This document shows, piece after piece, positions 1 to 61,934 of a stretch of DNA of 61,934 nt; position 1 is the first letter of the stretch, and each line of letters starts with the position of its first letter. Origin of the DNA: Prochlorococcus sp. AG-402-M15 (GTDB taxonomy: Bacteria; Cyanobacteriota; Cyanobacteriia; PCC-6307; Cyanobiaceae); contig QCIP01000001.1 in the NCBI GenBank assembly GCA_003216615.1, positions 177,455 to 239,388 on the forward strand, read 5' to 3'. Below the pieces are notes generated by a model. It was not told where the DNA came from, made no database searches, and saw only the letters and a program-made list of their open reading frames with translations. The position numbers and the translations under genes are program-made.

Positions 1-1389
1 GTAGATGAAAACATATCAAATGGAAAACTCTTAATTGCCACAGTCAAAGGCGATGTTCATGATATTGGAAAAAATTTGGTTGACATAATACTTACAAATA
101 ACGGTTATGACGTAATAAATCTTGGAATAAAGCAAGATGTTTCAGCAATTATAGAAGCACAAAAGAAGCACAATGCAGATTGCATCGCTATGAGCGGATT
201 ACTTGTTAAGTCAACTGCATTTATGAAGGATAATTTAGAGGCACTTAACAATGAAGATATTAGTGTGCCAGTAATATTAGGAGGTGCAGCTTTAACGCCA
301 AAATTTGTAAATGAGGACTGCAGCAAAATATATAAAGGGAAAATATTGTACGGAAAAGATGCATTCACTGATCTTAAATTCATGAATGAATATATGGATA
401 ATAAAAAAAAGGGAAATTGGTCAAATACAAAGGGGTTTATTAACAATGAGGGTATAAATATTAATTTAGCCTCATCAAAAACTAACTCTGATGCGGTTAA
501 TAAATCAATATCCATACGTACTGAGACTTCCAAATTAAATTTAAAAGAAAATTTTATAAGATCTAAATTTGTAAATGAAGAAGAACCAATTCAAGCTCCT
601 TTTTTGGGGACGAAAGTCTTATACGACATTGATATTGATTTAAAAAAGTTAATTTTTTATTTAGATACAAAAGCTCTATTTAGTGGGCAATGGCAAATAA
701 AAAAAGGAAAAAACCAAAGCGTAGATGAATACAATAACTATCTGGATTCATTTGCTAAACCATTGTTAGATAAATGGTTAGAGACAATTGTAGATAAAAA
801 ACTTATTTCACCCAAAGCAGTTTATGGATATTTCAGATGTGGTAGAAAAGATAATAGTATTTTTCTATTTGATGATAAATCATTAAATAAAATTTCCCAA
901 TTCAATTTTCCAAGACAAAAATCTGGGAATAATCTTTGCATAGCTGATTTCTATTGTGATTTAAAAAATGATAAACCAATAGATATATTTCCTATGCAGG
1001 CAGTAACAATGGGTGATATTGCTAGTGAATATTCTCAAAAATTATTTAAAGAAGATAAATATAGTGATTATTTATTATTTCATGGACTTACAGTGCAATT
1101 AGCAGAAGCTCTAGCTGAGTATGTCCATGCATTAATTCGAATTGAATGTGGATTTAGGACTGAAGAACCAGACAAAAATAGAGAAATACTTGCTCAAAAA
1201 TATAGAGGAGCTAGATATTCCTTTGGATATCCTGCATGTCCAAAAGTATCTGATTCAAACATACAATTATCATTGTTGGATGCAAAAAGAATTAATTTGA
1301 TCATGGATGAATCTGAACAACTTCATCCAGAACAAAGTACTACAGCTATCATTTCACTACACTCAAAAGCTAAATATTTCAGCGCCTAA
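1..1389 (+). CDS. metH: Cobalamin-dependent methionine synthase, C-terminal part (partial at 5' end)
   Basis: The reading frame is open from base 1, so the gene starts upstream; 462 residues are visible. MetH transfers a methyl group from 5-methyltetrahydrofolate to homocysteine through cobalamin. The first visible residues carry the B12-binding signature GDVHDIGKN (DxHxxG, the His that ligates cobalt), followed by MSGLLVKST and GGAAL, typical of the B12-binding Rossmann domain. The second half is the AdoMet-binding reactivation domain, with RGARYSFGYPACP near residue 400. The upstream homocysteine and folate domains lie outside the window. The linker between the two domains (about residues 130-190) is Asn/Ser/Lys-rich. 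The gene is followed convergently by a small minus-strand gene. Identification is firm. Confidence 0.97.
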   Translation, partial: VDENISNGKLLIATVKGDVHDIGKNLVDIILTNNGYDVINLGIKQDVSAIIEAQKKHNADCIAMSGLLVKSTAFMKDNLEALNNEDISVPVILGGAALTPKFVNEDCSKIYKGKILYGKDAFTDLKFMNEYMDNKKKGNWSNTKGFINNEGININLASSKTNSDAVNKSISIRTETSKLNLKENFIRSKFVNEEEPIQAPFLGTKVLYDIDIDLKKLIFYLDTKALFSGQWQIKKGKNQSVDEYNNYLDSFAKPLLDKWLETIVDKKLISPKAVYGYFRCGRKDNSIFLFDDKSLNKISQFNFPRQKSGNNLCIADFYCDLKNDKPIDIFPMQAVTMGDIASEYSQKLFKEDKYSDYLLFHGLTVQLAEALAEYVHALIRIECGFRTEEPDKNREILAQKYRGARYSFGYPACPKVSDSNIQLSLLDAKRINLIMDESEQLHPEQSTTAIISLHSKAKYFSA

Positions 1390-1398
1390 GCTACATCA

Positions 1399-1617
1399 TT
1401 AGTTTTTTTCTAGATATTCAATAATTTCTTCCTTAAGTTCTTCCATCATTTCATTATCACCCAGATCAAGTCCCTCACCGGCTGCGTCCTGTAATAATTC
1501 AAGATAGTATGAAGCACCATCACTAGATAAGAATTCTAATGCGGAAGTTTCTTCACTATCTTTAAAAGCATCATAAAGAGCTTTAAATGCTATGTTTTCA
1601 GTAAAGTCCCAATCCAT
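1399..1617 (-). CDS. Small acidic conserved hypothetical protein
   Basis: A 72-residue, strongly acidic, apparently soluble helical protein with Asp/Glu clusters in its C-terminal half (for example DLGDNEMMEELKEE). I recognise no enzymatic motif. It starts with ATG at 1617 and lies convergent to metH, 9 bases from its stop. A TTGACG box (about 1668-1673 read on the minus strand) with AT-rich sequence further downstream could be its promoter. I suspect a small picocyanobacterial family because codon use and length look normal, but no function can be assigned. Confidence 0.7.
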   Translation of the reverse strand: MDWDFTENIAFKALYDAFKDSEETSALEFLSSDGASYYLELLQDAAGEGLDLGDNEMMEELKEEIIEYLEKN

Positions 1618-1717
1618 AATGAAAAAAACCTTATTAGAATTATTACCTCCTTACCCCCCATACTCGTCAACCTTTTTTTAAGAAATGTTGGTGTTTTATT
1701 ATTATTAAAAAAAATCT

Positions 1718-2101
1718 ATGACCATAAATAATCAAGTTCAATTGAATGTTTTAGGAGAAAAAATTGAGGTTTGTAGTTGTGCACCTATCACAGGCTGGTT
1801 CAGAGATGGATTTTGCAACTATGACAAAAATGATGGGGGGAATCATTCTATATGTTGTGTAATGGATGATAATTTCCTGAAATATAGTAAATCACAAGGT
1901 AATGATTTAATAACTCCCATGCCTATTTATTCCTTCCCAGGATTAAAGGATGGTGATCATTGGTGTATTTGTCTTGATAGGTGGAAGCAAGCATTATTAG
2001 ACGGTCTTGCACCAAAAGTCATATTAGAATCAACAAATATAGTAGTCTTAGATTCAGTACCTCTAGATAAATTGAAAGAATATCAATTTAATAAAAAGTA
2101 A
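1718..2101 (+). CDS. DUF2237 family protein
   Basis: A 127-residue soluble protein matching the DUF2237 pattern: an N-terminal NVLGEKIEVCS, then TGWFRDGFC, a GNDL motif, and FPGLKDGDHWCICLDRW followed by a helix ending in VVLDSVPLDKLK. The family is widespread in bacteria and has no established function. The conserved Cys residues (in EVCSC, DGFC, SICC, HWCIC) suggest metal or redox chemistry, but that is inference. It starts at an ATG after an A-run and is followed 48 bases later by the Ap4A phosphorylase-type gene on the same strand. Confidence 0.85.
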   Translation: MTINNQVQLNVLGEKIEVCSCAPITGWFRDGFCNYDKNDGGNHSICCVMDDNFLKYSKSQGNDLITPMPIYSFPGLKDGDHWCICLDRWKQALLDGLAPKVILESTNIVVLDSVPLDKLKEYQFNKK

Positions 2102-2149
2102 TTACAAATTTATTATTTTTTTTAGAATGATAATGATAATTTTTTTTAA

Positions 2150-2980
2150 ATGAGTTTAGAAATATATTGGAAAAAAGCACTAGAGCAAACTCGATTATCA
2201 ATTGATGATGAATCATTATATCCTCTCAAAACTGATATTATTACAAGAGATTTATATGAAAAAGACGACTTCATAATTAGGAAACTCGATACTTCAAAAT
2301 TTAATAAAAAAAAAATTTATGGTCCTAAGCAGAATCCATTTTGTCCATGGGAAAAGATACTAGAAATTGATAAAATTGGTGATAATCATCAATTAATATT
2401 AAACAAGTACCCTGTACAAAAAGGACATATTTTATTGATTACAAATAAATGGAAACCTCAAAATGGATGGTTAGATATTAATGATTGGAGAGCGATCCAA
2501 CAAGTTAATAAAGATACTAGTGGATTATGGTTTTTTAATAGTTCTCCAATTGCGGGAGCAAGTCAACCACACAGGCATTTTCAACTTCTGCGTAGATCTA
2601 GAGATGAGATATCATGCCCAAGAGAAAAGTGGTTTTTAGAGATGAACACATATCAAGATATAAATAGTAAACTAAAAAAAAATATTATTGTATCCAAATT
2701 TAATTTTTTAGAAAATTCATCATTTCTTTTTGAATTTTATTTAGAATTATGCAGGAAATTAGGACTTGGTAACCCTATTAGTGATAAGAAGCCGATACAT
2801 CCTTACAATATTTTAATAACTAATAAATGGATCGCTATCATAAAGAGAAAAAATGATCATATTCATGGTTTCAGTATTAACGGTTTAGGGTTTGCAGGAT
2901 ATCTATTAGTAACTGAAAAATCGAATATTAATTATTTAAAGAAATTTGGGCCTGAAAAACTTCTAGAAAGTTTTGTTTAA
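2150..2980 (+). CDS. ATP adenylyltransferase / Ap4A phosphorylase-type HIT-superfamily protein
   Basis: A 276-residue protein of the GalT/Apa2-like branch of the HIT superfamily. It contains NPFCPWE near residue 61, HQLILNKYPVQKGHILLIT (substrate-domain strands), and the catalytic stretch SSPIAGASQPHRHFQLL near residue 130, in which the HRH pair corresponds to the HxHxQ nucleotidyl-transfer histidine site of Ap4A phosphorylases. These enzymes split diadenosine tetraphosphate with phosphate to give ATP and ADP. The C-terminal HPYNILITNKW matches the second ATP adenylyltransferase domain. The length fits the cyanobacterial form. Substrate preference is not visible. Confidence 0.85.
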   Translation: MSLEIYWKKALEQTRLSIDDESLYPLKTDIITRDLYEKDDFIIRKLDTSKFNKKKIYGPKQNPFCPWEKILEIDKIGDNHQLILNKYPVQKGHILLITNKWKPQNGWLDINDWRAIQQVNKDTSGLWFFNSSPIAGASQPHRHFQLLRRSRDEISCPREKWFLEMNTYQDINSKLKKNIIVSKFNFLENSSFLFEFYLELCRKLGLGNPISDKKPIHPYNILITNKWIAIIKRKNDHIHGFSINGLGFAGYLLVTEKSNINYLKKFGPEKLLESFV

Positions 2981-2983
2981 ATA

Positions 2984-3163
2984 CTAGTTAGTTACTTCAA
3001 CATCGTTATCCCTGCTTATTTGCCTTTCTAAAACTTCTATAGAAGCTGTTACGGAGGCGATTTTACGTTCAAGTGAATCTTTTATATAATTGAGCATTTC
3101 TAATTTCTTATTTTGATAAAAAATCTTTTTTTCTTTAGATGACTTGAAATAACAATTAAACAT
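2984..3163 (-). CDS. Small helical hypothetical protein (59 aa)
   Basis: An ATG-initiated frame of 59 residues, starting MFNCYFKSSKEKK and ending with NDVEVTN, found by reading the minus strand. The middle and C-terminal part (EMLNYIKDSLERKIASVTAS then EVLERQISR) has coiled-coil-like heptads. It is convergent with the Ap4A phosphorylase-type gene, 3 bases from its stop, and fills the gap with no room to spare, which favours a real gene. No family is recognised. Confidence 0.55.
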   Translation of the reverse strand: MFNCYFKSSKEKKIFYQNKKLEMLNYIKDSLERKIASVTASIEVLERQISRDNDVEVTN

Positions 3164-3308
3164 TTTTTATTTTTATTATAAAAAGATACTTAATTGACTT
3201 GTGACATGAAAATAAGTTGGTTTTAATTTAAAAACAATATTCCATATGGACTTTCAATTTTTTTTGAATAAAATTAAATAAATTCCTTACTATTCAAGAA
3301 AATTATTA

Positions 3309-4322
3309 TTGAATATTCCTGAGAATTCAAATACAAAAAGAATTTCAATTGATTTACCTGAGGAACTAATTTCCAGGTTTGATCAATTACGAAAAGAGTG
3401 GGGATTTAGAGCAAGAGGACCTGTAATTGAAAAGATACTTCAAGAACTTCTTCAAGAAGATGATTTACTACCTAAGAACCAACAGCAAGAAATAGACTTT
3501 AACGAGAAAAAGAATAATAATGAAAATGTCAATATTGATGAAAATACTGCATTGGTATTAATTAAATCAGACAGTATAAGAGAAGTTAATGAGATATCTT
3601 TAAATAAAAGAGTTTCAAATAACGACCAATATATAGAAAAAACCAACTTAAACATAAGCCTTCCCAATTTTGTTGAAAAAAAATTAAAGAATATAAGAAG
3701 AAGTATTAATAGTGAAAAATTAAAAGAGAATATTAATGATATTCAAATTAATACAATTAAAGAAACTGAATTAATAAAATGTCGAATAGCGTTAATTAGT
3801 CATTGGAAAACCTTATATGGAACAGTTCCTAACGATCATGTAATCGAAGCGTCGATGGATTGGTTTGGAAGGGATATATGGCCAAATCTTGATGGAACAG
3901 AAAATCTACCCTTTTCATGGAGTGCAGCCAATAAATTAATGTCTGAATTATGCCCATTTTGGATAAGGAAAAATCCATCACTTGAAATTGTTTTATTAAT
4001 GATTGGCGTTTTAGAAGACCCTTTTGCTACATCAGATTTAATTAATAGGATACCAACACTAATGAGGAGGTTTGTAAGTAGATTTAAGAGAAATAACAGA
4101 ACAAATTCATTTGAAACTTTGGACTCAACAATGACGGTACATGGAGCACTTAAATTATTGAATTTATCAACATCCGCAGGATCAGCTCATACATTACGAA
4201 AAATTAGGGAGGCCTATAAAGCAATAGCCTTAGAGACTCATCCAGATGCTGGAGGATCAACAGATCAAATGAGAAAATTAAATGAAGCGTATCAATTGCT
4301 AAAAAATCTATATAAAAATTAG
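3309..4322 (+). CDS. Ribbon-helix-helix plus J-domain fusion protein
   Basis: A 337-residue protein from a TTG start; no ATG is available near the N-terminus. Residues 10-50 look like a ribbon-helix-helix DNA-binding fold: a short strand KRISIDLP, then two helices ending EKILQELL. Residues about 55-140 form a low-complexity Asn/Glu/Lys linker. Residues about 155-265 are a helical domain with Trp-rich segments. The last 60 residues are a J-domain with the diagnostic HPD tripeptide in THPDAGGSTDQM, followed by the usual NEAYQLLK helix. HPD normally stimulates DnaK-type Hsp70 ATPase. A DNA-binding protein that can recruit Hsp70 is an unusual build. The gene is monocistronic and is followed by AGACT/AGTCT half-site arrays. 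Confidence 0.75.
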   Translation: MNIPENSNTKRISIDLPEELISRFDQLRKEWGFRARGPVIEKILQELLQEDDLLPKNQQQEIDFNEKKNNNENVNIDENTALVLIKSDSIREVNEISLNKRVSNNDQYIEKTNLNISLPNFVEKKLKNIRRSINSEKLKENINDIQINTIKETELIKCRIALISHWKTLYGTVPNDHVIEASMDWFGRDIWPNLDGTENLPFSWSAANKLMSELCPFWIRKNPSLEIVLLMIGVLEDPFATSDLINRIPTLMRRFVSRFKRNNRTNSFETLDSTMTVHGALKLLNLSTSAGSAHTLRKIREAYKAIALETHPDAGGSTDQMRKLNEAYQLLKNLYKN

Positions 4323-4340
4323 TATACTCATTCTATTATA

Positions 4341-4369
4341 AGACTAATTATAAGTCTATTTAATAGTCT
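4341..4369. repeat. Array 1 of AGACT/AGTCT half-sites at 12-bp spacing
   Basis: Three 5-bp half-sites, AGACT at 4341, AGTCT at 4353 and AGTCT at 4365, are separated by exactly 7 bases each, so they repeat every 12 bp. The first two form a dyad, AGACT-N7-AGTCT. It begins 19 bases after the stop codon of the RHH/J-domain gene. The same geometry recurs at 4524 and 5065. Likely a cooperative binding site, by inference. Confidence 0.6.
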
Positions 4370-4523
4370 AATATAAGATAAATGCGAGTAGCAAAGTTTC
4401 TAATTTTCTCAAATTATTTATCAGCTAAAATTAATGGATACAATTATTATAATAAATGGAAATTAAAATAAAATTCACTTGGTCAAAATATAAGAAATTT
4501 AATTGTATAGTATTTCTCAAATA

Positions 4524-4552
4524 AGACTCATTAATAGTCTATTATTTAGTCA
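4524..4552. repeat. Array 2 of AGACT/AGTCT half-sites at 12-bp spacing
   Basis: AGACT at 4524, AGTCT at 4536 and the near-match AGTCA at 4548 again sit 12 bp apart with 7-base spacers. Order and orientation match array 1. The spacers differ in sequence between arrays, so the half-sites are conserved while the intervening bases are not, as expected for a protein-binding site. Confidence 0.6.
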
Positions 4553-4748
4553 CAAAATATATATGTAAGATATAGTAATTTACCAATTAGAATAAATCAT
4601 CCCAAAATTGCTTAAAGCCCAAAAAAAATTAAAAATTGATTAATAAATCAAAATATTTTGTCCTTTAAATGTCCAAAAAAATAATAATGTCTAAAAAGTA
4701 TTGCTATAAAAGGCTTTAATGTCTTCCAGTACTGCCTTAAAGACAGTA

Positions 4749-5009
4749 CTACTTAGATTGAAGCTTTTCAATGACCGTTTGTTTATCAATACTAGGGACA
4801 TCACTTAATCCGTTGGCATCAAACCAAGGGGCGCTAGCCCAATCAAATCCTTCCCCAAAAGTATTATCTGGTGCTGTTATATACCAATGACATGAAGCAT
4901 CTGGTATGTCAACAGCACATTTTGACCAATCATCTGACCACTGTGGGACTTGTACCCACAGCACTGAAGATAGAAGTAGAGATAGTAAATTGATCATGAA
5001 ACTTATCAT
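4749..5009 (-). CDS. Small secreted Trp-rich protein
   Basis: An 86-residue protein with an N-terminal hydrophobic signal-like segment (MINLLSLLLSSVLWVQ; the second ATG at 4997 may be the true start). The mature part is short and aromatic (QWSDDW, SCHWYITAP, FDWASAPWFDANG), with two cysteines (in SKCAV and ASCHW) that could form one disulfide. Export to periplasm or medium is inferred from the signal. No known family is recognised. Its upstream region carries a dyad array at 5053-5081, so it may be under the same regulator as the neighbouring arrays. Confidence 0.65.
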   Translation of the reverse strand: MISFMINLLSLLLSSVLWVQVPQWSDDWSKCAVDIPDASCHWYITAPDNTFGEGFDWASAPWFDANGLSDVPSIDKQTVIEKLQSK

Positions 5010-5052
5010 ACAACATTAATTAGTTTTATAGGTTTATTATTTATCTTATATA

Positions 5053-5081
5053 AGAATTATATGTAGACTAGTTTATAGTCT
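5053..5081. promoter_or_regulatory. Array 3 of AGACT/AGTCT half-sites, upstream of the small secreted-protein gene
   Basis: AGAAT (5053, near-match), AGACT (5065) and AGTCT (5077) lie 12 bp apart with 7-base spacers. The dyad AGACT-N7-AGTCT is 56 bases upstream of the ATG of the minus-strand secreted protein and just beyond the end of pheT, so it is well placed as an operator or activator site. The binding protein is unknown; the nearby RHH/J-domain protein is a candidate. Confidence 0.55.
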
Positions 5082-5102
5082 TATATGAGATTATTAATAC
5101 AA

Positions 5103-7547
5103 TTAATTCCTCAGTTTAGTATTAAAACATTTTTCAACATTAGAAATGATATTTGAATGTATAGATGCAATATCCGAGTCCAGTAATGTTTTATCTTTAT
5201 CTCTATAAGATAATCTAAATGTATAACTTATATGATCATCTCCAAATTTAGTATCTTCAAAAACATCAAGTAAATTTACATCCTCTAAGAGATTTTTTCC
5301 TGTTTTTCTTATCTGTGATGTTATTTCGCTTATTAAAAATTTCTTACTGAAAACAAAATTTATATCCCTTTCCATTTTCGGAACAATTGGGTATTGCTTA
5401 TATATTGGAATCCATTTATTTTTTCTTGTACTAGCTCCCAAGAGGTTAGAAACATTTATGTTAAATATATAAACTTTTTTTAATGACTTCTTTTCTAATA
5501 TTAGTTTGGGATGTATTTCACCAAAATAACCTGCATCTTTCCCTTCAATAACTAACTTCGCTGTTCTTCCTGGATGAAGAAAATCAATTGAATCAGTAGG
5601 TTTATCCTCAATTTTTATATTCAAAGATTCTAAAGCCTCCTTTAACTTTCCTCTGGCCTGATAATAATTAAGATCGTTATCCTTACCCGAATTTATCCAT
5701 TTCCCAAATTTTTTATTTCCATAAATCGCGCCATTCAGAACTTCTTCTTGAATGAAGTCAGTTTTCTTATGAAAAACATTTCCAATTTCAAATATATAAC
5801 AACTTGCCTGTCCAGCTTTTATATTACGATTCACTATCTCCAAATGTTCTTTCCAGATATTATCTCTAAGACAGCTTGTTTCTAATAACAAAGGATTAGA
5901 AATTTTTATAAGTTTTTCATTTTCTTCAGGAACAAGTGAGTAGCTTAGTACCTCGTTAAAACCGTTTTCTATAAAACCATTTTTTACTTTTCTCAATGCC
6001 AACTGTTCTGATGACAATTTTCCAGGCTTTATTGGATTAGGAAGTTTTAAGTCGAATCTGTCATACCCTATTAATCTCGCTATTTCTTCAATTAAATCTA
6101 TTTCTCTTATTAAATCATGTGATCTATTAGGAATTACTGCTACATCCCAGCCATATTCTTTATTCTTTAAAGTACAACCTATGAGTTTTAATTTATCAAC
6201 TATTTCATTATCAGATATATTTCTTTTTTCAAATTGATCGTTAATTATTAATGGACCAAGAATTTTATGTATTCGATTTCTCCTTAGTTTAATAAATATA
6301 TCCTCATTACTTATTAAATTGGAAGTATTGATGATTGGTGAATGAATAGAAAAATATTCTTCTAAAAGATTAATTGCCCTAGTTACTGCACTTATTGTAT
6401 TTTTCGATGAAATCCCTTTTTCATACCTGCTGCTAGATTCTGTTCTTATGCCAACCGCCTTTGAAGATTTTCTTATAGTAACTGGATTAAAAACAGCGCC
6501 TTCAAGGTAAATAGATGAGGTAGTATTAGTTACAGAAGTCTCTAAACCGCCTATCACCCCAGCAATAGCTACCGGTTTATCACAACAAGTAATAACTGTG
6601 ATATTTTCATTTAAATCATATTCTTTACCATCTAAGCAAATAAGGCTTTCGTTATCCTTGCCTTTTCTTACAGAGAATTCTTCTGGAGAAACTTCCTTAC
6701 CAATTAAGTTTGACAGTTTATCTTTATCAAACGCATGCAAAGGTTGACCTTGCTCCAAAAGAATATAATTTGTCAAATCAACTAGAAGATTAATAGATTT
6801 GATACCTGATTTTTCTATACGGTCTTTAAGCCAATTTGGGGATAATTTCTCTCCATTTACTCCATCAATGCAACTTATTGTATAGATGCAATTAGATTCT
6901 ATAGCCTCTGGACAAAGTTTAATTCCCTTAAGTAAATGAATATTGTATTTATGGTTTAATTCTGGAAAATTTAAGGTGGATTCTAAAAGGGCAGAAATTT
7001 CACGGGCTATACCTATAACAGACATTCCGTCAGGTCTATTAGCTGTAATGGCTAAATCATATATAAAATCATTTAATTGAAGCAAGTCAGACCCTGGAGT
7101 GCCCAATTCATGTTTTAAGGCTAAATCTTCATCAATGATCTCTATCCCTTCGCTAGAGTCCACTAAACCCAGTTCCTGCAGTGAACATATCATTCCTTCA
7201 CTCATAACACCTCTAATTTCACTTTTTTTAATAGTTAAATCAACAGCATTTAATTTCGCGCCTACAGTAGCAACATAAACATAAATATTTGGTTTAATAT
7301 TGCTCGCACCACAGATAATTTGTAAATTCTTTGAATTACCAATATCGACTTGGCAAATTGAAAGTTTTTCAGATCCTTCGTGTTTTAAAACAGATAATAC
7401 CTTACCTAAAACAACACCATTTACATTTTCTGAACAATCTTCTAATGATTCAACCTCAAATCCACCAATAGACAATTTCTCAGAGAGATCTTCAGGAGTA
7501 GAAGTAATTTCTACTAAATTATTCAACCAATTTTGAGAAACTTTCAT
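5103..7547 (-). CDS. pheT: Phenylalanyl-tRNA synthetase beta subunit
   Basis: An 814-residue protein of the usual PheT length. It begins MKVSQNWLNNLVEI, followed by the EMAP-like tRNA-binding domain (VVLGKVL, KLSICQVDIG, IICGASNI). B3/B4 domain motifs follow (ANRPDGMS near residue 170; HAFDKDKL; VIGGLETSV; EGAVFNPVTIRKSSKAVG and RTESSSRYEKG). The B5 domain (RSHDLIREIDLIEEIARLIGYD) precedes the catalytic-like domain (LHPGRTAKL, FGEIHP). The C-terminal anticodon-binding ferredoxin-like domain is present (KMERDINFVF and SYTFRLSYRDKDKTL). It partners PheS, not in this window, to charge tRNA-Phe. It is divergent from rpmG. Confidence 0.97.
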   Translation of the reverse strand: MKVSQNWLNNLVEITSTPEDLSEKLSIGGFEVESLEDCSENVNGVVLGKVLSVLKHEGSEKLSICQVDIGNSKNLQIICGASNIKPNIYVYVATVGAKLNAVDLTIKKSEIRGVMSEGMICSLQELGLVDSSEGIEIIDEDLALKHELGTPGSDLLQLNDFIYDLAITANRPDGMSVIGIAREISALLESTLNFPELNHKYNIHLLKGIKLCPEAIESNCIYTISCIDGVNGEKLSPNWLKDRIEKSGIKSINLLVDLTNYILLEQGQPLHAFDKDKLSNLIGKEVSPEEFSVRKGKDNESLICLDGKEYDLNENITVITCCDKPVAIAGVIGGLETSVTNTTSSIYLEGAVFNPVTIRKSSKAVGIRTESSSRYEKGISSKNTISAVTRAINLLEEYFSIHSPIINTSNLISNEDIFIKLRRNRIHKILGPLIINDQFEKRNISDNEIVDKLKLIGCTLKNKEYGWDVAVIPNRSHDLIREIDLIEEIARLIGYDRFDLKLPNPIKPGKLSSEQLALRKVKNGFIENGFNEVLSYSLVPEENEKLIKISNPLLLETSCLRDNIWKEHLEIVNRNIKAGQASCYIFEIGNVFHKKTDFIQEEVLNGAIYGNKKFGKWINSGKDNDLNYYQARGKLKEALESLNIKIEDKPTDSIDFLHPGRTAKLVIEGKDAGYFGEIHPKLILEKKSLKKVYIFNINVSNLLGASTRKNKWIPIYKQYPIVPKMERDINFVFSKKFLISEITSQIRKTGKNLLEDVNLLDVFEDTKFGDDHISYTFRLSYRDKDKTLLDSDIASIHSNIISNVEKCFNTKLRN

Positions 7548-7648
7548 ATATATTTTTTAATCAATGATGATAAAAGAAATGAGTATATCTTCAAAAAAGT
7601 TTGTTGAAGATGTACAATAGAAAATTATACAATAAAGTATTAATTAAA

Positions 7649-7843
7649 ATGGCCAAAAAAGGGACAAGAGTTGTAGTGACCCTGGAATGTACTGAAGCTA
7701 GGACAAGCACAGATCCTAAGAGATCAAATGGTGTCTCAAGATATACTACTGAAAAGAATCGTAGAAATACAACTGAAAGATTAGAACTTAAAAAGTTTAA
7801 TCCTCACTTAAACAGAATGACAATACACAAAGAAATAAAGTAA
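7649..7843 (+). CDS. rpmG: 50S ribosomal protein L33
   Basis: A 64-residue L33 starting [17 protein letters not shown], at the ATG at 7649. The open frame extends further upstream, but that part is not L33-like. The rest, with [30 protein letters not shown], matches the family; the zinc-ribbon cysteines found in some L33 proteins are absent. It sits 12 bases upstream of rpsR, so the two are very likely cotranscribed, as in other cyanobacteria and plastids. Confidence 0.97.
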
Positions 7844-7855
7844 TCAAACTAAATC

Positions 7856-8077
7856 ATGCCTAATTCAATTTTTAAAAAACAATTATCACCTATCAAACCT
7901 GGGGATCCTATTGACTATAAGGATGTAGAACTACTAAAAAAATTCATAACTGAGAGGGGTAAAATCCTACCAAGAAGGATGACAGGTTTAACCTCCAAGC
8001 AACAAAGAGATCTTACATTAGCTGTAAAAAGAGCCAGAATTGTAGCTCTTTTACCCTTCGTCAATCCTGAAGGATAA
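7856..8077 (+). CDS. rpsR: 30S ribosomal protein S18
   Basis: A 73-residue S18 with the standard features: [19 protein letters not shown] followed by [24 protein letters not shown] and a short C-terminal tail. It binds the S6/16S rRNA platform in the small subunit. It is probably translated from the rpmG transcript and followed after 45 bases by the RNB-domain gene on the same strand. Confidence 0.98.
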
Positions 8078-8122
8078 TTTCATATTGAATATAGTTGGCA
8101 CTATAATTAATATCTGAAATAT

Positions 8123-9307
8123 TTGAAAGATTTAACTAATTTAAAAACATATATTATTGACTCTGATGATCCACATGAGGTTGATGACGCTATTTCATTA
8201 GAAATAAAAGAAGGAAATAAAAAAAATTTATGGATACATATTAGTAATCCATGCAAACTCTTTTTGCATGACTCTAACGTTGATTTAGATGCAAGAAAGA
8301 GAAATAGCAGTTTATATTTAATTGATCAATATGTCCCAATGCTGCCTAACAATATTCTTGAAAAGGCAAATCTAGCTCAAAATAAAATTTCAGAAACTAT
8401 TAGTGCAGCAATAGAATTCAATGACGATGGATCAATAAATAATTATAAAATAACTGAAGCAATAATAAAACCAAAATATCAATTAACATATGAAGATGCT
8501 AATGAAATATTAGAATTAGAACCTAAAGAAGAAAAAGAATTAATTGAGATTAAAAATTTAATAGAAAAAAGTATTATATTCAGAAAGAAACAAGGAGCAA
8601 TAATTTTTGAAAGTCCTAGTAGTAAAATTAAATTATATAAGGATAAGGTTGTACTAAATAAATTAGAGAAAACAATATCACAAATTATAGTTTCAGAATC
8701 AATGATATTAATGGGTTATGTAACAAGTTTATTTATAAATAAATATAATTTAGCGGCTGCATTTAGGATTCACAAATTAAATTGTAATCCATATGAAATA
8801 CTTAATAAATATAATGATAGTGATATTAAATATATAATATTAAAACAATATATGGGAAGAAGTTATATAACTACTAAGCCAGGTATCCATGAATCATTAG
8901 GTCTTAAAATGTATGTACAATGTACATCACCATTAAGAAGATATCTTGATTTAATTATACAAAGGCAAGTCTATAATAAAATTAATAATTACGAAATTCT
9001 AAGTAAAGATTCAGTCTCTAAGATTATTGATTATTCAAAGAATAGACAATCAGAGAATAATAATATATTTAAAAATGATAAATTTAAGTATTTAACATTA
9101 TTTTTTTCGAATGAAAAAAAAGCCTTTTATAAAATAATATTCGTTAAGTGGATTAATCATAAAAAAAATATTGCTTTGGTTTATTTTCCAGATTATTCAC
9201 TAGAAATACTTATTACTCTTTTTGTATCAATAGAAATATATAGTAATAAAATATATAAAGTTAAATATATTATAAATGATAGTAATCTTTTAGAGTTTAT
9301 TTATTAA
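8123..9307 (+). CDS. Compact RNB-domain (RNase II-type) exoribonuclease
   Basis: A 394-residue protein beginning with TTG at 8123; an in-frame stop lies just upstream. Residues 11-25 (IIDSDDPHEVDDAIS) match the RNB catalytic loop, with several acidic residues for the two metal ions; a Glu stands where many RNase II enzymes have the second Asp. Near residue 270, SPLRRYLDLIIQRQ matches the conserved RRY.DL..HR motif. No cold-shock OB domain precedes it and no clear S1 domain follows, so it is little more than an RNB core. The role is presumably 3'-5' RNA degradation. Picocyanobacterial RNB proteins are sometimes labelled Zam (acetazolamide resistance), which I cannot confirm. Codon use is very AT-rich. 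Compare the degenerate paralogue at 23162. Confidence 0.8.
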   Translation: MKDLTNLKTYIIDSDDPHEVDDAISLEIKEGNKKNLWIHISNPCKLFLHDSNVDLDARKRNSSLYLIDQYVPMLPNNILEKANLAQNKISETISAAIEFNDDGSINNYKITEAIIKPKYQLTYEDANEILELEPKEEKELIEIKNLIEKSIIFRKKQGAIIFESPSSKIKLYKDKVVLNKLEKTISQIIVSESMILMGYVTSLFINKYNLAAAFRIHKLNCNPYEILNKYNDSDIKYIILKQYMGRSYITTKPGIHESLGLKMYVQCTSPLRRYLDLIIQRQVYNKINNYEILSKDSVSKIIDYSKNRQSENNNIFKNDKFKYLTLFFSNEKKAFYKIIFVKWINHKKNIALVYFPDYSLEILITLFVSIEIYSNKIYKVKYIINDSNLLEFIY

Positions 9308-9377
9308 TAAGATAATAAATATAATATGTTGTTATTAGTTTAAAAAATATCTGTTAGTATTAATAAAAAAAAGCTTT

Positions 9378-10922
9378 ATGACTTTTGTCATTACTACACC
9401 TTTATACTATGTTAATGATAAGCCTCATTTAGGAAGTGTATATACAACAATAATTTGTGACTCTATAGCTAGGTATAAAAGACTTACAGGTGAAGATGTT
9501 ATTTTCATCACTGGTGTTGATGAACATGGTTTGAAAATACAAAGAACAGCTAATGAAAAGGGTATTGAACCAAAATCACATTGTGATGAAATCTCAGAAG
9601 TCTTTAATAATAATTGGAAAAATTGGAATATATCCTTTGATAAATTTATAAGAACAAGCTCAAAAAATCATGAATTTGTTGTTAATGAATTTTATGAAAG
9701 AGTAAAAGCATCAGATGATATCTATATGGGAGTTCAAAAAGGTTGGTATTGTGTCGGTTGCGAAGAATTTAAAGATAATCCAGAAAACTCATCAACATAC
9801 AAGTGTCCCATACATCAAAAAAATCTAGAATGGAAAAATGAAGAGAATCTTTTTTTTAGGCTCTCAAAATATCAAAAAGAAATTGAGAAAATAATCAACG
9901 AACCTTCTTTTATAGAGCCAATAGAAAGAAAGAATGAAATTATAAATTTTGTATCTAGAGGTTTAAAGGATTTTTCTATTTCAAGAACAAATGTCACATG
10001 GGGAATTCCTGTCCCAAATTACGATAACCATACCTTTTATGTATGGTTTGATGCTTTACTTGGATATGTAAGCGCCATTAGTTCTGAAGCGACAGAAGAT
10101 TTATTGGAAAAATCAATTAATAGAGGATGGCCAGCTGATGTTCATTTTATTGGTAAAGATATTCTGAGATTCCATGCTGTATATTGGCCCGCAATGCTCA
10201 TTTCTGCCAATATGAAAGTTCCTAAAAAGGTTTTTGGGCATGGGTTTCTTACGAGAGAGGGGCAAAAAATGGGTAAAAGCTTGGGAAATGTACTCGACCC
10301 TGATTTATTGCTTACAAAATATGGAAATGATCCTGTAAGGTGGTACCTCATTAAAGACATATCACTAGGAAATGATGGAGATTTTCAAGATAAAAGATTT
10401 GTTGACATTATCAATAATGACTTAGCTAATACAATTGGCAATTTATTAAATAGAACATCATCTATGTCTAGAAAATGGTTTGATAATAAAGTGCCAAATA
10501 ATGAAAAATTTTTAAGTGAAAATAAATTAGAGAATTCTGCCAAAATTGCTGTCGAGAACTATATTTATAACTTTGATAACTACAAATTAGATCTAGCAGC
10601 TAATGAAGTACTTAGCCTAGCAATTAATACAAATTTGTATTTGAATGATAATCAGCCATGGCTGTTAATAAAAGAGAAAGATAATCTACCTGTAGTTAAA
10701 CAAATTATTTATAACGTTTTAGAAAGTACCCGAATAATAGGTTTGTTATTACTACCTTTATTGCCCGAATTATCTACAAAAATTAATGAACAACTTGGTT
10801 CTATATACAGAGAAGAAATTCCTTGGAAACAACAATTAAATTGGGGATTATTAGTAAGTAACTCAAGTCTTCCTAAACCCACTCCAATCATAAATAAACT
10901 GGAGTATGAGCAACATTTATAG
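9378..10922 (+). CDS. metG: Methionyl-tRNA synthetase
   Basis: A 514-residue class I synthetase. The HIGH-type signature is PHLGS (residues 17-21) after ITTPLYYVND. The CP/zinc-domain region has Cys residues at GWYCVGCEE and a later YKCP, a two-knuckle arrangement. The KMSKS loop is KMGKSLGNVLDP. GVDEHGLKIQRTA and FHAVYWPAML match family core motifs. The C-terminal helical anticodon domain is present and there is no appended EMAP domain. It overlaps the following lipoprotein gene by 17 bases. Confidence 0.97.
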   Translation: MTFVITTPLYYVNDKPHLGSVYTTIICDSIARYKRLTGEDVIFITGVDEHGLKIQRTANEKGIEPKSHCDEISEVFNNNWKNWNISFDKFIRTSSKNHEFVVNEFYERVKASDDIYMGVQKGWYCVGCEEFKDNPENSSTYKCPIHQKNLEWKNEENLFFRLSKYQKEIEKIINEPSFIEPIERKNEIINFVSRGLKDFSISRTNVTWGIPVPNYDNHTFYVWFDALLGYVSAISSEATEDLLEKSINRGWPADVHFIGKDILRFHAVYWPAMLISANMKVPKKVFGHGFLTREGQKMGKSLGNVLDPDLLLTKYGNDPVRWYLIKDISLGNDGDFQDKRFVDIINNDLANTIGNLLNRTSSMSRKWFDNKVPNNEKFLSENKLENSAKIAVENYIYNFDNYKLDLAANEVLSLAINTNLYLNDNQPWLLIKEKDNLPVVKQIIYNVLESTRIIGLLLLPLLPELSTKINEQLGSIYREEIPWKQQLNWGLLVSNSSLPKPTPIINKLEYEQHL

Positions 10923-11529
10923 ATTAATAATTTTCCTTCCATTATTTATGCTTGGTTGCGCCCCAAATGTATTTGATGAAAATAAAGTTAAACAAAACAT
11001 AGACAGTTTAGATATGACTATTTTCTCTAAAAGTGGAGATAAAATATATTCAATTACCAGTCCAAATTCAAGTTATGACAATATAGAATTAAAATTCGAA
11101 TTAAAAAAACCTATCATTAATATTATTAATGGGGAAGAAACTAAATATATTATTAGTTCAGAAGAATCATCATTATCAAACAACAATAAACTTCTGAAAT
11201 TGAAAGGGAATGTTAAATTAAAAATTCTTAAGAAAGATGGGGATATTTTATATGCTGATAATTTTATCTGGAATATAGAAAATACTAACTATCTTTTAGA
11301 GGGTAATATAAGATTTGAAAATCAAAATATCATCTTAAATTCAGGAAAAGCTATATTGGGTTCAGATAACATAATTGAATTTTTCAATCCAGTAAAATAT
11401 ATTATAAAAGATGAAAATAACAAAAATATTTATGAAATAAATTCAGAAAATGCTTACTATGATTTGAATACTGAATCAGTAAGTTTTCAAGCAAAAGATA
11501 AAAAAGTTAAATCAATAATTTATTTTTAA
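10906..11529 (+). CDS. LptC-like lipoprotein (envelope LPS-transport family)
   Basis: A 207-residue protein with a signal peptide and lipobox (PLFMLGCAP; Cys about residue 18), so it is predicted to be an anchored lipoprotein. The mature part is a repetitive all-beta domain with strands such as LKLKGNVKLKILKKDGDIL and YLLEGNIRFENQNIILNSGKA, resembling the OstA/LptC beta-jellyroll that handles lipopolysaccharide. It overlaps metG by 17 bases and converges with the next gene, overlapping 4 bases. The LPS-transport role is inferred from fold resemblance. Confidence 0.7.
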   Translation: MSNIYRLIIFLPLFMLGCAPNVFDENKVKQNIDSLDMTIFSKSGDKIYSITSPNSSYDNIELKFELKKPIINIINGEETKYIISSEESSLSNNNKLLKLKGNVKLKILKKDGDILYADNFIWNIENTNYLLEGNIRFENQNIILNSGKAILGSDNIIEFFNPVKYIIKDENNKNIYEINSENAYYDLNTESVSFQAKDKKVKSIIYF

Positions 11530-12152
11530 ATTTTATTTTTTGAAAAAATATTATTAACTTTTTTGGACCAGTTATTAATCCATTTTTCATCAGACTTCGT
11601 AAAACATTTAGTACTCCAGCCTCCTATCAATATAAAAGCCTTATTATTTATAGGTACAACTAAGATAGATGGAATTTCGGCACAAAAATTAAAAAATTCA
11701 TCTCTTCCAGGATAAAATTTAGTGTTTGCTAATGATATTAATTTCATATCTTTTATAGATCTCAGACAAGTTTCCCCAGGTTTAAAATCATTACTTGAAG
11801 TGATTCCCCTCTTCAATATATTAACGCCATCATTGTGAATTAATATTGCTGCTGCTGCTGTAGAAGTTAATATTGCTTCAGAACCCCATGCAAGTTCATC
11901 AATAACTTCATCCGGCATGTTTCTATCGAAGAGAAACTTATTTTCTCCTTTTAATGCAGCTTTCTCACCAGCTAATGGTTCGAATTGTTTAAATAAAAAA
12001 CCTATCAAAATAATAATTAATGAAGCTATTGAGGCTAAAACTTGTGCTCTCTCAAGCTCAGGAGTGATTGTTTCTATTGAAATGAAATTTGCTATCTGAA
12101 AAATAAAGAGTATTGCACCGACTAATATTAATGATTTCCCATTAAATCCCAT
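11526..12152 (-). CDS. CCB2/CCB4-family cytochrome b6 heme attachment factor
   Basis: A 208-residue membrane protein. Two hydrophobic helices lie at about residues 7-25 and 42-58. A conserved block follows: KQFEPLAGEKAALKGENKF, then ELAWGSEAILTSTAAAAILI. This matches the cyanobacterial and plastid 'cofactor assembly of complex C subunit B' family, needed to attach heme c_i to cytochrome b6 on the stromal/cytoplasmic side. The C-terminal half has a GAF-like look (IPSILVVPINNKAFILIGGW). It is convergent with the LptC-like gene. Confidence 0.8.
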   Translation of the reverse strand: MGFNGKSLILVGAILFIFQIANFISIETITPELERAQVLASIASLIIILIGFLFKQFEPLAGEKAALKGENKFLFDRNMPDEVIDELAWGSEAILTSTAAAAILIHNDGVNILKRGITSSNDFKPGETCLRSIKDMKLISLANTKFYPGRDEFFNFCAEIPSILVVPINNKAFILIGGWSTKCFTKSDEKWINNWSKKVNNIFSKNKI

Positions 12153-12263
12153 ATTTCAAATATGTTATTTCTAATTAAATTATGCAAATATTATATTGTT
12201 TAGTACATTTAAAATTACTCAAACATATTGTTTTTAATATATAATTAACCAAAACCTTTTAAA

Positions 12264-12575
12264 ATGACCCCAAAAATCAATAAATATATACTTCCTCTTA
12301 TCTTTACTGGCTTGATTTTTATTCTTATCCCCGCGACCACATACGCAAATGAAATTATTAGCATAAATAAATATTTTGGTATTACTCAACAGAAGACTGT
12401 TATAAATTACGAAAAAAGTCAGCCTTCATCTATTGATAACCCTGTAGTGGATCCAAATTTTAACACTATGAGATCAAAAGATACTGAGAGTTCAACTGCT
12501 ACTTATATAGTTATAGGTTTGTTAATTGCTGCCACAATTATTCCTTTAGCAACATGGTGGTATTTCTCTAAATAA
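12264..12575 (+). CDS. Small exported protein with C-terminal membrane anchor
   Basis: A 103-residue protein with an N-terminal signal-like helix (ILPLIFTGLIFILIPATTYA, likely cut after TYA) and a second hydrophobic helix near the C-terminus (YIVIGLLIAATIIPLATWW). The Ser/Asn-rich middle would be periplasmic or lumenal. No family is recognised. It lies 10 bases upstream of cobU on the same strand, so it may share its transcript, but a functional tie to cobalamin is not implied by sequence. Confidence 0.7.
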   Translation: MTPKINKYILPLIFTGLIFILIPATTYANEIISINKYFGITQQKTVINYEKSQPSSIDNPVVDPNFNTMRSKDTESSTATYIVIGLLIAATIIPLATWWYFSK

Positions 12576-12585
12576 TAGAGAATTT

Positions 12586-13146
12586 ATGAATGCCAAGGAT
12601 TTAAATATTAGTGAATATTCATCTTATATAGTTTTTATTACAGGGGGGACAAAGAGTGGCAAAAGTGAATTTGCTGAGCATCTTGCAAAGGAAGTAAAAA
12701 AATTATCATACGTTGCCTTATCTGAAAACAATTTGGATGATAAAGAATGGCAAGATAAAATTAATCTTCATCGAAAAAGAAGGCCACAAGATTGGAAATT
12801 AATAGAAACGACAGATCTATTAAATACATTAAGGAATGAGGAAGGTCCATTATTAATAGATTCGATTGGCGGATTCGTTATGAAAAGTATTGGCAAGGAA
12901 CAAAATGAATGGTCAACAAAAATGAATTCACTTATAAGTCTCTTAATGAAAAGAAAAAGCATAACAATTATTGTTGGAGAACAAGTAGGTTGGAGTTTGG
13001 TCTCTGAATATAAAATTGGCAATACTTATATTGAAAGAATTGGCGAACTTCAAAAGAGAATAACCAAAATATCAAAAGATAATTGGCTGGCAATAAATGG
13101 CAGAGCAATCAAAATAGATGAAATAAGTATTGAAATACCTACTTAA
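12586..13146 (+). CDS. cobU: Adenosylcobinamide kinase / guanylyltransferase
   Basis: A 186-residue CobU/CobP. The P-loop GGTKSGKSEFAEHLA is at residues 21-35. The guanylylated histidine region is LHRKRRPQDW, about residues 61-70, and LIETTDLL and LLIDSIGGF match later conserved positions. The enzyme phosphorylates adenosylcobinamide and adds GMP in the late nucleotide-loop assembly of (pseudo)cobalamin, consistent with a B12-dependent metH in the same window. It is followed 2 bases later by trmL. Confidence 0.93.
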   Translation: MNAKDLNISEYSSYIVFITGGTKSGKSEFAEHLAKEVKKLSYVALSENNLDDKEWQDKINLHRKRRPQDWKLIETTDLLNTLRNEEGPLLIDSIGGFVMKSIGKEQNEWSTKMNSLISLLMKRKSITIIVGEQVGWSLVSEYKIGNTYIERIGELQKRITKISKDNWLAINGRAIKIDEISIEIPT

Positions 13147-13148
13147 AA

Positions 13149-13631
13149 TTGGAAGTCGCTCTTTTTGAACCTAGAATCCCACAAAATACTGGTAATATTG
13201 CCAGATCATGTGCTGCATTTAATATACCTTTAAATCTTATAGAGCCCTTGGGTTTTAAACTAGAAGATAAATATTTAAAAAGAGCAGGATTAGACTATTG
13301 GCCTCTAGTTACTGTTAATAAGTATGAGAATTTTGAAAATTTTTTGACTTCAAAAACAACAAAAAGAATAATTTCTTTTAGTAAAAAAAATGGATTATAT
13401 TTGAAGGATTTTAAATTTAAGCAAGATGATATTTTGCTATTTGGGAGAGAAGATTCAGGATTACCAGATTGCATTATTAATAAAAGCGACTTTTTAATAT
13501 CAATATTTATGCCGAATTTACAGACTGGAAACAATGATCAAAAAGGTGTTAGAAGTCTAAACCTTTCTGTAGCATGCGGAATTGCTATATATGAGGCCCA
13601 CAAACAAATAAATTTTCAAAATGGTAATTAA
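13149..13631 (+). CDS. trmL: tRNA (cytidine/uridine-34 2'-O)-methyltransferase
   Basis: A 160-residue SPOUT methyltransferase using TTG at 13149; an ATG would remove conserved residues. Motifs: LFEPRIPQNTGNIARSCAAF at residues 5-24, the knot motif LLFGREDSGLP, and RSLNLSVACGIAIYEAHKQ at the C-terminus. It methylates the wobble nucleotide of certain Leu tRNAs. It lies directly behind cobU and ahead of the Met tRNA gene. Confidence 0.92.
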   Translation: MEVALFEPRIPQNTGNIARSCAAFNIPLNLIEPLGFKLEDKYLKRAGLDYWPLVTVNKYENFENFLTSKTTKRIISFSKKNGLYLKDFKFKQDDILLFGREDSGLPDCIINKSDFLISIFMPNLQTGNNDQKGVRSLNLSVACGIAIYEAHKQINFQNGN

Positions 13632-13660
13632 GTACAACCAATGTCTTACAATATTCCCAT

Positions 13661-13734
<74 letters not shown>

Positions 13735-13804
13735 TTTATTTTCAATACTTTTCAATTGAAAACATAGGTGATATTTTAATTTAATTAAACTCTTAAAGAC
13801 AATA

Positions 13805-14092
13805 ATGTTTAATTCACTCGGCACAGTCTTAGATCCAAAGAAATCTAAAGCAAAATATCCCGAAGCAAGGGTTATAGTTCTTGATGACAATTTTAATACT
13901 TTTCAGCATGTCGCAAATTGTCTTCTAACAATAATCCCTAGCATGAGTGAAAAAAAGGCATGGGATCTAACCATCAAAGTGGACAATACAGGATCGGCGG
14001 AGGTTTGGAGAGGTAATCTTGAACAGGCAGAGCTATATCATGAGCAACTCTTCAGCAAAGGATTAACAATGGCTCCAATTGAGAAAACATAA
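13805..14092 (+). CDS. clpS: ATP-dependent Clp protease adaptor ClpS
   Basis: A 95-residue ClpS. Core motifs: ARVIVLDDNFNTFQHVANCL (the pocket Asn-Asp region, as in V.L.DD.NTF), then AWDLTIKVDNTGSAEVWRG and AELYHEQLFSKGLTMAPIE. It presents N-degron substrates to ClpC/ClpP. The N-terminal extension (about 20 residues) is short. The C-terminus resembles the cyanobacterial ClpS1 form. The stop is 5 bases before a DUF1651 reading frame. Confidence 0.93.
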   Translation: MFNSLGTVLDPKKSKAKYPEARVIVLDDNFNTFQHVANCLLTIIPSMSEKKAWDLTIKVDNTGSAEVWRGNLEQAELYHEQLFSKGLTMAPIEKT

Positions 14093-14097
14093 AATAA

Positions 14098-14355
14098 GTA
14101 AGATTTACAGAAAATTTTTGGCTTATAAATTCGAATCGTTCAAGGGTTAAAAGGTTTTCAAGGAATAATCAAAATAAAGATAAATTTTTTGAATATATGT
14201 TTATTGACTCTGGAAGAATTCTTGGTGTTTTAGGAAAAGAACCACCTCTTATGATAACCAGAGAAGAACTTAAAGTTGATAAAGTTAGAGATGAATGGAA
14301 AAAGTTAATCGCTCAAGGTTGGAGGAGAACCAAACCAGTTTGGGAAGACTCTTAG
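14098..14355 (+). CDS. DUF1651 family protein; start codon unclear
   Basis: From the internal ATG at 14197 the frame encodes 52 residues (MFIDSGRILGV...GWRRTKPVWEDS). The same frame is open back to a stop at 14095-14097, and the extra codons read FWLINSNRSRVKRFSR, which match the usual N-terminal part of DUF1651 (a WLI/WLV opening followed by RF). No ATG, GTG or TTG exists in this upstream part; the first sense codon is GTA at 14098. Thus the start is either non-canonical, mutated, or the internal ATG yielding a shortened protein. Function of DUF1651, common in marine picocyanobacteria, is unknown. It lies directly after clpS and may be cotranscribed. Confidence 0.6.
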   Translation, partial: VRFTENFWLINSNRSRVKRFSRNNQNKDKFFEYMFIDSGRILGVLGKEPPLMITREELKVDKVRDEWKKLIAQGWRRTKPVWEDS

Positions 14356-14424
14356 TATCCAATATTGTTACTAGGGTTAGTTATATAAATTATGAGATTA
14401 AGGACGTAGTTAGCAGGTAAATTT

Positions 14425-14451
14425 AATGGCTTCAAAAGTAACAAAGCCATT
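14425..14451. repeat. 8-bp inverted repeat hairpin
   Basis: AATGGCTT (14425-14432) and AAGCCATT (14444-14451) are perfect complements around an 11-base loop. There is no adjacent T-run on either strand, so it is not a clear intrinsic terminator. It could be the end of the DUF1651 transcript or part of a small RNA. Confidence 0.4.
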
Positions 14452-14537
14452 CCTTGAGTCACATTAAATTCTTTTTTCATAAAAAAAGAAAAGTCTCTCT
14501 TAATTATAAAAAGGCTGTCAAATACAAACTAAAAATA

Positions 14538-14633
14538 CTAAAAAAAAGATATATAAGCATATATTGATTGAGGCTTTTCAAGAAGATCATATATTTGATC
14601 CTGTGTGTCTTCATTTAATTCACTTACTGCCAT
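14538..14633 (-). CDS. Possible 31-residue mini-protein
   Basis: An ATG frame reading MAVSELNEDTQDQIYDLLEK and ending AYISFF. The N-terminal part is acidic with well-formed codons and is followed by an aromatic tail. It is too short for homology reasoning and has no known family. It is listed because the 550-bp gap otherwise lacks genes and the coding composition of its first 22 codons differs from the surrounding AT-rich DNA. Confidence 0.3.
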   Translation of the reverse strand: MAVSELNEDTQDQIYDLLEKPQSIYAYISFF

Positions 14634-14720
14634 TTATTTAGAGTTTTATATTCCAATTTTAAATCAAAAGTAAATTTAAATACTTATTGTATTTATATTT
14701 TTTTATTGCTATTTTTTTAA

Positions 14721-14769
14721 AGCGGGCTAAGGTTCATATCTCCACGAGGATTTAGTCCGCTGAATTTTT
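14721..14769 (+). ncRNA. Stem-loop, candidate small RNA or terminator
   Basis: AGCGGGCTAA (14721-14730) pairs with TTAGTCCGCT (14752-14761) over 10 positions with one G-U. The 21-base loop could itself pair (ATC.CC with GGAT). A short T-run (14765-14769) follows on the plus strand, so the element could end a transcript from the DUF1651 side or be the 3' half of a small RNA. It is notably GC-rich for this interval. Confidence 0.45.
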
Positions 14770-14892
14770 AAAGATTCAATTTATTTTGATCCCTCTTTAA
14801 GAAGTTGATTAGAAATATTCAAAAATATTTATTATTAATTAATTGTATAATCTCTAAATTCCATTGAAAAGCAATTTCATATAAACATTAGA

Positions 14893-14903
14893 AGTGTGAC
14901 ACT
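14893..14903. promoter_or_regulatory. Palindrome AGTGTGACACT, copy 1 (downstream of RHH gene)
   Basis: An 11-bp dyad within the 16-base string AAGTGTGACACTATTT (14892-14907), which overlaps the stop of the RHH gene. An inverted perfect copy of the same 16 bases is at 15281-15296, so the gene is bracketed by inverted repeats. Confidence 0.55.
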
Positions 14904-14905
14904 AT

Positions 14906-15271
14906 TTATTCAAAAATATTGTCATTTCGTTTCATAACTTTCTTAAAATACTTAAACTCAATAAATTCATGCATCATTTTGATATCATCAGATAATACTT
15001 TTTTATTAACTGCATAGTCGTCAACATTACTTGGAGGTTTATTATTTTCAGAGAATCTTTCTTGATCAAAGGAAAAATCGATCAAATCCTTTTTATCAAA
15101 TCTATTTTGACCAAAAGATTCATTTAATACACCTCGAGACCTCAACGCTTCTTCGACCAATAAACCTGTGACTTTTGACTGACTAAATTCATTAGCTGTG
15201 CACAATTTTTCAATAATTTCATGAACTTCTTGACTTGGTAAAAAACCAATTCTTTTCCTCGGAGAGGGCAT
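14906..15271 (-). CDS. Ribbon-helix-helix domain protein
   Basis: I place the start at the ATG at 15271 (121 residues, MPSPRKRIGFLPSQEVHE...). The open frame continues 15 codons further, but those codons cross the operator-like palindromes and read as non-coding. Residues 6-45 fit a CopG/Arc-type fold: strand RIGFLPS, helix EVHEIIEKLC, turn with FSQSK, helix VTGLLVEEALRSRG. The C-terminal 70 residues are charged and probably disordered until a final helix (MMHEFIEFKYFKKVMKRND). No toxin gene is adjacent, so a classical toxin-antitoxin pair is not supported. Copies of AGTGTNACACT-like sites before and after the gene suggest autoregulation. Confidence 0.65.
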   Translation of the reverse strand: MPSPRKRIGFLPSQEVHEIIEKLCTANEFSQSKVTGLLVEEALRSRGVLNESFGQNRFDKKDLIDFSFDQERFSENNKPPSNVDDYAVNKKVLSDDIKMMHEFIEFKYFKKVMKRNDNIFE

Positions 15272-15283
15272 AATCAAAAAAAA

Positions 15284-15294
15284 TAGTGTCACAC
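15284..15294. promoter_or_regulatory. Palindrome AGTGTCACACT, copy 2 (leader of RHH gene)
   Basis: Located 13 bases upstream of the RHH start codon and part of the 16-base inverted copy of the 14892 element. The centre base differs only because it is read on the other strand. A good position for repression of the RHH gene. Confidence 0.55.
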
Positions 15295-15306
15295 TTGCAC
15301 ATTTCA

Positions 15307-15317
15307 AGTGTTGCACT
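15307..15317. promoter_or_regulatory. Palindrome AGTGTTGCACT, copy 3 (upstream of RHH gene)
   Basis: A slightly diverged 11-bp copy (AGTGT then GCACT), 23 bp centre-to-centre from copy 2, or about two helical turns. It lies between the RHH gene and the divergent 50-residue gene at 15347, so one protein bound here could affect both. Confidence 0.5.
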
Positions 15318-15346
15318 ATATTTGATTTAAGTCAACTAATTTTGCT

Positions 15347-15499
15347 ATGCATATTTTAATATTTCCTATCGGATTTATTCTTTGGTATCTAGCTTATGAA
15401 GCAAAACCTATCATTAATGATGAAGTAACACTTCATTGGGAAGAGAAAAATACAAATAAAAGAAATAAACTTTTAAATATAATTAACGAAAGCTTTTAA
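15347..15499 (+). CDS. Small membrane protein (50 aa)
   Basis: An ATG frame with an N-terminal hydrophobic helix (HILIFPIGFILWYLAYEA) followed by a charged tail (HWEEKNTNKRNKLLN). It is divergent from the RHH gene and shares its operator region. Its last 17 bases overlap convergently with the minus-strand gene ending at 15483. The sequence is consistent with a single-pass membrane peptide; no family is recognised. Confidence 0.55.
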   Translation: MHILIFPIGFILWYLAYEAKPIINDEVTLHWEEKNTNKRNKLLNIINESF

Positions 15500-15674
15500 A
15501 TTTACTGTCAATCGATTTTGACCATTCCTTGTGCTTATAATCTAGATCTGAGATTAACTGTTTTTGATAAGTATATTTGAGTTGATTTTCGTTAAGTGAT
15601 TTTTTTGTGATAATCATCTCTTTAGAGAAAAAATCAGGAGTGCTAGAACTACTAATTTTTTTTTTGAATTCCAT
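15483..15674 (-). CDS. Small charged hypothetical protein (63 aa)
   Basis: Starts with ATG at 15674 (MEFKKKISSSSTPDFFSKE) and is rich in Lys, Ser and Gln with no hydrophobic segment. It is probably soluble and partly helical (LISDLDYKHKEWSKSIDSK). Convergent overlap of 17 bases with the small membrane-protein gene. No family or function is recognised; it is a plausible strain-variable gene. Confidence 0.5.
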   Translation of the reverse strand: MEFKKKISSSSTPDFFSKEMIITKKSLNENQLKYTYQKQLISDLDYKHKEWSKSIDSKFKSFR

Positions 15675-15836
15675 ATAAGTAATTCATCTATTTTTTTTAT
15701 ATGACTCAAAACATTATAGTCTAAATTTTTTTATATTCTTTTTATAATTCCTTAATATATATTTTTAGCACGTTTGTTAAAAATATTAGTTTATCAAATA
15801 AAAAAGGCTATATTTAAACAAAATATATGTTTTATT

Positions 15837-16010
15837 ATGAATCTTAAGGAGAGAGGTATTACTGTTGGAGATTTATTAATCATACTAATAATAATAATCA
15901 CTTCTACAATATTAATTAAATCATTTAGCAAGGATAAGAAAACAACACTTAATTATAGTAATCAAGAGCAAGTTTCTTATAAGAAAAATTATTATCAAAA
16001 ATTTATTTGA
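15837..16010 (+). CDS. Small single-pass membrane protein with prepilin-like N-terminus (57 aa)
   Basis: I use the ATG at 15837 (MNLKERGITVGDLLII), preceded by no better signal; the frame extends upstream with poor coding character. The N-terminus, a short basic leader followed by G-I-T-V-G-D and then a long hydrophobic helix LLIILIIIITSTILI, recalls type IV prepilin leaders (G before F-T-L-I-E), but the key +5 Glu is replaced by Asp and the rest is only about 30 residues. A minor pseudopilin-like peptide or simply a membrane anchor are both possible. Confidence 0.6.
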   Translation: MNLKERGITVGDLLIILIIIITSTILIKSFSKDKKTTLNYSNQEQVSYKKNYYQKFI

Positions 16011-16110
16011 ATAGCTTATATAAATTATTTAAAAACTCTTAATTATTTCATTTAACTGTTATTTATCTCTCTTGTAAATTTCAAAAATTCATAATTATCA
16101 AACAATGAGT

Positions 16111-16296
16111 TTATGTATTTTGAATATTTTGGCGAAATGATTTAGAACTTTCCCATTTCAAATTATCCTTTAAATCATTGATATTATTTGATATTGAAAC
16201 TAAATTCACCATTTGAAGAATTTGAGTTTTATTTAGCCTATTAATAGCAATAAGTTTATTAAGCATTTCTAAAACAGAATTATCATTAATATTCAT
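16111..16296 (-). CDS. Small helical hypothetical protein (61 aa)
   Basis: Begins at the ATG at 16296 (MNINDNSVLEMLNKLIAINR), in preference to an upstream TTG. Amphipathic helices make up most of the length, with a C-terminal SKSFRQNIQNT. No membrane segment or known domain is present. It lies alone in an AT-rich strip. Confidence 0.45.
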   Translation of the reverse strand: MNINDNSVLEMLNKLIAINRLNKTQILQMVNLVSISNNINDLKDNLKWESSKSFRQNIQNT

Positions 16297-16544
16297 TGTT
16301 TGTATAAAAAAACTATGATGGTTCAATTCAAATACTTTATCTTATAATTTTAAAAATTACTCTTAAGATTTTATAATATATTTAATGCTAAATATAAAAA
16401 ATATTTATAAAATCATCAAAAATAAAACTCTTACTAATTAAAAATCTTAAACTCACTTTCTCATAAATTCGTTTATTGTAAAAAGAAAAAAAAATGAAAA
16501 AAAACTCTAAGAAAGAATATCTTAATAGAGATGAAGTTAATGAA

Positions 16545-16664
16545 ATGATTGAATCAGCTTTAAGGAGACACAATAGAAGATCTACAATAATATCAAGTGT
16601 ACTTGGCTGGATTCTAATAGGGGGTTATTCGTTTGGACTTTTTCAAGCAGTACAAAATGTCTGA
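16545..16664 (+). CDS. Small membrane protein, N-terminus uncertain (A-run frame break)
   Basis: From ATG 16545 the frame gives 39 residues with a C-terminal hydrophobic helix (IISSVLGWILIGGYSFGLF). The same frame is open upstream and reads KNSKKEYLNRDEVNEMIES, which looks coding. An ATG at 16495 followed by seven A's lies one base out of this frame; an eighth A would give a 56-residue protein starting MKKNSKKEYL. So either the short form is made, the A-run slips, or the strain carries an indel. No family is recognised. Confidence 0.5.
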   Translation: MIESALRRHNRRSTIISSVLGWILIGGYSFGLFQAVQNV

Positions 16665-16727
16665 TTAATCTTTTCTTTAAAGCAGAACTTGCTAGATGAT
16701 AAATTAATATAAGTCTAAGTATTTATT

Positions 16728-16949
16728 ATGAGGGAATATATTGAGGCAAATCTTACAGTGATAAGAAAATATTTAAAAAAACGCAAAACGTCTACATCAA
16801 AATTAAATAATGCTTCGATAATGGAAGAATTCAAAGAATGGAGCAAGGATCCAATTCCTGAAACAGAATCAATATGGACTTTACCTGACTTAACGAGAAA
16901 TGAAAGACTAAAAAATTTTTGTCGCTCGATTAAAAAAGAAATAAGATAA
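16728..16949 (+). CDS. Small basic hypothetical protein (73 aa)
   Basis: ATG-initiated, lysine-rich N-terminal half (VIRKYLKKRKTSTSK) and a C-terminal half with PIPETESIWTLPDLTRNERL. Soluble by composition. It ends 4 bases before the convergent small membrane-protein gene. No domain or function is recognised. Confidence 0.5.
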   Translation: MREYIEANLTVIRKYLKKRKTSTSKLNNASIMEEFKEWSKDPIPETESIWTLPDLTRNERLKNFCRSIKKEIR

Positions 16950-16953
16950 GTTT

Positions 16954-17112
16954 TTAACTACCTAGTTGAATATGATTTACCTTTAAGTAAAAATAACCCG
17001 CAAATCCCACTATATTTAATATTAAAACGAAAATCCAAGCTCCAATAGGCTGATTAGAATCAAAATTTTTTATTCTAATTTTATCTTTTAGTCTTTCAAT
17101 ATATTTAGTCAT
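16954..17112 (-). CDS. Small single-pass membrane protein (52 aa)
   Basis: ATG at 17112, reading MTKYIERLKDKIRIKNFDSN, then a hydrophobic helix (GAWIFVLILNIVGFAGYFY) and a short tail. Size and layout recall small thylakoid proteins, but the chlorophyll-binding ExxNGR motif of high-light-inducible proteins is absent, so I do not call it an HLIP. It is convergent with the preceding gene. Confidence 0.55.
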   Translation of the reverse strand: MTKYIERLKDKIRIKNFDSNQPIGAWIFVLILNIVGFAGYFYLKVNHIQLGS

Positions 17113-17414
17113 AATTAAAATTACTAAAAAGAATATCCTTAATTATAGAGATTTAAATTTAAAGGAATCTTAAATAAAAAAAAACTTCTTTTATTGTGAA
17201 TTTTTATTATCAAGCCTGTTAATGGGATATTTAATTAACTCTTTTTTGAGAATTTTTAAAAGTTTATTATGATTTAAAATTGTAAACTTCCTAGTAAAGG
17301 AATAATGCCATTTCATTGAATTAAAAAAAACTTGCTAATTTATTATTAATAAAATTATAATGCTTATTACGGTCACTCAGACCATATATAATTTAAATAA
17401 GGACAAATTTATTC
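17113..17414. other. 302-bp interval upstream of the peroxiredoxin gene
   Basis: No coding frame of note. It contains a T-rich stretch, several short runs of A, and the promoter-like pair described at 17332-17361. The leader between the predicted transcription start and the ATG is about 45 bases. Confidence 0.5.
17332..17361 (+). promoter_or_regulatory. Sigma-70-type promoter for the peroxiredoxin gene
   Basis: TTGCTA (17332-17337), an 18-bp spacer, and a perfect TATAAT (17356-17361). The distance to the ATG at 17415 (53 bp from the end of the -10) is normal. In such AT-rich DNA chance matches occur, but the perfect -10 with this spacing upstream of a lone gene is credible. Confidence 0.55.
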
Positions 17415-17999
17415 ATGAGCTTAATAGTTGGCCAAGAAGCACCAGACTTTAGTGCTACGGCAGTATATGATCAAGAGTTTAAGGAAATTACACTTTCAGA
17501 TCTAAGAGGTAAATGGGTTGTTTTATTCTTTTACCCATTAGATTTTACATTTGTATGTCCAACTGAAATCACTGCATTTAGTGACAGATACCAAGATTTC
17601 TCAGCACTTAACACAGAAATACTTGGAGTATCAGTTGATAGTAAACACTGTCATTTAGCTTGGATACAAACTCCAAGAAATGAAGGTGGAATAGGTGATA
17701 TTAACTACCCGTTAGTTTCTGACTTAAAAAGAGAAATTTGCCAGGCTTACAATGTTCTTAATGATGATGGAGAGGCAGATAGAGGTTTATTTCTAATTAA
17801 TCCTGAAGGAGTAGTTATGCATACGACTGTTAACAAAGCTCCTGTAGGCAGAAATGTTGATGAAACATTAAGGATTCTTCAAGGTTATCAATACGTTGCG
17901 GCAAATCCAGATGAAGTATGTCCAGCTAACTGGACCCCCGGGGAGAAAACAATGTTAGAGGACCCCAAAGGTAGTAAAGAATATTTTTCTGCGCTATAG
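17415..17999 (+). CDS. 2-Cys peroxiredoxin (AhpC/TSA family)
   Basis: A 194-residue typical 2-Cys peroxiredoxin. The peroxidatic cysteine is in [16 protein letters not shown] (about residue 53), the resolving cysteine in [11 protein letters not shown] near the C-terminus (about 174). FFYPLDF and [13 protein letters not shown] match the thioredoxin-like fold. It reduces hydrogen peroxide and organic hydroperoxides with thioredoxin as donor. A C-terminal tail ([14 protein letters not shown]) with a YF pair suggests the overoxidation-sensitive form. Codon use is less AT-biased than in its neighbours, as for highly expressed genes. Confidence 0.96.
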
Positions 18000-18014
18000 A
18001 AGGATTAGAAACTT

Positions 18015-18764
18015 TTAAGCAAGTATTGAGTAGTAAATAATTATAAAAAAATAAAAAATAAATATATTCAAAATAGGGACAAGATCACTTGTTTGGGGTG
18101 TGCGTACGATCCAATCGCTTAAATTATTTTTATATGATAAAAAAGACCACATAAAGTAAGAAATTTCTATAAAGATTAAGATAAAAACATTAATTAAATT
18201 TAAGTTATTTAAACCAAAATATTTATAAATATGAAATTGATCATCAACATAAATATTATTAATTTGAAGATGCCAAAGGTAAAAGGAAATCAAAATAAAA
18301 TTTATCAGTATTAATTTTTTAAATATAAGCCTAGATTTTTTAAAAATTAATAAAATAGAAATTAGACATATGAAAAAACTTAACTGAATAATATCCGGTT
18401 TTTGGAAATTAATTCCTTCAAGAAATAAATTAGATACAAGGTCAAAATTTATATATAAATAATCAACTATTAAGTATGAAAGAAATATCAAATTTATTAC
18501 TACAAAAAATAATAATGTTTTACCTTTAATTGTATTATTAGTACTAATTTGCCTATTAAAATTATAATATGTATTGTTTTTTAAAGAGTTTAAACATACT
18601 AGAGATGGGCATATTGTACCGCTCAAATAGTAAAGAATTGAATAAAAAGAAATATCATTAATATTGAATAAATACAAATTAAACCATTGTTTTTGTACAA
18701 ATGGAAGAATAAGCAAAAATGATATTGAAACTAATAAATTCGTTAAGTTGTTTTTAATTATCAA
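18015..18764 (-). CDS. Polytopic membrane protein of unknown function
   Basis: A 249-residue protein with about six or seven hydrophobic segments (for example LLVSISFLLILPF, LLFFVVINLIFLSYLIVDYL, LSFFICLISILLIF, LINVFILIFIEISYFMWSF, and a C-terminal FIFYFFIIIYYSIL). The initiation codon is TTG. No transporter motif is recognised. Codons are extremely AT-rich. It lies just behind the FtsH-like gene on the same strand, 39 bases apart, and may be in its operon. Confidence 0.65.
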   Translation of the reverse strand: MIIKNNLTNLLVSISFLLILPFVQKQWFNLYLFNINDISFYSILYYLSGTICPSLVCLNSLKNNTYYNFNRQISTNNTIKGKTLLFFVVINLIFLSYLIVDYLYINFDLVSNLFLEGINFQKPDIIQLSFFICLISILLIFKKSRLIFKKLILINFILISFYLWHLQINNIYVDDQFHIYKYFGLNNLNLINVFILIFIEISYFMWSFLSYKNNLSDWIVRTPQTSDLVPILNIFIFYFFIIIYYSILA

Positions 18765-18803
18765 GAAAACATTATGTTTTTTATTTAATTTAAAACAATT
18801 AAA

Positions 18804-20558
18804 TCAAACTTTCAACAATGTAGAAGTTGTTAATTTAAAAACTTGTTTATCTATGGTTTCTTTATTTAAAAGTATATCAACTAATTTATCAAGTAAGACT
18901 CTATTTTTTTTCAATATTTCTATTGAATTATTTAATGAAATTTTAGAAATCCTTATGATTTCGTTATCTATTCTAGAACTGGTTTTTCCTGCTATGAGAG
19001 GCTTTCTTCTAAATAATCCTCCTCCCAAAAACATTTCATTATTATCAGAGTCCATTGAAATTGGACCAATAATTGAAAATCCATATTTTGTAACCATTTC
19101 TCTTACAATATTCGTCGCATAAGAGATATCATTTATGGAGCACTGTGTAATTTCACTTTCGCCAAAAACTATCGTTTCTGCTGCTCTTCCTGCTAAAGCA
19201 ATTTCAATTTTTGAAAATAATAATTTTTTTGAAATCAAGCCACTAGAAATTACATCTTCGTCTGGGCATATTTTTGTATATCCTCCTATAGATCCAGATC
19301 TTGGTAAGATTGTAATTTTATCAACTGATTCAATTCCATTTCTCACAGCAGATACAATTGCTCTGCCTACTTCGTTATAAGCAATGATTTTCTTCATATT
19401 AGAAGAAGTTATTAATGAACTTCTAAGGCCAATTGTAATTTTATCAAGAGCATTTTCTATATGAAAATCACTGATTAATTTGGATTTATTTCTTGCACAG
19501 TGAATAGCACTCTCGTTCATCAAATTTGCAAGATCTGCCCCAGAAAATCCAACTGTTCTAGAAGCCCAATATCCTAAGTCAACTTCTTTTGAAAGTGGTT
19601 TTGAAAGAGAATGAACTGAAAGAATTTTTTTTCTTCCATCTAAATCTGGAAGCATTACCTCTATTTTCCTATCAAACCGTCCTGGTCTTAATAAAGCTGC
19701 ATCTAATATATCTGGTCTATTCGTTGCTGCTAAAACAATAATCCCTGAATTATCAGCAAAACCATCTAATTCAGTTAGAAGCTGATTAAGAGTTTGCTCT
19801 CTTTCATCATTTCCACCTCCTATACCGGAACCTCTTTGCCTGCCAATAGAATCAATTTCGTCAATAAAAATTATACAAGGAGATTTTTCCTTAGCTTTAG
19901 CGAATAGATCTCTAACTCGACTTGCACCAACACCAACAAAAAGTTCTACAAACTCGGATGCTGCTATTGAGAGAAAAGGGACTCCTGATTCGCCAGCAAT
20001 TGCTTTAGCCAATAATGTCTTACCAGTTCCAGGAGGGCCAATTAAAAGAACCCCTTTAGGAACTTTTGCTCCAAGATTTTCAAACTTTTCTGGTTCCTTC
20101 AAAAAAGTAATCACTTCCTTTAATTCTTCAGCAGCTTCAGGTACACCAGCTACATCATCAAATCTAGTATCAACATCGTCAATAGTTGCAAATTTAGCTT
20201 GATTTTTACTAAAACCAAAAGCTCTAGAAGCTAATTTTGATGTACTTCTAAGAATTAAAACTAAAGCTAATATAAAAATTATTAAAAGACTAATTGACGC
20301 AAATGAATTAGCTGCTGCGGAATCTTTTCTACTATTATTGATAGTAAGTTCAACTTTATTTTCAGTAGCCTTCTCAAGGATTAATTGATCGTTATAAAGG
20401 ATAGGTATTTTGAATTTGTCACCATTTTTAAACAAAACATCAATTTCTCTCTGTCTTGGATAGAAAAATATAGATTCTATTTTTCCTTCCTCTATATCCG
20501 TTAGAAGATCCGAATAACTTGATTTAGAATTTGAATATGAGAATTTTGATCTAAACAC
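18804..20558 (-). CDS. FtsH-family protein with lost zinc-binding motif (FtsHi-like pseudoprotease)
   Basis: A 584-residue FtsH homologue started by GTG at 20558; an in-frame stop is just upstream. The AAA+ module is intact: Walker A GPPGTGKT, Walker [10 protein letters not shown], and the arginine-finger region ALLRPGRFD. The peptidase part aligns in sequence but the HEXXH zinc motif, usually AYHEAGHA, reads AYNEVGRA: both histidines are gone. The third-ligand region [15 protein letters not shown] is present. Only one transmembrane helix (about residues 86-104, [17 protein letters not shown]) is visible; the usual first helix is missing. It should unfold but not cut proteins, comparable to plastid FtsHi. 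A working FtsH must be elsewhere in the genome. Confidence 0.9.
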
Positions 20559-20637
20559 TAATCTTTATAAGTTATTAATAAAGGATATATACTTATTTAA
20601 AAAATTGACGTATATAAACAAAATATACTCAAAAGTT

Positions 20638-20665
20638 TTGGAGATAACCATTTAAAGGTTATATT
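20638..20665 (+). promoter_or_regulatory. Promoter-like pair and hairpin before rpmF
   Basis: TTGGAG (20638-20643), a 16-bp spacer, and TATATT (20660-20665) precede rpmF by about 25 bases. Between the boxes, ATAACC and GGTTAT form a 6-bp inverted repeat with a 7-base loop, overlapping the promoter; it could be an operator. Confidence 0.35.
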
Positions 20666-20689
20666 ATTATAGGGAAATAAAAAAACAGA

Positions 20690-20860
20690 ATGGCTGTACC
20701 AAAGAAGAAAAAATCAAAGAGCAAAAGGAACCAAAGGCACGCTGTCTGGAAAGGTAAAGCAGCAATAGCAGCTCAAAAAGCTATATCTTTAGGTAAATCA
20801 GTTTTAACTGGGAAAGCTCAAGGGTTTGTTTATCCTATAGAGGAAGAAGAGGAGGAATAG
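20690..20860 (+). CDS. rpmF: 50S ribosomal protein L32
   Basis: A 56-residue L32 with the usual start [20 protein letters not shown]. It lacks the C-terminal cysteine pair of the zinc-ribbon form and ends in an acidic tail, as in cyanobacteria. The start at 20690 is the only ATG giving the family sequence. It is divergent from the FtsH-like gene and convergent with the DUF565 gene, which ends 1 base after it. Confidence 0.96.
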
Positions 20861-20861
20861 C

Positions 20862-21188
20862 TTAAGATCCTAATTTAAATGCCTCAAGTATAACGGCATA
20901 GATTGCTCCGATTCTTAATTTGTCAACTACGGACCATAGATCATAAAATTTAGAACTTGAAGAAGGCTTAATTCTTATAATTATCTCAATAAAAACTATA
21001 ATTAGTGGAACCATAATTAACTCATTTTTACCTTCAGATATAAATTTTGTAAGAAAATTTGCAAATAAAAAATAACCTGTTAAAACAGAAATCAGACCAA
21101 TAGATTTTGATCTCCAAGTATCACTTAGAAAACCAAATAATAAATTATTTAATTGAAGTGTAATTTTTGAAAAATTAGTTTTTTGCAT
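20862..21188 (-). CDS. Ycf20-like protein (DUF565)
   Basis: A 108-residue membrane protein with two or three hydrophobic helices (SIGLISVLTGYFLFANFL and LIMVPLIIVFIEIIIRI). The opening MQKTNFSKITLQLNNLLFGF and the ending RIGAIYAVILEAFKLGS are the conserved edges of DUF565, the family of plastid Ycf20, which is linked in algae to non-photochemical quenching. The ATG overlaps the end of the HAD gene by 14 bases, so the two are cotranscribed. Confidence 0.85.
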   Translation of the reverse strand: MQKTNFSKITLQLNNLLFGFLSDTWRSKSIGLISVLTGYFLFANFLTKFISEGKNELIMVPLIIVFIEIIIRIKPSSSSKFYDLWSVVDKLRIGAIYAVILEAFKLGS

Positions 21189-21939
21189 TGCTAATAGTAA
21201 TTAAATAATCATTTAGGAAACTATAGTCAACATATGGTTTTTTTAGTTTAGGGCCTTTAATTACATTTGCCACATTATTCTCATCACCTAAAGTATCCAA
21301 AATACAATCTAATTTAATATTTTTATCTATAACTATTGGAATATTAGATGGAACAAAAATTGTGGGTAATTTAGCTGATATTGAAGATATTAGTCCTGGA
21401 TTAGAATCTTCGAATACTATTGAGTTATTTTTTTTAATTCCACTTAGTTGAACTGCCTTTAAATAGGGTAATGGATTTGGTTTTTTTAATTCAACATCCT
21501 CACTTGATATTATAAATTCAAATGGATTGATACCATTAAATAAATATTCGACAAGTAAATCTACTTGATTTCTAGAACTCGAAGTAACTATAAATTGCCT
21601 TATTTTTTTTCTATGTAATTCATTAATTAATCTAGAAACTCCAGTTTTAAAGTTAACGGAATTTTTTTTAATTAATTCTAAATAATGAAACTGTTTTTTC
21701 TCATGAATTTTGAAAATTACATCATCTGAAAAGTGATCTTTATTTAATTTAGAATAATAAGCAATTCTATTTTTGCCTCCATTTATTCTCAAAAGTTGAA
21801 TATATTTATTAGTGTCCCAATTCCAATTTATACCAAGTTCATTGAATGCATTATTAAATGCAGGTAAATGAGCCTCCAATTCAGTATTTGCGATAGTGCC
21901 ATCTAAATCCCAATAAACACCCTCAAGATAGGTTATCAA
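21175..21939 (-). CDS. HAD-superfamily phosphatase, CbbY-like
   Basis: A 254-residue HAD hydrolase. Motif I is YWDLDGTIANTE (nucleophile Asp in DLDGT), motif II is FIVTSSS, motif III has a Lys in SEDVELKKPNPLPY, and motif IV is VFEDSNPGLISS. The helical cap after motif I fits the CbbY/beta-phosphoglucomutase branch (type C1). In autotrophs CbbY-like enzymes remove the RuBisCO inhibitor xylulose-1,5-bisphosphate; whether this one does is inference. Confidence 0.85.
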   Translation of the reverse strand: MITYLEGVYWDLDGTIANTELEAHLPAFNNAFNELGINWNWDTNKYIQLLRINGGKNRIAYYSKLNKDHFSDDVIFKIHEKKQFHYLELIKKNSVNFKTGVSRLINELHRKKIRQFIVTSSSRNQVDLLVEYLFNGINPFEFIISSEDVELKKPNPLPYLKAVQLSGIKKNNSIVFEDSNPGLISSISAKLPTIFVPSNIPIVIDKNIKLDCILDTLGDENNVANVIKGPKLKKPYVDYSFLNDYLITISNAKN

Positions 21940-21948
21940 GGAATTTTT

Positions 21949-22026
21949 TTATTTACGGTAAAACACTAGCGCAATTATTGCTGGTCCTGCTAACGCAACT
22001 ACAGCTAGTGGGATGAGTGTTGCCAT
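21949..22026 (-). CDS. Psb30/Ycf12-like photosystem II mini-protein (25 aa)
   Basis: A short ATG frame reading MATLIPLAVVALAGPAIIAL and ending VFYRK. It is one hydrophobic helix with the LAGPAII core and short positive C-terminus typical of Psb30 (Ycf12), a single-helix subunit at the edge of photosystem II. It lies 9 bases ahead of the HAD gene on the same strand. The assignment rests on a short motif, so another small thylakoid peptide is possible. Confidence 0.6.
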   Translation of the reverse strand: MATLIPLAVVALAGPAIIALVFYRK

Positions 22027-22108
22027 GATTAATGAATATGTTTTGTGATACTATTTTTACAAATAAATGATTGAACTGTACTGATACGTTACAAGATTGA
22101 ATTAAATT

Positions 22109-22456
22109 ATGAAATCGTGGACATGTATAGAAAAATGTGGTGCTTGTTGTAAATTCAACTTGAACGAAAGAAGAGATCTTGCTGACAAACTTAACAAAGA
22201 TGATATCGCTTTAATAAATTCAATGACAGATAAAGACGGTTGGTGTATGAATCTAGACAGGGAAAATAAAAAATGCTTAATTTACGAAACTAGACCTCAT
22301 TTTTGCCGGGTTAATGAATTTTCAATTACATTTAAAGAATATTTGAAATCTGGTGACAAATTTCTTATAGATTGCTGCAAACAACATATTTCATCAAATT
22401 ATGGAAATAAAAGTAAAGAAATGAAAAGATTTAAAATGGCAATCTCAGGAAAATGA
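22109..22456 (+). CDS. YkgJ-family cysteine-cluster protein
   Basis: A 115-residue soluble protein with an N-terminal CIEKCGACCKFNL cluster and later cysteines (GWCMN, KKCLIYETRPHFCRVN, DCCKQH), matching the YkgJ family thought to bind a metal or Fe-S cluster. The YETRPHFCR segment is family-typical. Its stop overlaps the start of the UPF0016 gene by 4 bases (ATGA), indicating translational coupling. Confidence 0.85.
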   Translation: MKSWTCIEKCGACCKFNLNERRDLADKLNKDDIALINSMTDKDGWCMNLDRENKKCLIYETRPHFCRVNEFSITFKEYLKSGDKFLIDCCKQHISSNYGNKSKEMKRFKMAISGK

Positions 22457-22779
22457 ATAGTAAATTAGAAAAAAATGAGAACAAAATAGAAAAAAGTTTC
22501 TTATCTATATTTATTACAAGTTTTACAACAATTTTTATTGCTGAACTGGGTGATAAAACCCAGATAGCTACTTTAATGCTCTCTGCTGAATCAGGTAAGC
22601 CAATAATTGTTTTCCTTGGAAGTTCTCTAGCTTTGGTAAGCTCTAGCTTAGTAGGAGTTCTTATTGGTAAATGGTTATCCAAAAAAATATCTCCAAGTAA
22701 CTTTGCTTTATTTACAGGTGCTTTAATGATAATAATAAGTTTATTTTTAGCCTTTGATACTTTCAAAAATTATTTATAA
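22453..22779 (+). CDS. UPF0016/GDT1-family cation transporter, half-size subunit A
   Basis: A 108-residue protein with three hydrophobic segments and the family signature ELGDKTQIATLMLSAES (E-x-G-D-K-T) at about residues 31-47. Full-length UPF0016 members (Mnx in Synechocystis, GDT1/PAM71 in plants) carry two such repeats and move Mn2+ or Ca2+. Here the two repeats are separate genes; this one starts at ATG within the YkgJ stop and has a short basic/acidic N-terminal tail. Confidence 0.85.
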   Translation: MNSKLEKNENKIEKSFLSIFITSFTTIFIAELGDKTQIATLMLSAESGKPIIVFLGSSLALVSSSLVGVLIGKWLSKKISPSNFALFTGALMIIISLFLAFDTFKNYL

Positions 22780-23091
22780 ATGGTTTTAAGTTTATTACTA
22801 TCAACATTTCTAACCGTTTTTATAGCTGAATTAGGTGACAAAACCCAACTAGCTACTTTAACTATAAGTGGCACTTCAAATAAACCATTTGCAGTTTTTT
22901 TAGGTTCTTCTTCTGCGCTTGTCTTTGCAAGTTTACTCGGAGCTTTGACAGGAGGTTCGATTTCAAGTTTTTTACCCCAAGTAGTTCTAAAATCAATAGC
23001 CTCCATAACATTTTTAATTATTGGTATAAGGCTTTTAATTAACTCACTTAATATCGATAATGATGAAAAAGAAGACAAAGAAAATAATTAG
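22780..23091 (+). CDS. UPF0016/GDT1-family cation transporter, half-size subunit B
   Basis: A 103-residue second half-transporter. Its signature is ELGDKTQLATLTISGTSNKP (about residues 16-35), with three hydrophobic segments and an acidic C-terminal tail (DNDEKEDKE). Its ATG follows the stop of subunit A with no gap. The two proteins probably pair in antiparallel to form the two-fold pore that is one polypeptide in other cyanobacteria. Mn2+ export from the cytoplasm is the likely role by homology. Confidence 0.85.
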   Translation: MVLSLLLSTFLTVFIAELGDKTQLATLTISGTSNKPFAVFLGSSSALVFASLLGALTGGSISSFLPQVVLKSIASITFLIIGIRLLINSLNIDNDEKEDKENN

Positions 23092-23161
23092 TTTTAAGCT
23101 TGTATAAAAGGTGTAATAATGGAGTATATACAATTTAATTAATTTATAATTTTTTTTTATT

Positions 23162-25384
23162 ATGTTCTCAACATCTACTATTATTGACAATCTGAATCAG
23201 TCAGAAGGGTTAGAATATAAAAAATTATGCAGATCATTAAAGTTAACAAAAAAATCTGAGAAAGATAAATTAAATATTGCTTTAACAGCTCTAGAAAAAC
23301 TTGAAATAATTAATAAAAATGAAGATGATGAATATACCTGCATAAAAGATAGTGATCATCTTGTCGCTAAAATAAGATGTAGTAGCAAAGGTTATTGCTT
23401 TGCTGTAAGGGGGAAAGACAAAGAAGATATCTACATTAAAGAAAATCTACTTAATTATGCATGGAATGGAGATAAAGTTTTAGTAAGGATAATAAAAGAG
23501 GGTTATAGAAGAAGATCACCTGAGGGAATAGTTGATTGTATTCTTGAAAGATCAAATCAAATACTTCTTTCTAAAGTTGAAATAATAAACAATGATGTCT
23601 ATGCTATCCCAATAGATGACAGGATCCTTTCTAAAATTAAACTTCCAAAAGATAATAAAAAATACACTTTCAAACCAGAAAATAAGAATATAGTAAAAGT
23701 TGAGATTGATAGATTTCCCATAGGTCAAGAAGAAGGACTAGGCCATGTGATACAAGAACTAAAACTAGACAATAATGAGGAATATGATACAGACTTTGTT
23801 TTATCCAAAAGCAATATCGTTAAATCATACAATTTAAATCATATTGAATCTAAAAAAATAGAAAAAAGGGAGAGGATAGACTTAACAGATGAAAACTCTT
23901 ATTTATTCAAAAGTTGGAATTCTAATAATTCTCCCATGCTCCCAATGATTCAAATAGAACATGGAAAAAATAAAAGTACTAAATTATGGATACATACAAA
24001 TAATCTTGCAGAAAGAGTAGATCTAAATAGTAAAAAGTCTCTAGAAATATTATTTAATGGCTTCGAATCATTACCCTTATTAAATGACTGGCAAAACTAC
24101 CTTAGTGAAGCCATAATAAATGATTCTGAATTTAAATTTGGTGAAAAGAATGAAGCAATTAGCCTCTGTTTGCATTTAAATAGTGAAAATGAAATAACTG
24201 ATTGGTCATTTCATCTTACTTTAGTAAAGTGCTCTCTTATTGTTGGAAGTGATCATACTGAAGCGCTTCTATCTAGAAAAAGTAAAACAAGAATAACCTC
24301 TCGAGTATTAAAACCTATAAAGGAATATATCGACGATTTAGATAAAATACTGGAAATTTCATGTTCATTCAGACAAAAACATCTTTTGGAGGGTAAGGTT
24401 GAAATTCCTGCGCCACTCAATAAAATAGAATTATTAGAAGAATTTTTTATTCACAATCCAGCTGAATACTCAAAAGGATATTTTGAATCATTAAATAAAG
24501 AAGATTGCCAAACTTACCTTTCACCAATACTACATGAATCTAGTTTAATATGGTTCAAACATTCAAACCAATATGGCTTAAAAAGCGCAGGGTACATCTC
24601 AAAGGGAATAGATTACGTTAATGCAAATGAAATTATCAAATATTCAGAATTTATTGATAATGATATAGAGCTTAATGAAGATGGCAATTTGTCATTTAGT
24701 CAAGTAATTAAATTATGTGTCGATGATAATAAAAAAAGAATCCTACATAAACTTCTAATTAATGAATTTAAGGACAATGAAATAAGGTTGATTTCTAAAA
24801 ATCCTGATAATGATGAATTAGAAAAATTATTTATTTCTCCATGGACAATTCCTGGATTTGACTTCACTAATCTTATTAACCAGTTCTGTATTTTTAATAT
24901 GATAATAAATGGTAAGAAATCAAAGAAAAATAATATTAATGCAATAAATATAACGGAAAGTAATTCATTAGACTTAGTAAATTGGGATATATTTAATTCG
25001 TCAATTTCAAAGAATCTAGAAATATTATTTAACAAGTTTATAATAGATAAACTTAATGAATATAAGTACAAAGTTAACCAATATAAATCTAATATGATAA
25101 ATATAAAAAAAGTAAGAAAAGCAGAAAAATTACTAGGTAATATTTATAGTGGGTTTATATTATCAGTGCAAACATATGGTTTTTTTGTTGAGATATCAGA
25201 ACTAAATGTAGAGGGGTTAGTGCACGTCAGCACTCTTAATAATGATTGGTATGAATATAGATCAAGGCAAAATCTATTGATTGGAAGAAAATCTAAAAAA
25301 TCATATAAAGTTGGAGATGCAATAGAAGTAAAAATCATAAAAGTCGATATTCTTAAGTATCAAATTGATTTAGAATTAACATAA
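23162..25384 (+). CDS. RNase R/VacB-like protein with degenerate RNB active site
   Basis: A 740-residue protein of RNase R architecture: an N-terminal winged-helix-like segment (residues 1-60), a cold-shock OB domain (about 65-170, AKIRCSSKGYCFAVRG), an RNB-sized centre, and a C-terminal S1 domain (IYSGFILSVQTYGFFVEISE then LVHVSTL). At the place of the catalytic ID.x5.D.DDA loop it reads RIDLTDENSYLFKSW, and the RRY.DL..HR signature is not found later. Thus I see no metal-binding active site. It may bind and guide RNA without degrading it, or work with the compact RNB protein. Zam is an alternative name used for related proteins. Family membership is clear from domain order; catalytic status is inference. 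Confidence 0.75.
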   Translation: MFSTSTIIDNLNQSEGLEYKKLCRSLKLTKKSEKDKLNIALTALEKLEIINKNEDDEYTCIKDSDHLVAKIRCSSKGYCFAVRGKDKEDIYIKENLLNYAWNGDKVLVRIIKEGYRRRSPEGIVDCILERSNQILLSKVEIINNDVYAIPIDDRILSKIKLPKDNKKYTFKPENKNIVKVEIDRFPIGQEEGLGHVIQELKLDNNEEYDTDFVLSKSNIVKSYNLNHIESKKIEKRERIDLTDENSYLFKSWNSNNSPMLPMIQIEHGKNKSTKLWIHTNNLAERVDLNSKKSLEILFNGFESLPLLNDWQNYLSEAIINDSEFKFGEKNEAISLCLHLNSENEITDWSFHLTLVKCSLIVGSDHTEALLSRKSKTRITSRVLKPIKEYIDDLDKILEISCSFRQKHLLEGKVEIPAPLNKIELLEEFFIHNPAEYSKGYFESLNKEDCQTYLSPILHESSLIWFKHSNQYGLKSAGYISKGIDYVNANEIIKYSEFIDNDIELNEDGNLSFSQVIKLCVDDNKKRILHKLLINEFKDNEIRLISKNPDNDELEKLFISPWTIPGFDFTNLINQFCIFNMIINGKKSKKNNINAINITESNSLDLVNWDIFNSSISKNLEILFNKFIIDKLNEYKYKVNQYKSNMINIKKVRKAEKLLGNIYSGFILSVQTYGFFVEISELNVEGLVHVSTLNNDWYEYRSRQNLLIGRKSKKSYKVGDAIEVKIIKVDILKYQIDLELT

Positions 25385-25449
25385 ATAAATTTTCACAAAA
25401 TATATTATGGAAATATTAACCAAAAAAATTTAAGATAACTTTTAGAATT

Positions 25450-25893
25450 ATGTTTAAGAAAAAATATTTATTATTAACTCTTTTTTTAATAATAATTTTT
25501 CAAACTTTATTATATACAAATAATAATCAGAAGACTTCATTTAGATACTTTAAATGGACTCTCCAAGAAGTAAGTATAGGTAAGTTAATAAGTATTTCAT
25601 TTTTTTCTGGTTTATTTATAAGTACTTTATTGAATACCACAATTACTAGTAATAGTTTCAGAAAAAATACTTTCGAAAATTTGGAAGATGATTTTGTATC
25701 TCAAAATAATGAGGAAGATATAGAACCAAACATTGAGATGCCGCCAGAAAGGGATATTAGAGAAACTCAACCAACAATTTCTGTTAATTACAGAGTAGTC
25801 AAAAATATGAATGATAATAATTTTAAAAATAATCGAAATTATTCAAATCCAGATAATAAAGATGACTGGGATAATGATGATAATGATTGGTAG
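25450..25893 (+). CDS. Membrane protein with long acidic tail
   Basis: A 147-residue protein with two hydrophobic helices (YLLLTLFLIIIFQTLLY, and ISISFFSGLFISTLLN) joined by a short loop with FRYFKWTLQEVSIG, a layout like LapA-type two-helix proteins. The last 75 residues are acidic and Asn-rich (ending DNKDDWDNDDNDW) and probably disordered in the cytoplasm. It precedes the DUF2996 gene on the same strand. Function unknown. Confidence 0.65.
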   Translation: MFKKKYLLLTLFLIIIFQTLLYTNNNQKTSFRYFKWTLQEVSIGKLISISFFSGLFISTLLNTTITSNSFRKNTFENLEDDFVSQNNEEDIEPNIEMPPERDIRETQPTISVNYRVVKNMNDNNFKNNRNYSNPDNKDDWDNDDNDW

Positions 25894-25956
25894 AAAAATA
25901 AATTATTAAAATAAAAATGATTTTTTTATTTTATAATAGATATAAAGAGTTTTTTT

Positions 25957-26535
25957 ATGGAAGAAAATTTAGACATAAATAATGAATTTAATAAAGAAAT
26001 ATCTGACAACATTACTAAATCAAACTCTGAGGAAATAAAAGAACCTAGATCAGAAAAAGATATCAATATGGATATAAATAATGTCAATTTTCAAAATAAT
26101 TCTGCTTCTAAAGTTGGTATAAAAAATGAAATTGATACTCCCGTCAAACCTATCACAAAACCCAAAAAAGAACTCCCAATAGAGAAAAAGCCTTTCCAAG
26201 AATTTATTAATATTCATTTAATTCCTGCTCTCATAGAGGAAATTAATCAAAGAGGATTAGAAATAAACACCATTAATCTCACAAACACCAATAGACCTAT
26301 TGCTGGAGATAAATGTTGGGTGATAAATTGTGAAATTAAAGATACATGTAACTTTTGGTTATCCTTTGAGAAGGATGACATTAGTTCATTAAAAAGTATT
26401 TCTTTATCAAAACCTAATCAAAAACCAAGCATTATTGAATCTTTTCTTATTGACGAAAAAAGAATTACCCTAAAATTAATTATTTCAAGAGTACTTCAGA
26501 GATTGAATGGACAAAAGTTAATAGGAGTTAATTAG
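25957..26535 (+). CDS. DUF2996 family protein
   Basis: A 192-residue protein. The first 85 residues are charged and low-complexity (many Asn, Lys, Glu). The conserved domain starts at FQEFINIHLIPALIEEINQR and ends with FLIDEKRITLKLIISRVLQR and LNGQK, the pattern of cyanobacterial/plastid DUF2996. A central CWVINCEIKD is also family-like. No enzymatic motif. It lies upstream of acsF, and an oxygenic-phototroph-specific role is plausible but unproven. Confidence 0.78.
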   Translation: MEENLDINNEFNKEISDNITKSNSEEIKEPRSEKDINMDINNVNFQNNSASKVGIKNEIDTPVKPITKPKKELPIEKKPFQEFINIHLIPALIEEINQRGLEINTINLTNTNRPIAGDKCWVINCEIKDTCNFWLSFEKDDISSLKSISLSKPNQKPSIIESFLIDEKRITLKLIISRVLQRLNGQKLIGVN

Positions 26536-26614
26536 AGAAACAATAACACCAAGTTAACTTTTCCCTCGAAAATACAAATCATAGTAAATAATAGTAATAA
26601 CAAGTTAAATAAAA

Positions 26615-27787
26615 ATGACTCAATCAACTGTTGAATCAAAAAATAAAAAAGAATTTAATAATGGGAAGATACCCGCAAAAGAAACAATTTTGTCTCCAAG
26701 ATTCTATACAACAGACTTTGAGGCAATGGAAAATATGGATTTATCAATAAACGAGGAGGAATTGGAAGCTATTTGTGAGGAATTTAGGAAAGATTACAAT
26801 AGGCATCATTTTGTAAGAAATAGTGAATTTGAAGGTGCTGCAGAAAAATTAGATCCTGAGACAAGAGAGCTTTTTGTTGATTTTCTCGAAGGAAGTTGTA
26901 CTTCAGAATTCTCAGGTTTTTTACTTTACAAAGAACTTAGCAAGAGGATTAAAAACAAAAACCCTCTTCTTGCTGAATGTTTTGCTCATATGGCCAGAGA
27001 TGAAGCTAGACATGCAGGTTTTTTGAATAAATCAATGAGTGATTTTGGACTTCAGTTAGATTTAGGTTTTTTAACAGCTAATAAAGATTACACTTATTTT
27101 CCACCAAGAAGTATTTTTTACGCTACTTATTTATCCGAAAAAATAGGTTATTGGAGATACATAGCAATTTATAGGCATCTCGAAAAAAACCCAGATAGCA
27201 AGATTTTTCCACTATTTAATTACTTTGAGAATTGGTGCCAAGATGAAAATAGGCATGGTGATTTCTTTGACGCATTAATGAAAGCACAACCACGTACAGT
27301 TAAATCATTAAGCCAAAAAATTACCATTGGAGGCTCTACCTTTACACATCCACTATTTGACTATTTCCATAGGTTTAGGTACTTTTTGAACAATCTTCCA
27401 TTAACATCCAAGTTATGGTCTAGGTTTTTCTTACTTGCAGTATTTGCAACTATGTATGCAAGGGATCTGGGAATCAAAAAAGATTTCTACGCTTCATTAG
27501 GATTAGATGCTAAAGATTACGATCAGTATGTCATTAATAAAACAAATGAAACTTCTGCTAGAGTTTTTCCTGTAGTACTAGACGTTTATGATAAATCTTT
27601 TTATGGAAGATTAGATGAAATAGTAGAGAATAATAAAGTTCTTTCCGATATTGCAAGCAGTGATGGAAATAAAGTATTTAAAACTTTTAAAAAATTACCT
27701 AAATATTTATCAAACGGTTACCAGTTATTAAGACTATACTTATTAAAACCTCTTGATAGCAAAGATTTCCAACCTTCGATTAGATAA
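26615..27787 (+). CDS. acsF: Mg-protoporphyrin IX monomethyl ester (oxidative) cyclase
   Basis: A 390-residue aerobic cyclase that forms ring E of chlorophyll. Diiron ligands are visible: the [10 protein letters not shown] helix, [13 protein letters not shown] (ExxH), and [13 protein letters not shown] (ExxRH). Length and ending match cyanobacterial AcsF. It requires O2, so its presence, with chlH in the same window, shows oxygenic chlorophyll synthesis. It is followed 31 bases later by tldD. Confidence 0.97.
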
Positions 27788-27818
27788 TCTTTATACAGGG
27801 AAGATTAATAAGACTCAA

Positions 27819-29243
27819 ATGCTTTCGTCACAAATCAAATCAAATGAAATCGTTTTTGGTAGTTGCAATAAAGATTTAATAGAAGAAATTATTTTCTATG
27901 GAATTGGACTTGGGGCTGATTTTGTAGAATTATTTATAGAGAACACTGACAGCTCAAGTGTGTTAGCTGAAGAGGATTTTATTACAAGTGTAAGTCCATC
28001 ATTTGGAAGAGGTGCTGGTATTAGAATCTTCAAAGAAAAAAAGGATGGATTTGTAAGTACAAATGATTTAACAAAGCATGGCTTGATGAGATCCATAACT
28101 CAGGCTATTGAGATGTTAGACATAACAGACAACAAAAAAAGAGAAGAATTTCATGGTTTAAATAAACATAGGGACTATAGTTTATCCAAGAGAAAATGGA
28201 TTAATGAAGTCCCATCGATTCATGAGATAAGTGAAAAACTATTAGTCAGTACAAAATATCTTAAAAAAAATAATAAAATAATAACTAGAAAAGGAAGTTA
28301 CTCAAGAAGTCTGCAAGAAGTAATTATAGCCTCCAGCGATGGAACCTATGCCTCCGATATTAGATTGCATCAAACAGTTGGACTCAATGTAATTGCAAGT
28401 GATGCCCAATATAGATCTAATGGAAGTAGAAGATTTGGATCTTCAGGAATGCCTAATGAATTCAGATTATGGGATCACGAAAAAGCAGCTAATGATGTGT
28501 TTGAAAGTTCAATGAATATGTTGTATGCAGATTATGTTGATGCAGGACAAATGCCTGTTGTATTAGCTAATAAATTTGGTGGCGTTATATTCCACGAAGC
28601 CTGCGGTCATTTACTTGAAACTACTCAAATAGAGAGAAGAACAACACCATTTGAGAATAAATTGAATGAAAAAATTGCACATGAATCTGTAACAGCAATA
28701 GATGAAGGAATATCAGAAGGATCCTTTGGTTCATTATCAGTAGATGATGAAGGTATGGAACCCGAAAAATCAATTCTTATAAAAGATGGAATTTTAAAAA
28801 AATTCATATCAGACAGGGCAGGTGAATTAAGAACTGGCCATAAAAGAACAGGGAGTGGAAGGAGACAAAATTATTCATTTGCAGCAGCTTCAAGAATGAG
28901 AAATACTTATATAGCTAAAGGTGAATACTCCAAAGAAGATTTAATAAATAGTATTAGCGATGGTCTTTACTGCAAATCAATGGGTGGAGGCAGTGTAGGT
29001 GCTACAGGACAATTTAATTTTGCTGTAGAAGAAGGTTATCTAATTAAAAATGGTAAGTTAACTAACCCAGTAAAGGGAGCAACTTTGATTGGTGAGGCTA
29101 AGGAAGTTATGCCAAAAATATCAATGTGCGGAAATGACCTAGAATTAGCACCTGGATTTTGTGGATCCATAAGTGGAAGTGTCAACGTAACTGTTGGCCA
29201 ACCTCATATTAAGGTTGATTCAATCACTGTTGGTGGAAGATAG
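27819..29243 (+). CDS. tldD: TldD metalloprotease subunit
   Basis: I place the start at ATG 27819 (474 residues); an upstream alternative overlaps acsF and adds non-homologous residues. The HEXXXH zinc motif is VIFHEACGHLLETT, and the later GGGSVGATGQFNFAVEEGY and CGNDLELAPGFCGSISG match TldD. With PmbA (TldE), the next gene, it forms a heterodimeric protease that trims unfolded or leader-bearing peptides. It is 3 bases from pmbA, so they are one operon. Confidence 0.93.
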   Translation: MLSSQIKSNEIVFGSCNKDLIEEIIFYGIGLGADFVELFIENTDSSSVLAEEDFITSVSPSFGRGAGIRIFKEKKDGFVSTNDLTKHGLMRSITQAIEMLDITDNKKREEFHGLNKHRDYSLSKRKWINEVPSIHEISEKLLVSTKYLKKNNKIITRKGSYSRSLQEVIIASSDGTYASDIRLHQTVGLNVIASDAQYRSNGSRRFGSSGMPNEFRLWDHEKAANDVFESSMNMLYADYVDAGQMPVVLANKFGGVIFHEACGHLLETTQIERRTTPFENKLNEKIAHESVTAIDEGISEGSFGSLSVDDEGMEPEKSILIKDGILKKFISDRAGELRTGHKRTGSGRRQNYSFAAASRMRNTYIAKGEYSKEDLINSISDGLYCKSMGGGSVGATGQFNFAVEEGYLIKNGKLTNPVKGATLIGEAKEVMPKISMCGNDLELAPGFCGSISGSVNVTVGQPHIKVDSITVGGR

Positions 29244-29246
29244 GAT

Positions 29247-30599
29247 ATGAATTCAAGAGAAATTACAACTCAAATCTCAAAAGCTGCAGATTCTCTCAAT
29301 CTTAGAAAATGGGATTATGGTGCAAGCTTTTCTAATGATTACTCTGTACAAGTAGATAAAGGAGAGGCTAAACAACTTAAGGCATCACAAAAGCAAATTT
29401 TAACTATAAGAGTTTGGAATCAATCTAATCTAGTTGGTATTACTACAACAAGTGATATTAGTGAATCCGGTATTAAAAAGGCTCTTAAGCAAGCAAATAT
29501 AGCTTCTGATTTCGGAAATAAGAATGAAAGTACAGAATTTTCACCACTAGCGAAGGATCCTATTAAAGTAAAGGAAGTCAAAGAAAGAATTCCTGTTGGA
29601 ATAAAAAAATTACTTACGCTTTTAAGAGAAGCGGAAGTAAAACTAATAGAAAGTCATGAATCCATAAAATCTGTTCCATATAATGGTTTATCTGAGACTT
29701 TCTTTGAGAGGGTTTATGCAAATAGTGATGGTGCCTTTCGAAGTTATTCCAAAAGTCAAGCTGCACTATATTTATATGCAAGAGCAGAAGAAAAAAATAA
29801 TAAACCTCGTAGTTCAGGCTCCGTAAAACTTGGATATGGAGTTGAAGATATAGATATAGAGTCATGTATTAAAGAGGCTTCAAATAAAACAATTTCTCAT
29901 TTAAATTATTCATCTATTAAAACTGATAAATATTTAATATGTTTTTCTCCAGAGTCTTTTTTAACTATCATTAATGCCTTCAGCTCAATGTTTAATGCTA
30001 GAAGCATTTTAGATGGAGTGAGCTTATCTAATGAAAACTCTATTGGAGAGAAATTATCTACAGAAGCTCTTAATATTTATGATGATGGTCTCCACGATAA
30101 GAATATTTCCTCATCACCATTTGATGGAGAAGGAACCCCAACTAAAAGACTATGTTTAATTAATAGAGGGAGAATTGAAAATTTTATACATTCTGAATCA
30201 ACTGCAAGAATATTTAAAACAATTCCTACTGGCCACGCTGGACTAGGATCAAAAGTCTCAGTATCTCCTGATTGGATAGTAGTTGAGAAATCAGAGGAAA
30301 ACCTTGATCTCAAAACATCATTAGATCACTCTACTTATGAGGGAGAATTTGTATATATTGAAGAATTAAATGCAATCCACGCAGGTGTCAGAGCAAGTCA
30401 AGGTTCATTCTCTCTTCCATTTGATGGATGGCTCTATAAAAACGGTAAAAAAATCTCAATAGAATCTGCAACTGTAGCAGGGGACATTAAATATCTTTTA
30501 AAAAATATAGTAAATATTGAATCAAGCCAGGAGGTAACAACAAGTGGAATTTCTCCACATATATGGGTAGATGAATTATCAATAACTGGTGACGCGTGA
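29247..30599 (+). CDS. pmbA: PmbA/TldE subunit
   Basis: A 450-residue TldE/PmbA, the partner of TldD that lacks the zinc motif. Conserved pieces are SPFDGEGTPTKRLCLINRGR, TGHAGLGSKV, HAGVRASQGSFSLPFDGWLY and a late SATVAGDIKYLLKNI. It supplies the other half of the TldD/TldE protease cavity. Its last bases overlap the GTG start of fmt by 4. Confidence 0.92.
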   Translation: MNSREITTQISKAADSLNLRKWDYGASFSNDYSVQVDKGEAKQLKASQKQILTIRVWNQSNLVGITTTSDISESGIKKALKQANIASDFGNKNESTEFSPLAKDPIKVKEVKERIPVGIKKLLTLLREAEVKLIESHESIKSVPYNGLSETFFERVYANSDGAFRSYSKSQAALYLYARAEEKNNKPRSSGSVKLGYGVEDIDIESCIKEASNKTISHLNYSSIKTDKYLICFSPESFLTIINAFSSMFNARSILDGVSLSNENSIGEKLSTEALNIYDDGLHDKNISSSPFDGEGTPTKRLCLINRGRIENFIHSESTARIFKTIPTGHAGLGSKVSVSPDWIVVEKSEENLDLKTSLDHSTYEGEFVYIEELNAIHAGVRASQGSFSLPFDGWLYKNGKKISIESATVAGDIKYLLKNIVNIESSQEVTTSGISPHIWVDELSITGDA

Positions 30600-31582
30600 G
30601 AATTATATTCTGGGGAACACCTGAATATTCAATTGCGAGCCTTGAAATTTTTATTAAATCCAAGCACGAGGTAATTGCAGTAGTTAGCCAACCGGATAAG
30701 AAAAGATCTAGGGGAAATAAATTAATATCCTCACCTGTTAAAAGCTTTGCCGAGCAAGAATCTATAAAAATATATACTCCAGAAAAAATCAGGGACAATA
30801 TACATTTTATAAATGAACTTAAATCACTATCTTGTGATTTATTTATTGTTATAGCTTACGGGAAAATTCTACCCAAAGAGATATTGGAAATCCCAAAATT
30901 TGGTTGTTGGAACGCACATGCTTCATTACTTCCAAGATGGCGTGGTGCAGCCCCAATCCAATGGTCACTAATAAAAGGCGATGAATTTACTGGAGTAGGA
31001 ATTATGAAAATGAATGAGGGACTAGATACTGGCGACTTATTATTTGAAGAAAAAATTAAAATTGATAATAACGATAATTTAAATACACTATCGGAAAAAC
31101 TTAGTATTTTATCTGCAAAATTATTTTTAAATACAGCATCTTTACTCGAAGAAAATATTAACAAAAATACTAATTCTAAATTAACAAAACAAATTACCCT
31201 TGGAAGAGAAATTACTTACGCAAGAATGTTAGAAAAATCAGACTATAAAGTGTTTTGGAGTAATGAGGCATTTAAAATTTCTCAAAAAATAAAAGCATTA
31301 TACCCACGAGCAAATACAACATTTAGAGGTAAGAACCTAAAAATAATTAAAATCAAAGTTTTGAGTAGTGATGAAATTAAAAATGAAAAATACCTTTTCA
31401 TGAGCAATTATTCAAAACCAGGTATTATTCTTGCTGTGATAGAAAATGAAGGAATAATAATTTCAACTAAAACTGATCCGATTATTTTGTTAGAAGCAAA
31501 ACTTGAAGGCAAAAACATATCTAGCAAAAATCAATTGATACAACAGTTAAAGCCAACAGTAGGTGAATATCTCTCAGATTAA
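30596..31582 (+). CDS. fmt: Methionyl-tRNA formyltransferase
   Basis: A 328-residue Fmt using GTG at 30596, overlapping pmbA by 4 bases. Motifs: IIFWGTPEYSIASLE, the formyltetrahydrofolate and catalytic region HASLLPRWRGAAPIQW with preceding AYGKILP, and TGVGIMKMNEGLDTGDLL. It formylates initiator Met-tRNA, whose gene is at 54412. Convergent overlap of 4 bases with the TerC gene. Confidence 0.95.
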   Translation: MRIIFWGTPEYSIASLEIFIKSKHEVIAVVSQPDKKRSRGNKLISSPVKSFAEQESIKIYTPEKIRDNIHFINELKSLSCDLFIVIAYGKILPKEILEIPKFGCWNAHASLLPRWRGAAPIQWSLIKGDEFTGVGIMKMNEGLDTGDLLFEEKIKIDNNDNLNTLSEKLSILSAKLFLNTASLLEENINKNTNSKLTKQITLGREITYARMLEKSDYKVFWSNEAFKISQKIKALYPRANTTFRGKNLKIIKIKVLSSDEIKNEKYLFMSNYSKPGIILAVIENEGIIISTKTDPIILLEAKLEGKNISSKNQLIQQLKPTVGEYLSD

Positions 31583-32286
31583 GTTTTAGATTCTTTTATA
31601 GAGAATCCCCAAATGAAAGCAAAAAGAATCAAAATATAAAAATAATAGTCTGGAAGAATAGACTCTTTAATTAACGTATTTAGTAAAAGCTTAATCCCAA
31701 CAATTAAAATTGCTACATAACCGGCTTTTTCTAATCTAGAAAATATATCAAGAAGTTTTAGAAAAATCCCCGATGTAAATCTTAATGCTAATACCCCAAT
31801 TACTGCTCCAAATATAATTAATATGTATTGATCACTAATAGCTACTGCAGTAGTGATACTGTCTATGGAAAATGCAAAATCAGTAATTGAAAGAAGTGCT
31901 ACAACCCTCAAGAACCTAAAATTATTTTTATTTTCTGTACCATTTTCAGAGTTTTCTGTATCTGTATTAAAAAAAACATTAGAGAAGAATAAGTATATTA
32001 AATAAAAACCAGCAAAAACCCTAATAAGAATAAACTTAAGAAGAACATTAGATAATATGATGAGAATAATTCTAAATAATAAAGATATTGTTATACCAAT
32101 ATTTAAAGCTCTTGACCTTAATTCTGAACTTTCGAGGGATTTAGTCAGAGAAGCTAGTGCGACAGCATTATCAGCCGACAATAATAATTCTAGAGCAATT
32201 AATATTGGTAAAAGTGTAAAGATTTCATACCAACTGTCTACCTGATCTAGTGTGGGTATAAAAGAATTTATTGCGGCTGAATCCAT
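31579..32286 (-). CDS. TerC-family integral membrane protein
   Basis: A 235-residue protein from ATG at 32286. It has about seven hydrophobic helices and the TerC charges: LELLLSADNAVALA (the ExxLLSxDN motif) and LSITDFAFSIDSITTAVAIS (FxxDS). TerC proteins act in metal ion handling, and plastid TerC helps thylakoid membrane protein insertion; the ligand here is not visible. It is divergent from mfd by 75 bases. Confidence 0.88.
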   Translation of the reverse strand: MDSAAINSFIPTLDQVDSWYEIFTLLPILIALELLLSADNAVALASLTKSLESSELRSRALNIGITISLLFRIILIILSNVLLKFILIRVFAGFYLIYLFFSNVFFNTDTENSENGTENKNNFRFLRVVALLSITDFAFSIDSITTAVAISDQYILIIFGAVIGVLALRFTSGIFLKLLDIFSRLEKAGYVAILIVGIKLLLNTLIKESILPDYYFYILILFAFIWGFSIKESKT

Positions 32287-32360
32287 CAAATATTATTCAC
32301 AATCAATATAAAATCTAATATAATAGATCGGATATTTGTAATCAAGATTGATAACTATAA

Positions 32361-35300
32361 ATGAGTTTAAATACTTTAGTTGATTATATTTCGAACTCAC
32401 AAATTACTTCTGAATTAATAAAAAGAATTTCAAAAAATAAAGAATTAAATATTGTTGGTTCAAGTAGATATGCAAAATCAATAATCTTAGATAGCATCTC
32501 AAAAAAAGAGGAAAAAAATATATTATTAATTTGTCCTAATGTGGAAATTGCCTACAAATGGATTGGTTATTTTGAAAGTATAAATGATAAAGAAGTTTTA
32601 TATTATCCTCCAACAGAACATCTACCATACGCATCAATCAATAAATCTAAAGAGGTTGAATTTAGTCAGCTTACTGTTTTATCCAAATTAATAAAAAAAG
32701 AGAAAAAGGAACTTAATATTGTTATATCAACAGAGAGATCACTTCAACCTCATCTAATAAATAAAAAATTATTAATTGAAAACAAGTTAGATTTACAAAA
32801 AGGGGTACAAATTGAGATTCAAGAATTATCAAATAAACTTACGTTGCTTGGTTATACAAAGGAAAATATAACTTCAACAGAAGGATTCTGGAGTAGGAGA
32901 GGGGAAATAATAGATATTTATCCAGTCAATAATGAGTTTCCTATAAGATTAGAATTTTTTGATAATGTAATTGAGAAAATAAGAGAATATGATCCCCATA
33001 CACAAAAAACATTAGAATGTATCAATAATATTGAAATAATACAGGCTAGAATTGATTTAATAATAAAAGATAAGTTAAATAATTTATCTAAGAACGGTAT
33101 TTTTAATTCAGAAGATATAAATAAAAATAATCTTGATCGTTATTTAGGAATTATTGAAAAAAAGCCCTCAAATTTAATAGATTTCATAAATAACGAAACA
33201 ATTCTTGTAATTGATGAATTAGAAGATTGTAAAAAATTTGCGAATAATTGGTATCTAGATTCAGAAAGTAATTTTGATAATTGCGCGTATTCATTAAATG
33301 AAACCCTTAAAAATAATGATATTGATTTTAAAGTTAATACCAATTTGCATTTAAATTTTGACGAAATATTAAATTCACTAGGAAATTTTAAATTAATAAA
33401 ATTTTATGAATTTGAATCCAAAGAAAATATTGATAATAGGTTTATATTAAACGATAAAAGATTAAATTCTTACTCTAAAAATATAGGGAAATTATCCAAC
33501 GACATAAATAAATATATAAAAAATAAAGAAAAAGTATGGATACTATCAGCACAACCATTGAGAACTAGGACTTTACTTTTTGAACACGAATGTAATACAA
33601 ACTTCATAAGCAATCCTAATGATATTGGAGAAGCATTTAAGTCAATTAATAATTCAACTCCATTAATTATAAAAAATAAGAATAATTATGAAATCGAGGG
33701 TTTTTATCTTCCTATATGGAAAGTTGTCCTCATAACAGATAAAGAATTATTTTCACAACAATCTCTTTTTAATAATGTATTCATAAGAAGAAAAAAAAGA
33801 AGTATAAATTCAAATATAAATGTTAATAAGATAAATCCAGGTGATTTTATAGTTCATAAAAATCATGGAATAGGAAAATTTTTAAAAATAGAAAAAATAA
33901 ATATAACTGGAGATTCAAGAGATTATTTAGTAATTCAGTATCAAGATGGAAAGATAAGTGTTGCCGCTGATCAACTCGGTAGTGTTAACAGATATAGATC
34001 AAGTGGAAAAATAAATCCAAAAATAAATAAATTAGGAGGGACCGAATGGGCACAAATAAAAGATAAAAATAAAAAACAAATCAAAAAAGTTGCTTTTGAT
34101 ATCCTAAAACTTTATGCAAAGAGAGAAAAATTAAAGGGGCACATATACCCAAAAGATGGTTCTTGGCAAGATGAATTAGAGGAATCATTCCCTTATCAAC
34201 CAACACCAGATCAAATTACTGCTGTAAAAGAAATAAAATCTGATATGGAAAGCGATAAGCCAATGGACAGGCTAGTTTGTGGAGATGTAGGATTTGGTAA
34301 AACAGAGGTCGCTGTTCGGGCTATTTTTAAAGCTATTACATCGGGCAAGCAAGTAATATTACTAGCACCTACAACAATCCTAGCTCAGCAACATTGGAGA
34401 ACAATAAGTAATAGATTTTCACCTTACCCAATAAAAGTTTCATTACTTAATAGATTCAAAACCGTTAATGAGAGAAAGGAAATCTATAAAGGATTAAAAA
34501 ATAACAAAATTGATTTAGTAATAGCAACTCACCAAATTTTAGGAAAAGAAATTGAAATAAAAAACTTAGGACTTCTTGTTATCGATGAAGAACAAAGATT
34601 TGGAGTAAGGCAAAAGGAGAAAATTAAAAAAATCAAAGCTAACATAGACGTTTTAACACTCTCGGCAACTCCAATTCCAAGAACTCTTTATATGAGCTTA
34701 TCTGGATTGAGACAAATGAGCTTACTAAATACTCCTCCTCCATCAAGAAGATCAATAAAAACATATTTATCTGAAATAGATATGGATGTTATAAGAACTG
34801 CAATTAATGAAGAACTTGATAGGGGAGGTCAAATATTTTACGTTCTTCCAAGAATTTCTGATATTGATCAAGCTGTAAATAAATTAAAAAATATGTTTCC
34901 AAACCTAAAATTTATTATTGCTCATGGACAAATGAACGAAACAGAGCTTGAAAATGCGATGATTGCTTTTAATAACGGAGAAGTAGATCTGATGATATGC
35001 ACAACGATAATTGAAAGTGGATTAGACATCCCTAAAGTAAATACAATTATTATTGAAGATTCTCACAAATTTGGACTTTCACAACTTTATCAACTTAGAG
35101 GAAGAGTTGGAAGAAGTGGTGTACAAGCATATGCATGGTTATTTTATCCAAATATAAACAAAATTAATGACGCTGCGAAAGAAAGATTGAAAGCGATAAA
35201 AGACTTTTCGGAACTTGGAAGTGGATACCAGCTTGCAATGAAAGATATGGAAATAAGAGGTGTTGGAAGTTTACTAGGAGAAGAACAAAGTGGAAAGGTT

Positions 35301-35873
35301 AATGCTATTGGATATGATTTATATATAGAAATGCTCCATGAGGCTATTTCAGAAATCAGAGGGCAAGAAATACCTGAAGTTAGTGATACACAAATTGATC
35401 TCCCAATAAATGCATTCATACCTGCAACATGGATATTAAACAGGGAAGAGAAGCTTGAGGCTTACAAATCAGCTACCGAATGTTTAAATAATAATGAATT
35501 AACTGAATTAGCTACAGACTGGGTGAATAGATATGGAACTTTACCCAAACCTGTTGAGTCCTTAATTATGATAATGAGACTCAAATTAATAGCTAAAAAA
35601 TGTGGTTTTAATAAGATCAAACTAAAAAAGCCAAACATCGTAATTGAGACCAAGTTAAAAAATTCTACTTTTAAAATTCTTAAAAATTCATTAGCAAGTA
35701 GTGTTCAAAATAAATTTAATTTTGACGAAGGAGAACAATTATCAATCATAACTATAAGGGGCTTAGGAGTAACTGAAATTCAAAATCAAATTGATCAACT
35801 AATCTTATGGTTTGGTTCTTTTGAAAGAGAAATAAAGAATTTTGATAAAGAACTTCTTATTAAAAGAGAATAA
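32361..35873 (+). CDS. mfd: Transcription-repair coupling factor
   Basis: A 1170-residue Mfd with UvrB-homology modules near the start, the RNA polymerase-interaction domain (INPGDFIVHKNHGIGKFLKIE, about residue 490), and the RecG-like translocase: Walker A GDVGFGKTE, DEEQRFG (DEEQ box), TLSATPIPRT, and motif VI QLRGRVGRSG. The C-terminal TRCF domain is present (PINAFIPATWILNREEKLEAY). It frees stalled RNA polymerase and recruits UvrA. Confidence 0.97.
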   Translation: MSLNTLVDYISNSQITSELIKRISKNKELNIVGSSRYAKSIILDSISKKEEKNILLICPNVEIAYKWIGYFESINDKEVLYYPPTEHLPYASINKSKEVEFSQLTVLSKLIKKEKKELNIVISTERSLQPHLINKKLLIENKLDLQKGVQIEIQELSNKLTLLGYTKENITSTEGFWSRRGEIIDIYPVNNEFPIRLEFFDNVIEKIREYDPHTQKTLECINNIEIIQARIDLIIKDKLNNLSKNGIFNSEDINKNNLDRYLGIIEKKPSNLIDFINNETILVIDELEDCKKFANNWYLDSESNFDNCAYSLNETLKNNDIDFKVNTNLHLNFDEILNSLGNFKLIKFYEFESKENIDNRFILNDKRLNSYSKNIGKLSNDINKYIKNKEKVWILSAQPLRTRTLLFEHECNTNFISNPNDIGEAFKSINNSTPLIIKNKNNYEIEGFYLPIWKVVLITDKELFSQQSLFNNVFIRRKKRSINSNINVNKINPGDFIVHKNHGIGKFLKIEKINITGDSRDYLVIQYQDGKISVAADQLGSVNRYRSSGKINPKINKLGGTEWAQIKDKNKKQIKKVAFDILKLYAKREKLKGHIYPKDGSWQDELEESFPYQPTPDQITAVKEIKSDMESDKPMDRLVCGDVGFGKTEVAVRAIFKAITSGKQVILLAPTTILAQQHWRTISNRFSPYPIKVSLLNRFKTVNERKEIYKGLKNNKIDLVIATHQILGKEIEIKNLGLLVIDEEQRFGVRQKEKIKKIKANIDVLTLSATPIPRTLYMSLSGLRQMSLLNTPPPSRRSIKTYLSEIDMDVIRTAINEELDRGGQIFYVLPRISDIDQAVNKLKNMFPNLKFIIAHGQMNETELENAMIAFNNGEVDLMICTTIIESGLDIPKVNTIIIEDSHKFGLSQLYQLRGRVGRSGVQAYAWLFYPNINKINDAAKERLKAIKDFSELGSGYQLAMKDMEIRGVGSLLGEEQSGKVNAIGYDLYIEMLHEAISEIRGQEIPEVSDTQIDLPINAFIPATWILNREEKLEAYKSATECLNNNELTELATDWVNRYGTLPKPVESLIMIMRLKLIAKKCGFNKIKLKKPNIVIETKLKNSTFKILKNSLASSVQNKFNFDEGEQLSIITIRGLGVTEIQNQIDQLILWFGSFEREIKNFDKELLIKRE

Positions 35874-35946
35874 ATTATTAAATAATTATTTAAAATCCGC
35901 GAAAGAGTTTTATTTCGGTTAGGTTTGTAAAAATTTTTCTTCTTAC

Positions 35947-36108
35947 ATGGGTGAGTATATAGATGTCGGAATTCAAAATTCGATTTTACCCTTAACAATA
36001 ATTTTGTCTTCACTTTTAATTGGAATTTATGCACTTTTTGGATTAGAAACAGAAAATGACGATGATGACTCTGATTCAGGAAGTGGTGGCTTAATGCAAC
36101 CAATTTGA
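35947..36108 (+). CDS. Small membrane protein with acidic tail (53 aa)
   Basis: ATG at 35947, reading MGEYIDVGIQNSILPLTIIL, a hydrophobic helix (ILPLTIILSSLLIGIYALF), then ETENDDDDSDSGSGGLMQPI. It resembles small photosystem-associated single-helix proteins, but I cannot name the family. It lies 73 bases after mfd on the same strand and converges with the next gene at 2 bases. Confidence 0.6.
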   Translation: MGEYIDVGIQNSILPLTIILSSLLIGIYALFGLETENDDDDSDSGSGGLMQPI

Positions 36109-36110
36109 AA

Positions 36111-36479
36111 TTATTTATAAATAATTTGTTTTGACTTTATCTTAGAAATCCTAAATAACCTATAAAAAGAACCTAACAATAAAAACAAAGAAATAAAAGA
36201 AGAGACAAAAATAAAAATCACCAAAAATATTTCGAAGAGATATGAAAAGAGATCAACTATCAATATAAAAGATTTATTAAATGTCAAAGGTAGATTTTGT
36301 AGCAGCAAATTTTTATTAGGAATTAAATAATTTATATAAACCAATAAAATACCCAAAATAAACAAAAAGGCAGACTCAGTCAATAGTCTTTTTTTAGATT
36401 TTCTTCTTAAATTTAATTTTTTTTTAAAAATATATTTATCAGACTTCATATTCAAATTTGGGATTTTTAAATCTGTCAT
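36111..36479 (-). CDS. Small basic membrane protein (122 aa)
   Basis: Basic N-terminus (KKKLNLRRKSKKRLL), a helix AFLFILGILLVYINYLI, then a long hydrophobic region (IFLVIFIFVSSFISLFLLLGSF) and a basic end. Predicted two or three membrane passes with the N-terminus in the cytoplasm. No family is recognised. It is the last gene of the minus-strand block that begins with dapB. Confidence 0.6.
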   Translation of the reverse strand: MTDLKIPNLNMKSDKYIFKKKLNLRRKSKKRLLTESAFLFILGILLVYINYLIPNKNLLLQNLPLTFNKSFILIVDLFSYLFEIFLVIFIFVSSFISLFLLLGSFYRLFRISKIKSKQIIYK

Positions 36480-36567
36480 AAATTAAAGCTGAGAGAATAA
36501 ATTAATAATTATTCCAAAAGAAATTAATCTATACTATCTTGTTTGTATTTAGGATGCTAATGGGTAT

Positions 36568-37155
36568 TTATTTACGCTTTATTAGCTCATTTTTATCTTT
36601 ATCTTCTATAGAATTATAAAGATAAATAAAAGTAGAGGAGAATAGAACTAAAGAACATATTGCGATAAAGGGCGGCATAATGAAATTGAAAAATTTAAAA
36701 TTGTTATTTACCCCAAATCTTACTTTTTTAGGAGTGTTATTAGATATGCCAGTTTTCTTAATTATGACTTTTGATGATTCATTTAACTGATCAAAGCAAT
36801 TTATGGTGTCTGACAACAATGAATTACCAATCTTTAAAATTAATGGTTTTACATTTTTTTTAGAGCTCTTGAGAACAATATTATGTATATGAAGATTATC
36901 AGCTTTTATATCAATTAATTTAGACTCGTATATTGGGATTTCGTTTTTTATTAAAAGATTTGAATAAATATAAAAAGCATCCATAATTGGGCCTAAATGT
37001 TCAATTTTGCCTTCAATAAGTGGTTTATCAATTATGGTTAATTTCCATTGTGAAACAATTGATATTTGATCTTTATTTTCATTATTTGAATAATCTGGCA
37101 ATCCTAGTATTTCGAGACTAACCGAAGATTGATGAAATGATAATTTATTTTGCAT
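36568..37155 (-). CDS. DUF4335-like protein
   Basis: A 195-residue protein. The N-terminal domain is mixed alpha/beta (SVSLEILGLPDYS and ISIVSQWKLTIID). A membrane helix lies near the C-terminus (FIMPPFIAICSLVLFSSTFIYLY). Length, the SLEILGLP opening and position next to a DUF3038 gene fit DUF4335, which is commonly paired with DUF3038 in cyanobacteria. Function unknown; probably works with its neighbour. Confidence 0.6.
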   Translation of the reverse strand: MQNKLSFHQSSVSLEILGLPDYSNNENKDQISIVSQWKLTIIDKPLIEGKIEHLGPIMDAFYIYSNLLIKNEIPIYESKLIDIKADNLHIHNIVLKSSKKNVKPLILKIGNSLLSDTINCFDQLNESSKVIIKKTGISNNTPKKVRFGVNNNFKFFNFIMPPFIAICSLVLFSSTFIYLYNSIEDKDKNELIKRK

Positions 37156-37159
37156 AATA

Positions 37160-37702
37160 TTAAATATTGAATAAAAAATTCTTCAACTTTTGATAACCCT
37201 GATTTGAAATACAAAGAGATAATGTAAGCAAAGACTTTACAATAATTTCATTATTTTCAGTTTGATTTAAAAGCTTTTTCACTCTCATACTATTTAAGTT
37301 AAATCTCTCTTTAATCAACTCGAAAAGTCTATTATTAAAATCATTCCAAATAACTGAATTCATGTGATGATCTTCTTTAGATTGCAGTATCTTTCTTATA
37401 TAAGGATATAAATATCTAGACATTTCAACGGTGATTTTAATTAAGGCATCAAACTCGTCTAGTTTAATATTATTATTAACATAAGATTTTCTTAATGGAT
37501 TATTATTCCTTAATTTCCAAATAGTAACTTTATTGGGCAGAACATCATTTAAATTAAGTTTATTTGATATAGCGTAAAATGATTGTATACCATTTAAATC
37601 AATAGTCTCTAGGATTAATAATAATAGATCAAGCTTCTCTATAGATTGTCTTGAGACCTGATTTCCTTTAGTTAAAACTGTAATTGTTCTTGAAAAAGAT
37701 AT
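37160..37702 (-). CDS. DUF3038-like protein with no standard start codon
   Basis: The frame gives about 180 residues from an ATA codon at 37702, following a stop two codons earlier. It reads TVLTKGNQVSRQSIEKLDLL, LETIDLNGIQSFYAIS, TIWKLRNNNPLRKSY and then, from the first ATG at 37423, MSRYLYPYIRK to the end. The first part carries the hallmark of DUF3038 (LDLLLL.LE..DLNG, WRLR..NPLR), so a gene starting only at 37423 would lose the conserved half. ATG, GTG and TTG are all absent upstream. ATA could be a mutated ATG. It precedes the DUF4335-like gene by 4 bases. Confidence 0.65.
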   Translation of the reverse strand: MSFSRTITVLTKGNQVSRQSIEKLDLLLLILETIDLNGIQSFYAISNKLNLNDVLPNKVTIWKLRNNNPLRKSYVNNNIKLDEFDALIKITVEMSRYLYPYIRKILQSKEDHHMNSVIWNDFNNRLFELIKERFNLNSMRVKKLLNQTENNEIIVKSLLTLSLCISNQGYQKLKNFLFNI

Positions 37703-37723
37703 GAGTCAATTATAACAGAATTA

Positions 37724-37921
37724 CTATTCCATTTTTTGAAATAAAAAAGAATATAACTTATCAAGTTCTTCAATAGTTAGCATTCCATAACTCCACAATA
37801 AAATTGGTAATGGAGTATTATTCTTTATAGATAATTTTAGACCAAGTTCTATAGAAGATTCATCTAAACCTACTTCATTAAATAAATAAATTATCATATC
37901 TTTGTATAAATAATTGTTCAT
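37724..37921 (-). CDS. DUF2949 family protein
   Basis: A 65-residue helical protein: MIIYLFNEVGLDESSIELGL, then LPILLWSYGMLTIEELDKLY and a short end. The LP..LW.YG..T.E.LD pattern matches DUF2949, a cyanobacterial family of unknown role. It sits between the monooxygenase (5 bases upstream in the operon) and the DUF3038 gene. Confidence 0.8.
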   Translation of the reverse strand: MNNYLYKDMIIYLFNEVGLDESSIELGLKLSIKNNTPLPILLWSYGMLTIEELDKLYSFLFQKME

Positions 37922-37926
37922 GAGTT

Positions 37927-39081
37927 TTATTTAATTCTTGAGTAAATGAGAGATTTAGTCATTTGATTAAGGACTAATTTTCTTATAAAAAGAAAATTAT
38001 TTAAAAGTAAAAATGAAAATTTTCTAATTGGAAATAAAAATAATTTTCTATTTGCAAAAATTGATATCAATGAGTCAGTTATTAAAATGGTAAAAATAAT
38101 ATCTAAAATCCTGCTTGAAAAATACTTGAATTTAAACAATATCAATTGCATTTTAGTAATAGCAATATTTTCATTAAAAAGATCAAAAATAGTATTAACA
38201 TCTCTCCAACAACTATTTAAACCCTGCCCACCCACAGGATGAAATGTATGAAATGCATCACCTACAAAAATTAATTTTTTAAAATTTAAAATTGGTAAAT
38301 TCAAGGATAATGAAACAGGAAATATATTAAATTCGCCAATTATTTGATCTAACTTAAATTCATCAGGCAAGATAGTTGATAAATTATCCATCAAAAAATT
38401 CTTATCAGAGTTAAACCTATCAATACACTTTAATGTGCTGGAAGTCCAAATTACTTGATATAAGTTTTTTTCTAAAGGTAATAATGCAAGTGGGCCTTCT
38501 TTTCTAAAAATTTCGTAAGCACGCTTTTCACAATTACCTCTAAGAGAAACCTTAAAGGTTAAACAGGACTGATTATAAGATTTTTTTATATCTACAAAAC
38601 CTAACAATTTTTTATCAAGTGAGTTTGCTCCGGTTGAAAAGAATTGATAATCAAATATTATTTTTTTACGTAACAAGTTTTGTGGGGTCATAAAAAAAAT
38701 ATTTTCATAGTTATCAATCTCTTTGAAAAATACATTCATAAGATCTGAATGTTTAACTACCCAGCCAATATTTTCGGCAGAACTTATATCATCATCTAAA
38801 TCATAAATTGATAAATTGGTAATAGCAGAAGTTACACTGTCTGATATTGAAAGGGTATCAAAGCCAAATAAGTATGGATCTAATTTTTCCCAAAGTTTGA
38901 ATTTAGATAAGATTTTTCTTGTCGAGTGAGTAATAGCATAAGTTTTATCTTTATCAATTAATCTATCTTTTGTTAATAAATCAGTTAAAAAAATATTGCA
39001 ATCAAATTTTGAAAGTACAATTGAAAGTAATAAACCTGTAGGACCTGAGCCAACAATTTTAAAATTTAATCTATTTTTCAT
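37927..39081 (-). CDS. UbiH/Coq6-type FAD monooxygenase
   Basis: A 384-residue flavoprotein hydroxylase. The FAD/NAD fold is IVGSGPTGLLLSIVLSKF at residues 8-25; a second motif is VGDAFHTFHPVGGQGLNSCW (GD and P..GQG.N, about 272-291). Both are diagnostic of the UbiH/Coq6/VisC family that hydroxylates aromatic rings of quinones. A cyanobacterial substrate might be a plastoquinone precursor or a related isoprenoid; this is inference. A DG or GDxxH middle motif is weak. It is 19 bases from the next gene upstream in the same direction. Confidence 0.85.
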   Translation of the reverse strand: MKNRLNFKIVGSGPTGLLLSIVLSKFDCNIFLTDLLTKDRLIDKDKTYAITHSTRKILSKFKLWEKLDPYLFGFDTLSISDSVTSAITNLSIYDLDDDISSAENIGWVVKHSDLMNVFFKEIDNYENIFFMTPQNLLRKKIIFDYQFFSTGANSLDKKLLGFVDIKKSYNQSCLTFKVSLRGNCEKRAYEIFRKEGPLALLPLEKNLYQVIWTSSTLKCIDRFNSDKNFLMDNLSTILPDEFKLDQIIGEFNIFPVSLSLNLPILNFKKLIFVGDAFHTFHPVGGQGLNSCWRDVNTIFDLFNENIAITKMQLILFKFKYFSSRILDIIFTILITDSLISIFANRKLFLFPIRKFSFLLLNNFLFIRKLVLNQMTKSLIYSRIK

Positions 39082-39100
39082 CAGATAATATAAATATCAT

Positions 39101-39742
39101 CTATCTTTTCAAATAAATATAGCAAATTTCCTCAAATGCTGGTCTTAATAAATAAGGGTACTCACCAACCCATAAGTTAATTTCTGGCAACCAAGCATCG
39201 GACAAATAAAATTCTCTATCAAAATTACGGTTATTAGATGTTATTAGACATCTAATACTCGAACCCACCCTAATTTGACTATGCTTATTTTCCATAGGGA
39301 AACTTAGCTTTTTTAAATATCCATCTTCGTCTTCTAATTCAAGTACTAACCAAGTCCTTTTATTTTCTATAACTTCCAATCGACCTAGTCTATTAGATTG
39401 TTCTCTTGAACTTTCAATCTTTTCTGTTTTATAGATATCTGATACGTAACCATCAAATATAAAAAAAAATTTATATTTTCTTAATTGCAAATTTTTTCTA
39501 CTTGATTCAAGTATTGGGCCCCAAATGATATACAAAAAGAAAGCTACACATAGCAATAACCAGAAATTATTTGTTTGATCTCCAGTTGAACTAATAATTA
39601 GCGAGATAAATCCTCCAATTGAAGAAACTATTACTCTTTGAAGAATTTTCCTTGGATTACCTAAAGTGTATTTAAATTGACTTCCGGTACCAACTGCAGG
39701 AATAAGTTTTGAAATTTGATTAGAATTAATTGGAATTATCAT
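39101..39742 (-). CDS. Conserved membrane protein, cyanobacterial type
   Basis: A 213-residue protein with two hydrophobic helices (SIGGFISLIISS and FWLLLCVAFFLYIIWGPI) followed by a soluble beta-rich domain containing LGRLEVIENKRTWLVLELED. A conserved-looking ending has LPEINLWVGEYPYLLRPAF. I suspect a family shared by cyanobacteria and plastids, without a known function. It lies between dapB (1-base gap) and the monooxygenase. Confidence 0.65.
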   Translation of the reverse strand: MIIPINSNQISKLIPAVGTGSQFKYTLGNPRKILQRVIVSSIGGFISLIISSTGDQTNNFWLLLCVAFFLYIIWGPILESSRKNLQLRKYKFFFIFDGYVSDIYKTEKIESSREQSNRLGRLEVIENKRTWLVLELEDEDGYLKKLSFPMENKHSQIRVGSSIRCLITSNNRNFDREFYLSDAWLPEINLWVGEYPYLLRPAFEEICYIYLKR

Positions 39743-39743
39743 T

Positions 39744-40592
39744 TCAAAAAATCAATTTTTCAAGTCCGTAAACTAAAGATTCATAATTACCTATTTTTTT
39801 AATAGCCTTTAAAACACCTGGCATATATGCCTTTCTATCAATAGTGTCATGCTTAATTGTATAAGTTTCACCTGGAGATCCCATAATTACTAACTGGTGG
39901 GCTAATAATCCTGGTAATCGTACAGAATGTATATTAATGCCTGAATCTCTGACCCCTCCTCGCACACCTATTAATGATTCAGACTCTTTTACTAAATTCT
40001 GATTAAATTTCTTTGGATATTCTTCAATCATTTCTGCTGTTTTTATACACGTTCCACTAGGAGAATCAGCTTTTTGATTATGATGCATCTCTATTAATTC
40101 AATATTCTCATAAAACCTTGCAGCTACAGATGCTGCCTGCTGAAGAAGAACCATGCCTACTGAAAAATTTGGAATTACTGCACAACCAACAGATGCTTTC
40201 AGAGCAAAAACAGACAAGTCTTTTATTTGCAAAGGGCTAAGACCTGTAGTACCTATGACTGGTGAAATACCATATGCGATAGCTGATCTGGTATTTTCAT
40301 ATACAGAATCAGGATGAGTAAAATCAACCAGGACAGGTTTGATATTTTCATTTTTATAGTTTTGACTAACAGAACATAAAGTTCCTTCAAAATCATTTGA
40401 AACAAAAACATCACAACTTTTTACCTTCAACAATTCAGAAATATTTGAGCCGTTGTTCTTTTCGTTTATGTCAATTGCTGCAACAAGTTCACAATCATTA
40501 GAATTTAATACAGTATTCACAACTTCGCTACCCATTCTGCCTAAAGCTCCGGATACTAGTACTGGTATAGGTTTTTTAGAATTTTCAATCAT
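39744..40592 (-). CDS. dapB: 4-hydroxy-tetrahydrodipicolinate reductase
   Basis: A 282-residue DapB of the lysine/diaminopimelate pathway. NAD(P)H loop: [16 protein letters not shown] (residues 9-24). Catalytic and substrate residues: [19 protein letters not shown] (the HH plus K pair near residue 171). IGTTGLS and [13 protein letters not shown] match the family. First gene of a minus-strand run and divergent from chlH by 102 bases. Confidence 0.96.
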
Positions 40593-40694
40593 TTTTGTAA
40601 AAAGTTTTTTTTTAAAGGTTGTTACACGCTATTTATATTGCACACAATAACGTCTTTTCATTCGTAGGCTGGGAGAAATACTTAAATAAAATCA

Positions 40695-43600
40695 ATGTTT
40701 ACGCAGGTCCGCTCAGCAAACCGCAGAGTATCTCCTGTTGAGGATAACAAACACAAAGTTGTAATAAAAGCAGTTTATGTTGTCCTTGAGCCACAATACC
40801 AAAATTCCTTAACGGAAGCTGCAAAGTCAATAAATAAGATGAATGGGCCAATAGGTATAGACCTTAGTGGTTATCTTATCGAAGAACTTAGAAATGAAAA
40901 TAATTTTCAGGATTTTAAAGAAGACATAGCTAACGCAGATATATTTGTTGCTTCCCTAATTTTCATTGAAGATCTTGCTCAAAAAGTAGTTGATGCAGTT
41001 TCTCCATTCAAAGACAAACTTAAAGCTTCAATTATCTTCCCCTCGATGCCAGAAGTGATGAGATTAAATAAGTTAGGTTCATTTAGTATGGCCCAACTTG
41101 GTCAATCTAAAAGTATTATTGGAGATTTAATAAAAAAGAAAAAAGAATCTGATGGAGCAAGCTTCCAAGATTCAATGTTGAAATTATTAAATACACTACC
41201 GTCAATACTTAAATATCTACCAGTAGAAAAAGCTCAAGATGCTAGAACATTCATCCTAAGTTTTCAGTACTGGTTAGGTGGCACTACTGAGAATTTAAAA
41301 AACTTCTTGTTAATGATTTCTGAAAAGTACGCAGTTTCAGAGAACATAAAAGATCAATTAGAAGAATTCAAAATACAAGATCCTGAAACCTTCCCAGATT
41401 TAGGAATTTGGCATCCTCTAGCTCCCTATATGTTTGAAAGTCTGAAAGAATATCAAAATTGGGAAAATAATAGGACGGATATAAACCCTAAAGATGACAA
41501 AACACCAACAATAGGATTAGTGCTCCAAAGGAGTCATATAGTTACTGGAGATGATGCTCATTATGTTGCTGTTATCCAAGAATTGGAATACAGAGGAGCA
41601 AGAGTACTTCCTATCTTCTGTGGGGGTCTAGATTTTTCTAAGCCAGTTAATGAATTCTATTATGATTCAATCAATAAAGATCTACCTATAGTAGATGGAG
41701 TTGTATCTTTAACAGGATTTGCACTTGTTGGAGGCCCAGCAAGACAAGATCACCCTAAAGCAATTGATGCTCTAAAAAGGCTAAACAGGCCATATATGGT
41801 TGCACTTCCGTTAGTTTTTCAAACCACCCAAGAATGGGAAGATAGTGATCTTGGATTACACCCAGTTCAGGTTGCACTTCAAATTGCAATTCCAGAGCTT
41901 GATGGTGCAATTGAACCTATTATTCTCTCAGGTCGTGATGATGCTACAGGTAAGGCACATACACTCCAAGATAGAGTTGATGTAATCGCAGAAAGAGCAA
42001 TAAAATGGTCAACTTTAAGGGTTAAGCAAAGAAAGGATAAAAAATTAGCTATTACTGTATTTAGTTTTCCTCCTGACAAAGGAAATGTCGGTACGGCTGC
42101 ATATCTAAATGTTTTCGGTTCAATTTACAGAGTACTTCTAGAAATGAAATCGAAAGGATATCAAATAGAAGAACTTCCAAGTAATTCAAAGGAATTAATG
42201 GAAAAAGTAATTAATAACCCTGAAGCAATGGATGGTTCACCAGAATTAAATATTGCTCATAAAATGTCAGTGAAAGAATACGAAGAGTACACACCATACT
42301 CACAAAGACTTGAAGAGAATTGGGGTAAACCACCTGGCAATCTAAATAGTGACGGACAGAATCTTCTCATATATGGAAAACATTTTGGGAATGTTTTTAT
42401 AGGAGTCCAACCTACATTCGGATATGAAGGTGATCCAATGAGATTACTTTATTCAAGAAGTGCTAGTCCCCATCATGGATTTGCTGCTTATTACACCTAT
42501 GTAGAAAAAATTTGGGGTGCTGATGCTGTTCTTCACTTTGGAACACACGGTTCACTTGAATTTATGCCCGGTAAACAAATGGGTATGAGTGAAACATGCT
42601 ATCCGGATTCTCTCATAGGATCATTGCCTAATTTGTATTACTATGCAGCAAATAATCCTTCTGAAGCAACAATTGCGAAAAGAAGAGGGTACGCTTCAAC
42701 TATTAGCTATCTGACTCCTCCTGCAGAAAATGCGGGACTTTACAAAGGACTTAAAGAACTAAGTGAACTTGTTGGTTCTTATCAACAACTAAGAGAAAAT
42801 AGTAGAGGTATTCAAATTGTTAATGCGATAGTTGAGACTTCTAAACAATGTAACCTTGATAAAGATGTTGAGCTCCCTTCAAAAGACGTAGAAGAACTTT
42901 CTCTAGATGAAAGAGATTTATTTGTTGGTAATATTTATAAACAGTTGATGGAGATAGAAAGTAGACTATTACCATGCGGTCTTCATACAATTGGAGAAGC
43001 TCCAACTGCAGAAGAAGCTGTTGCAACCCTTGTAAATATTGCATCTTTAGAAAGAGAACAAGAGGGTCTACGATCTCTTCCTGGACTACTAGCAGAATCA
43101 ATGGATCTGACTATTGATGAAATATATGATGGTAATAATAAAGGTGAACTCAAATTTGTAGAGTTAAATGAAAAAATCATAAAGACGGCAAGAGACTCGA
43201 TTTTTGGGATGGTTAACTCTTTAAAAATTGTTGATGGCAGAGTTTATTTAGAAAAATCACTTCTTTCCAAACTGTTTGACTTTCTTAAAGTATTTGGTTT
43301 AAATTTACCTACTCCATGGCTCAGAGTTTGTAGAATAAGTGGATTTAGTCAGGTAAATCAGAAAGAATTAAATAAATTATTTGATTATTTACTTTTCTGC
43401 TTGGAACAGGTCTGTGCAGACAAGGAAATGGATAGCCTTATTAAAGCATTAGATGGCAATTATGTTTTACCTGGACCCGGAGGAGACCCTATACGAAACC
43501 CAGGAGTTTTACCTAGTGGTAAAAACATCCATGCACTTGATCCTCAATCAATTCCAACAACAGCAGCAGTCGCAGCAGCAAAGTCTGTGGTTGACAAATT

Positions 43601-44705
43601 AATTGAAAGACAAAAGGAAGATCAAGGTACTTGGCCTGAAACAATCGCCTGCGTTTTATGGGGAACTGACAACATCAAAACTTATGGAGAATCGCTGGCA
43701 CAAATCTTATGGTTTGTAGGGGTAAAACCAAAACCAGACTCTGTAGGAAGAATTAACAAATTAGAATTGATTCCATTAGAAGAATTAGGTAGACCAAGAA
43801 TAGATGTAGTAGTGAATTGTTCTGGGGTATTTAGAGATCTATTTATCAATCAAATGGCATTGATAGATCAAGCCGTAAAATTAGCTGCTGAGGCTGATGA
43901 ACCATTGGAGTCAAATTTTGTAAGAAAACATTCATTAGAACAAGCAGAAAAAGAAGGCACTTCTATAAGAGAAGCCTCTGCTAGAGTTTTCTCTAATGCA
44001 AGTGGAAGCTACAGTTCAAATGTTAATTTAGCCGTAGAAAATTCAACATGGGAGGAAGAAAATGAATTACAAGAAATGTATTTATCTCGTAAGACATATG
44101 CTTTCAATGCTGATAATCCAGGTGAAATGAATCAAAAAAGAGATGTATTCGAATCTGTTATGAAAACAGCAGATGTCACATTTCAAAACCTTGATTCCTC
44201 AGAAATTTCTCTTACAGATGTAAGTCATTATTTTGATTCAGATCCAACTAAATTGATTAAAACATTAAGAGATGACGGCAAAGAACCAAGTAGCTATATA
44301 GCAGATACAACTACTTCGAATGCTCAAGTCAGGACGCTTGGAGAGACTATAAGATTAGATTCAAGAACAAAACTTCTAAACCCCAAATGGTATGAAGGTA
44401 TGCTCAAATCTGGTTATGAGGGAGTAAGAGAGCTTTCAAACAGACTTAATTACACCCTCGGTTGGAGCGCGACAAGTGGTCAAGTAGATAATTTTGTATA
44501 TGAAGAAACTAATGAAACATTCATAAACGACGAAGAGATGAGGAAAAGACTAATGGATTTAAATCCTAATAGTTTTAGAAGAATAGTGGGTACATTACTA
44601 GAAGTTAATGGTCGAGGATATTGGGAAACTTCAGACGAAAATATAGAACAGTTGAAAGAACTTTACCAAGAGGTTGAGGATAAAATTGAAGGTGTTAAAG
44701 AATAA
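40695..44705 (+). CDS. chlH: Magnesium chelatase subunit H
   Basis: A 1336-residue ChlH, the protoporphyrin-binding subunit that inserts Mg2+ with ChlI and ChlD. Matches include [33 protein letters not shown], the Arg/Ser-rich active loop around [39 protein letters not shown] (His/Glu residues near the active site), and [14 protein letters not shown] later. Coding is less AT-rich than its neighbours. It stands alone and opposes dapB. Confidence 0.98.
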
Positions 44706-44713
44706 TAATCTTT

Positions 44714-45559
44714 TTATTTCCTGTAAATCCTATCAGCAACTTTAAGAATTTGATAGTTCATTTTTACATTATGAACTCTCACAATATCAATATTAAAATA
44801 TGAACAGAGACAACTTACTGCTAGTGTGCCAATATCTCTTTCTTTAGGATTTATTTGATTTAGAATTTCCCCTATAAATCTTTTTCTTGATGCACCAATT
44901 AAAATTGGTAAATTCAGGTCTTTAAATACATCCAAGTTTTTTAAAATTTCTAGATTTTGATTTAAATCTTTTGAAAAACCAATCCCAGGATCAACTATTA
45001 TGTTTTTTATAGATATATTATTCTCTAAAGCATTCCTAACCAAATTCTCAAGAGAGCACTTAACTTCACTCAATATATTTTCATATTTAGAAAGATCATT
45101 CATATTTTGACTATTTCCGCGACTATGAGTTATGACGAATGGACATTTGAATTTTGCGACAACATCCAAAATCTTTTTGTCTCTTCTTCCTCCCGTAACA
45201 TCATTTATCCAATTAGCTCCGTTTAAAAGAGCTTCATGAGCCACCTCAGAATTAAATGTATCAATAGAAATTAAGATCTCTGGATATTTAGATTTTATTA
45301 ATTTCAAATAAGGAATCAACCTATTTATTTCTATATTAGATCCAACTTCTTCAGCCCCAGGCCTCGTACTTTGAGCACCAAGATCGATAATATCTACACC
45401 ACTATCCAAAAAATGATTAACTTTATCAAGAACTTTTTTTGGAGAATTTAAATCTCCTCCATCACTAAATGAATCAGGAGTTAAATTAATAACTCCCATA
45501 ATTGAAGTTTTTTTCCCCCAGCCTTTTGGCCATGGTTTTTTATTATTGATAATTTGCAA
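44714..45559 (-). CDS. folP: Dihydropteroate synthase
   Basis: A 281-residue TIM-barrel. Motifs: [15 protein letters not shown] (pterin loop), [28 protein letters not shown] and [11 protein letters not shown]. It joins p-aminobenzoate to the dihydropterin diphosphate in folate synthesis. Start ATG at 45559 lies inside the tpiA end (17-base overlap), implying coupling. Confidence 0.96.
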
Positions 45560-46268
45560 TTCTTGCGAAACTAATTGGATCTAATGAAGCCCCTCCAACT
45601 AAGACTCCATCAATATCACTCATCGACATAATATCGTCAATATTATTAGGTTTTACTGATCCCCCATATTGAATAATCAAATCTTCAAAGCCAATTAATT
45701 TTCGAATCAATGAACATATCTCATTAGCGTCTTTTGCCTCACATGTTTTACCTGTCCCAATAGCCCAAATTGGTTCATATGCAACTATGAGATTTGATGG
45801 ATCTGCATTTTCCAGTCCTTGTTCAACCTGTCTAGTGATAACTCTATCTGCTTCTCCTCTCTCTCTCTGTTCTAAAGTTTCTCCAACGCAAACTATTGGA
45901 GTAAGTCCACTAGATTGAGCAAAAACTGCTCTTTTATTAATTTGTTCATCACTTTCACTAAAATATTTCCTTGGCTCACTGTGACCAACTATTGCATATG
46001 AGACTCCATGTTCTAGAAGCATTTTTGGAGATATTTCAGCGGTAAATGCTCCTTCATCTTCCCAATGAATATTTTGGCTAGAAATATCTAAATAATCAAA
46101 ATCAGAATGATTAGAAAAAGTTGAAATAGCAGTAAAAGGGGGAGCAATGACAACCTTACGATCATTACTTATGTTTTTTATTAATGGTATAAACTCTTCT
46201 AAATAAGACTTAGCTTCAGCACAAGTCATGTGCATTTTCCAATTACCAGCAATAACGGATTTTCTCAA
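45543..46268 (-). CDS. tpiA: Triose-phosphate isomerase
   Basis: A 241-residue [15 protein letters not shown] (catalytic Lys), [12 protein letters not shown] (catalytic His), [14 protein letters not shown] (catalytic Glu), and [11 protein letters not shown]. It interconverts the two triose phosphates in the Calvin cycle and glycolysis. It lies between the S4 protein and folP on the same strand. Confidence 0.98.
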
Positions 46269-46320
46269 AATACTATCCCCAAGAAAATTATACTAATATA
46301 AATTGAGCTGAATCGGCCAA

Positions 46321-46497
46321 CTATTCAAAAATTAATTCATTTTTTAGAAATATAACTTTATCTCCCTTATTTAATTTTCTTCCTCTCCTAGTTTCAACTA
46401 AACCATTAACTTTGACAGAACCAGATTTAATAACGATTTTTGCCTCTCCACCAGAAGATACCAAATTTCTCCATTTTAAGAATTGATCTAATTTCAT
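46321..46497 (-). CDS. S4-domain RNA-binding protein (58 aa)
   Basis: ATG at 46497, found by reading the minus strand; MKLDQFLKWRNLVSSGGEAK, then GSVKVNGLVETRRGRKL, GDKV and a short end. This is a lone S4 domain (LDQFLK..., K.L...G.VKVNG), as in the YbcJ/YaaA family. It binds structured RNA and is probably ribosome- or tRNA-related. 52 bases upstream of tpiA on the same strand. Confidence 0.9.
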   Translation of the reverse strand: MKLDQFLKWRNLVSSGGEAKIVIKSGSVKVNGLVETRRGRKLNKGDKVIFLKNELIFE

Positions 46498-46555
46498 TGT
46501 TTTGTATATCTGAAGTTATTGATAAAGTAGGATAATTAATAAAATATACAATATC

Positions 46556-48262
46556 TTGAGATTAATACCTTCAGTCAGACCATATTCAAATAGGTTTATA
46601 AAGGGTTTTATATGCATGCTTATTTACGTAGCATGTTGGCCTTTGTTGGCTTATTTAGCCGGAAACTTAATACCAGCAATTGGATCTGGTGATCTTTCCA
46701 AAGTATCTAACATAATAATTAAATCATTACTAGTATTTTTAATTCAAAAATCTGCTCAATTTGGACAGGATGTTTTCATAGCAAAACCATCTTTAGAGAT
46801 TAGTGAAGTAATGAGAGGAAATTTGTTTAGCAAAATTCAAAAAATAGATATGAATTCTTTTGAGAGGATTTCAGCCGGAGATATTACATATAGACTTACG
46901 GAAGATGCAGATAGAGTAAGCGAAGTTATTTATAAAACAGCTCAGGATACTATTCCGTGTATCTTACAATTATTAGCAGTAATAATCTATATGTTTTATG
47001 TAGATTGGTCACTCACATTATCAACATTTGTTCTAGCGCCATTAATTATTATTTCAGTAAATAGTTTTGGAACTAGAGTTTTATTAGCTTCTGAAAAAAG
47101 TCAAGAATCAACTAGTAATTTAGCGGGCTTAATAAGTGAATCTATAAATGGAATGTCGACTATAAGAGCCTTCGCTTCCGAAAATTGGATTGAAAATAGA
47201 TTTTATAAAAAATTAAGTGCAAATAAAAAAGCAAAATATAAAACATTAAAATTACTTGCCTTTCAACATCCAGTTGTAGGTTTTGTAGAAGCATTTGGAA
47301 TATTAGCAATATTAGGTTTAGGTGCTGCAAGAATTAACCTCGGCCTTCTAACAAGTGAAGAATTTAGTAGTTTTTTTGCTGCAATATTGATGCTTATCGA
47401 TCCAATAAGCCATGTAAGTACAAATTACAATGACTATAAACAGGCAGAAGCATCAATAAAAAGGTTAAAAAAGATTAATCTAGAACCTATTGAAGACCAT
47501 AATGAAAAATTAACAAGGGTATCCAATATTGAAGGCAAAATAAGTTTCAATAAAGTTAATTTTGAATATAAAAAAGATAATCAAGTTCTTAAAAATATAA
47601 ATTTAGAAATTAAAAAAGGGGAAATTACAGCTTTCGTTGGAGCTTCAGGGGCTGGTAAAAGTACAATGATGGCCTTGATATTAAAATTTATAACTCCAAA
47701 TAATGGTGATATTTTTATTGATGATAAGAACTTAAAATTATTAAATACAAAAGATATAAGAAAAAATATCGCTCTAGTACAACAACAGCCTTTTTTATTT
47801 TCTGGAAGAATTATTGATGTAATAAGAATGGGCAGGAATTTTACCAAAGAAGAAGTAATTGAATCAGCAAAAAAAGCAAATGCTCACGACTTCATTCAAA
47901 ATCTTCCTGAAAAATATGAAACCAACATAACTGAAAGAGGATCCAATTTCTCAGGTGGTCAAATCCAGAGGATAGCAATTTCAAGAGCAATACTAGGGAA
48001 CCCATCTATTTTACTTCTAGATGAGGCTACTAGTGCATTAGATGCAGAATCTGAGTCAGAAGTTAGAGAAGGGCTTCAAAGAGCCATGAAAAATAGAACT
48101 GTTATAGTAATCGCTCATAGATTAGCCACTACTCAAGAGGCTGATAAAATAGTTGTTTTAGATAAGGGTGAAATTATTGAAGTTGGAAAACATATTGATT
48201 TACTCAATAAAAAAGGGATTTATAAAGAATTATGTGAAAAACAATTAATAAAGAGACTGTAA
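46556..48262 (+). CDS. ABC exporter, MsbA/multidrug-like (fused permease and ATPase)
   Basis: A 568-residue half-transporter from a TTG codon. Several membrane helices form the N-terminal 290 residues (for example MLIYVACWPLLAYLAG, CILQLLAVIIYMFYV, FAAILMLIDPI). The ATPase has Walker A GASGAGKSTMMA, Q-loop QQQPFLF, signature FSGGQIQR, Walker B LLLDEATSALD and an H-loop HRLATTQ. It would act as a homodimer, exporting lipid, peptide or drug; substrate unknown. Confidence 0.88.
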   Translation: MRLIPSVRPYSNRFIKGFICMLIYVACWPLLAYLAGNLIPAIGSGDLSKVSNIIIKSLLVFLIQKSAQFGQDVFIAKPSLEISEVMRGNLFSKIQKIDMNSFERISAGDITYRLTEDADRVSEVIYKTAQDTIPCILQLLAVIIYMFYVDWSLTLSTFVLAPLIIISVNSFGTRVLLASEKSQESTSNLAGLISESINGMSTIRAFASENWIENRFYKKLSANKKAKYKTLKLLAFQHPVVGFVEAFGILAILGLGAARINLGLLTSEEFSSFFAAILMLIDPISHVSTNYNDYKQAEASIKRLKKINLEPIEDHNEKLTRVSNIEGKISFNKVNFEYKKDNQVLKNINLEIKKGEITAFVGASGAGKSTMMALILKFITPNNGDIFIDDKNLKLLNTKDIRKNIALVQQQPFLFSGRIIDVIRMGRNFTKEEVIESAKKANAHDFIQNLPEKYETNITERGSNFSGGQIQRIAISRAILGNPSILLLDEATSALDAESESEVREGLQRAMKNRTVIVIAHRLATTQEADKIVVLDKGEIIEVGKHIDLLNKKGIYKELCEKQLIKRL

Positions 48263-48292
48263 TTTTATCTTATGTAGTAAAAAATTAAATCA

Positions 48293-48511
48293 ATGAATGA
48301 AAACACTACTGATTCTGCTAATCCAGTTTTAACATTTGAAGGAAAGACTTATTTGATAAATGAACTTTCTAATGAAATAAAAGAATCTATAAAAGGATTA
48401 CAAATAGCTGAAACACAACTCAAAATGCATGAAGATACTTTGAAATTACTTTCAATTAGTAGAAACTATTTAGCTAATCAATTAAGAGAAAAACTAAAAA
48501 AATTGGAGTAA
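48293..48511 (+). CDS. DUF6447-like small coiled-coil protein
   Basis: A 72-residue protein: LTFEGKTYLINELSNEIKES followed by a helix with IAETQLKMHEDTLKLLSISR and YLANQLREKLKKL. The F.GK.Y..NELS opening and the predicted coiled coil fit DUF6447, known from phages and cyanobacteria. Convergent with carB, 5 bases apart. Confidence 0.6.
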   Translation: MNENTTDSANPVLTFEGKTYLINELSNEIKESIKGLQIAETQLKMHEDTLKLLSISRNYLANQLREKLKKLE

Positions 48512-48516
48512 AGTTT

Positions 48517-51500
48517 CTAACAATTATGGATTTCTTGTAGAGAGTAGATGTCAATTTTATTACTTTGCAGAGCTTTAATTGCTTTAATGGCTGCATTGGC
48601 GCCGGGAATGGTTGTAAAAGTTGGTATATTATATTCCAAAGCTGCACGTCTTAAATAAGCATCGTCATGAAGAGCCTGAGATCCTATTGGAGTATTAATT
48701 ATTAATTGAACAAGTCCCGAACGAATTAGGTCCTCTATATTTGGTCTACCTTCATGTACTTTAAGGACTTCTTCAACCTGTATTTCTAAATCTAGTAAAT
48801 ATTCAGCTGTGCCTTTTGTAGCGATTAATTTAAATCCTAAAATCAACAATTCTTTGGCAATTTCATCAAGATTTTTTTTATCCAAATCATTAGTAGACAA
48901 AAAAGCTACTCCTTTGGAAGGAACACCATTTCCTGCTGCCAATTCCGACTTAGCATAAGCAATTCCGAAATCTTTAGCTAAACCCATTACTTCTCCAGTA
49001 GATCTCATTTCAGGACCAAGAAGTGTATCCGATCCAGGAAATCTTTTGAAAGGCAAAACAGCTTCTTTTACGGCCTGATATTTTGGAAAACATTCTTTTG
49101 TAAAATTAACATCTTCTAATGTAAAACCTTGCATTAATTGAGTAGCTAATTTTGCAATTGGTTTACCGATAGCTTTTGATACGAACGGGACTGTTCTTGA
49201 AGCTCTTGGATTTGCCTCAAGAATAAATAATTTGCTTTCTTGATTATTTAAATTTGTTACGGCAAATTGCAAATTAATTAAACCAACAACATTTAATCTT
49301 TTTGCAATTAATTTAGTCCATTTCTTTACACTATCTAGTGTAGATTTTGAAAGAGAAATGGATGGCAAACAACAAGCTGAATCTCCAGAATGAATTCCTG
49401 CAGGTTCGACATGTTCCATTAGCCCAGCAATTACAACAGATCCCTCAGAATCACATAAAGCATCTACGTCTATTTCAATAGCATTATTCAAATATTGATC
49501 AAGAAGGATCGGATGATCAGGCGAAACCTTAACTGCTTCAGAGATGTACCTAGTTAATTCGTTATCATCTTTAACAATTTCCATTGCTCTGCCTCCTAAA
49601 ACATAAGAAGGTCTAACAACCAAAGGGAATCCAATGCAATTTGCTACCGTTTGTGCTTCATTTTGATTACGAGCTATACCGTTTAAAGGTTGCCTAATGC
49701 TTAATTCTTCAAGAATTTTTGTAAATTCCTCTCTATCTTCTGCTAGATCAATAGAGCTTGGAGAAGTCCCAAGAATTTTTGATCCAGTTCTGAGCCCATC
49801 ATCAGATTTAAGCCATTCAAGTAAAGGCAACGATAATTTAAGTGGAGTTTGACCTCCAAATTGAACAATCAAACCATAAGGTTTTTCAGCTTCTATTATG
49901 TTGAGCACATCCTCCAAAGTTACAGGCTCAAAATATAAAATATCGCTAGTATCATAATCTGTTGATACGGTTTCAGGATTACTATTAACCATTATTGTTT
50001 TGTAACCATCTATAGAAGCTTGATATGAAGCATGACAACAACAGTAGTCAAATTCAATTCCCTGACCAATTCTGTTTGGACCTCCCCCAAGAATCATAAT
50101 TTTTTTTGCTTTACAATTTTCTAAAATCTCACTATCAAAAATTTGAGAATTTAAATTAAGAAAAGACTCTTCATAAGTCGAATAATGATAAGGTGTCGAG
50201 GATGAGAATTCTGCTGAACAAGTATCAACAGTCTTGTAAATTGGTATTATATTCAGTTTTTTTCTATATCTTCTTACTTCAAAAAACATAGAATTAGTTA
50301 ACTTTGCTATCTGTTGATCTGAAAACCCTAATTGTTTAGCATGAAGCATCAAATCCCTATCAAGATCACAAAGTTCTTTTTCTTTCAAAAAACTAACTTC
50401 AAAATTAAAGATATTGCGCAATTTTTCGATAAACCATAGATCTATATTTGAAACTTCTTGAATATAAGAATTAGTTTTTCCAAGCTTCATAGCTTGTTTA
50501 ATCATAAGAATTCTTTCAGATGTCGGATTTCTTAAACTATTCTTTAATTCATTCTCATTAATTATTTTATCTAATGAATCGCATTCCCACCCACAAATAC
50601 CAACTTCTAAGGACCTTAATGCTTTCTGGAATGATTCCTCAAAAGATCGACCGATTGCCATTGACTCACCAACGGATTTCATGGCAGTACTTAATGTATT
50701 TGAAGAGCCTTTAAACTTTTCAAAAGCAAACCTTGGAACTTTTGTGACAACATAATCAATTGAAGGTTCAAAGCATGCAGGTGTTTTTTTTGTAATATCA
50801 TTAATAATCTCATCAAGTGTATAGCCAACAGATAATAAAGCTGCAATCTTGGCTATTGGAAATCCAGTTGCTTTGCTTGCTAAAGCAGATGATCTACTTA
50901 CACGAGGATTCATTTCTATGACAATTACTTCTCCATTAGTTGGATTTATTGCAAATTGAATATTACTACCTCCAGTTTCAACTCCTACCTCTCTAATAAT
51001 TTGCAATGACAAGTCCCTTAATCTCTGATATTCCTTATCTGTTAAAGTCTGTGCGGGAGCTACAGTAATGGAATCCCCAGTGTGGACACCCATTGGGTCT
51101 AAATTTTCAATACTGCAAACTATTACTACATTATCTGCAGTATCTCTCATTACCTCTAATTCAAACTCTTTCCATCCAATAAGTGATTTTTCGATCAATA
51201 TTTGATTACTTGGGCTTTCTTCTAAACCTGTTTTACAGAATTCAACAAATTCTTCAAGATTAAAAGCAATTCCTCCACCTTCACCACCTAAAGTAAATGC
51301 AGGCCTAATTATAAGAGGATAAGAATTAATTTTTTTTGCGACCTCTTTAGCTTCAGTTAAATTTGATGCTATACCAGATGGGCATACATTTACATTTATT
51401 TTTTCCATCGATTCTTTAAACAATTTTCTATCTTCAGCTTTTTTAATAGCTTTTAAATCAGCACCAATTAATTCGATATTATTTTTTTTCAAAAAATCTG

Positions 51501-51813
51501 ACTCTGATAATTTAACAGCAAGATTTAACGCGGTTTGTCCTCCCATAGTGGGAAGAATTGCATCAGGTTTTTCTCTTAAAATGATCTGAGAAACAATTTC
51601 AGGAGTCAATGGTTCAATATATGTTTTGCTTGCTATCTCAGGATCAGTCATTATTGATGCCGGATTTGAATTTATTAAGATAATTTCATAACCAGCTTTT
51701 CTTAAAGCTTTGCAAGCCTGTGTGCCAGAGTAGTCAAATTCGCAAGCTTGTCCTATAACAATCGGTCCTGAACCTAGAATAAGAATTTTTTTAAGATCAC
51801 CTCTTTGAGGCAT
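48517..51813 (-). CDS. carB: Carbamoyl-phosphate synthase large subunit
   Basis: A 1098-residue CarB with two tandem ATP-grasp halves: [20 protein letters not shown] and [13 protein letters not shown] (first) and [19 protein letters not shown] and [14 protein letters not shown] (second), each with an [18 protein letters not shown] / [16 protein letters not shown] motif. The C-terminal MGS-like allosteric domain carries [12 protein letters not shown]. Makes carbamoyl phosphate for pyrimidine and arginine with CarA, which is not adjacent. Confidence 0.98.
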
Positions 51814-51921
51814 AATTTAAAACCTTTATTTATTTCATGCTACTTATAAATCATCAGATGTTAATCAAGTTACTTGAAAAGCAACATTTGTTTCTATAGT
51901 ATTGAAAGAAATTAATTTTTT

Positions 51922-52560
51922 ATGAGCGAACTTCAACGACTTAAAAGTTTGTTGCCTCCAGAGAATGAAAGTTGGGTATTTGTTGAAGCTGCTGCTGCTA
52001 TAGATCCACCTCTCATAACACTTGAGGAAATTGGTCGTGACGAAGTAGAAATCCAAATAGATTTAGATGAATGGGATAACTTTGCAATTGACCATAGAAA
52101 TCTATTGTTTTGGCACGAAGTTGGAAAAATTCAAAATGATACTATTCCCAGAGATGGATGGGAAATGGCTGCTCTTGCTATAGGACTCGGAGGGGCGATA
52201 GGGGAGTTGTGGGTACAAGATGGGTTACTTTTATTACTTGCTCTTGGTCTATCAAGTTTTGCAGGATATAGATTATATATAAAAAATAATTCTGAAAAAA
52301 AACTTCAAGATGCTATTTTTGCAGATGAAAGAGCAATAGATCTTGCTTGTAGATTTGGATACAGTATCCCAAACGCTTACAAGAGTCTTGGAGGTGCATT
52401 AAAGGAGTTAATAGAGAAAACTCGAAAAAAGAAAAAAAGAAGTTTCTTTGAAGATCGATTAGATGCCCTAAGGAAAAGTGCAGAAAAAGCTAGAGCAGAA
52501 TTGTCTCAGCAAGAAGGTTCAGAAAAATCAGTCTCAAGCGAAAATGTATATGGACAATAA
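51922..52560 (+). CDS. DUF3318 family membrane protein
   Basis: A 212-residue protein beginning MSELQRLKSLLPPENESWVF. A central pair of hydrophobic segments (MAALAIGLGGAIGELWV and GLLLLLALGLSSFAGYRLY) follows HRNLLFWHEVGKIQ. The C-terminal half is helical and basic. Segment LPPEN, WHEV and GW(E) pattern match cyanobacterial DUF3318. The end overlaps the rsfS start by about 11 bases, so they are cotranscribed. Confidence 0.85.
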   Translation: MSELQRLKSLLPPENESWVFVEAAAAIDPPLITLEEIGRDEVEIQIDLDEWDNFAIDHRNLLFWHEVGKIQNDTIPRDGWEMAALAIGLGGAIGELWVQDGLLLLLALGLSSFAGYRLYIKNNSEKKLQDAIFADERAIDLACRFGYSIPNAYKSLGGALKELIEKTRKKKKRSFFEDRLDALRKSAEKARAELSQQEGSEKSVSSENVYGQ

Positions 52561-52894
52561 AAGTTTGGTTTTAATAGCTGCCAAAGCTTGTGATGAAAAA
52601 AAGGCAAAAGATATAAAACTTATAAAAATTGACAAGGTATCATTCATTAGTGAATGGATATTAATTGCAGAAGGATTATCTGATTTACAGGTTAGATCTA
52701 TAACTAATTCTGTAGAAGGAGAGCTGAGAGAGAAAGCCAAAATTGAACCATTAAGAAAAGAAGGGGTAAACGAAGCGAAATGGGCCTTACTTGATTATGG
52801 CGATTTGATTGTAAATATTTTTCAACCAGAAATAAGAAAATTTTATGACCTCGAATCATTTTGGAGTAATGGAGATAATCTTACTTTTCCATAA
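52550..52894 (+). CDS. rsfS: Ribosomal silencing factor
   Basis: I choose ATG 52550 (114 residues, MDNKSLVLIAAKACDEKKAK); an ATG two codons upstream is also possible. Family motifs: DIKLIKIDKVS, WILIAEGLSDLQVRSI (SFS.R or SD.QV), WALLDYGDLIVNIFQPEIRKFYDLESFW. RsfS binds L14 and blocks subunit joining in stress. It begins inside the DUF3318 gene. Confidence 0.93.
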   Translation: MDNKSLVLIAAKACDEKKAKDIKLIKIDKVSFISEWILIAEGLSDLQVRSITNSVEGELREKAKIEPLRKEGVNEAKWALLDYGDLIVNIFQPEIRKFYDLESFWSNGDNLTFP

Positions 52895-52904
52895 TTATTA
52901 TTTT

Positions 52905-53399
52905 ATGAATGAATCAAAATGTCCTGTCCCCATAGAGCAACAACCCACAAATGAATTCATTGAATTATCAAAATCATTAATTTTTTCTTGGCCAAAAACA
53001 AAAAAATCGCTAATTCTAGTATTGATTAAATTCTGGGTAGGTGCTTTTGTTCTATTTCTTGTTATTTCATCAGGAAGTATATATTTCAAAACATCTGTAT
53101 TAAAATATATTTTAATAAGTTTTTTTAGTAGCTTATCAATACCTCTCTTAATTTCTATCAGATTATATCTTGGTTGGAATCATGTATTTAAAAGGTTGAC
53201 CTCTGAAAGAGTTGAATACGAAGAATCAGGTTGGTATGACGGTCAAGTATGGATAAAGCCATTAGTTTTAAAAGAAAAAGAAGCACTCATTGCCTCTATT
53301 GAGGTAAAGCCTATTTTAAGAAATTTAATTCAAATTTCTTCTATTATCTCTGTTATAGCATTAACAGGAATTTTACTATTTCAATATAAAAATTTCTAA
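52905..53399 (+). CDS. CGLD27-like protein (DUF1230)
   Basis: ATG at 52905 gives 164 residues: MNESKCPVPIEQQPTNEFIE matches the CPVP.EQ.P.NE opening of DUF1230. Two hydrophobic segments (FWVGAFVLFLVISSGSIYF, ILISFFSSLSIPLLISI), a central RLYLGWNHVFKRL and VEYEESGWYDGQVWIKP, and a final helix (ISSIISVIALTGILLF). Plant homologue CGLD27 is linked to iron-limited photosynthesis acclimation. It is 10 bases after rsfS and directly abuts the asparaginase gene. Confidence 0.88.
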   Translation: MNESKCPVPIEQQPTNEFIELSKSLIFSWPKTKKSLILVLIKFWVGAFVLFLVISSGSIYFKTSVLKYILISFFSSLSIPLLISIRLYLGWNHVFKRLTSERVEYEESGWYDGQVWIKPLVLKEKEALIASIEVKPILRNLIQISSIISVIALTGILLFQYKNF

Positions 53400-54365
53400 A
53401 TGAATTCAAATTTTAAAAACCTTTACACATCGAATAATCCTCCTTTACAAGCAACCTTAATAAGAGGATCAAATATTGAGTCAATCCACAATATTCATGC
53501 TGTTATTACCGACAAAAAAGGGAGGGTTTTAATGTGCTCAGGAAATCCAGAATATAAAAGCTTCATAAGGTCTGCATTAAAACCTTTTCAAGCAATACCT
53601 TTTGTTAGCAGTGGAGCTGCATCAAAAATCAATAATGATTCAAAATCAATTGCATTGGCATGCGGTTCACATAGTGGATCAAAAATTCATGCAAGGGAAG
53701 CCTTCAAAATTTTGTGGGAATATGACATCGACATTAATAATCTAAAATGTCCTAAATCCAAGATCAGTCCATTAGAACATAATTGTTCAGGTAAACATGC
53801 TGCTTTTTTAGCTACATGCAAAAAAATGAATTGGCCATTAGATAGTTACTTAAAAGGGGATCATCCACTTCAAATCGAAATATTCAGACTTGTTTCTGAA
53901 TTACTTGAAATCCCAATATCTGAGATAAACGCCGAACGTGATGATTGTGGTGCCCCAACTCTTTATTTAAAATTATTAGAAATGTCTAAGTTATATTCAC
54001 TTCTAAGCAGCTCTGAAAATGCTGAATTGGAACAAATCAGTAGAGCTATGACAACTAACCCAATAATGATAAGTGACAACAATAAATTTGATACAGAAAT
54101 AATTAGGGCTTCTCATGGTCAAGTAATAAGTAAAGGAGGTGCAGAGGGAATCCAGTGCCTTTGCAAAGCAAATGAAGGGATAGGTTTAGCTTTAAAAGTT
54201 GAAGATGGTTCAAAAAGAGCCAAGCATGCTGCTAGTCTTCACTTACTAAAACAGTTAGAGTGGATATCTGACTTAAGAATTCAAGACATTGGAGAAAAGG
54301 TGTTTAATTTTTCTGAAGGAGTACGAATTGAAGTTGAAGGTCAATTAAAATTCCAAGAATCCTAA
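53400..54365 (+). CDS. Asparaginase (thermolabile L-asparaginase family)
   Basis: A 321-residue protein of the asparaginase II (PF06089) family: LIRGSNIESIHNIHAVITD, SALKPFQAIPFVSSGAA, ALACGSHSG (nucleophile-type Ser), HNCSGKHAAFLATC and DDCGAPT. The ATG at 53400 abuts the stop of DUF1230 gene. It likely hydrolyses L-asparagine to aspartate and ammonia; substrate specificity is by homology. Confidence 0.85.
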   Translation: MNSNFKNLYTSNNPPLQATLIRGSNIESIHNIHAVITDKKGRVLMCSGNPEYKSFIRSALKPFQAIPFVSSGAASKINNDSKSIALACGSHSGSKIHAREAFKILWEYDIDINNLKCPKSKISPLEHNCSGKHAAFLATCKKMNWPLDSYLKGDHPLQIEIFRLVSELLEIPISEINAERDDCGAPTLYLKLLEMSKLYSLLSSSENAELEQISRAMTTNPIMISDNNKFDTEIIRASHGQVISKGGAEGIQCLCKANEGIGLALKVEDGSKRAKHAASLHLLKQLEWISDLRIQDIGEKVFNFSEGVRIEVEGQLKFQES

Positions 54366-54411
54366 ATAAATAATAAAAAGAACCCCTTTCAGATGTATGC
54401 TATGTATATGA

Positions 54412-54488
<77 letters not shown>

Positions 54489-54493
54489 ATTAG

Positions 54494-54518
54494 AAGCAGC
54501 TTTAAGGCTGCTTTTTTT
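54494..54518 (+). terminator. Intrinsic terminator of the initiator tRNA
   Basis: AAGCAGC (54494-54500), loop of six (TTTAAG), GCTGCTT (54507-54513), then T's to 54518. A clean 7-bp stem plus T-run, 5 bases past the CCA end. Confidence 0.9.
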
Positions 54519-54602
54519 AGTTTTTGCGATTAGTTTCAGTAATTAACAAAATATTTTAAAGTAGTAAGATTTTCCTTCATAGAAAAACATATACAAAAAA
54601 TG

Positions 54603-54701
54603 TTAGAGATGTTTTTGAATTGAGAATTTCAAATCAAGTCTTACAATTAGGCCAATAATGATGAAGATTATTCCAATGTAAGAGTTTAAAGGTAGATCCA
54701 A
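54603..54701 (-). CDS. Possible 32-residue membrane peptide
   Basis: A TTG frame reading MDLPLNSYIGIIFIIIGLIV followed by RLDLKFSIQKHL. One hydrophobic helix with a positive C-terminal side. No family; listed because the surrounding 340 bp hold nothing else and the hydrophobic run is unlike random AT-rich DNA. Start codon is weak. Confidence 0.3.
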   Translation of the reverse strand: MDLPLNSYIGIIFIIIGLIVRLDLKFSIQKHL

Positions 54702-54857
54702 AATACATAATTTAATTTATATCTTAAATATTAACTGATAAATCATTTCTATTAAATAGTCTCCTAAAAAAAAAATTCAAAAACATTGTAATGTGAGCTC
54801 TTTCTAATTAAATAAACGAGTTATTAAGCTAAAATAATATGTATTATTTAGAAATAA

Positions 54858-55004
54858 ATGCAGAATTTGCTTCAGAAAGATCTAGGTTCAAGTTTATTAT
54901 CCTTAGCAGTTATTTTAGGATGGTTAGGTTTATTTTTTGTCTTCTTAAGAATATCAACAATTGCAATAAAAAGAATTCTTGAAGGGATATTCAAAAAAGA
55001 TTAA
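54858..55004 (+). CDS. Small single-pass membrane protein (48 aa)
   Basis: ATG at 54858: MQNLLQKDLGSSLLSLAVIL then GWLGLFFVFLRISTIAI and KRILEGIFKKD. One membrane helix with a basic cytoplasmic tail. Size is like small thylakoid subunits but no signature is recognised. It precedes the DUF2862 gene by 70 bases on the same strand. Confidence 0.55.
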   Translation: MQNLLQKDLGSSLLSLAVILGWLGLFFVFLRISTIAIKRILEGIFKKD

Positions 55005-55074
55005 CTATTCAAATAAATCAATTATTCTTAATTATTCACAAAATCATTACACGATTAGGTAAAATAACCAAAAA

Positions 55075-55464
55075 ATGTCAATTTTAGATAATACCAAGAT
55101 AGGAAATTATGTTCAAATAAATTTAGAATTATCAAAGGATAGGCTCACAAAAGAAATTATTGATGCCATAAATGTTTCTTCGATAGGTAAGATAAGTGAT
55201 TTCAGAATAACTGATGGCAAAGGTATTGGAGTAGTATTGAAATTATCTAATGGCAAAGAACAATGGTTTTTTGAAGATGAAATTGATCTCCTTGACGAAA
55301 ATGGAAATTTAATAAAAAAAAATAATAATAAAGATAACAATAATATTTTTATTTTTAATATTCTTAGGGAATTAAAGTATGAAAATAAAAATAATGTTAG
55401 CGAGTTAATTAATCCTATAAACTTTTTTCTTTGGCTAGTTGTATCTTTTAAAGATATTTTCTAA
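55075..55464 (+). CDS. DUF2862 family protein
   Basis: A 129-residue protein. The conserved domain, IGNYVQINLE through KISDFRITDGKGIGVVLKLSNGKEQWFFEDEI, matches DUF2862. The last 50 residues (Asn-rich, then PINFFLWLVVSFKDIF) are specific and may hold a weak membrane association. Function unknown; the family is confined to oxygenic phototrophs. Confidence 0.85.
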   Translation: MSILDNTKIGNYVQINLELSKDRLTKEIIDAINVSSIGKISDFRITDGKGIGVVLKLSNGKEQWFFEDEIDLLDENGNLIKKNNNKDNNNIFIFNILRELKYENKNNVSELINPINFFLWLVVSFKDIF

Positions 55465-55535
55465 ATTATTTAAAATTTTCCTAAGATAAAGATTATTTAT
55501 TAGTAATCTAAAACTCTAAGAAATTTAAAATTGAG

Positions 55536-56531
55536 ATGGTAAAAAATATTATCGATGTAAGAAATTTATCTAAGTCATTTGATATCTCTTATAAAGAACC
55601 AGGATTAAAAGGAACGATTAAACATTTCCTAAAAAGACAAACAAAAAGTTTAGAGGTTATTAAAAATATAAGTTTTGCAATCAAAGAAGGAGAAATTGTA
55701 GGTTTCTTAGGTGCTAATGGAGCAGGGAAAACAACAATTTTAAAAATGCTTTGTGGCTTAATTTATCCAAGTGAAGGATCAATTTTAGTCTCAGGATACT
55801 TACCTTTCAGAAGAAAAGAAAATTTCCTAAAGAATATAACCTTAATAATGGGTCAAAAACAACAACTTATTTGGGATCTTCCTCCAATTGAATCATTTTA
55901 TTTGAATGCATCAATATATGACCTAGATAAGTTCGAAGCAAAAAGGAGAATAAAAAAATTATCAGATATGCTTGAAATTGATGATGAGCTATTCATACCT
56001 GTAAGGAAATTATCACTTGGTCAGCGTATGAAGTCAGAATTACTAGCAGCTTTGATACATGAACCAAATATTCTATTTTTAGACGAGCCCACACTTGGCT
56101 TGGATATTAATGCACAGAGAAATTTAAGACAATTCCTGAAAAAATATAATGAGGAAACCAATTCAACTATATGTCTTACAAGTCATTACATGAAAGATAT
56201 TACATCGCTTTGCAAAAGGGTTATATGTATTGACAATGGATCCATCTCATATGATGGGAAACTCGATCTATTATTAAAAAAATTATCTCCTGTTAAGGAA
56301 ATATTAATAATTTGTCGCTCAGAAGAAGATGCATTTCAATTAGAGAATTTAGGTTTTAATGTTAAAAATAAAACAAAGAATGAAATCACAATTAAAGTTG
56401 AAAACAAATCTATTACTTCTTCATTAAAAACCATTCTAAATAATTTTGATATTGAAGACCTTTATATAAATGAACCACCTATAGATGAAATTATTGGGAA
56501 AATACTAATTAAAAAAGATCATGATATTTAA
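55536..56531 (+). CDS. ABC-2 exporter, ATPase subunit
   Basis: A 331-residue ATPase: Walker A GANGAGKTTILKML, Q-loop QKQQLIW, signature LSLGQRMKSEL, Walker B LFLDEPTLGLDI, H-loop SHYM. It has the LRSY.KEPGLKG-like N-terminal insertion seen in the COG4586 type. The C-terminal 90 residues are a regulatory tail. The stop overlaps the first permease by 11 bases. Confidence 0.88.
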   Translation: MVKNIIDVRNLSKSFDISYKEPGLKGTIKHFLKRQTKSLEVIKNISFAIKEGEIVGFLGANGAGKTTILKMLCGLIYPSEGSILVSGYLPFRRKENFLKNITLIMGQKQQLIWDLPPIESFYLNASIYDLDKFEAKRRIKKLSDMLEIDDELFIPVRKLSLGQRMKSELLAALIHEPNILFLDEPTLGLDINAQRNLRQFLKKYNEETNSTICLTSHYMKDITSLCKRVICIDNGSISYDGKLDLLLKKLSPVKEILIICRSEEDAFQLENLGFNVKNKTKNEITIKVENKSITSSLKTILNNFDIEDLYINEPPIDEIIGKILIKKDHDI

Positions 56532-57315
56532 TTTGATTAACCGTAAAATATTTACCTTATTAAAAGTCCAATATTCAAACATGTTGGAATATAGAGTAGA
56601 AATTGCATTATGGGCGATTTCAGGGATTATTCCTTTTTTTATGTTAAATATATGGACAAACAATAACCTTAATGAATCCATTAACATTAGTGATTTAATG
56701 CTTTCTAGGTATTTCTTGTGCGCTTTTTTTGTTAGACAGTTTTCTGTAGTTTGGGTTGTATTTAGCTTTGAAGAAGATTCTCTTATGGGGAAAGTATCTC
56801 CTTATTTAATTCAACCTTTAAATCCATTTTTAAGGTATTTTGCACAACATCTTGCTGAACAAATAACAAGATTTCCATTCGCATTAATAATCGCATTTTT
56901 CTTTTTTATTTTTAATCCAGAAAGTATATGGATTCCAAATATAGGTATTTTATTTTTATCTACAATTTCGACTTTCTTATCTTTCTTAATTCAATTTTTG
57001 ATTCAATCAATAGTAGCATGTTTATGTTTCTGGACTGAGAAGGCATCATCAATAGAGAGATTATTATTTATTCCAACTTTATTTCTTTCAGGTCTTTTAG
57101 CTCCAGTAGTTTCATTTCCCGAATATGTTAAATCTTGGATTTATTTAACTCCTTTTCCATATCTAATCGATTTCCCTGCAAACTTATTATCCGGAAATAA
57201 AACAAATATTATTGGAGGCTTTAGTATGCAAATTCTATGGATTCTATTGCTTTTCCCAGTATTTAAAAAAATATGGTACGAAGGAACTAAAAAATATACT
57301 GCTATGGGATCATGA
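56521..57315 (+). CDS. ABC-2 exporter, permease subunit 1
   Basis: A 264-residue protein with six hydrophobic helices (for example ALWAISGIIPFFMLNIW, FPFALIIAFFFFIF, LFLSTISTFLSFLIQFLI). It resembles the COG4587 permease. ATG at 56521 lies inside the ATPase end. Coupled to subunit 2, which begins 4 bases before its stop. Confidence 0.82.
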   Translation: MIFNLINRKIFTLLKVQYSNMLEYRVEIALWAISGIIPFFMLNIWTNNNLNESINISDLMLSRYFLCAFFVRQFSVVWVVFSFEEDSLMGKVSPYLIQPLNPFLRYFAQHLAEQITRFPFALIIAFFFFIFNPESIWIPNIGILFLSTISTFLSFLIQFLIQSIVACLCFWTEKASSIERLLFIPTLFLSGLLAPVVSFPEYVKSWIYLTPFPYLIDFPANLLSGNKTNIIGGFSMQILWILLLFPVFKKIWYEGTKKYTAMGS

Positions 57316-58106
57316 ATCTAAGAAAATATTTAAAAGTTTATACTAAATTTTTACATACTTCTATAGCTTCTGAATTGGAGTATAAAACAAATATATTAAT
57401 TGATTTAATAACTGCAATTTTAAGTTTAATAGGAAGTATTTTTTTATTATCTATTTTCTTTCAAAATAATGGCACTATAGGAGGCTGGGATTTTGAGCAG
57501 GCACTAATAATTCAAGCTATTTATACAATATTGAATGGAATAACAAATACATGGTTCAATCCAAATCTTACAGAAATAGTTAAACACATAAGAGAAGGAA
57601 CCTTAGATTTCGTACTTTTAAAACCCATTGATAGTCAATTTTTTATCTCCTTAAAAAAAATAACTCCATCTGGTTTTTTAGAAATTATTCTTGGATTTTG
57701 CTTATTGTTTTACTGCATAAAAATCAATCACATAAATATAAACACAAGTTTTCTAATTTTATTTTTGATAACGATAATATGCTCAATTTGTATTTTGTAT
57801 AGCTTATGGTTTTTTATATCTACAACTACTATTTGGTTTGTTAAGACATGGAATGCGACAGAAGTATTAAGATCTTTCCTTTACATTGGAAGATTTCCTT
57901 TAAATTCATTTTCATTTTCTCTAAGAATATTTTTTAGCGTATTTATTCCTATTGCATTTATAACTACAATCCCTTCTGAAGTTTTCCTAGGTCTTTCTCA
58001 ATCCTGGAAAATAATGCTTGAGGTCGTTGTGGCTATAATATTTATTTTTACTTCTAGAAAGTTTTGGTTATTTGCATTAAAATATTATTCATCAGCTTCT
58101 AGCTAA
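57312..58106 (+). CDS. ABC-2 exporter, permease subunit 2
   Basis: A 264-residue permease of the COG3694 type, with six helices (LIDLITAILSLIGSIFLLSIFF, FLEIILGFCLLFYCI, FLILFLITIICSICILYSLWFF, VVVAIIFIFTSRKFWLFAL). A HIREGTLDFVLLKPID motif between helices 2 and 3 is typical of this branch. The trio forms one exporter, 4-base overlap with subunit 1. Substrate unknown. Confidence 0.82.
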   Translation: MNLRKYLKVYTKFLHTSIASELEYKTNILIDLITAILSLIGSIFLLSIFFQNNGTIGGWDFEQALIIQAIYTILNGITNTWFNPNLTEIVKHIREGTLDFVLLKPIDSQFFISLKKITPSGFLEIILGFCLLFYCIKINHININTSFLILFLITIICSICILYSLWFFISTTTIWFVKTWNATEVLRSFLYIGRFPLNSFSFSLRIFFSVFIPIAFITTIPSEVFLGLSQSWKIMLEVVVAIIFIFTSRKFWLFALKYYSSASS

Positions 58107-58109
58107 ATA

Positions 58110-58376
58110 TTATTTAATTATTTCTCTACAAAATTCCCAAATTCTTTGTTTACTTTTTAACTTAGAAAGTCTAGATAATTTTTTAAAATTAGATGTAGAT
58201 TTTTCTAAAGATAAAAGTCTACAGTTGTAATCAATTTGATAATGTCTTGAAATGATTCCTAATTTGAGTGCAACATCACAAAAGATGATTATTAAAACGA
58301 GACTTAAAATAGTCTTAAATATAAGTGAGAATGAATTTGAATAATTTTCATTTTCAGTTTTTAATTCAAATTTCAT
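58110..58376 (-). CDS. Small membrane protein (88 aa)
   Basis: One hydrophobic helix (FSLIFKTILSLVLIIIFCDVA, residues 16-36) with a soluble basic C-terminal part (LSRLSKLKSKQRIWEFCREII). Convergent with the ABC permease, 3 bases apart. The ATG overlaps the stop of the next gene upstream by one base, so they are coupled. No family is recognised. Confidence 0.6.
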   Translation of the reverse strand: MKFELKTENENYSNSFSLIFKTILSLVLIIIFCDVALKLGIISRHYQIDYNCRLLSLEKSTSNFKKLSRLSKLKSKQRIWEFCREIIK

Positions 58377-58603
58377 TATTTAACTATATGCTGAGGGCAC
58401 TTAATTGCAGCAATAGCAACAGCGGTAACTTTAAAATTTTCTGACTTCTCTATAACCTTTTTAACCTCTAATGGTCCATATTTGTTACTTGCGTCACTGT
58501 AAGAAAGAAGTAAAGATTTATAATTATCATGACCTAAATTTCTATATTCACAGAAATTATCTCCAACATAATTCAAAAGAGTTAGTAATGTTAATTCAAT
58601 CAT
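58376..58603 (-). CDS. Small conserved-looking hypothetical protein (75 aa)
   Basis: ATG at 58603. A soluble helical protein, MIELTLLTLLNYVGDNFCEY then KYGPLEVKKVIEKSE and AAIKCPQHIVK. Two cysteines. Coupled to the following membrane protein by a one-base overlap. No family or function can be named. Confidence 0.55.
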   Translation of the reverse strand: MIELTLLTLLNYVGDNFCEYRNLGHDNYKSLLLSYSDASNKYGPLEVKKVIEKSENFKVTAVAIAAIKCPQHIVK

Positions 58604-58810
58604 TAAAGCTTTTTAACTAACAAAGTTCTTACAGATAATACAATGTATGGCATTTTTAACAAGTTTAATTATTATCAACACTTGAAATCATGAAATAAGA
58701 TTTTTGATCATAAACATGAAATTTCAAAATTATTTCAAAATTTATTAATTCTCATATAAGAAAATCATTAAAGCACTATCTGTAGTGTATTTAACTGACT
58801 AGGTTTACGC

Positions 58811-58816
58811 TATAAA
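58811..58816 (+). promoter_or_regulatory. -10 box (TATAAA) of the candidate small RNA
   Basis: TATAAA at 58811-58816, followed at 58818-58823 by AGGGGG, the likely 5' end of the RNA. The -35 region is poor (no TTGACA-like hexamer at the right distance). Confidence 0.4.
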
Positions 58817-58818
58817 TA

Positions 58819-58899
58819 GGGGGTTGCATTTTTTAAGAAATTGGTTTAAAAATAAGGTTCCCCATCACCCGGCCCCACATATGTGAGGCCTTTTTTTTT
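58819..58899 (+). ncRNA. Candidate small RNA with two stems and intrinsic terminator
   Basis: GGGG (58819-58822) can pair with CCCC (58860-58863) around an A/T-rich loop, then a strong terminal hairpin GGCCCCACAT/ATGTGAGGCC (58871-58890; one C-A mismatch) with nine T's follows. A TATAAA box lies just before the GGGG. No ORF fits inside. The layout (about 80 nt, first stem, unpaired CATCACCC, terminator) is like known cyanobacterial Yfr RNAs, but the ACUCCUCACAC motif of Yfr1 is not here, so I give no name. Alternatively it is just a terminator for an unseen transcript. Confidence 0.55.
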
Positions 58900-59044
58900 A
58901 AATGGTTTTTCCATAAGTATTATTTAATAAGACGAGTTATTAATTAAACATTTTATTAATAAGTAAAGATAGGCAAGTATTTTCTTTTAACTAATAGAAC
59001 TGATTTGTTTTTTTAACAAAAGTATATATGTATTCTCAATTAAC

Positions 59045-59857
59045 TTATAAAAAACTTTTTATGGATTTAATCAATAAGCTAATGCCAACAAAAATACAAA
59101 CTGTTATAAAAGTTTTCTTAATTAATATATTTCCATTTAGTTTTGATAAGTGAGCTCCAAAATATCCTCCTGTGAAAGAACCAATTATTAAAAATATTAA
59201 TATATTTAAAGGAACTGATCCTATCTTGCTCAAAAAAATTGCTCCGGTTAAATTCCAAAAAATTCCAACAGTAAAGAATGTCAAACTTATAGCTCGAAGA
59301 AAATCCATTTCAAAAGTTTTTATTAAAAGTATTGTTACTAGCAATCCAGTTCCTGAAGAAATAGAACCATTTAAAATACCTATAAGGAAAATAAAAATTA
59401 AAAATCTAATTTTATGAACTAAATCAAGCTTATTTTTCCCAGATGATAAACCCAAATCTGGTTTAAGGTATGAGTAAAAAGCTAAAAATATTGAAATTAT
59501 TCCTAAAATTAAGTACAAATACTTTTCTGATATATATTCAACTATAAAAGATCCTAAAATCACGCCTGGCAATCCAAAGATTACAATTTGCCAAGCAACA
59601 CTTATATCATTACCTAGTGATTTGTAATGTCTTAATGAACCACCTATTCCTAGTGCTACTGTTGCTAATTTATGGCTAGCAAGAGCCTGATAATAAGGAA
59701 CACCAGATAAAATCAATGCTGGTAATTGTAGTAAGCCTGCTCCTCCCCCAGAAATTGCTGAGAACGTATTAGAAAAAAAGGATATCAAAAAGATATAAAT
59801 ACCTTTAAATATAAAATTATCAACACTTCCTAATAATATTGTTAATAGATAAGGCAT
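59045..59857 (-). CDS. TauE/SafE-family membrane transporter
   Basis: A 270-residue protein with about eight hydrophobic helices (IFLISFFSNTFSAISGGGAG, IVIFGLPGVILGSF, YLILGIISIFLAFYSYL, FLIFIFLIGILNGSISSGTG). The GGGAGLLQLPALI and GSISSGTGLLVT repeats are typical of TauE/SafE (formerly DUF81), which carry sulfite, sulfoacetate or other organic anions. The substrate is not visible from the sequence. Confidence 0.85.
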   Translation of the reverse strand: MPYLLTILLGSVDNFIFKGIYIFLISFFSNTFSAISGGGAGLLQLPALILSGVPYYQALASHKLATVALGIGGSLRHYKSLGNDISVAWQIVIFGLPGVILGSFIVEYISEKYLYLILGIISIFLAFYSYLKPDLGLSSGKNKLDLVHKIRFLIFIFLIGILNGSISSGTGLLVTILLIKTFEMDFLRAISLTFFTVGIFWNLTGAIFLSKIGSVPLNILIFLIIGSFTGGYFGAHLSKLNGNILIKKTFITVCIFVGISLLIKSIKSFL

Positions 59858-59994
59858 TAAATATAAATTCTAGTATTTCAAAAAGTAAATAATATTATTT
59901 TCGCAAGAAACATAAGACTTGAAAACATTTATTTTATCTTTTTCAATCAAAGTTTTAAAAAAACTGTTATTATCGAAAAAAAATCAAGAATATT

Positions 59995-60336
59995 ATGCAT
60001 AGAAAGGATGCAATTTACCTTGATCAGTTTTGTCCCAAGATAAGTAATAAAAATTGGAGAGAGTCACTTAATAAACTTACTAAGTATAAATGTATTTATT
60101 GCGGTAAACCATCAGAATCAGTTGATCACCTTCATCCAATGTCAAAAGGAGGTACGAGCAGTACAAGCAATTGCGTGCCATGTTGTTTGTCATGTAATGG
60201 TAAGAAATCAGATTCAGAGGTTCTCAGTTGGTACAGAAAACAAAATTTTTATGATCCTCGAAGGGCTATGGCGATACGAGCATGGTTTAATGATGATTTA
60301 AAACTAGCCTCAGTTCTTTTGAACTACTTAAATTAA
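59995..60336 (+). CDS. HNH endonuclease-domain protein
   Basis: A 113-residue protein with an HNH motif: zinc knuckle KCIYCGKPS, then VDHLHPMSKGGTSSTSNCVPCCLSCNGKKS. The histidine pair, Asn and four Cys complete the beta-beta-alpha metal fold. Such small HNH proteins are widespread in cyanobacteria; it is not in a phage or mobile context here. Monocistronic. Confidence 0.85.
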   Translation: MHRKDAIYLDQFCPKISNKNWRESLNKLTKYKCIYCGKPSESVDHLHPMSKGGTSSTSNCVPCCLSCNGKKSDSEVLSWYRKQNFYDPRRAMAIRAWFNDDLKLASVLLNYLN

Positions 60337-60428
60337 AAATGAAATAATAAATTAATCGAGATTCCAAAATATATTTTTGTATATCTTTGAATAGGATCTT
60401 CTTATTTTGGTAAACAAAGTATTTTTAT

Positions 60429-60623
60429 TTAAATAATTCTTTTTATTTCTGAATTTATTTTATGGCTCCTGAAAATCGCAATATTAGAATAATCATCTTT
60501 CCAAATAATTGGAGAATCTATTGCCTTTCTCTCTGGAGACTTAACTGAAAAAATCAATACAAATACAAAAAGGATTGTAATTAATATTATAGTCATTACT
60601 AATTTGTCTGAAATATTATTCAT
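60429..60623 (-). CDS. Small membrane protein (64 aa)
   Basis: N-terminal membrane helix (LVMTIILITILFVFVLIFSV) with a soluble, charged C-terminal half (SPERKAIDSPIIWKDD, then IAIFRSHKINSEIKRI). ATG at 60623 is 9 bases from the stop of the secreted protein upstream, so both may be in one transcript. No family. Confidence 0.55.
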   Translation of the reverse strand: MNNISDKLVMTIILITILFVFVLIFSVKSPERKAIDSPIIWKDDYSNIAIFRSHKINSEIKRII

Positions 60624-60632
60624 TAAAATTAC

Positions 60633-61034
60633 CTATCTAGAAAAATTTTTGTCAGGAGTAGTTTTTTCGTAAATTTCTAGAAAATATGATTTAAAATAAT
60701 CAACTCCCTCCTTTCCAATCAAACCAAATGACCATCCACAATCATTTACTACTTGCAATGAAATTTGATTTGCCAAGTCACTTTTCTCAATCCATTTTTT
60801 CTGTGGGTTGTAAGAAAAAGATATAATGTTTTCAGTTTTTACAATTGCTGATTTCATTGCTTCATCTTTAGAAAAACCATTTTGAATAGAATTGCAATAT
60901 TTCTTGGAGAAATTATTAGAGATCCTATTTTGTAGCAAGCTAACACTTGGATCTGACTTATCAAAAGCCAAACCTATTGAAGGTTTTAGTTGAAAAAATA
61001 TTAATAAAATTAAACCAAAAAAGAATTTTAACAA
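60633..61034 (-). CDS. Secreted protein of unknown function (133 aa)
   Basis: Signal peptide (MLKFFFGLILLIFFQL, with IGLAF as possible cleavage). Mature part helical: FSKKYCNSIQNGFSKDEAMKSA and QISLQVVNDCGWSFGLIG. Two Cys that could be disulfide bonded. Resembles cyanobacterial proteins with a repeated Cys-N pattern, but no family can be named. Cell envelope or thylakoid lumen by signal. Confidence 0.6.
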   Translation of the reverse strand: MLKFFFGLILLIFFQLKPSIGLAFDKSDPSVSLLQNRISNNFSKKYCNSIQNGFSKDEAMKSAIVKTENIISFSYNPQKKWIEKSDLANQISLQVVNDCGWSFGLIGKEGVDYFKSYFLEIYEKTTPDKNFSR

Positions 61035-61197
61035 TAGCTATTAATTAATACTTATTAATAATATAATAGTTTTGTTTAATTGTCTTATCAATTGAATCTG
61101 ATAATTTTTAAAAGCAAATTAAATTTCAATTTATTAAAAATTAAAAGTAATGCAATAAGTTCAGTAATAATAGTCAGAGGTTTATTTGACTACTTGT

Positions 61198-61419
61198 ATG
61201 TATGAATCATTGATGACATTGCTATTTTTTCCTGATTGGACAAATGGACTACCTTCAGACTTTTTAATCCTTCATTTTTTCGTAGGAGCTGTCATTTTTC
61301 CATTCAACATGATTCATGCGAAAGCAAGAAAAATTGACAGTCAGAAGCCTCAGGAAGCAGCTAATGGGTATAAAAATTCAGACAATACTACATTTTTTGG
61401 ATACGAAGAAATCAATTAG
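61198..61419 (+). CDS. Small hypothetical protein with one hydrophobic segment (73 aa)
   Basis: I choose ATG 61198 (MYESLMTLLFFPDWTNGLPS), not the TTG 4 codons upstream. A segment FLILHFFVGAVIFPFNMIHA could be a membrane helix; the C-terminal 35 residues are soluble. No family. It precedes the small membrane protein at 61455 by 35 bases. Confidence 0.5.
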   Translation: MYESLMTLLFFPDWTNGLPSDFLILHFFVGAVIFPFNMIHAKARKIDSQKPQEAANGYKNSDNTTFFGYEEIN

Positions 61420-61454
61420 ATTTCCATAAAATTTTTTTAAGGAATTACTAATTG

Positions 61455-61679
61455 ATGATAATTTCCCTAAATACAGCTTTAGATCTCAAAATTTTCAGCC
61501 CCAGTGAACCTATTGGAATATTGATTATTTTTTTAGGATTAATATTTACTGGTATGATTTTCTATATTATTTATGCTGTAAGTACTAATAAAGAATCACT
61601 AGAAGATAAAAAAATAAGAACTAAAAAAGAATCTTTGCAAAAAGAGAAAATAGGGAAATTATTTCCTAAGAAAAAATAA
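61455..61679 (+). CDS. Small membrane protein with basic tail (74 aa)
   Basis: From ATG 61455. Hydrophobic helix IGILIIFLGLIFTGMIFYIIYAV followed by a charged coiled tail (NKESLEDKKIRTKKESLQKEK). Single-pass, tail in cytoplasm. Follows the previous gene on the same strand; no family is recognised. Confidence 0.55.
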   Translation: MIISLNTALDLKIFSPSEPIGILIIFLGLIFTGMIFYIIYAVSTNKESLEDKKIRTKKESLQKEKIGKLFPKKK

Positions 61680-61779
61680 ATTTAATTGTTTTATTACCAT
61701 AAAGGAATTTATTTATATTGTTAATCAATAAATCAGTAGGATCCAAAAACATTAGTTTTAGCTCTTCTAAATCAAACAT
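61666..61779 (-). CDS. Possible 37-residue peptide
   Basis: An ATG frame reading MFDLEELKLMFLDPTDLLIN then NINKFLYGNKTIKFIFS. Convergently overlaps the end of the preceding gene by 14 bases. No family; AT-rich DNA gives such frames by chance, so this is a weak call. Confidence 0.2.
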   Translation of the reverse strand: MFDLEELKLMFLDPTDLLINNINKFLYGNKTIKFIFS

Positions 61780-61895
61780 TATTTTAAAATTACATACTAA
61801 CCAAAAATTTTTTTACGATAAGTTAATATCGTTATTTGCACAGCAAAAATATTTTTATATCGAAAAAAATGTTAAAAATAGAAAAATGATTTGAA

Positions 61896-61934
61896 ATGAT
61901 GGATAATTCACCTAAATATCTATTTCTTGCTAGT
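61896..61934 (+). CDS. Start of a gene running off the window
   Basis: ATG-ATG pair at 61896/61899 opens a frame that stays open to the last base (MMDNSPKYLFLAS). Too short to identify; the pair of ATGs leaves two start options. Confidence 0.4.
   Translation, partial: MMDNSPKYLFLAS

Follow-up and report, generated by a model that had tools for sequence, protein, structure and literature searches.

FtsH rings built from mixed subunits are central to photosynthesis, and the reason for having two subunit types is an open question. The window analysed here, a stretch of 61,934 nucleotides from Prochlorococcus sp. AG-402-M15, brings this question to a single gene. It encodes an FtsH homologue with an intact motor and a broken zinc site, and it raises the question of what such a protein is, where it came from and what a membrane protease that has lost its metal ligands may still be doing.

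The gene lies on the reverse strand at 18804..20558 and encodes 584 amino acids from a GTG start at 20558, its reading frame being open for just two codons upstream of that start; the available portion of PMC6300248 names this ftsH1-like gene FtsH4 in picocyanobacteria. The product shows the AAA+ plus M41 architecture of FtsH above the curated cut-off (645.1 bits against the FtsH equivalog model TIGR01241, cut-off 600) and matches the Pfam families FtsH_ext, AAA, AAA_lid_3 and Peptidase_M41, with AAA and Peptidase_M41 far above cut-off. On the same strand, the FtsH_ext domain (20343..20531; residues 10-72), which has no membrane helix ahead of it, is followed by a single predicted membrane helix (20250..20306; most hydrophobic 19 residues 85-103, helix 81-108 in the structure model). 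Walker A (GPPGTGKT, 20016..20039, residues 174-181), Walker B (FIDEID, 19851..19868, residues 231-236) and the arginine fingers (RPGRFD, 19671..19688, residues 291-296), all on the reverse strand, are intact, as is the FVG pore loop.

The Peptidase_M41 domain (18837..19409, reverse strand; residues 384-574) has lost its zinc ligands. NEVGR replaces HEXXH (19362..19376, reverse strand; residues 395-399), so that AYNEVGRA aligns to AYHEAGHA of Escherichia coli FtsH, with Asn at the first histidine position and Arg399 at the second zinc ligand position. Asp477 at the third ligand position (19128..19130, reverse strand) aligns to the E. coli aspartate (INDI versus SNDI) and is retained in 39 of 40 codon-aligned same-genus sequences; of the HEXXH motif and third-ligand aspartate that mark an active FtsH protease, it alone is retained. 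Zinc binding and protease activity are thus predicted to be lost, judging from the missing ligands. These results agree with the initial annotation, both in the open reading frame, coordinates and motifs that it gave (including a 20-residue protein stretch that is present in the frame) and in its statement that both zinc histidines are lost and the third ligand kept. The same genome holds three further FtsH genes, all with HEAGH or HEVGH. Elsewhere in the window, two adjacent, short, similar-looking membrane reading frames (22453-22779 and 22780-23091) carry ELGDKTQ-type motifs, and together they look to us like a UPF0016/Gdt1-type transporter split in two.

The altered site extends well beyond this strain. 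In an even draw of 151 Cyanobiaceae genomes from 34 genera, the orthologue was read in 148; 118 of these have H-E-H-D at the four zinc-site positions, and the remaining 30 are altered. Altered sites were found in all 13 sequences of the window's own genus (g1), in 11 of 11 read in g32, and in 3/3, 2/2 and 1/1 of g7, g22 and g2, respectively. Same-genus loci were taken from the best 30 of 200 genomes (29 besides the window's own gene) plus 3 fetched later; the 32 extra sequences bring the set to 62 dead sequences among 180 orthologues. Both histidines are missing in 45/45 same-genus sequences read, a count biased to close relatives except for the 13 sequences of the even draw, and a strain-specific or sequencing change is thereby ruled out. 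No residue of NEVGR varies in the 40 codon-aligned same-genus sequences, while four of the five codons vary synonymously. The check on NEVGR that had been proposed for the relatives therefore came out positive within the genus (40/40), with the motif letters differing between genera. The counter-example that had been foreseen, an HEXXH at this locus in other strains, occurs in more distant clades and not among near relatives: Prochlorococcus sp. AG-442-M23 carries NEVGR, and Cyanobium sp. Aljojuca 7A6 carries HEIGH. The orthologue of G205, which we take to be P. marinus SS120, reads NEAGK.

Across the 62 dead sequences, the second zinc histidine is Lys or Arg in every one, and it is the sole position replaced in every case. 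The first histidine has become N, Q, Y or R and is still H in one sequence (G220, HEAGR); the glutamate of the motif is lost in g32 and g2; and the third-ligand aspartate has changed to E, N or H in some (3/45 same-genus sequences). At least one acidic residue nevertheless stands at the Glu (general-base) or Asp (third-ligand) position in 62/62. All-basic columns number 3 of 199 in M41 (15 representative dead rows). Seven ATPase and pore positions, among them Walker A and B, the arginine fingers, sensor 1 and the pore loop, are invariant in 180/180 orthologues.

Three further observations concern individual sequences and sites. The third-ligand loop at residues 472-477 (19128-19145) has the pattern Q-G-A-x-x-D in intact rows and Q-x-S-x-x-[D/E/N] in most dead ones; Ser stands in place of Ala in 14/15 dead rows, a change that is perhaps coupled to Lys/Arg at the second ligand. 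The most diverged copy, that of G200 (L195:2989-4710; branch 2.41), has RNASK at the zinc motif, GSPGTGKT at Walker A and RAGRFDK, and is still an open frame within the rpmF locus. The orthologue is missing in G212, G312 (g32) and G243 (3 FtsH genes only), and gene loss was considered and set aside in favour of a likelier assembly gap, as rpmF was also not found in these genomes, while a parallel search recovered it in two relatives.

Phylogenetic analysis used trees of 84 and 39 rows selected from the loci. The 84-row tree gathers all 14 of its dead rows into a single clade (SH-aLRT 99) that sits within intact Cyanobiaceae rows, and in the 39-row tree the clade of 15 dead rows has a support of 92.4. 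The divergent neighbour rpmF (ribosomal protein L32; 20690..20860, forward strand) lies beside the orthologue in 86/87 loci, dead and intact, the remaining locus (L058) beginning at a contig end, and two more genes follow beyond rpmF in most loci examined. Because the dead rows make up a single clade within intact orthologues and share the rpmF locus with them, one loss of the zinc site inside Prochlorococcus is the simplest account; one clade is also compatible with several losses within it. The HEAGR of G220 suggests that the second histidine was lost first, and the Lys/Arg at this position probably arose in one step, in the ancestor that the streamlined Prochlorococcus clades share.

The deeper branches place the gene among FtsH subunits, with clade names taken from PMC6300248 and from recall. 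In the 84-row tree, the 35 picocyanobacterial rows share one side of a branch (support 98) with 15 of the 20 best matches from the outgroup, and the FtsH2-, FtsH3- and FtsH4-like clades lie on its other side; the remaining 5 outgroup rows sit nearer the paralogues. A further branch (support 99) has FtsH1-like and FtsH2-like rows on one side and type-A and FtsH4-like rows on the other. Best matches outside the family are HEXXH-bearing in 27/27 read, of 33 genomes, though not each of them need be FtsH1. In the published tree, picocyanobacterial FtsH4 is homologous to FtsH1, less clearly than is the case for the other isoforms (PMC6300248). The dead gene thus appears orthologous to the FtsH1-type (type B) subunit of other cyanobacteria. 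Its nesting among picocyanobacterial orthologues, in an 84-row tree composed without plant and Synechocystis rows, argues against descent shared with plastid FtsHi. Overall, the gene encodes a real and conserved FtsH1-type subunit, predicted to be protease-dead and most simply of one origin.

The loss of protease ligands is distinct from a second peculiarity of the protein. The initial annotation had reported the usual first membrane helix as absent and listed this together with the zinc-site change. No hydrophobic first helix was found before FtsH_ext in the 584-residue protein, which has one helix in place of the common, not strictly defining, two-helix layout flanking FtsH_ext; according to the accessible text of a review, FtsH may have either one or two membrane helices (PMC9020784). 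A hydrophobic stretch ahead of FtsH_ext, scored on stop-to-stop frames, occurs in 0/14 dead and 1/21 intact Cyanobiaceae rows, and in that one intact row (L121) the upstream stretch may be untranslated. The absence therefore stands, and its coupling to the protease loss does not, being ruled out by the 20/21 HEXXH-intact Cyanobiaceae rows that also lack the segment. Best-match rows of other cyanobacterial families have an N-terminal hydrophobic stretch in 20/20 cases (19 of L125-L151, and L181). Since the absence is common to intact Cyanobiaceae and the stretch is present in other families, helix loss is probably a separate trait, older than protease loss.

The N-terminal stretch of the outgroup often ends in A-x-A-Q and so resembles a signal peptide more than a first helix, but the A-x-A pattern is too loose to identify cleavable signal peptides, as it fires in 8/12 FtsH2-like, 9/10 type-A and 1/7 FtsH4-like rows. 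Most Cyanobiaceae rows lack the stretch, and no export signal is evident for their N-terminal domain. In dead rows, the segment ahead of the remaining helix has a net charge of -3 to +1 and the segment behind it one of +3 to +4, which fits a motor in the cytoplasm and an N-domain outside.

A structure model from the 40-row alignment (mean pLDDT 77.5, pTM 0.50) places residues 386-407, NEVGR included, in one helix. Its best structural match is apo-FtsH (3kds_F, Z 38.3, 423 aligned residues, rmsd 4.3), and motor chains of Ycf2-FtsHi also match (8xku_E, Z 33.0). The latter match, together with the intact motor residues, raises the possibility that the protein is a non-proteolytic unfoldase or translocase that would move or disassemble membrane proteins, alone or with other subunits, in the manner proposed for the Ycf2-FtsHi motor of chloroplasts; plant FtsHi proteins act in an import motor, according to the available portion of PMC8197885. 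Ordinary FtsH, however, matches the predicted fold at least as well, and the nesting of the dead clade within protease-intact Cyanobiaceae speaks against FtsHi ancestry in our tree, in which plants had no row. Fold alone would not decide function, and we consider this alternative rather unlikely.

Selection on the gene was compared in the 26 same-genus genomes shared by the data sets of three genes. For the dead gene, omega is 0.036 (CI 0.022-0.054) in AAA and 0.128 (CI 0.095-0.169) in M41, against 0.009 and 0.014 in the type-A gene L001 and 0.009 and 0.027 in the type-B gene L002. The dead-gene peptidase domain is more relaxed than in the active paralogues, yet far from free. A strong clade-wide release of this domain is likewise not seen in branch lengths: dividing M41 by AAA branch length in the 39-row tree gives 2.48 for the dead clade and 2.17 for other branches, and the peptidase domain therefore seems still to be needed. 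The g32 stem alone shows a burst (0.77 versus 0.11, 39-row tree). The earlier expectation of selection on the ATPase and none on the peptidase thus proved half right, the ATPase being held (about 0.04) and the peptidase held too (0.13, CI 0.09-0.17); neither value comes near the dN/dS of 1 that would have spoken against conservation. The central proposal of the initial annotation, a conserved pseudoprotease with an intact-looking motor, is upheld by the clade-wide occurrence and the purifying selection. In the same 26 genomes, dS of the dead gene is 0.22-0.32 by domain, compared with 0.46-0.50 for the type-A and 0.56-0.76 for the type-B gene, that is, about half to two thirds of the former and half or less of the latter; recombination, a sweep or synonymous constraint could explain these low values.

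The same data bear on the idea that FtsH1-type proteolysis became unneeded in streamlined Prochlorococcus and that the gene is a slowly decaying relic on its way out. The dead gene evolves faster than its paralogues, the G200 branch is very long, and, with G200 left out, 35 of 51 columns that are invariant in intact rows are changed in at least one dead row in M41, versus 31 of 139 in AAA. Decay is improbable all the same: the dead copies read have long open frames, the motif and the ATPase residues stay invariant over synonymous change, omega is far below 1 in each domain, and the three genomes that lack the gene also lack rpmF, which points to assembly gaps. A pseudogene in the strict sense is ruled out by low omega and open frames.

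We propose, with moderate confidence, that the gene encodes a protease-dead, ATPase-competent type-B FtsH subunit, most likely working in a mixed hexamer with the type-A FtsH L001 (HEAGH). In such a ring, the dead subunit would supply ATP-driven pulling and substrate choice, and the sites of the type-A partner would do the cutting. Type-A copies have HEAGH in 29/29 read in the genus. Pairing with an active type-A FtsH is suggested by analogy with Synechocystis, where, in the text available from PMC11287208, the type-B subunits FtsH1 and FtsH2 each form hetero-oligomers with FtsH3, a type-A subunit, and where the essential FtsH1/3 complex has regulators among its targets, for example Fur and, per a published model, PhoU. 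For type-B subunits, loss of ATPase harms photosystem II (PSII) repair and loss of protease does not (PMC9020784, in the part seen, citing Zhang 2010 and Yu 2013). A mixed hexamer in which type-A subunits cut suits a type-B subunit that has lost its protease site and kept a motor under selection. Of the two functions originally offered for the gene, the hetero-oligomer partner is accordingly the one favoured by the FtsH1-like, type-B phylogeny and the published type-B mutagenesis, whereas for an import motor the support goes no further than resemblance of fold.

Several points count against this proposal. Dispensability of type-B protease activity was reported for PSII repair and not for FtsH1/3, and the evolutionary rate of the dead gene is several times that of the partner suggested for it (omega 0.04-0.13 versus about 0.01), which is unusual for equal members of a ring. 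In addition, M41 columns changed more often than AAA columns (35 of 51 versus 31 of 139, as given above), Glu and Asp have each disappeared in some lineages, and the G200 copy has diverged widely. In MED4, the FtsH pool is balanced between isoforms 1, 2 and 3, per the qRT-PCR text in PMC6300248. That the dead subunit is instead a dominant regulator, its incorporation cutting the number of cutting sites per hexamer and sparing substrates, follows the same hetero-hexamer logic and agrees with selection on a dead subunit, but nothing here separates such tuning from a simple motor-half function, and we rate it as very improbable.

Returning to the mixed hexamer, the invariant basic residue may also explain how the peptidase domain persists. 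The Lys/Arg charge would pair with the retained acid or acids of the old zinc pocket and hold the domain without metal. We tentatively extend this to a broader picture, possible but less than probable, of a half-dead AAA+ protease that arose in one event, in which zinc was replaced by built-in pairing of Lys/Arg with the old catalytic acid(s), so that the peptidase ring is metal-free yet assembled: an independent counterpart of chloroplast FtsHi in a free-living bacterial lineage, and possibly a way for the ocean's tiniest phototrophs to spare zinc. If true, a pseudo-active site that is free of metal and kept in shape by paired charges would have a wider bearing on how pseudometalloproteases are read. 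The route to an FtsHi seems here to have been the exchange of one histidine for a basic residue in a subunit that was already specialised. A natural dead protease with a kept motor separates both roles without mutagenesis, and the intact orthologues at the same locus provide a ready control.

Part of this has precedent. One FtsHi was counted in P. marinus SS120 in 2019, with a remark on its chlorophyll b, in the available text of PMC6460958, and the count was repeated in 2021 (PMC8197885, likewise in part); that FtsHi is very probably the SS120 version of the gene studied here. The loss described here differs from the portion of PMC6460958 at hand in spanning five genera of the family set, while G241 retains HEXXH. 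This assembly is presumably MIT9313, a chlorophyll-b strain. The words "zinc" and "inactive" are absent from the main texts of PMC6300248 and PMC11262661, and the part of PMC11287208 available does not mention a lost zinc site. In the literature on FtsH and FtsHi in Prochlorococcus and cyanobacteria, which was covered mostly outside subscription papers, we found nothing on extent, origin, basic replacement or preservation. The SS120 pseudoprotease was therefore already reported, and its clade-wide extent, origin, basic replacement and preservation appear new against the literature so covered.

Among known systems, cyanobacterial FtsH1 (Synechocystis slr1390, partner of FtsH3) shares the AAA+/M41 layout and groups, through 15 of 20 outgroup rows, with the gene studied here; the Prochlorococcus copy differs in lacking both HEXXH and the hydrophobic N-terminal segment. 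The plant FtsHi proteins (FtsHi1, 2, 4 and 5) likewise combine an AAA+ motor with a destroyed HEXXH in the same fold. Their motifs are TEVGV, NEAAM, REAAV and WAAGR, with Y, T, S and E at the third ligand (PMC11266112, Table 2, source available in part). Unlike the Prochlorococcus protein, they do not consistently have K/R at the second ligand, and all four have lost the aspartate; the two pseudoproteases very probably differ in descent. An Arabidopsis type-B FtsH whose protease site was inactivated by design, reportedly by Zhang in 2010, is similar in being a protease-dead type-B subunit within a type-A/type-B complex. The Arabidopsis case is a laboratory mutant in a thylakoid complex, whereas the Prochlorococcus case is natural and belongs to the FtsH1 lineage.
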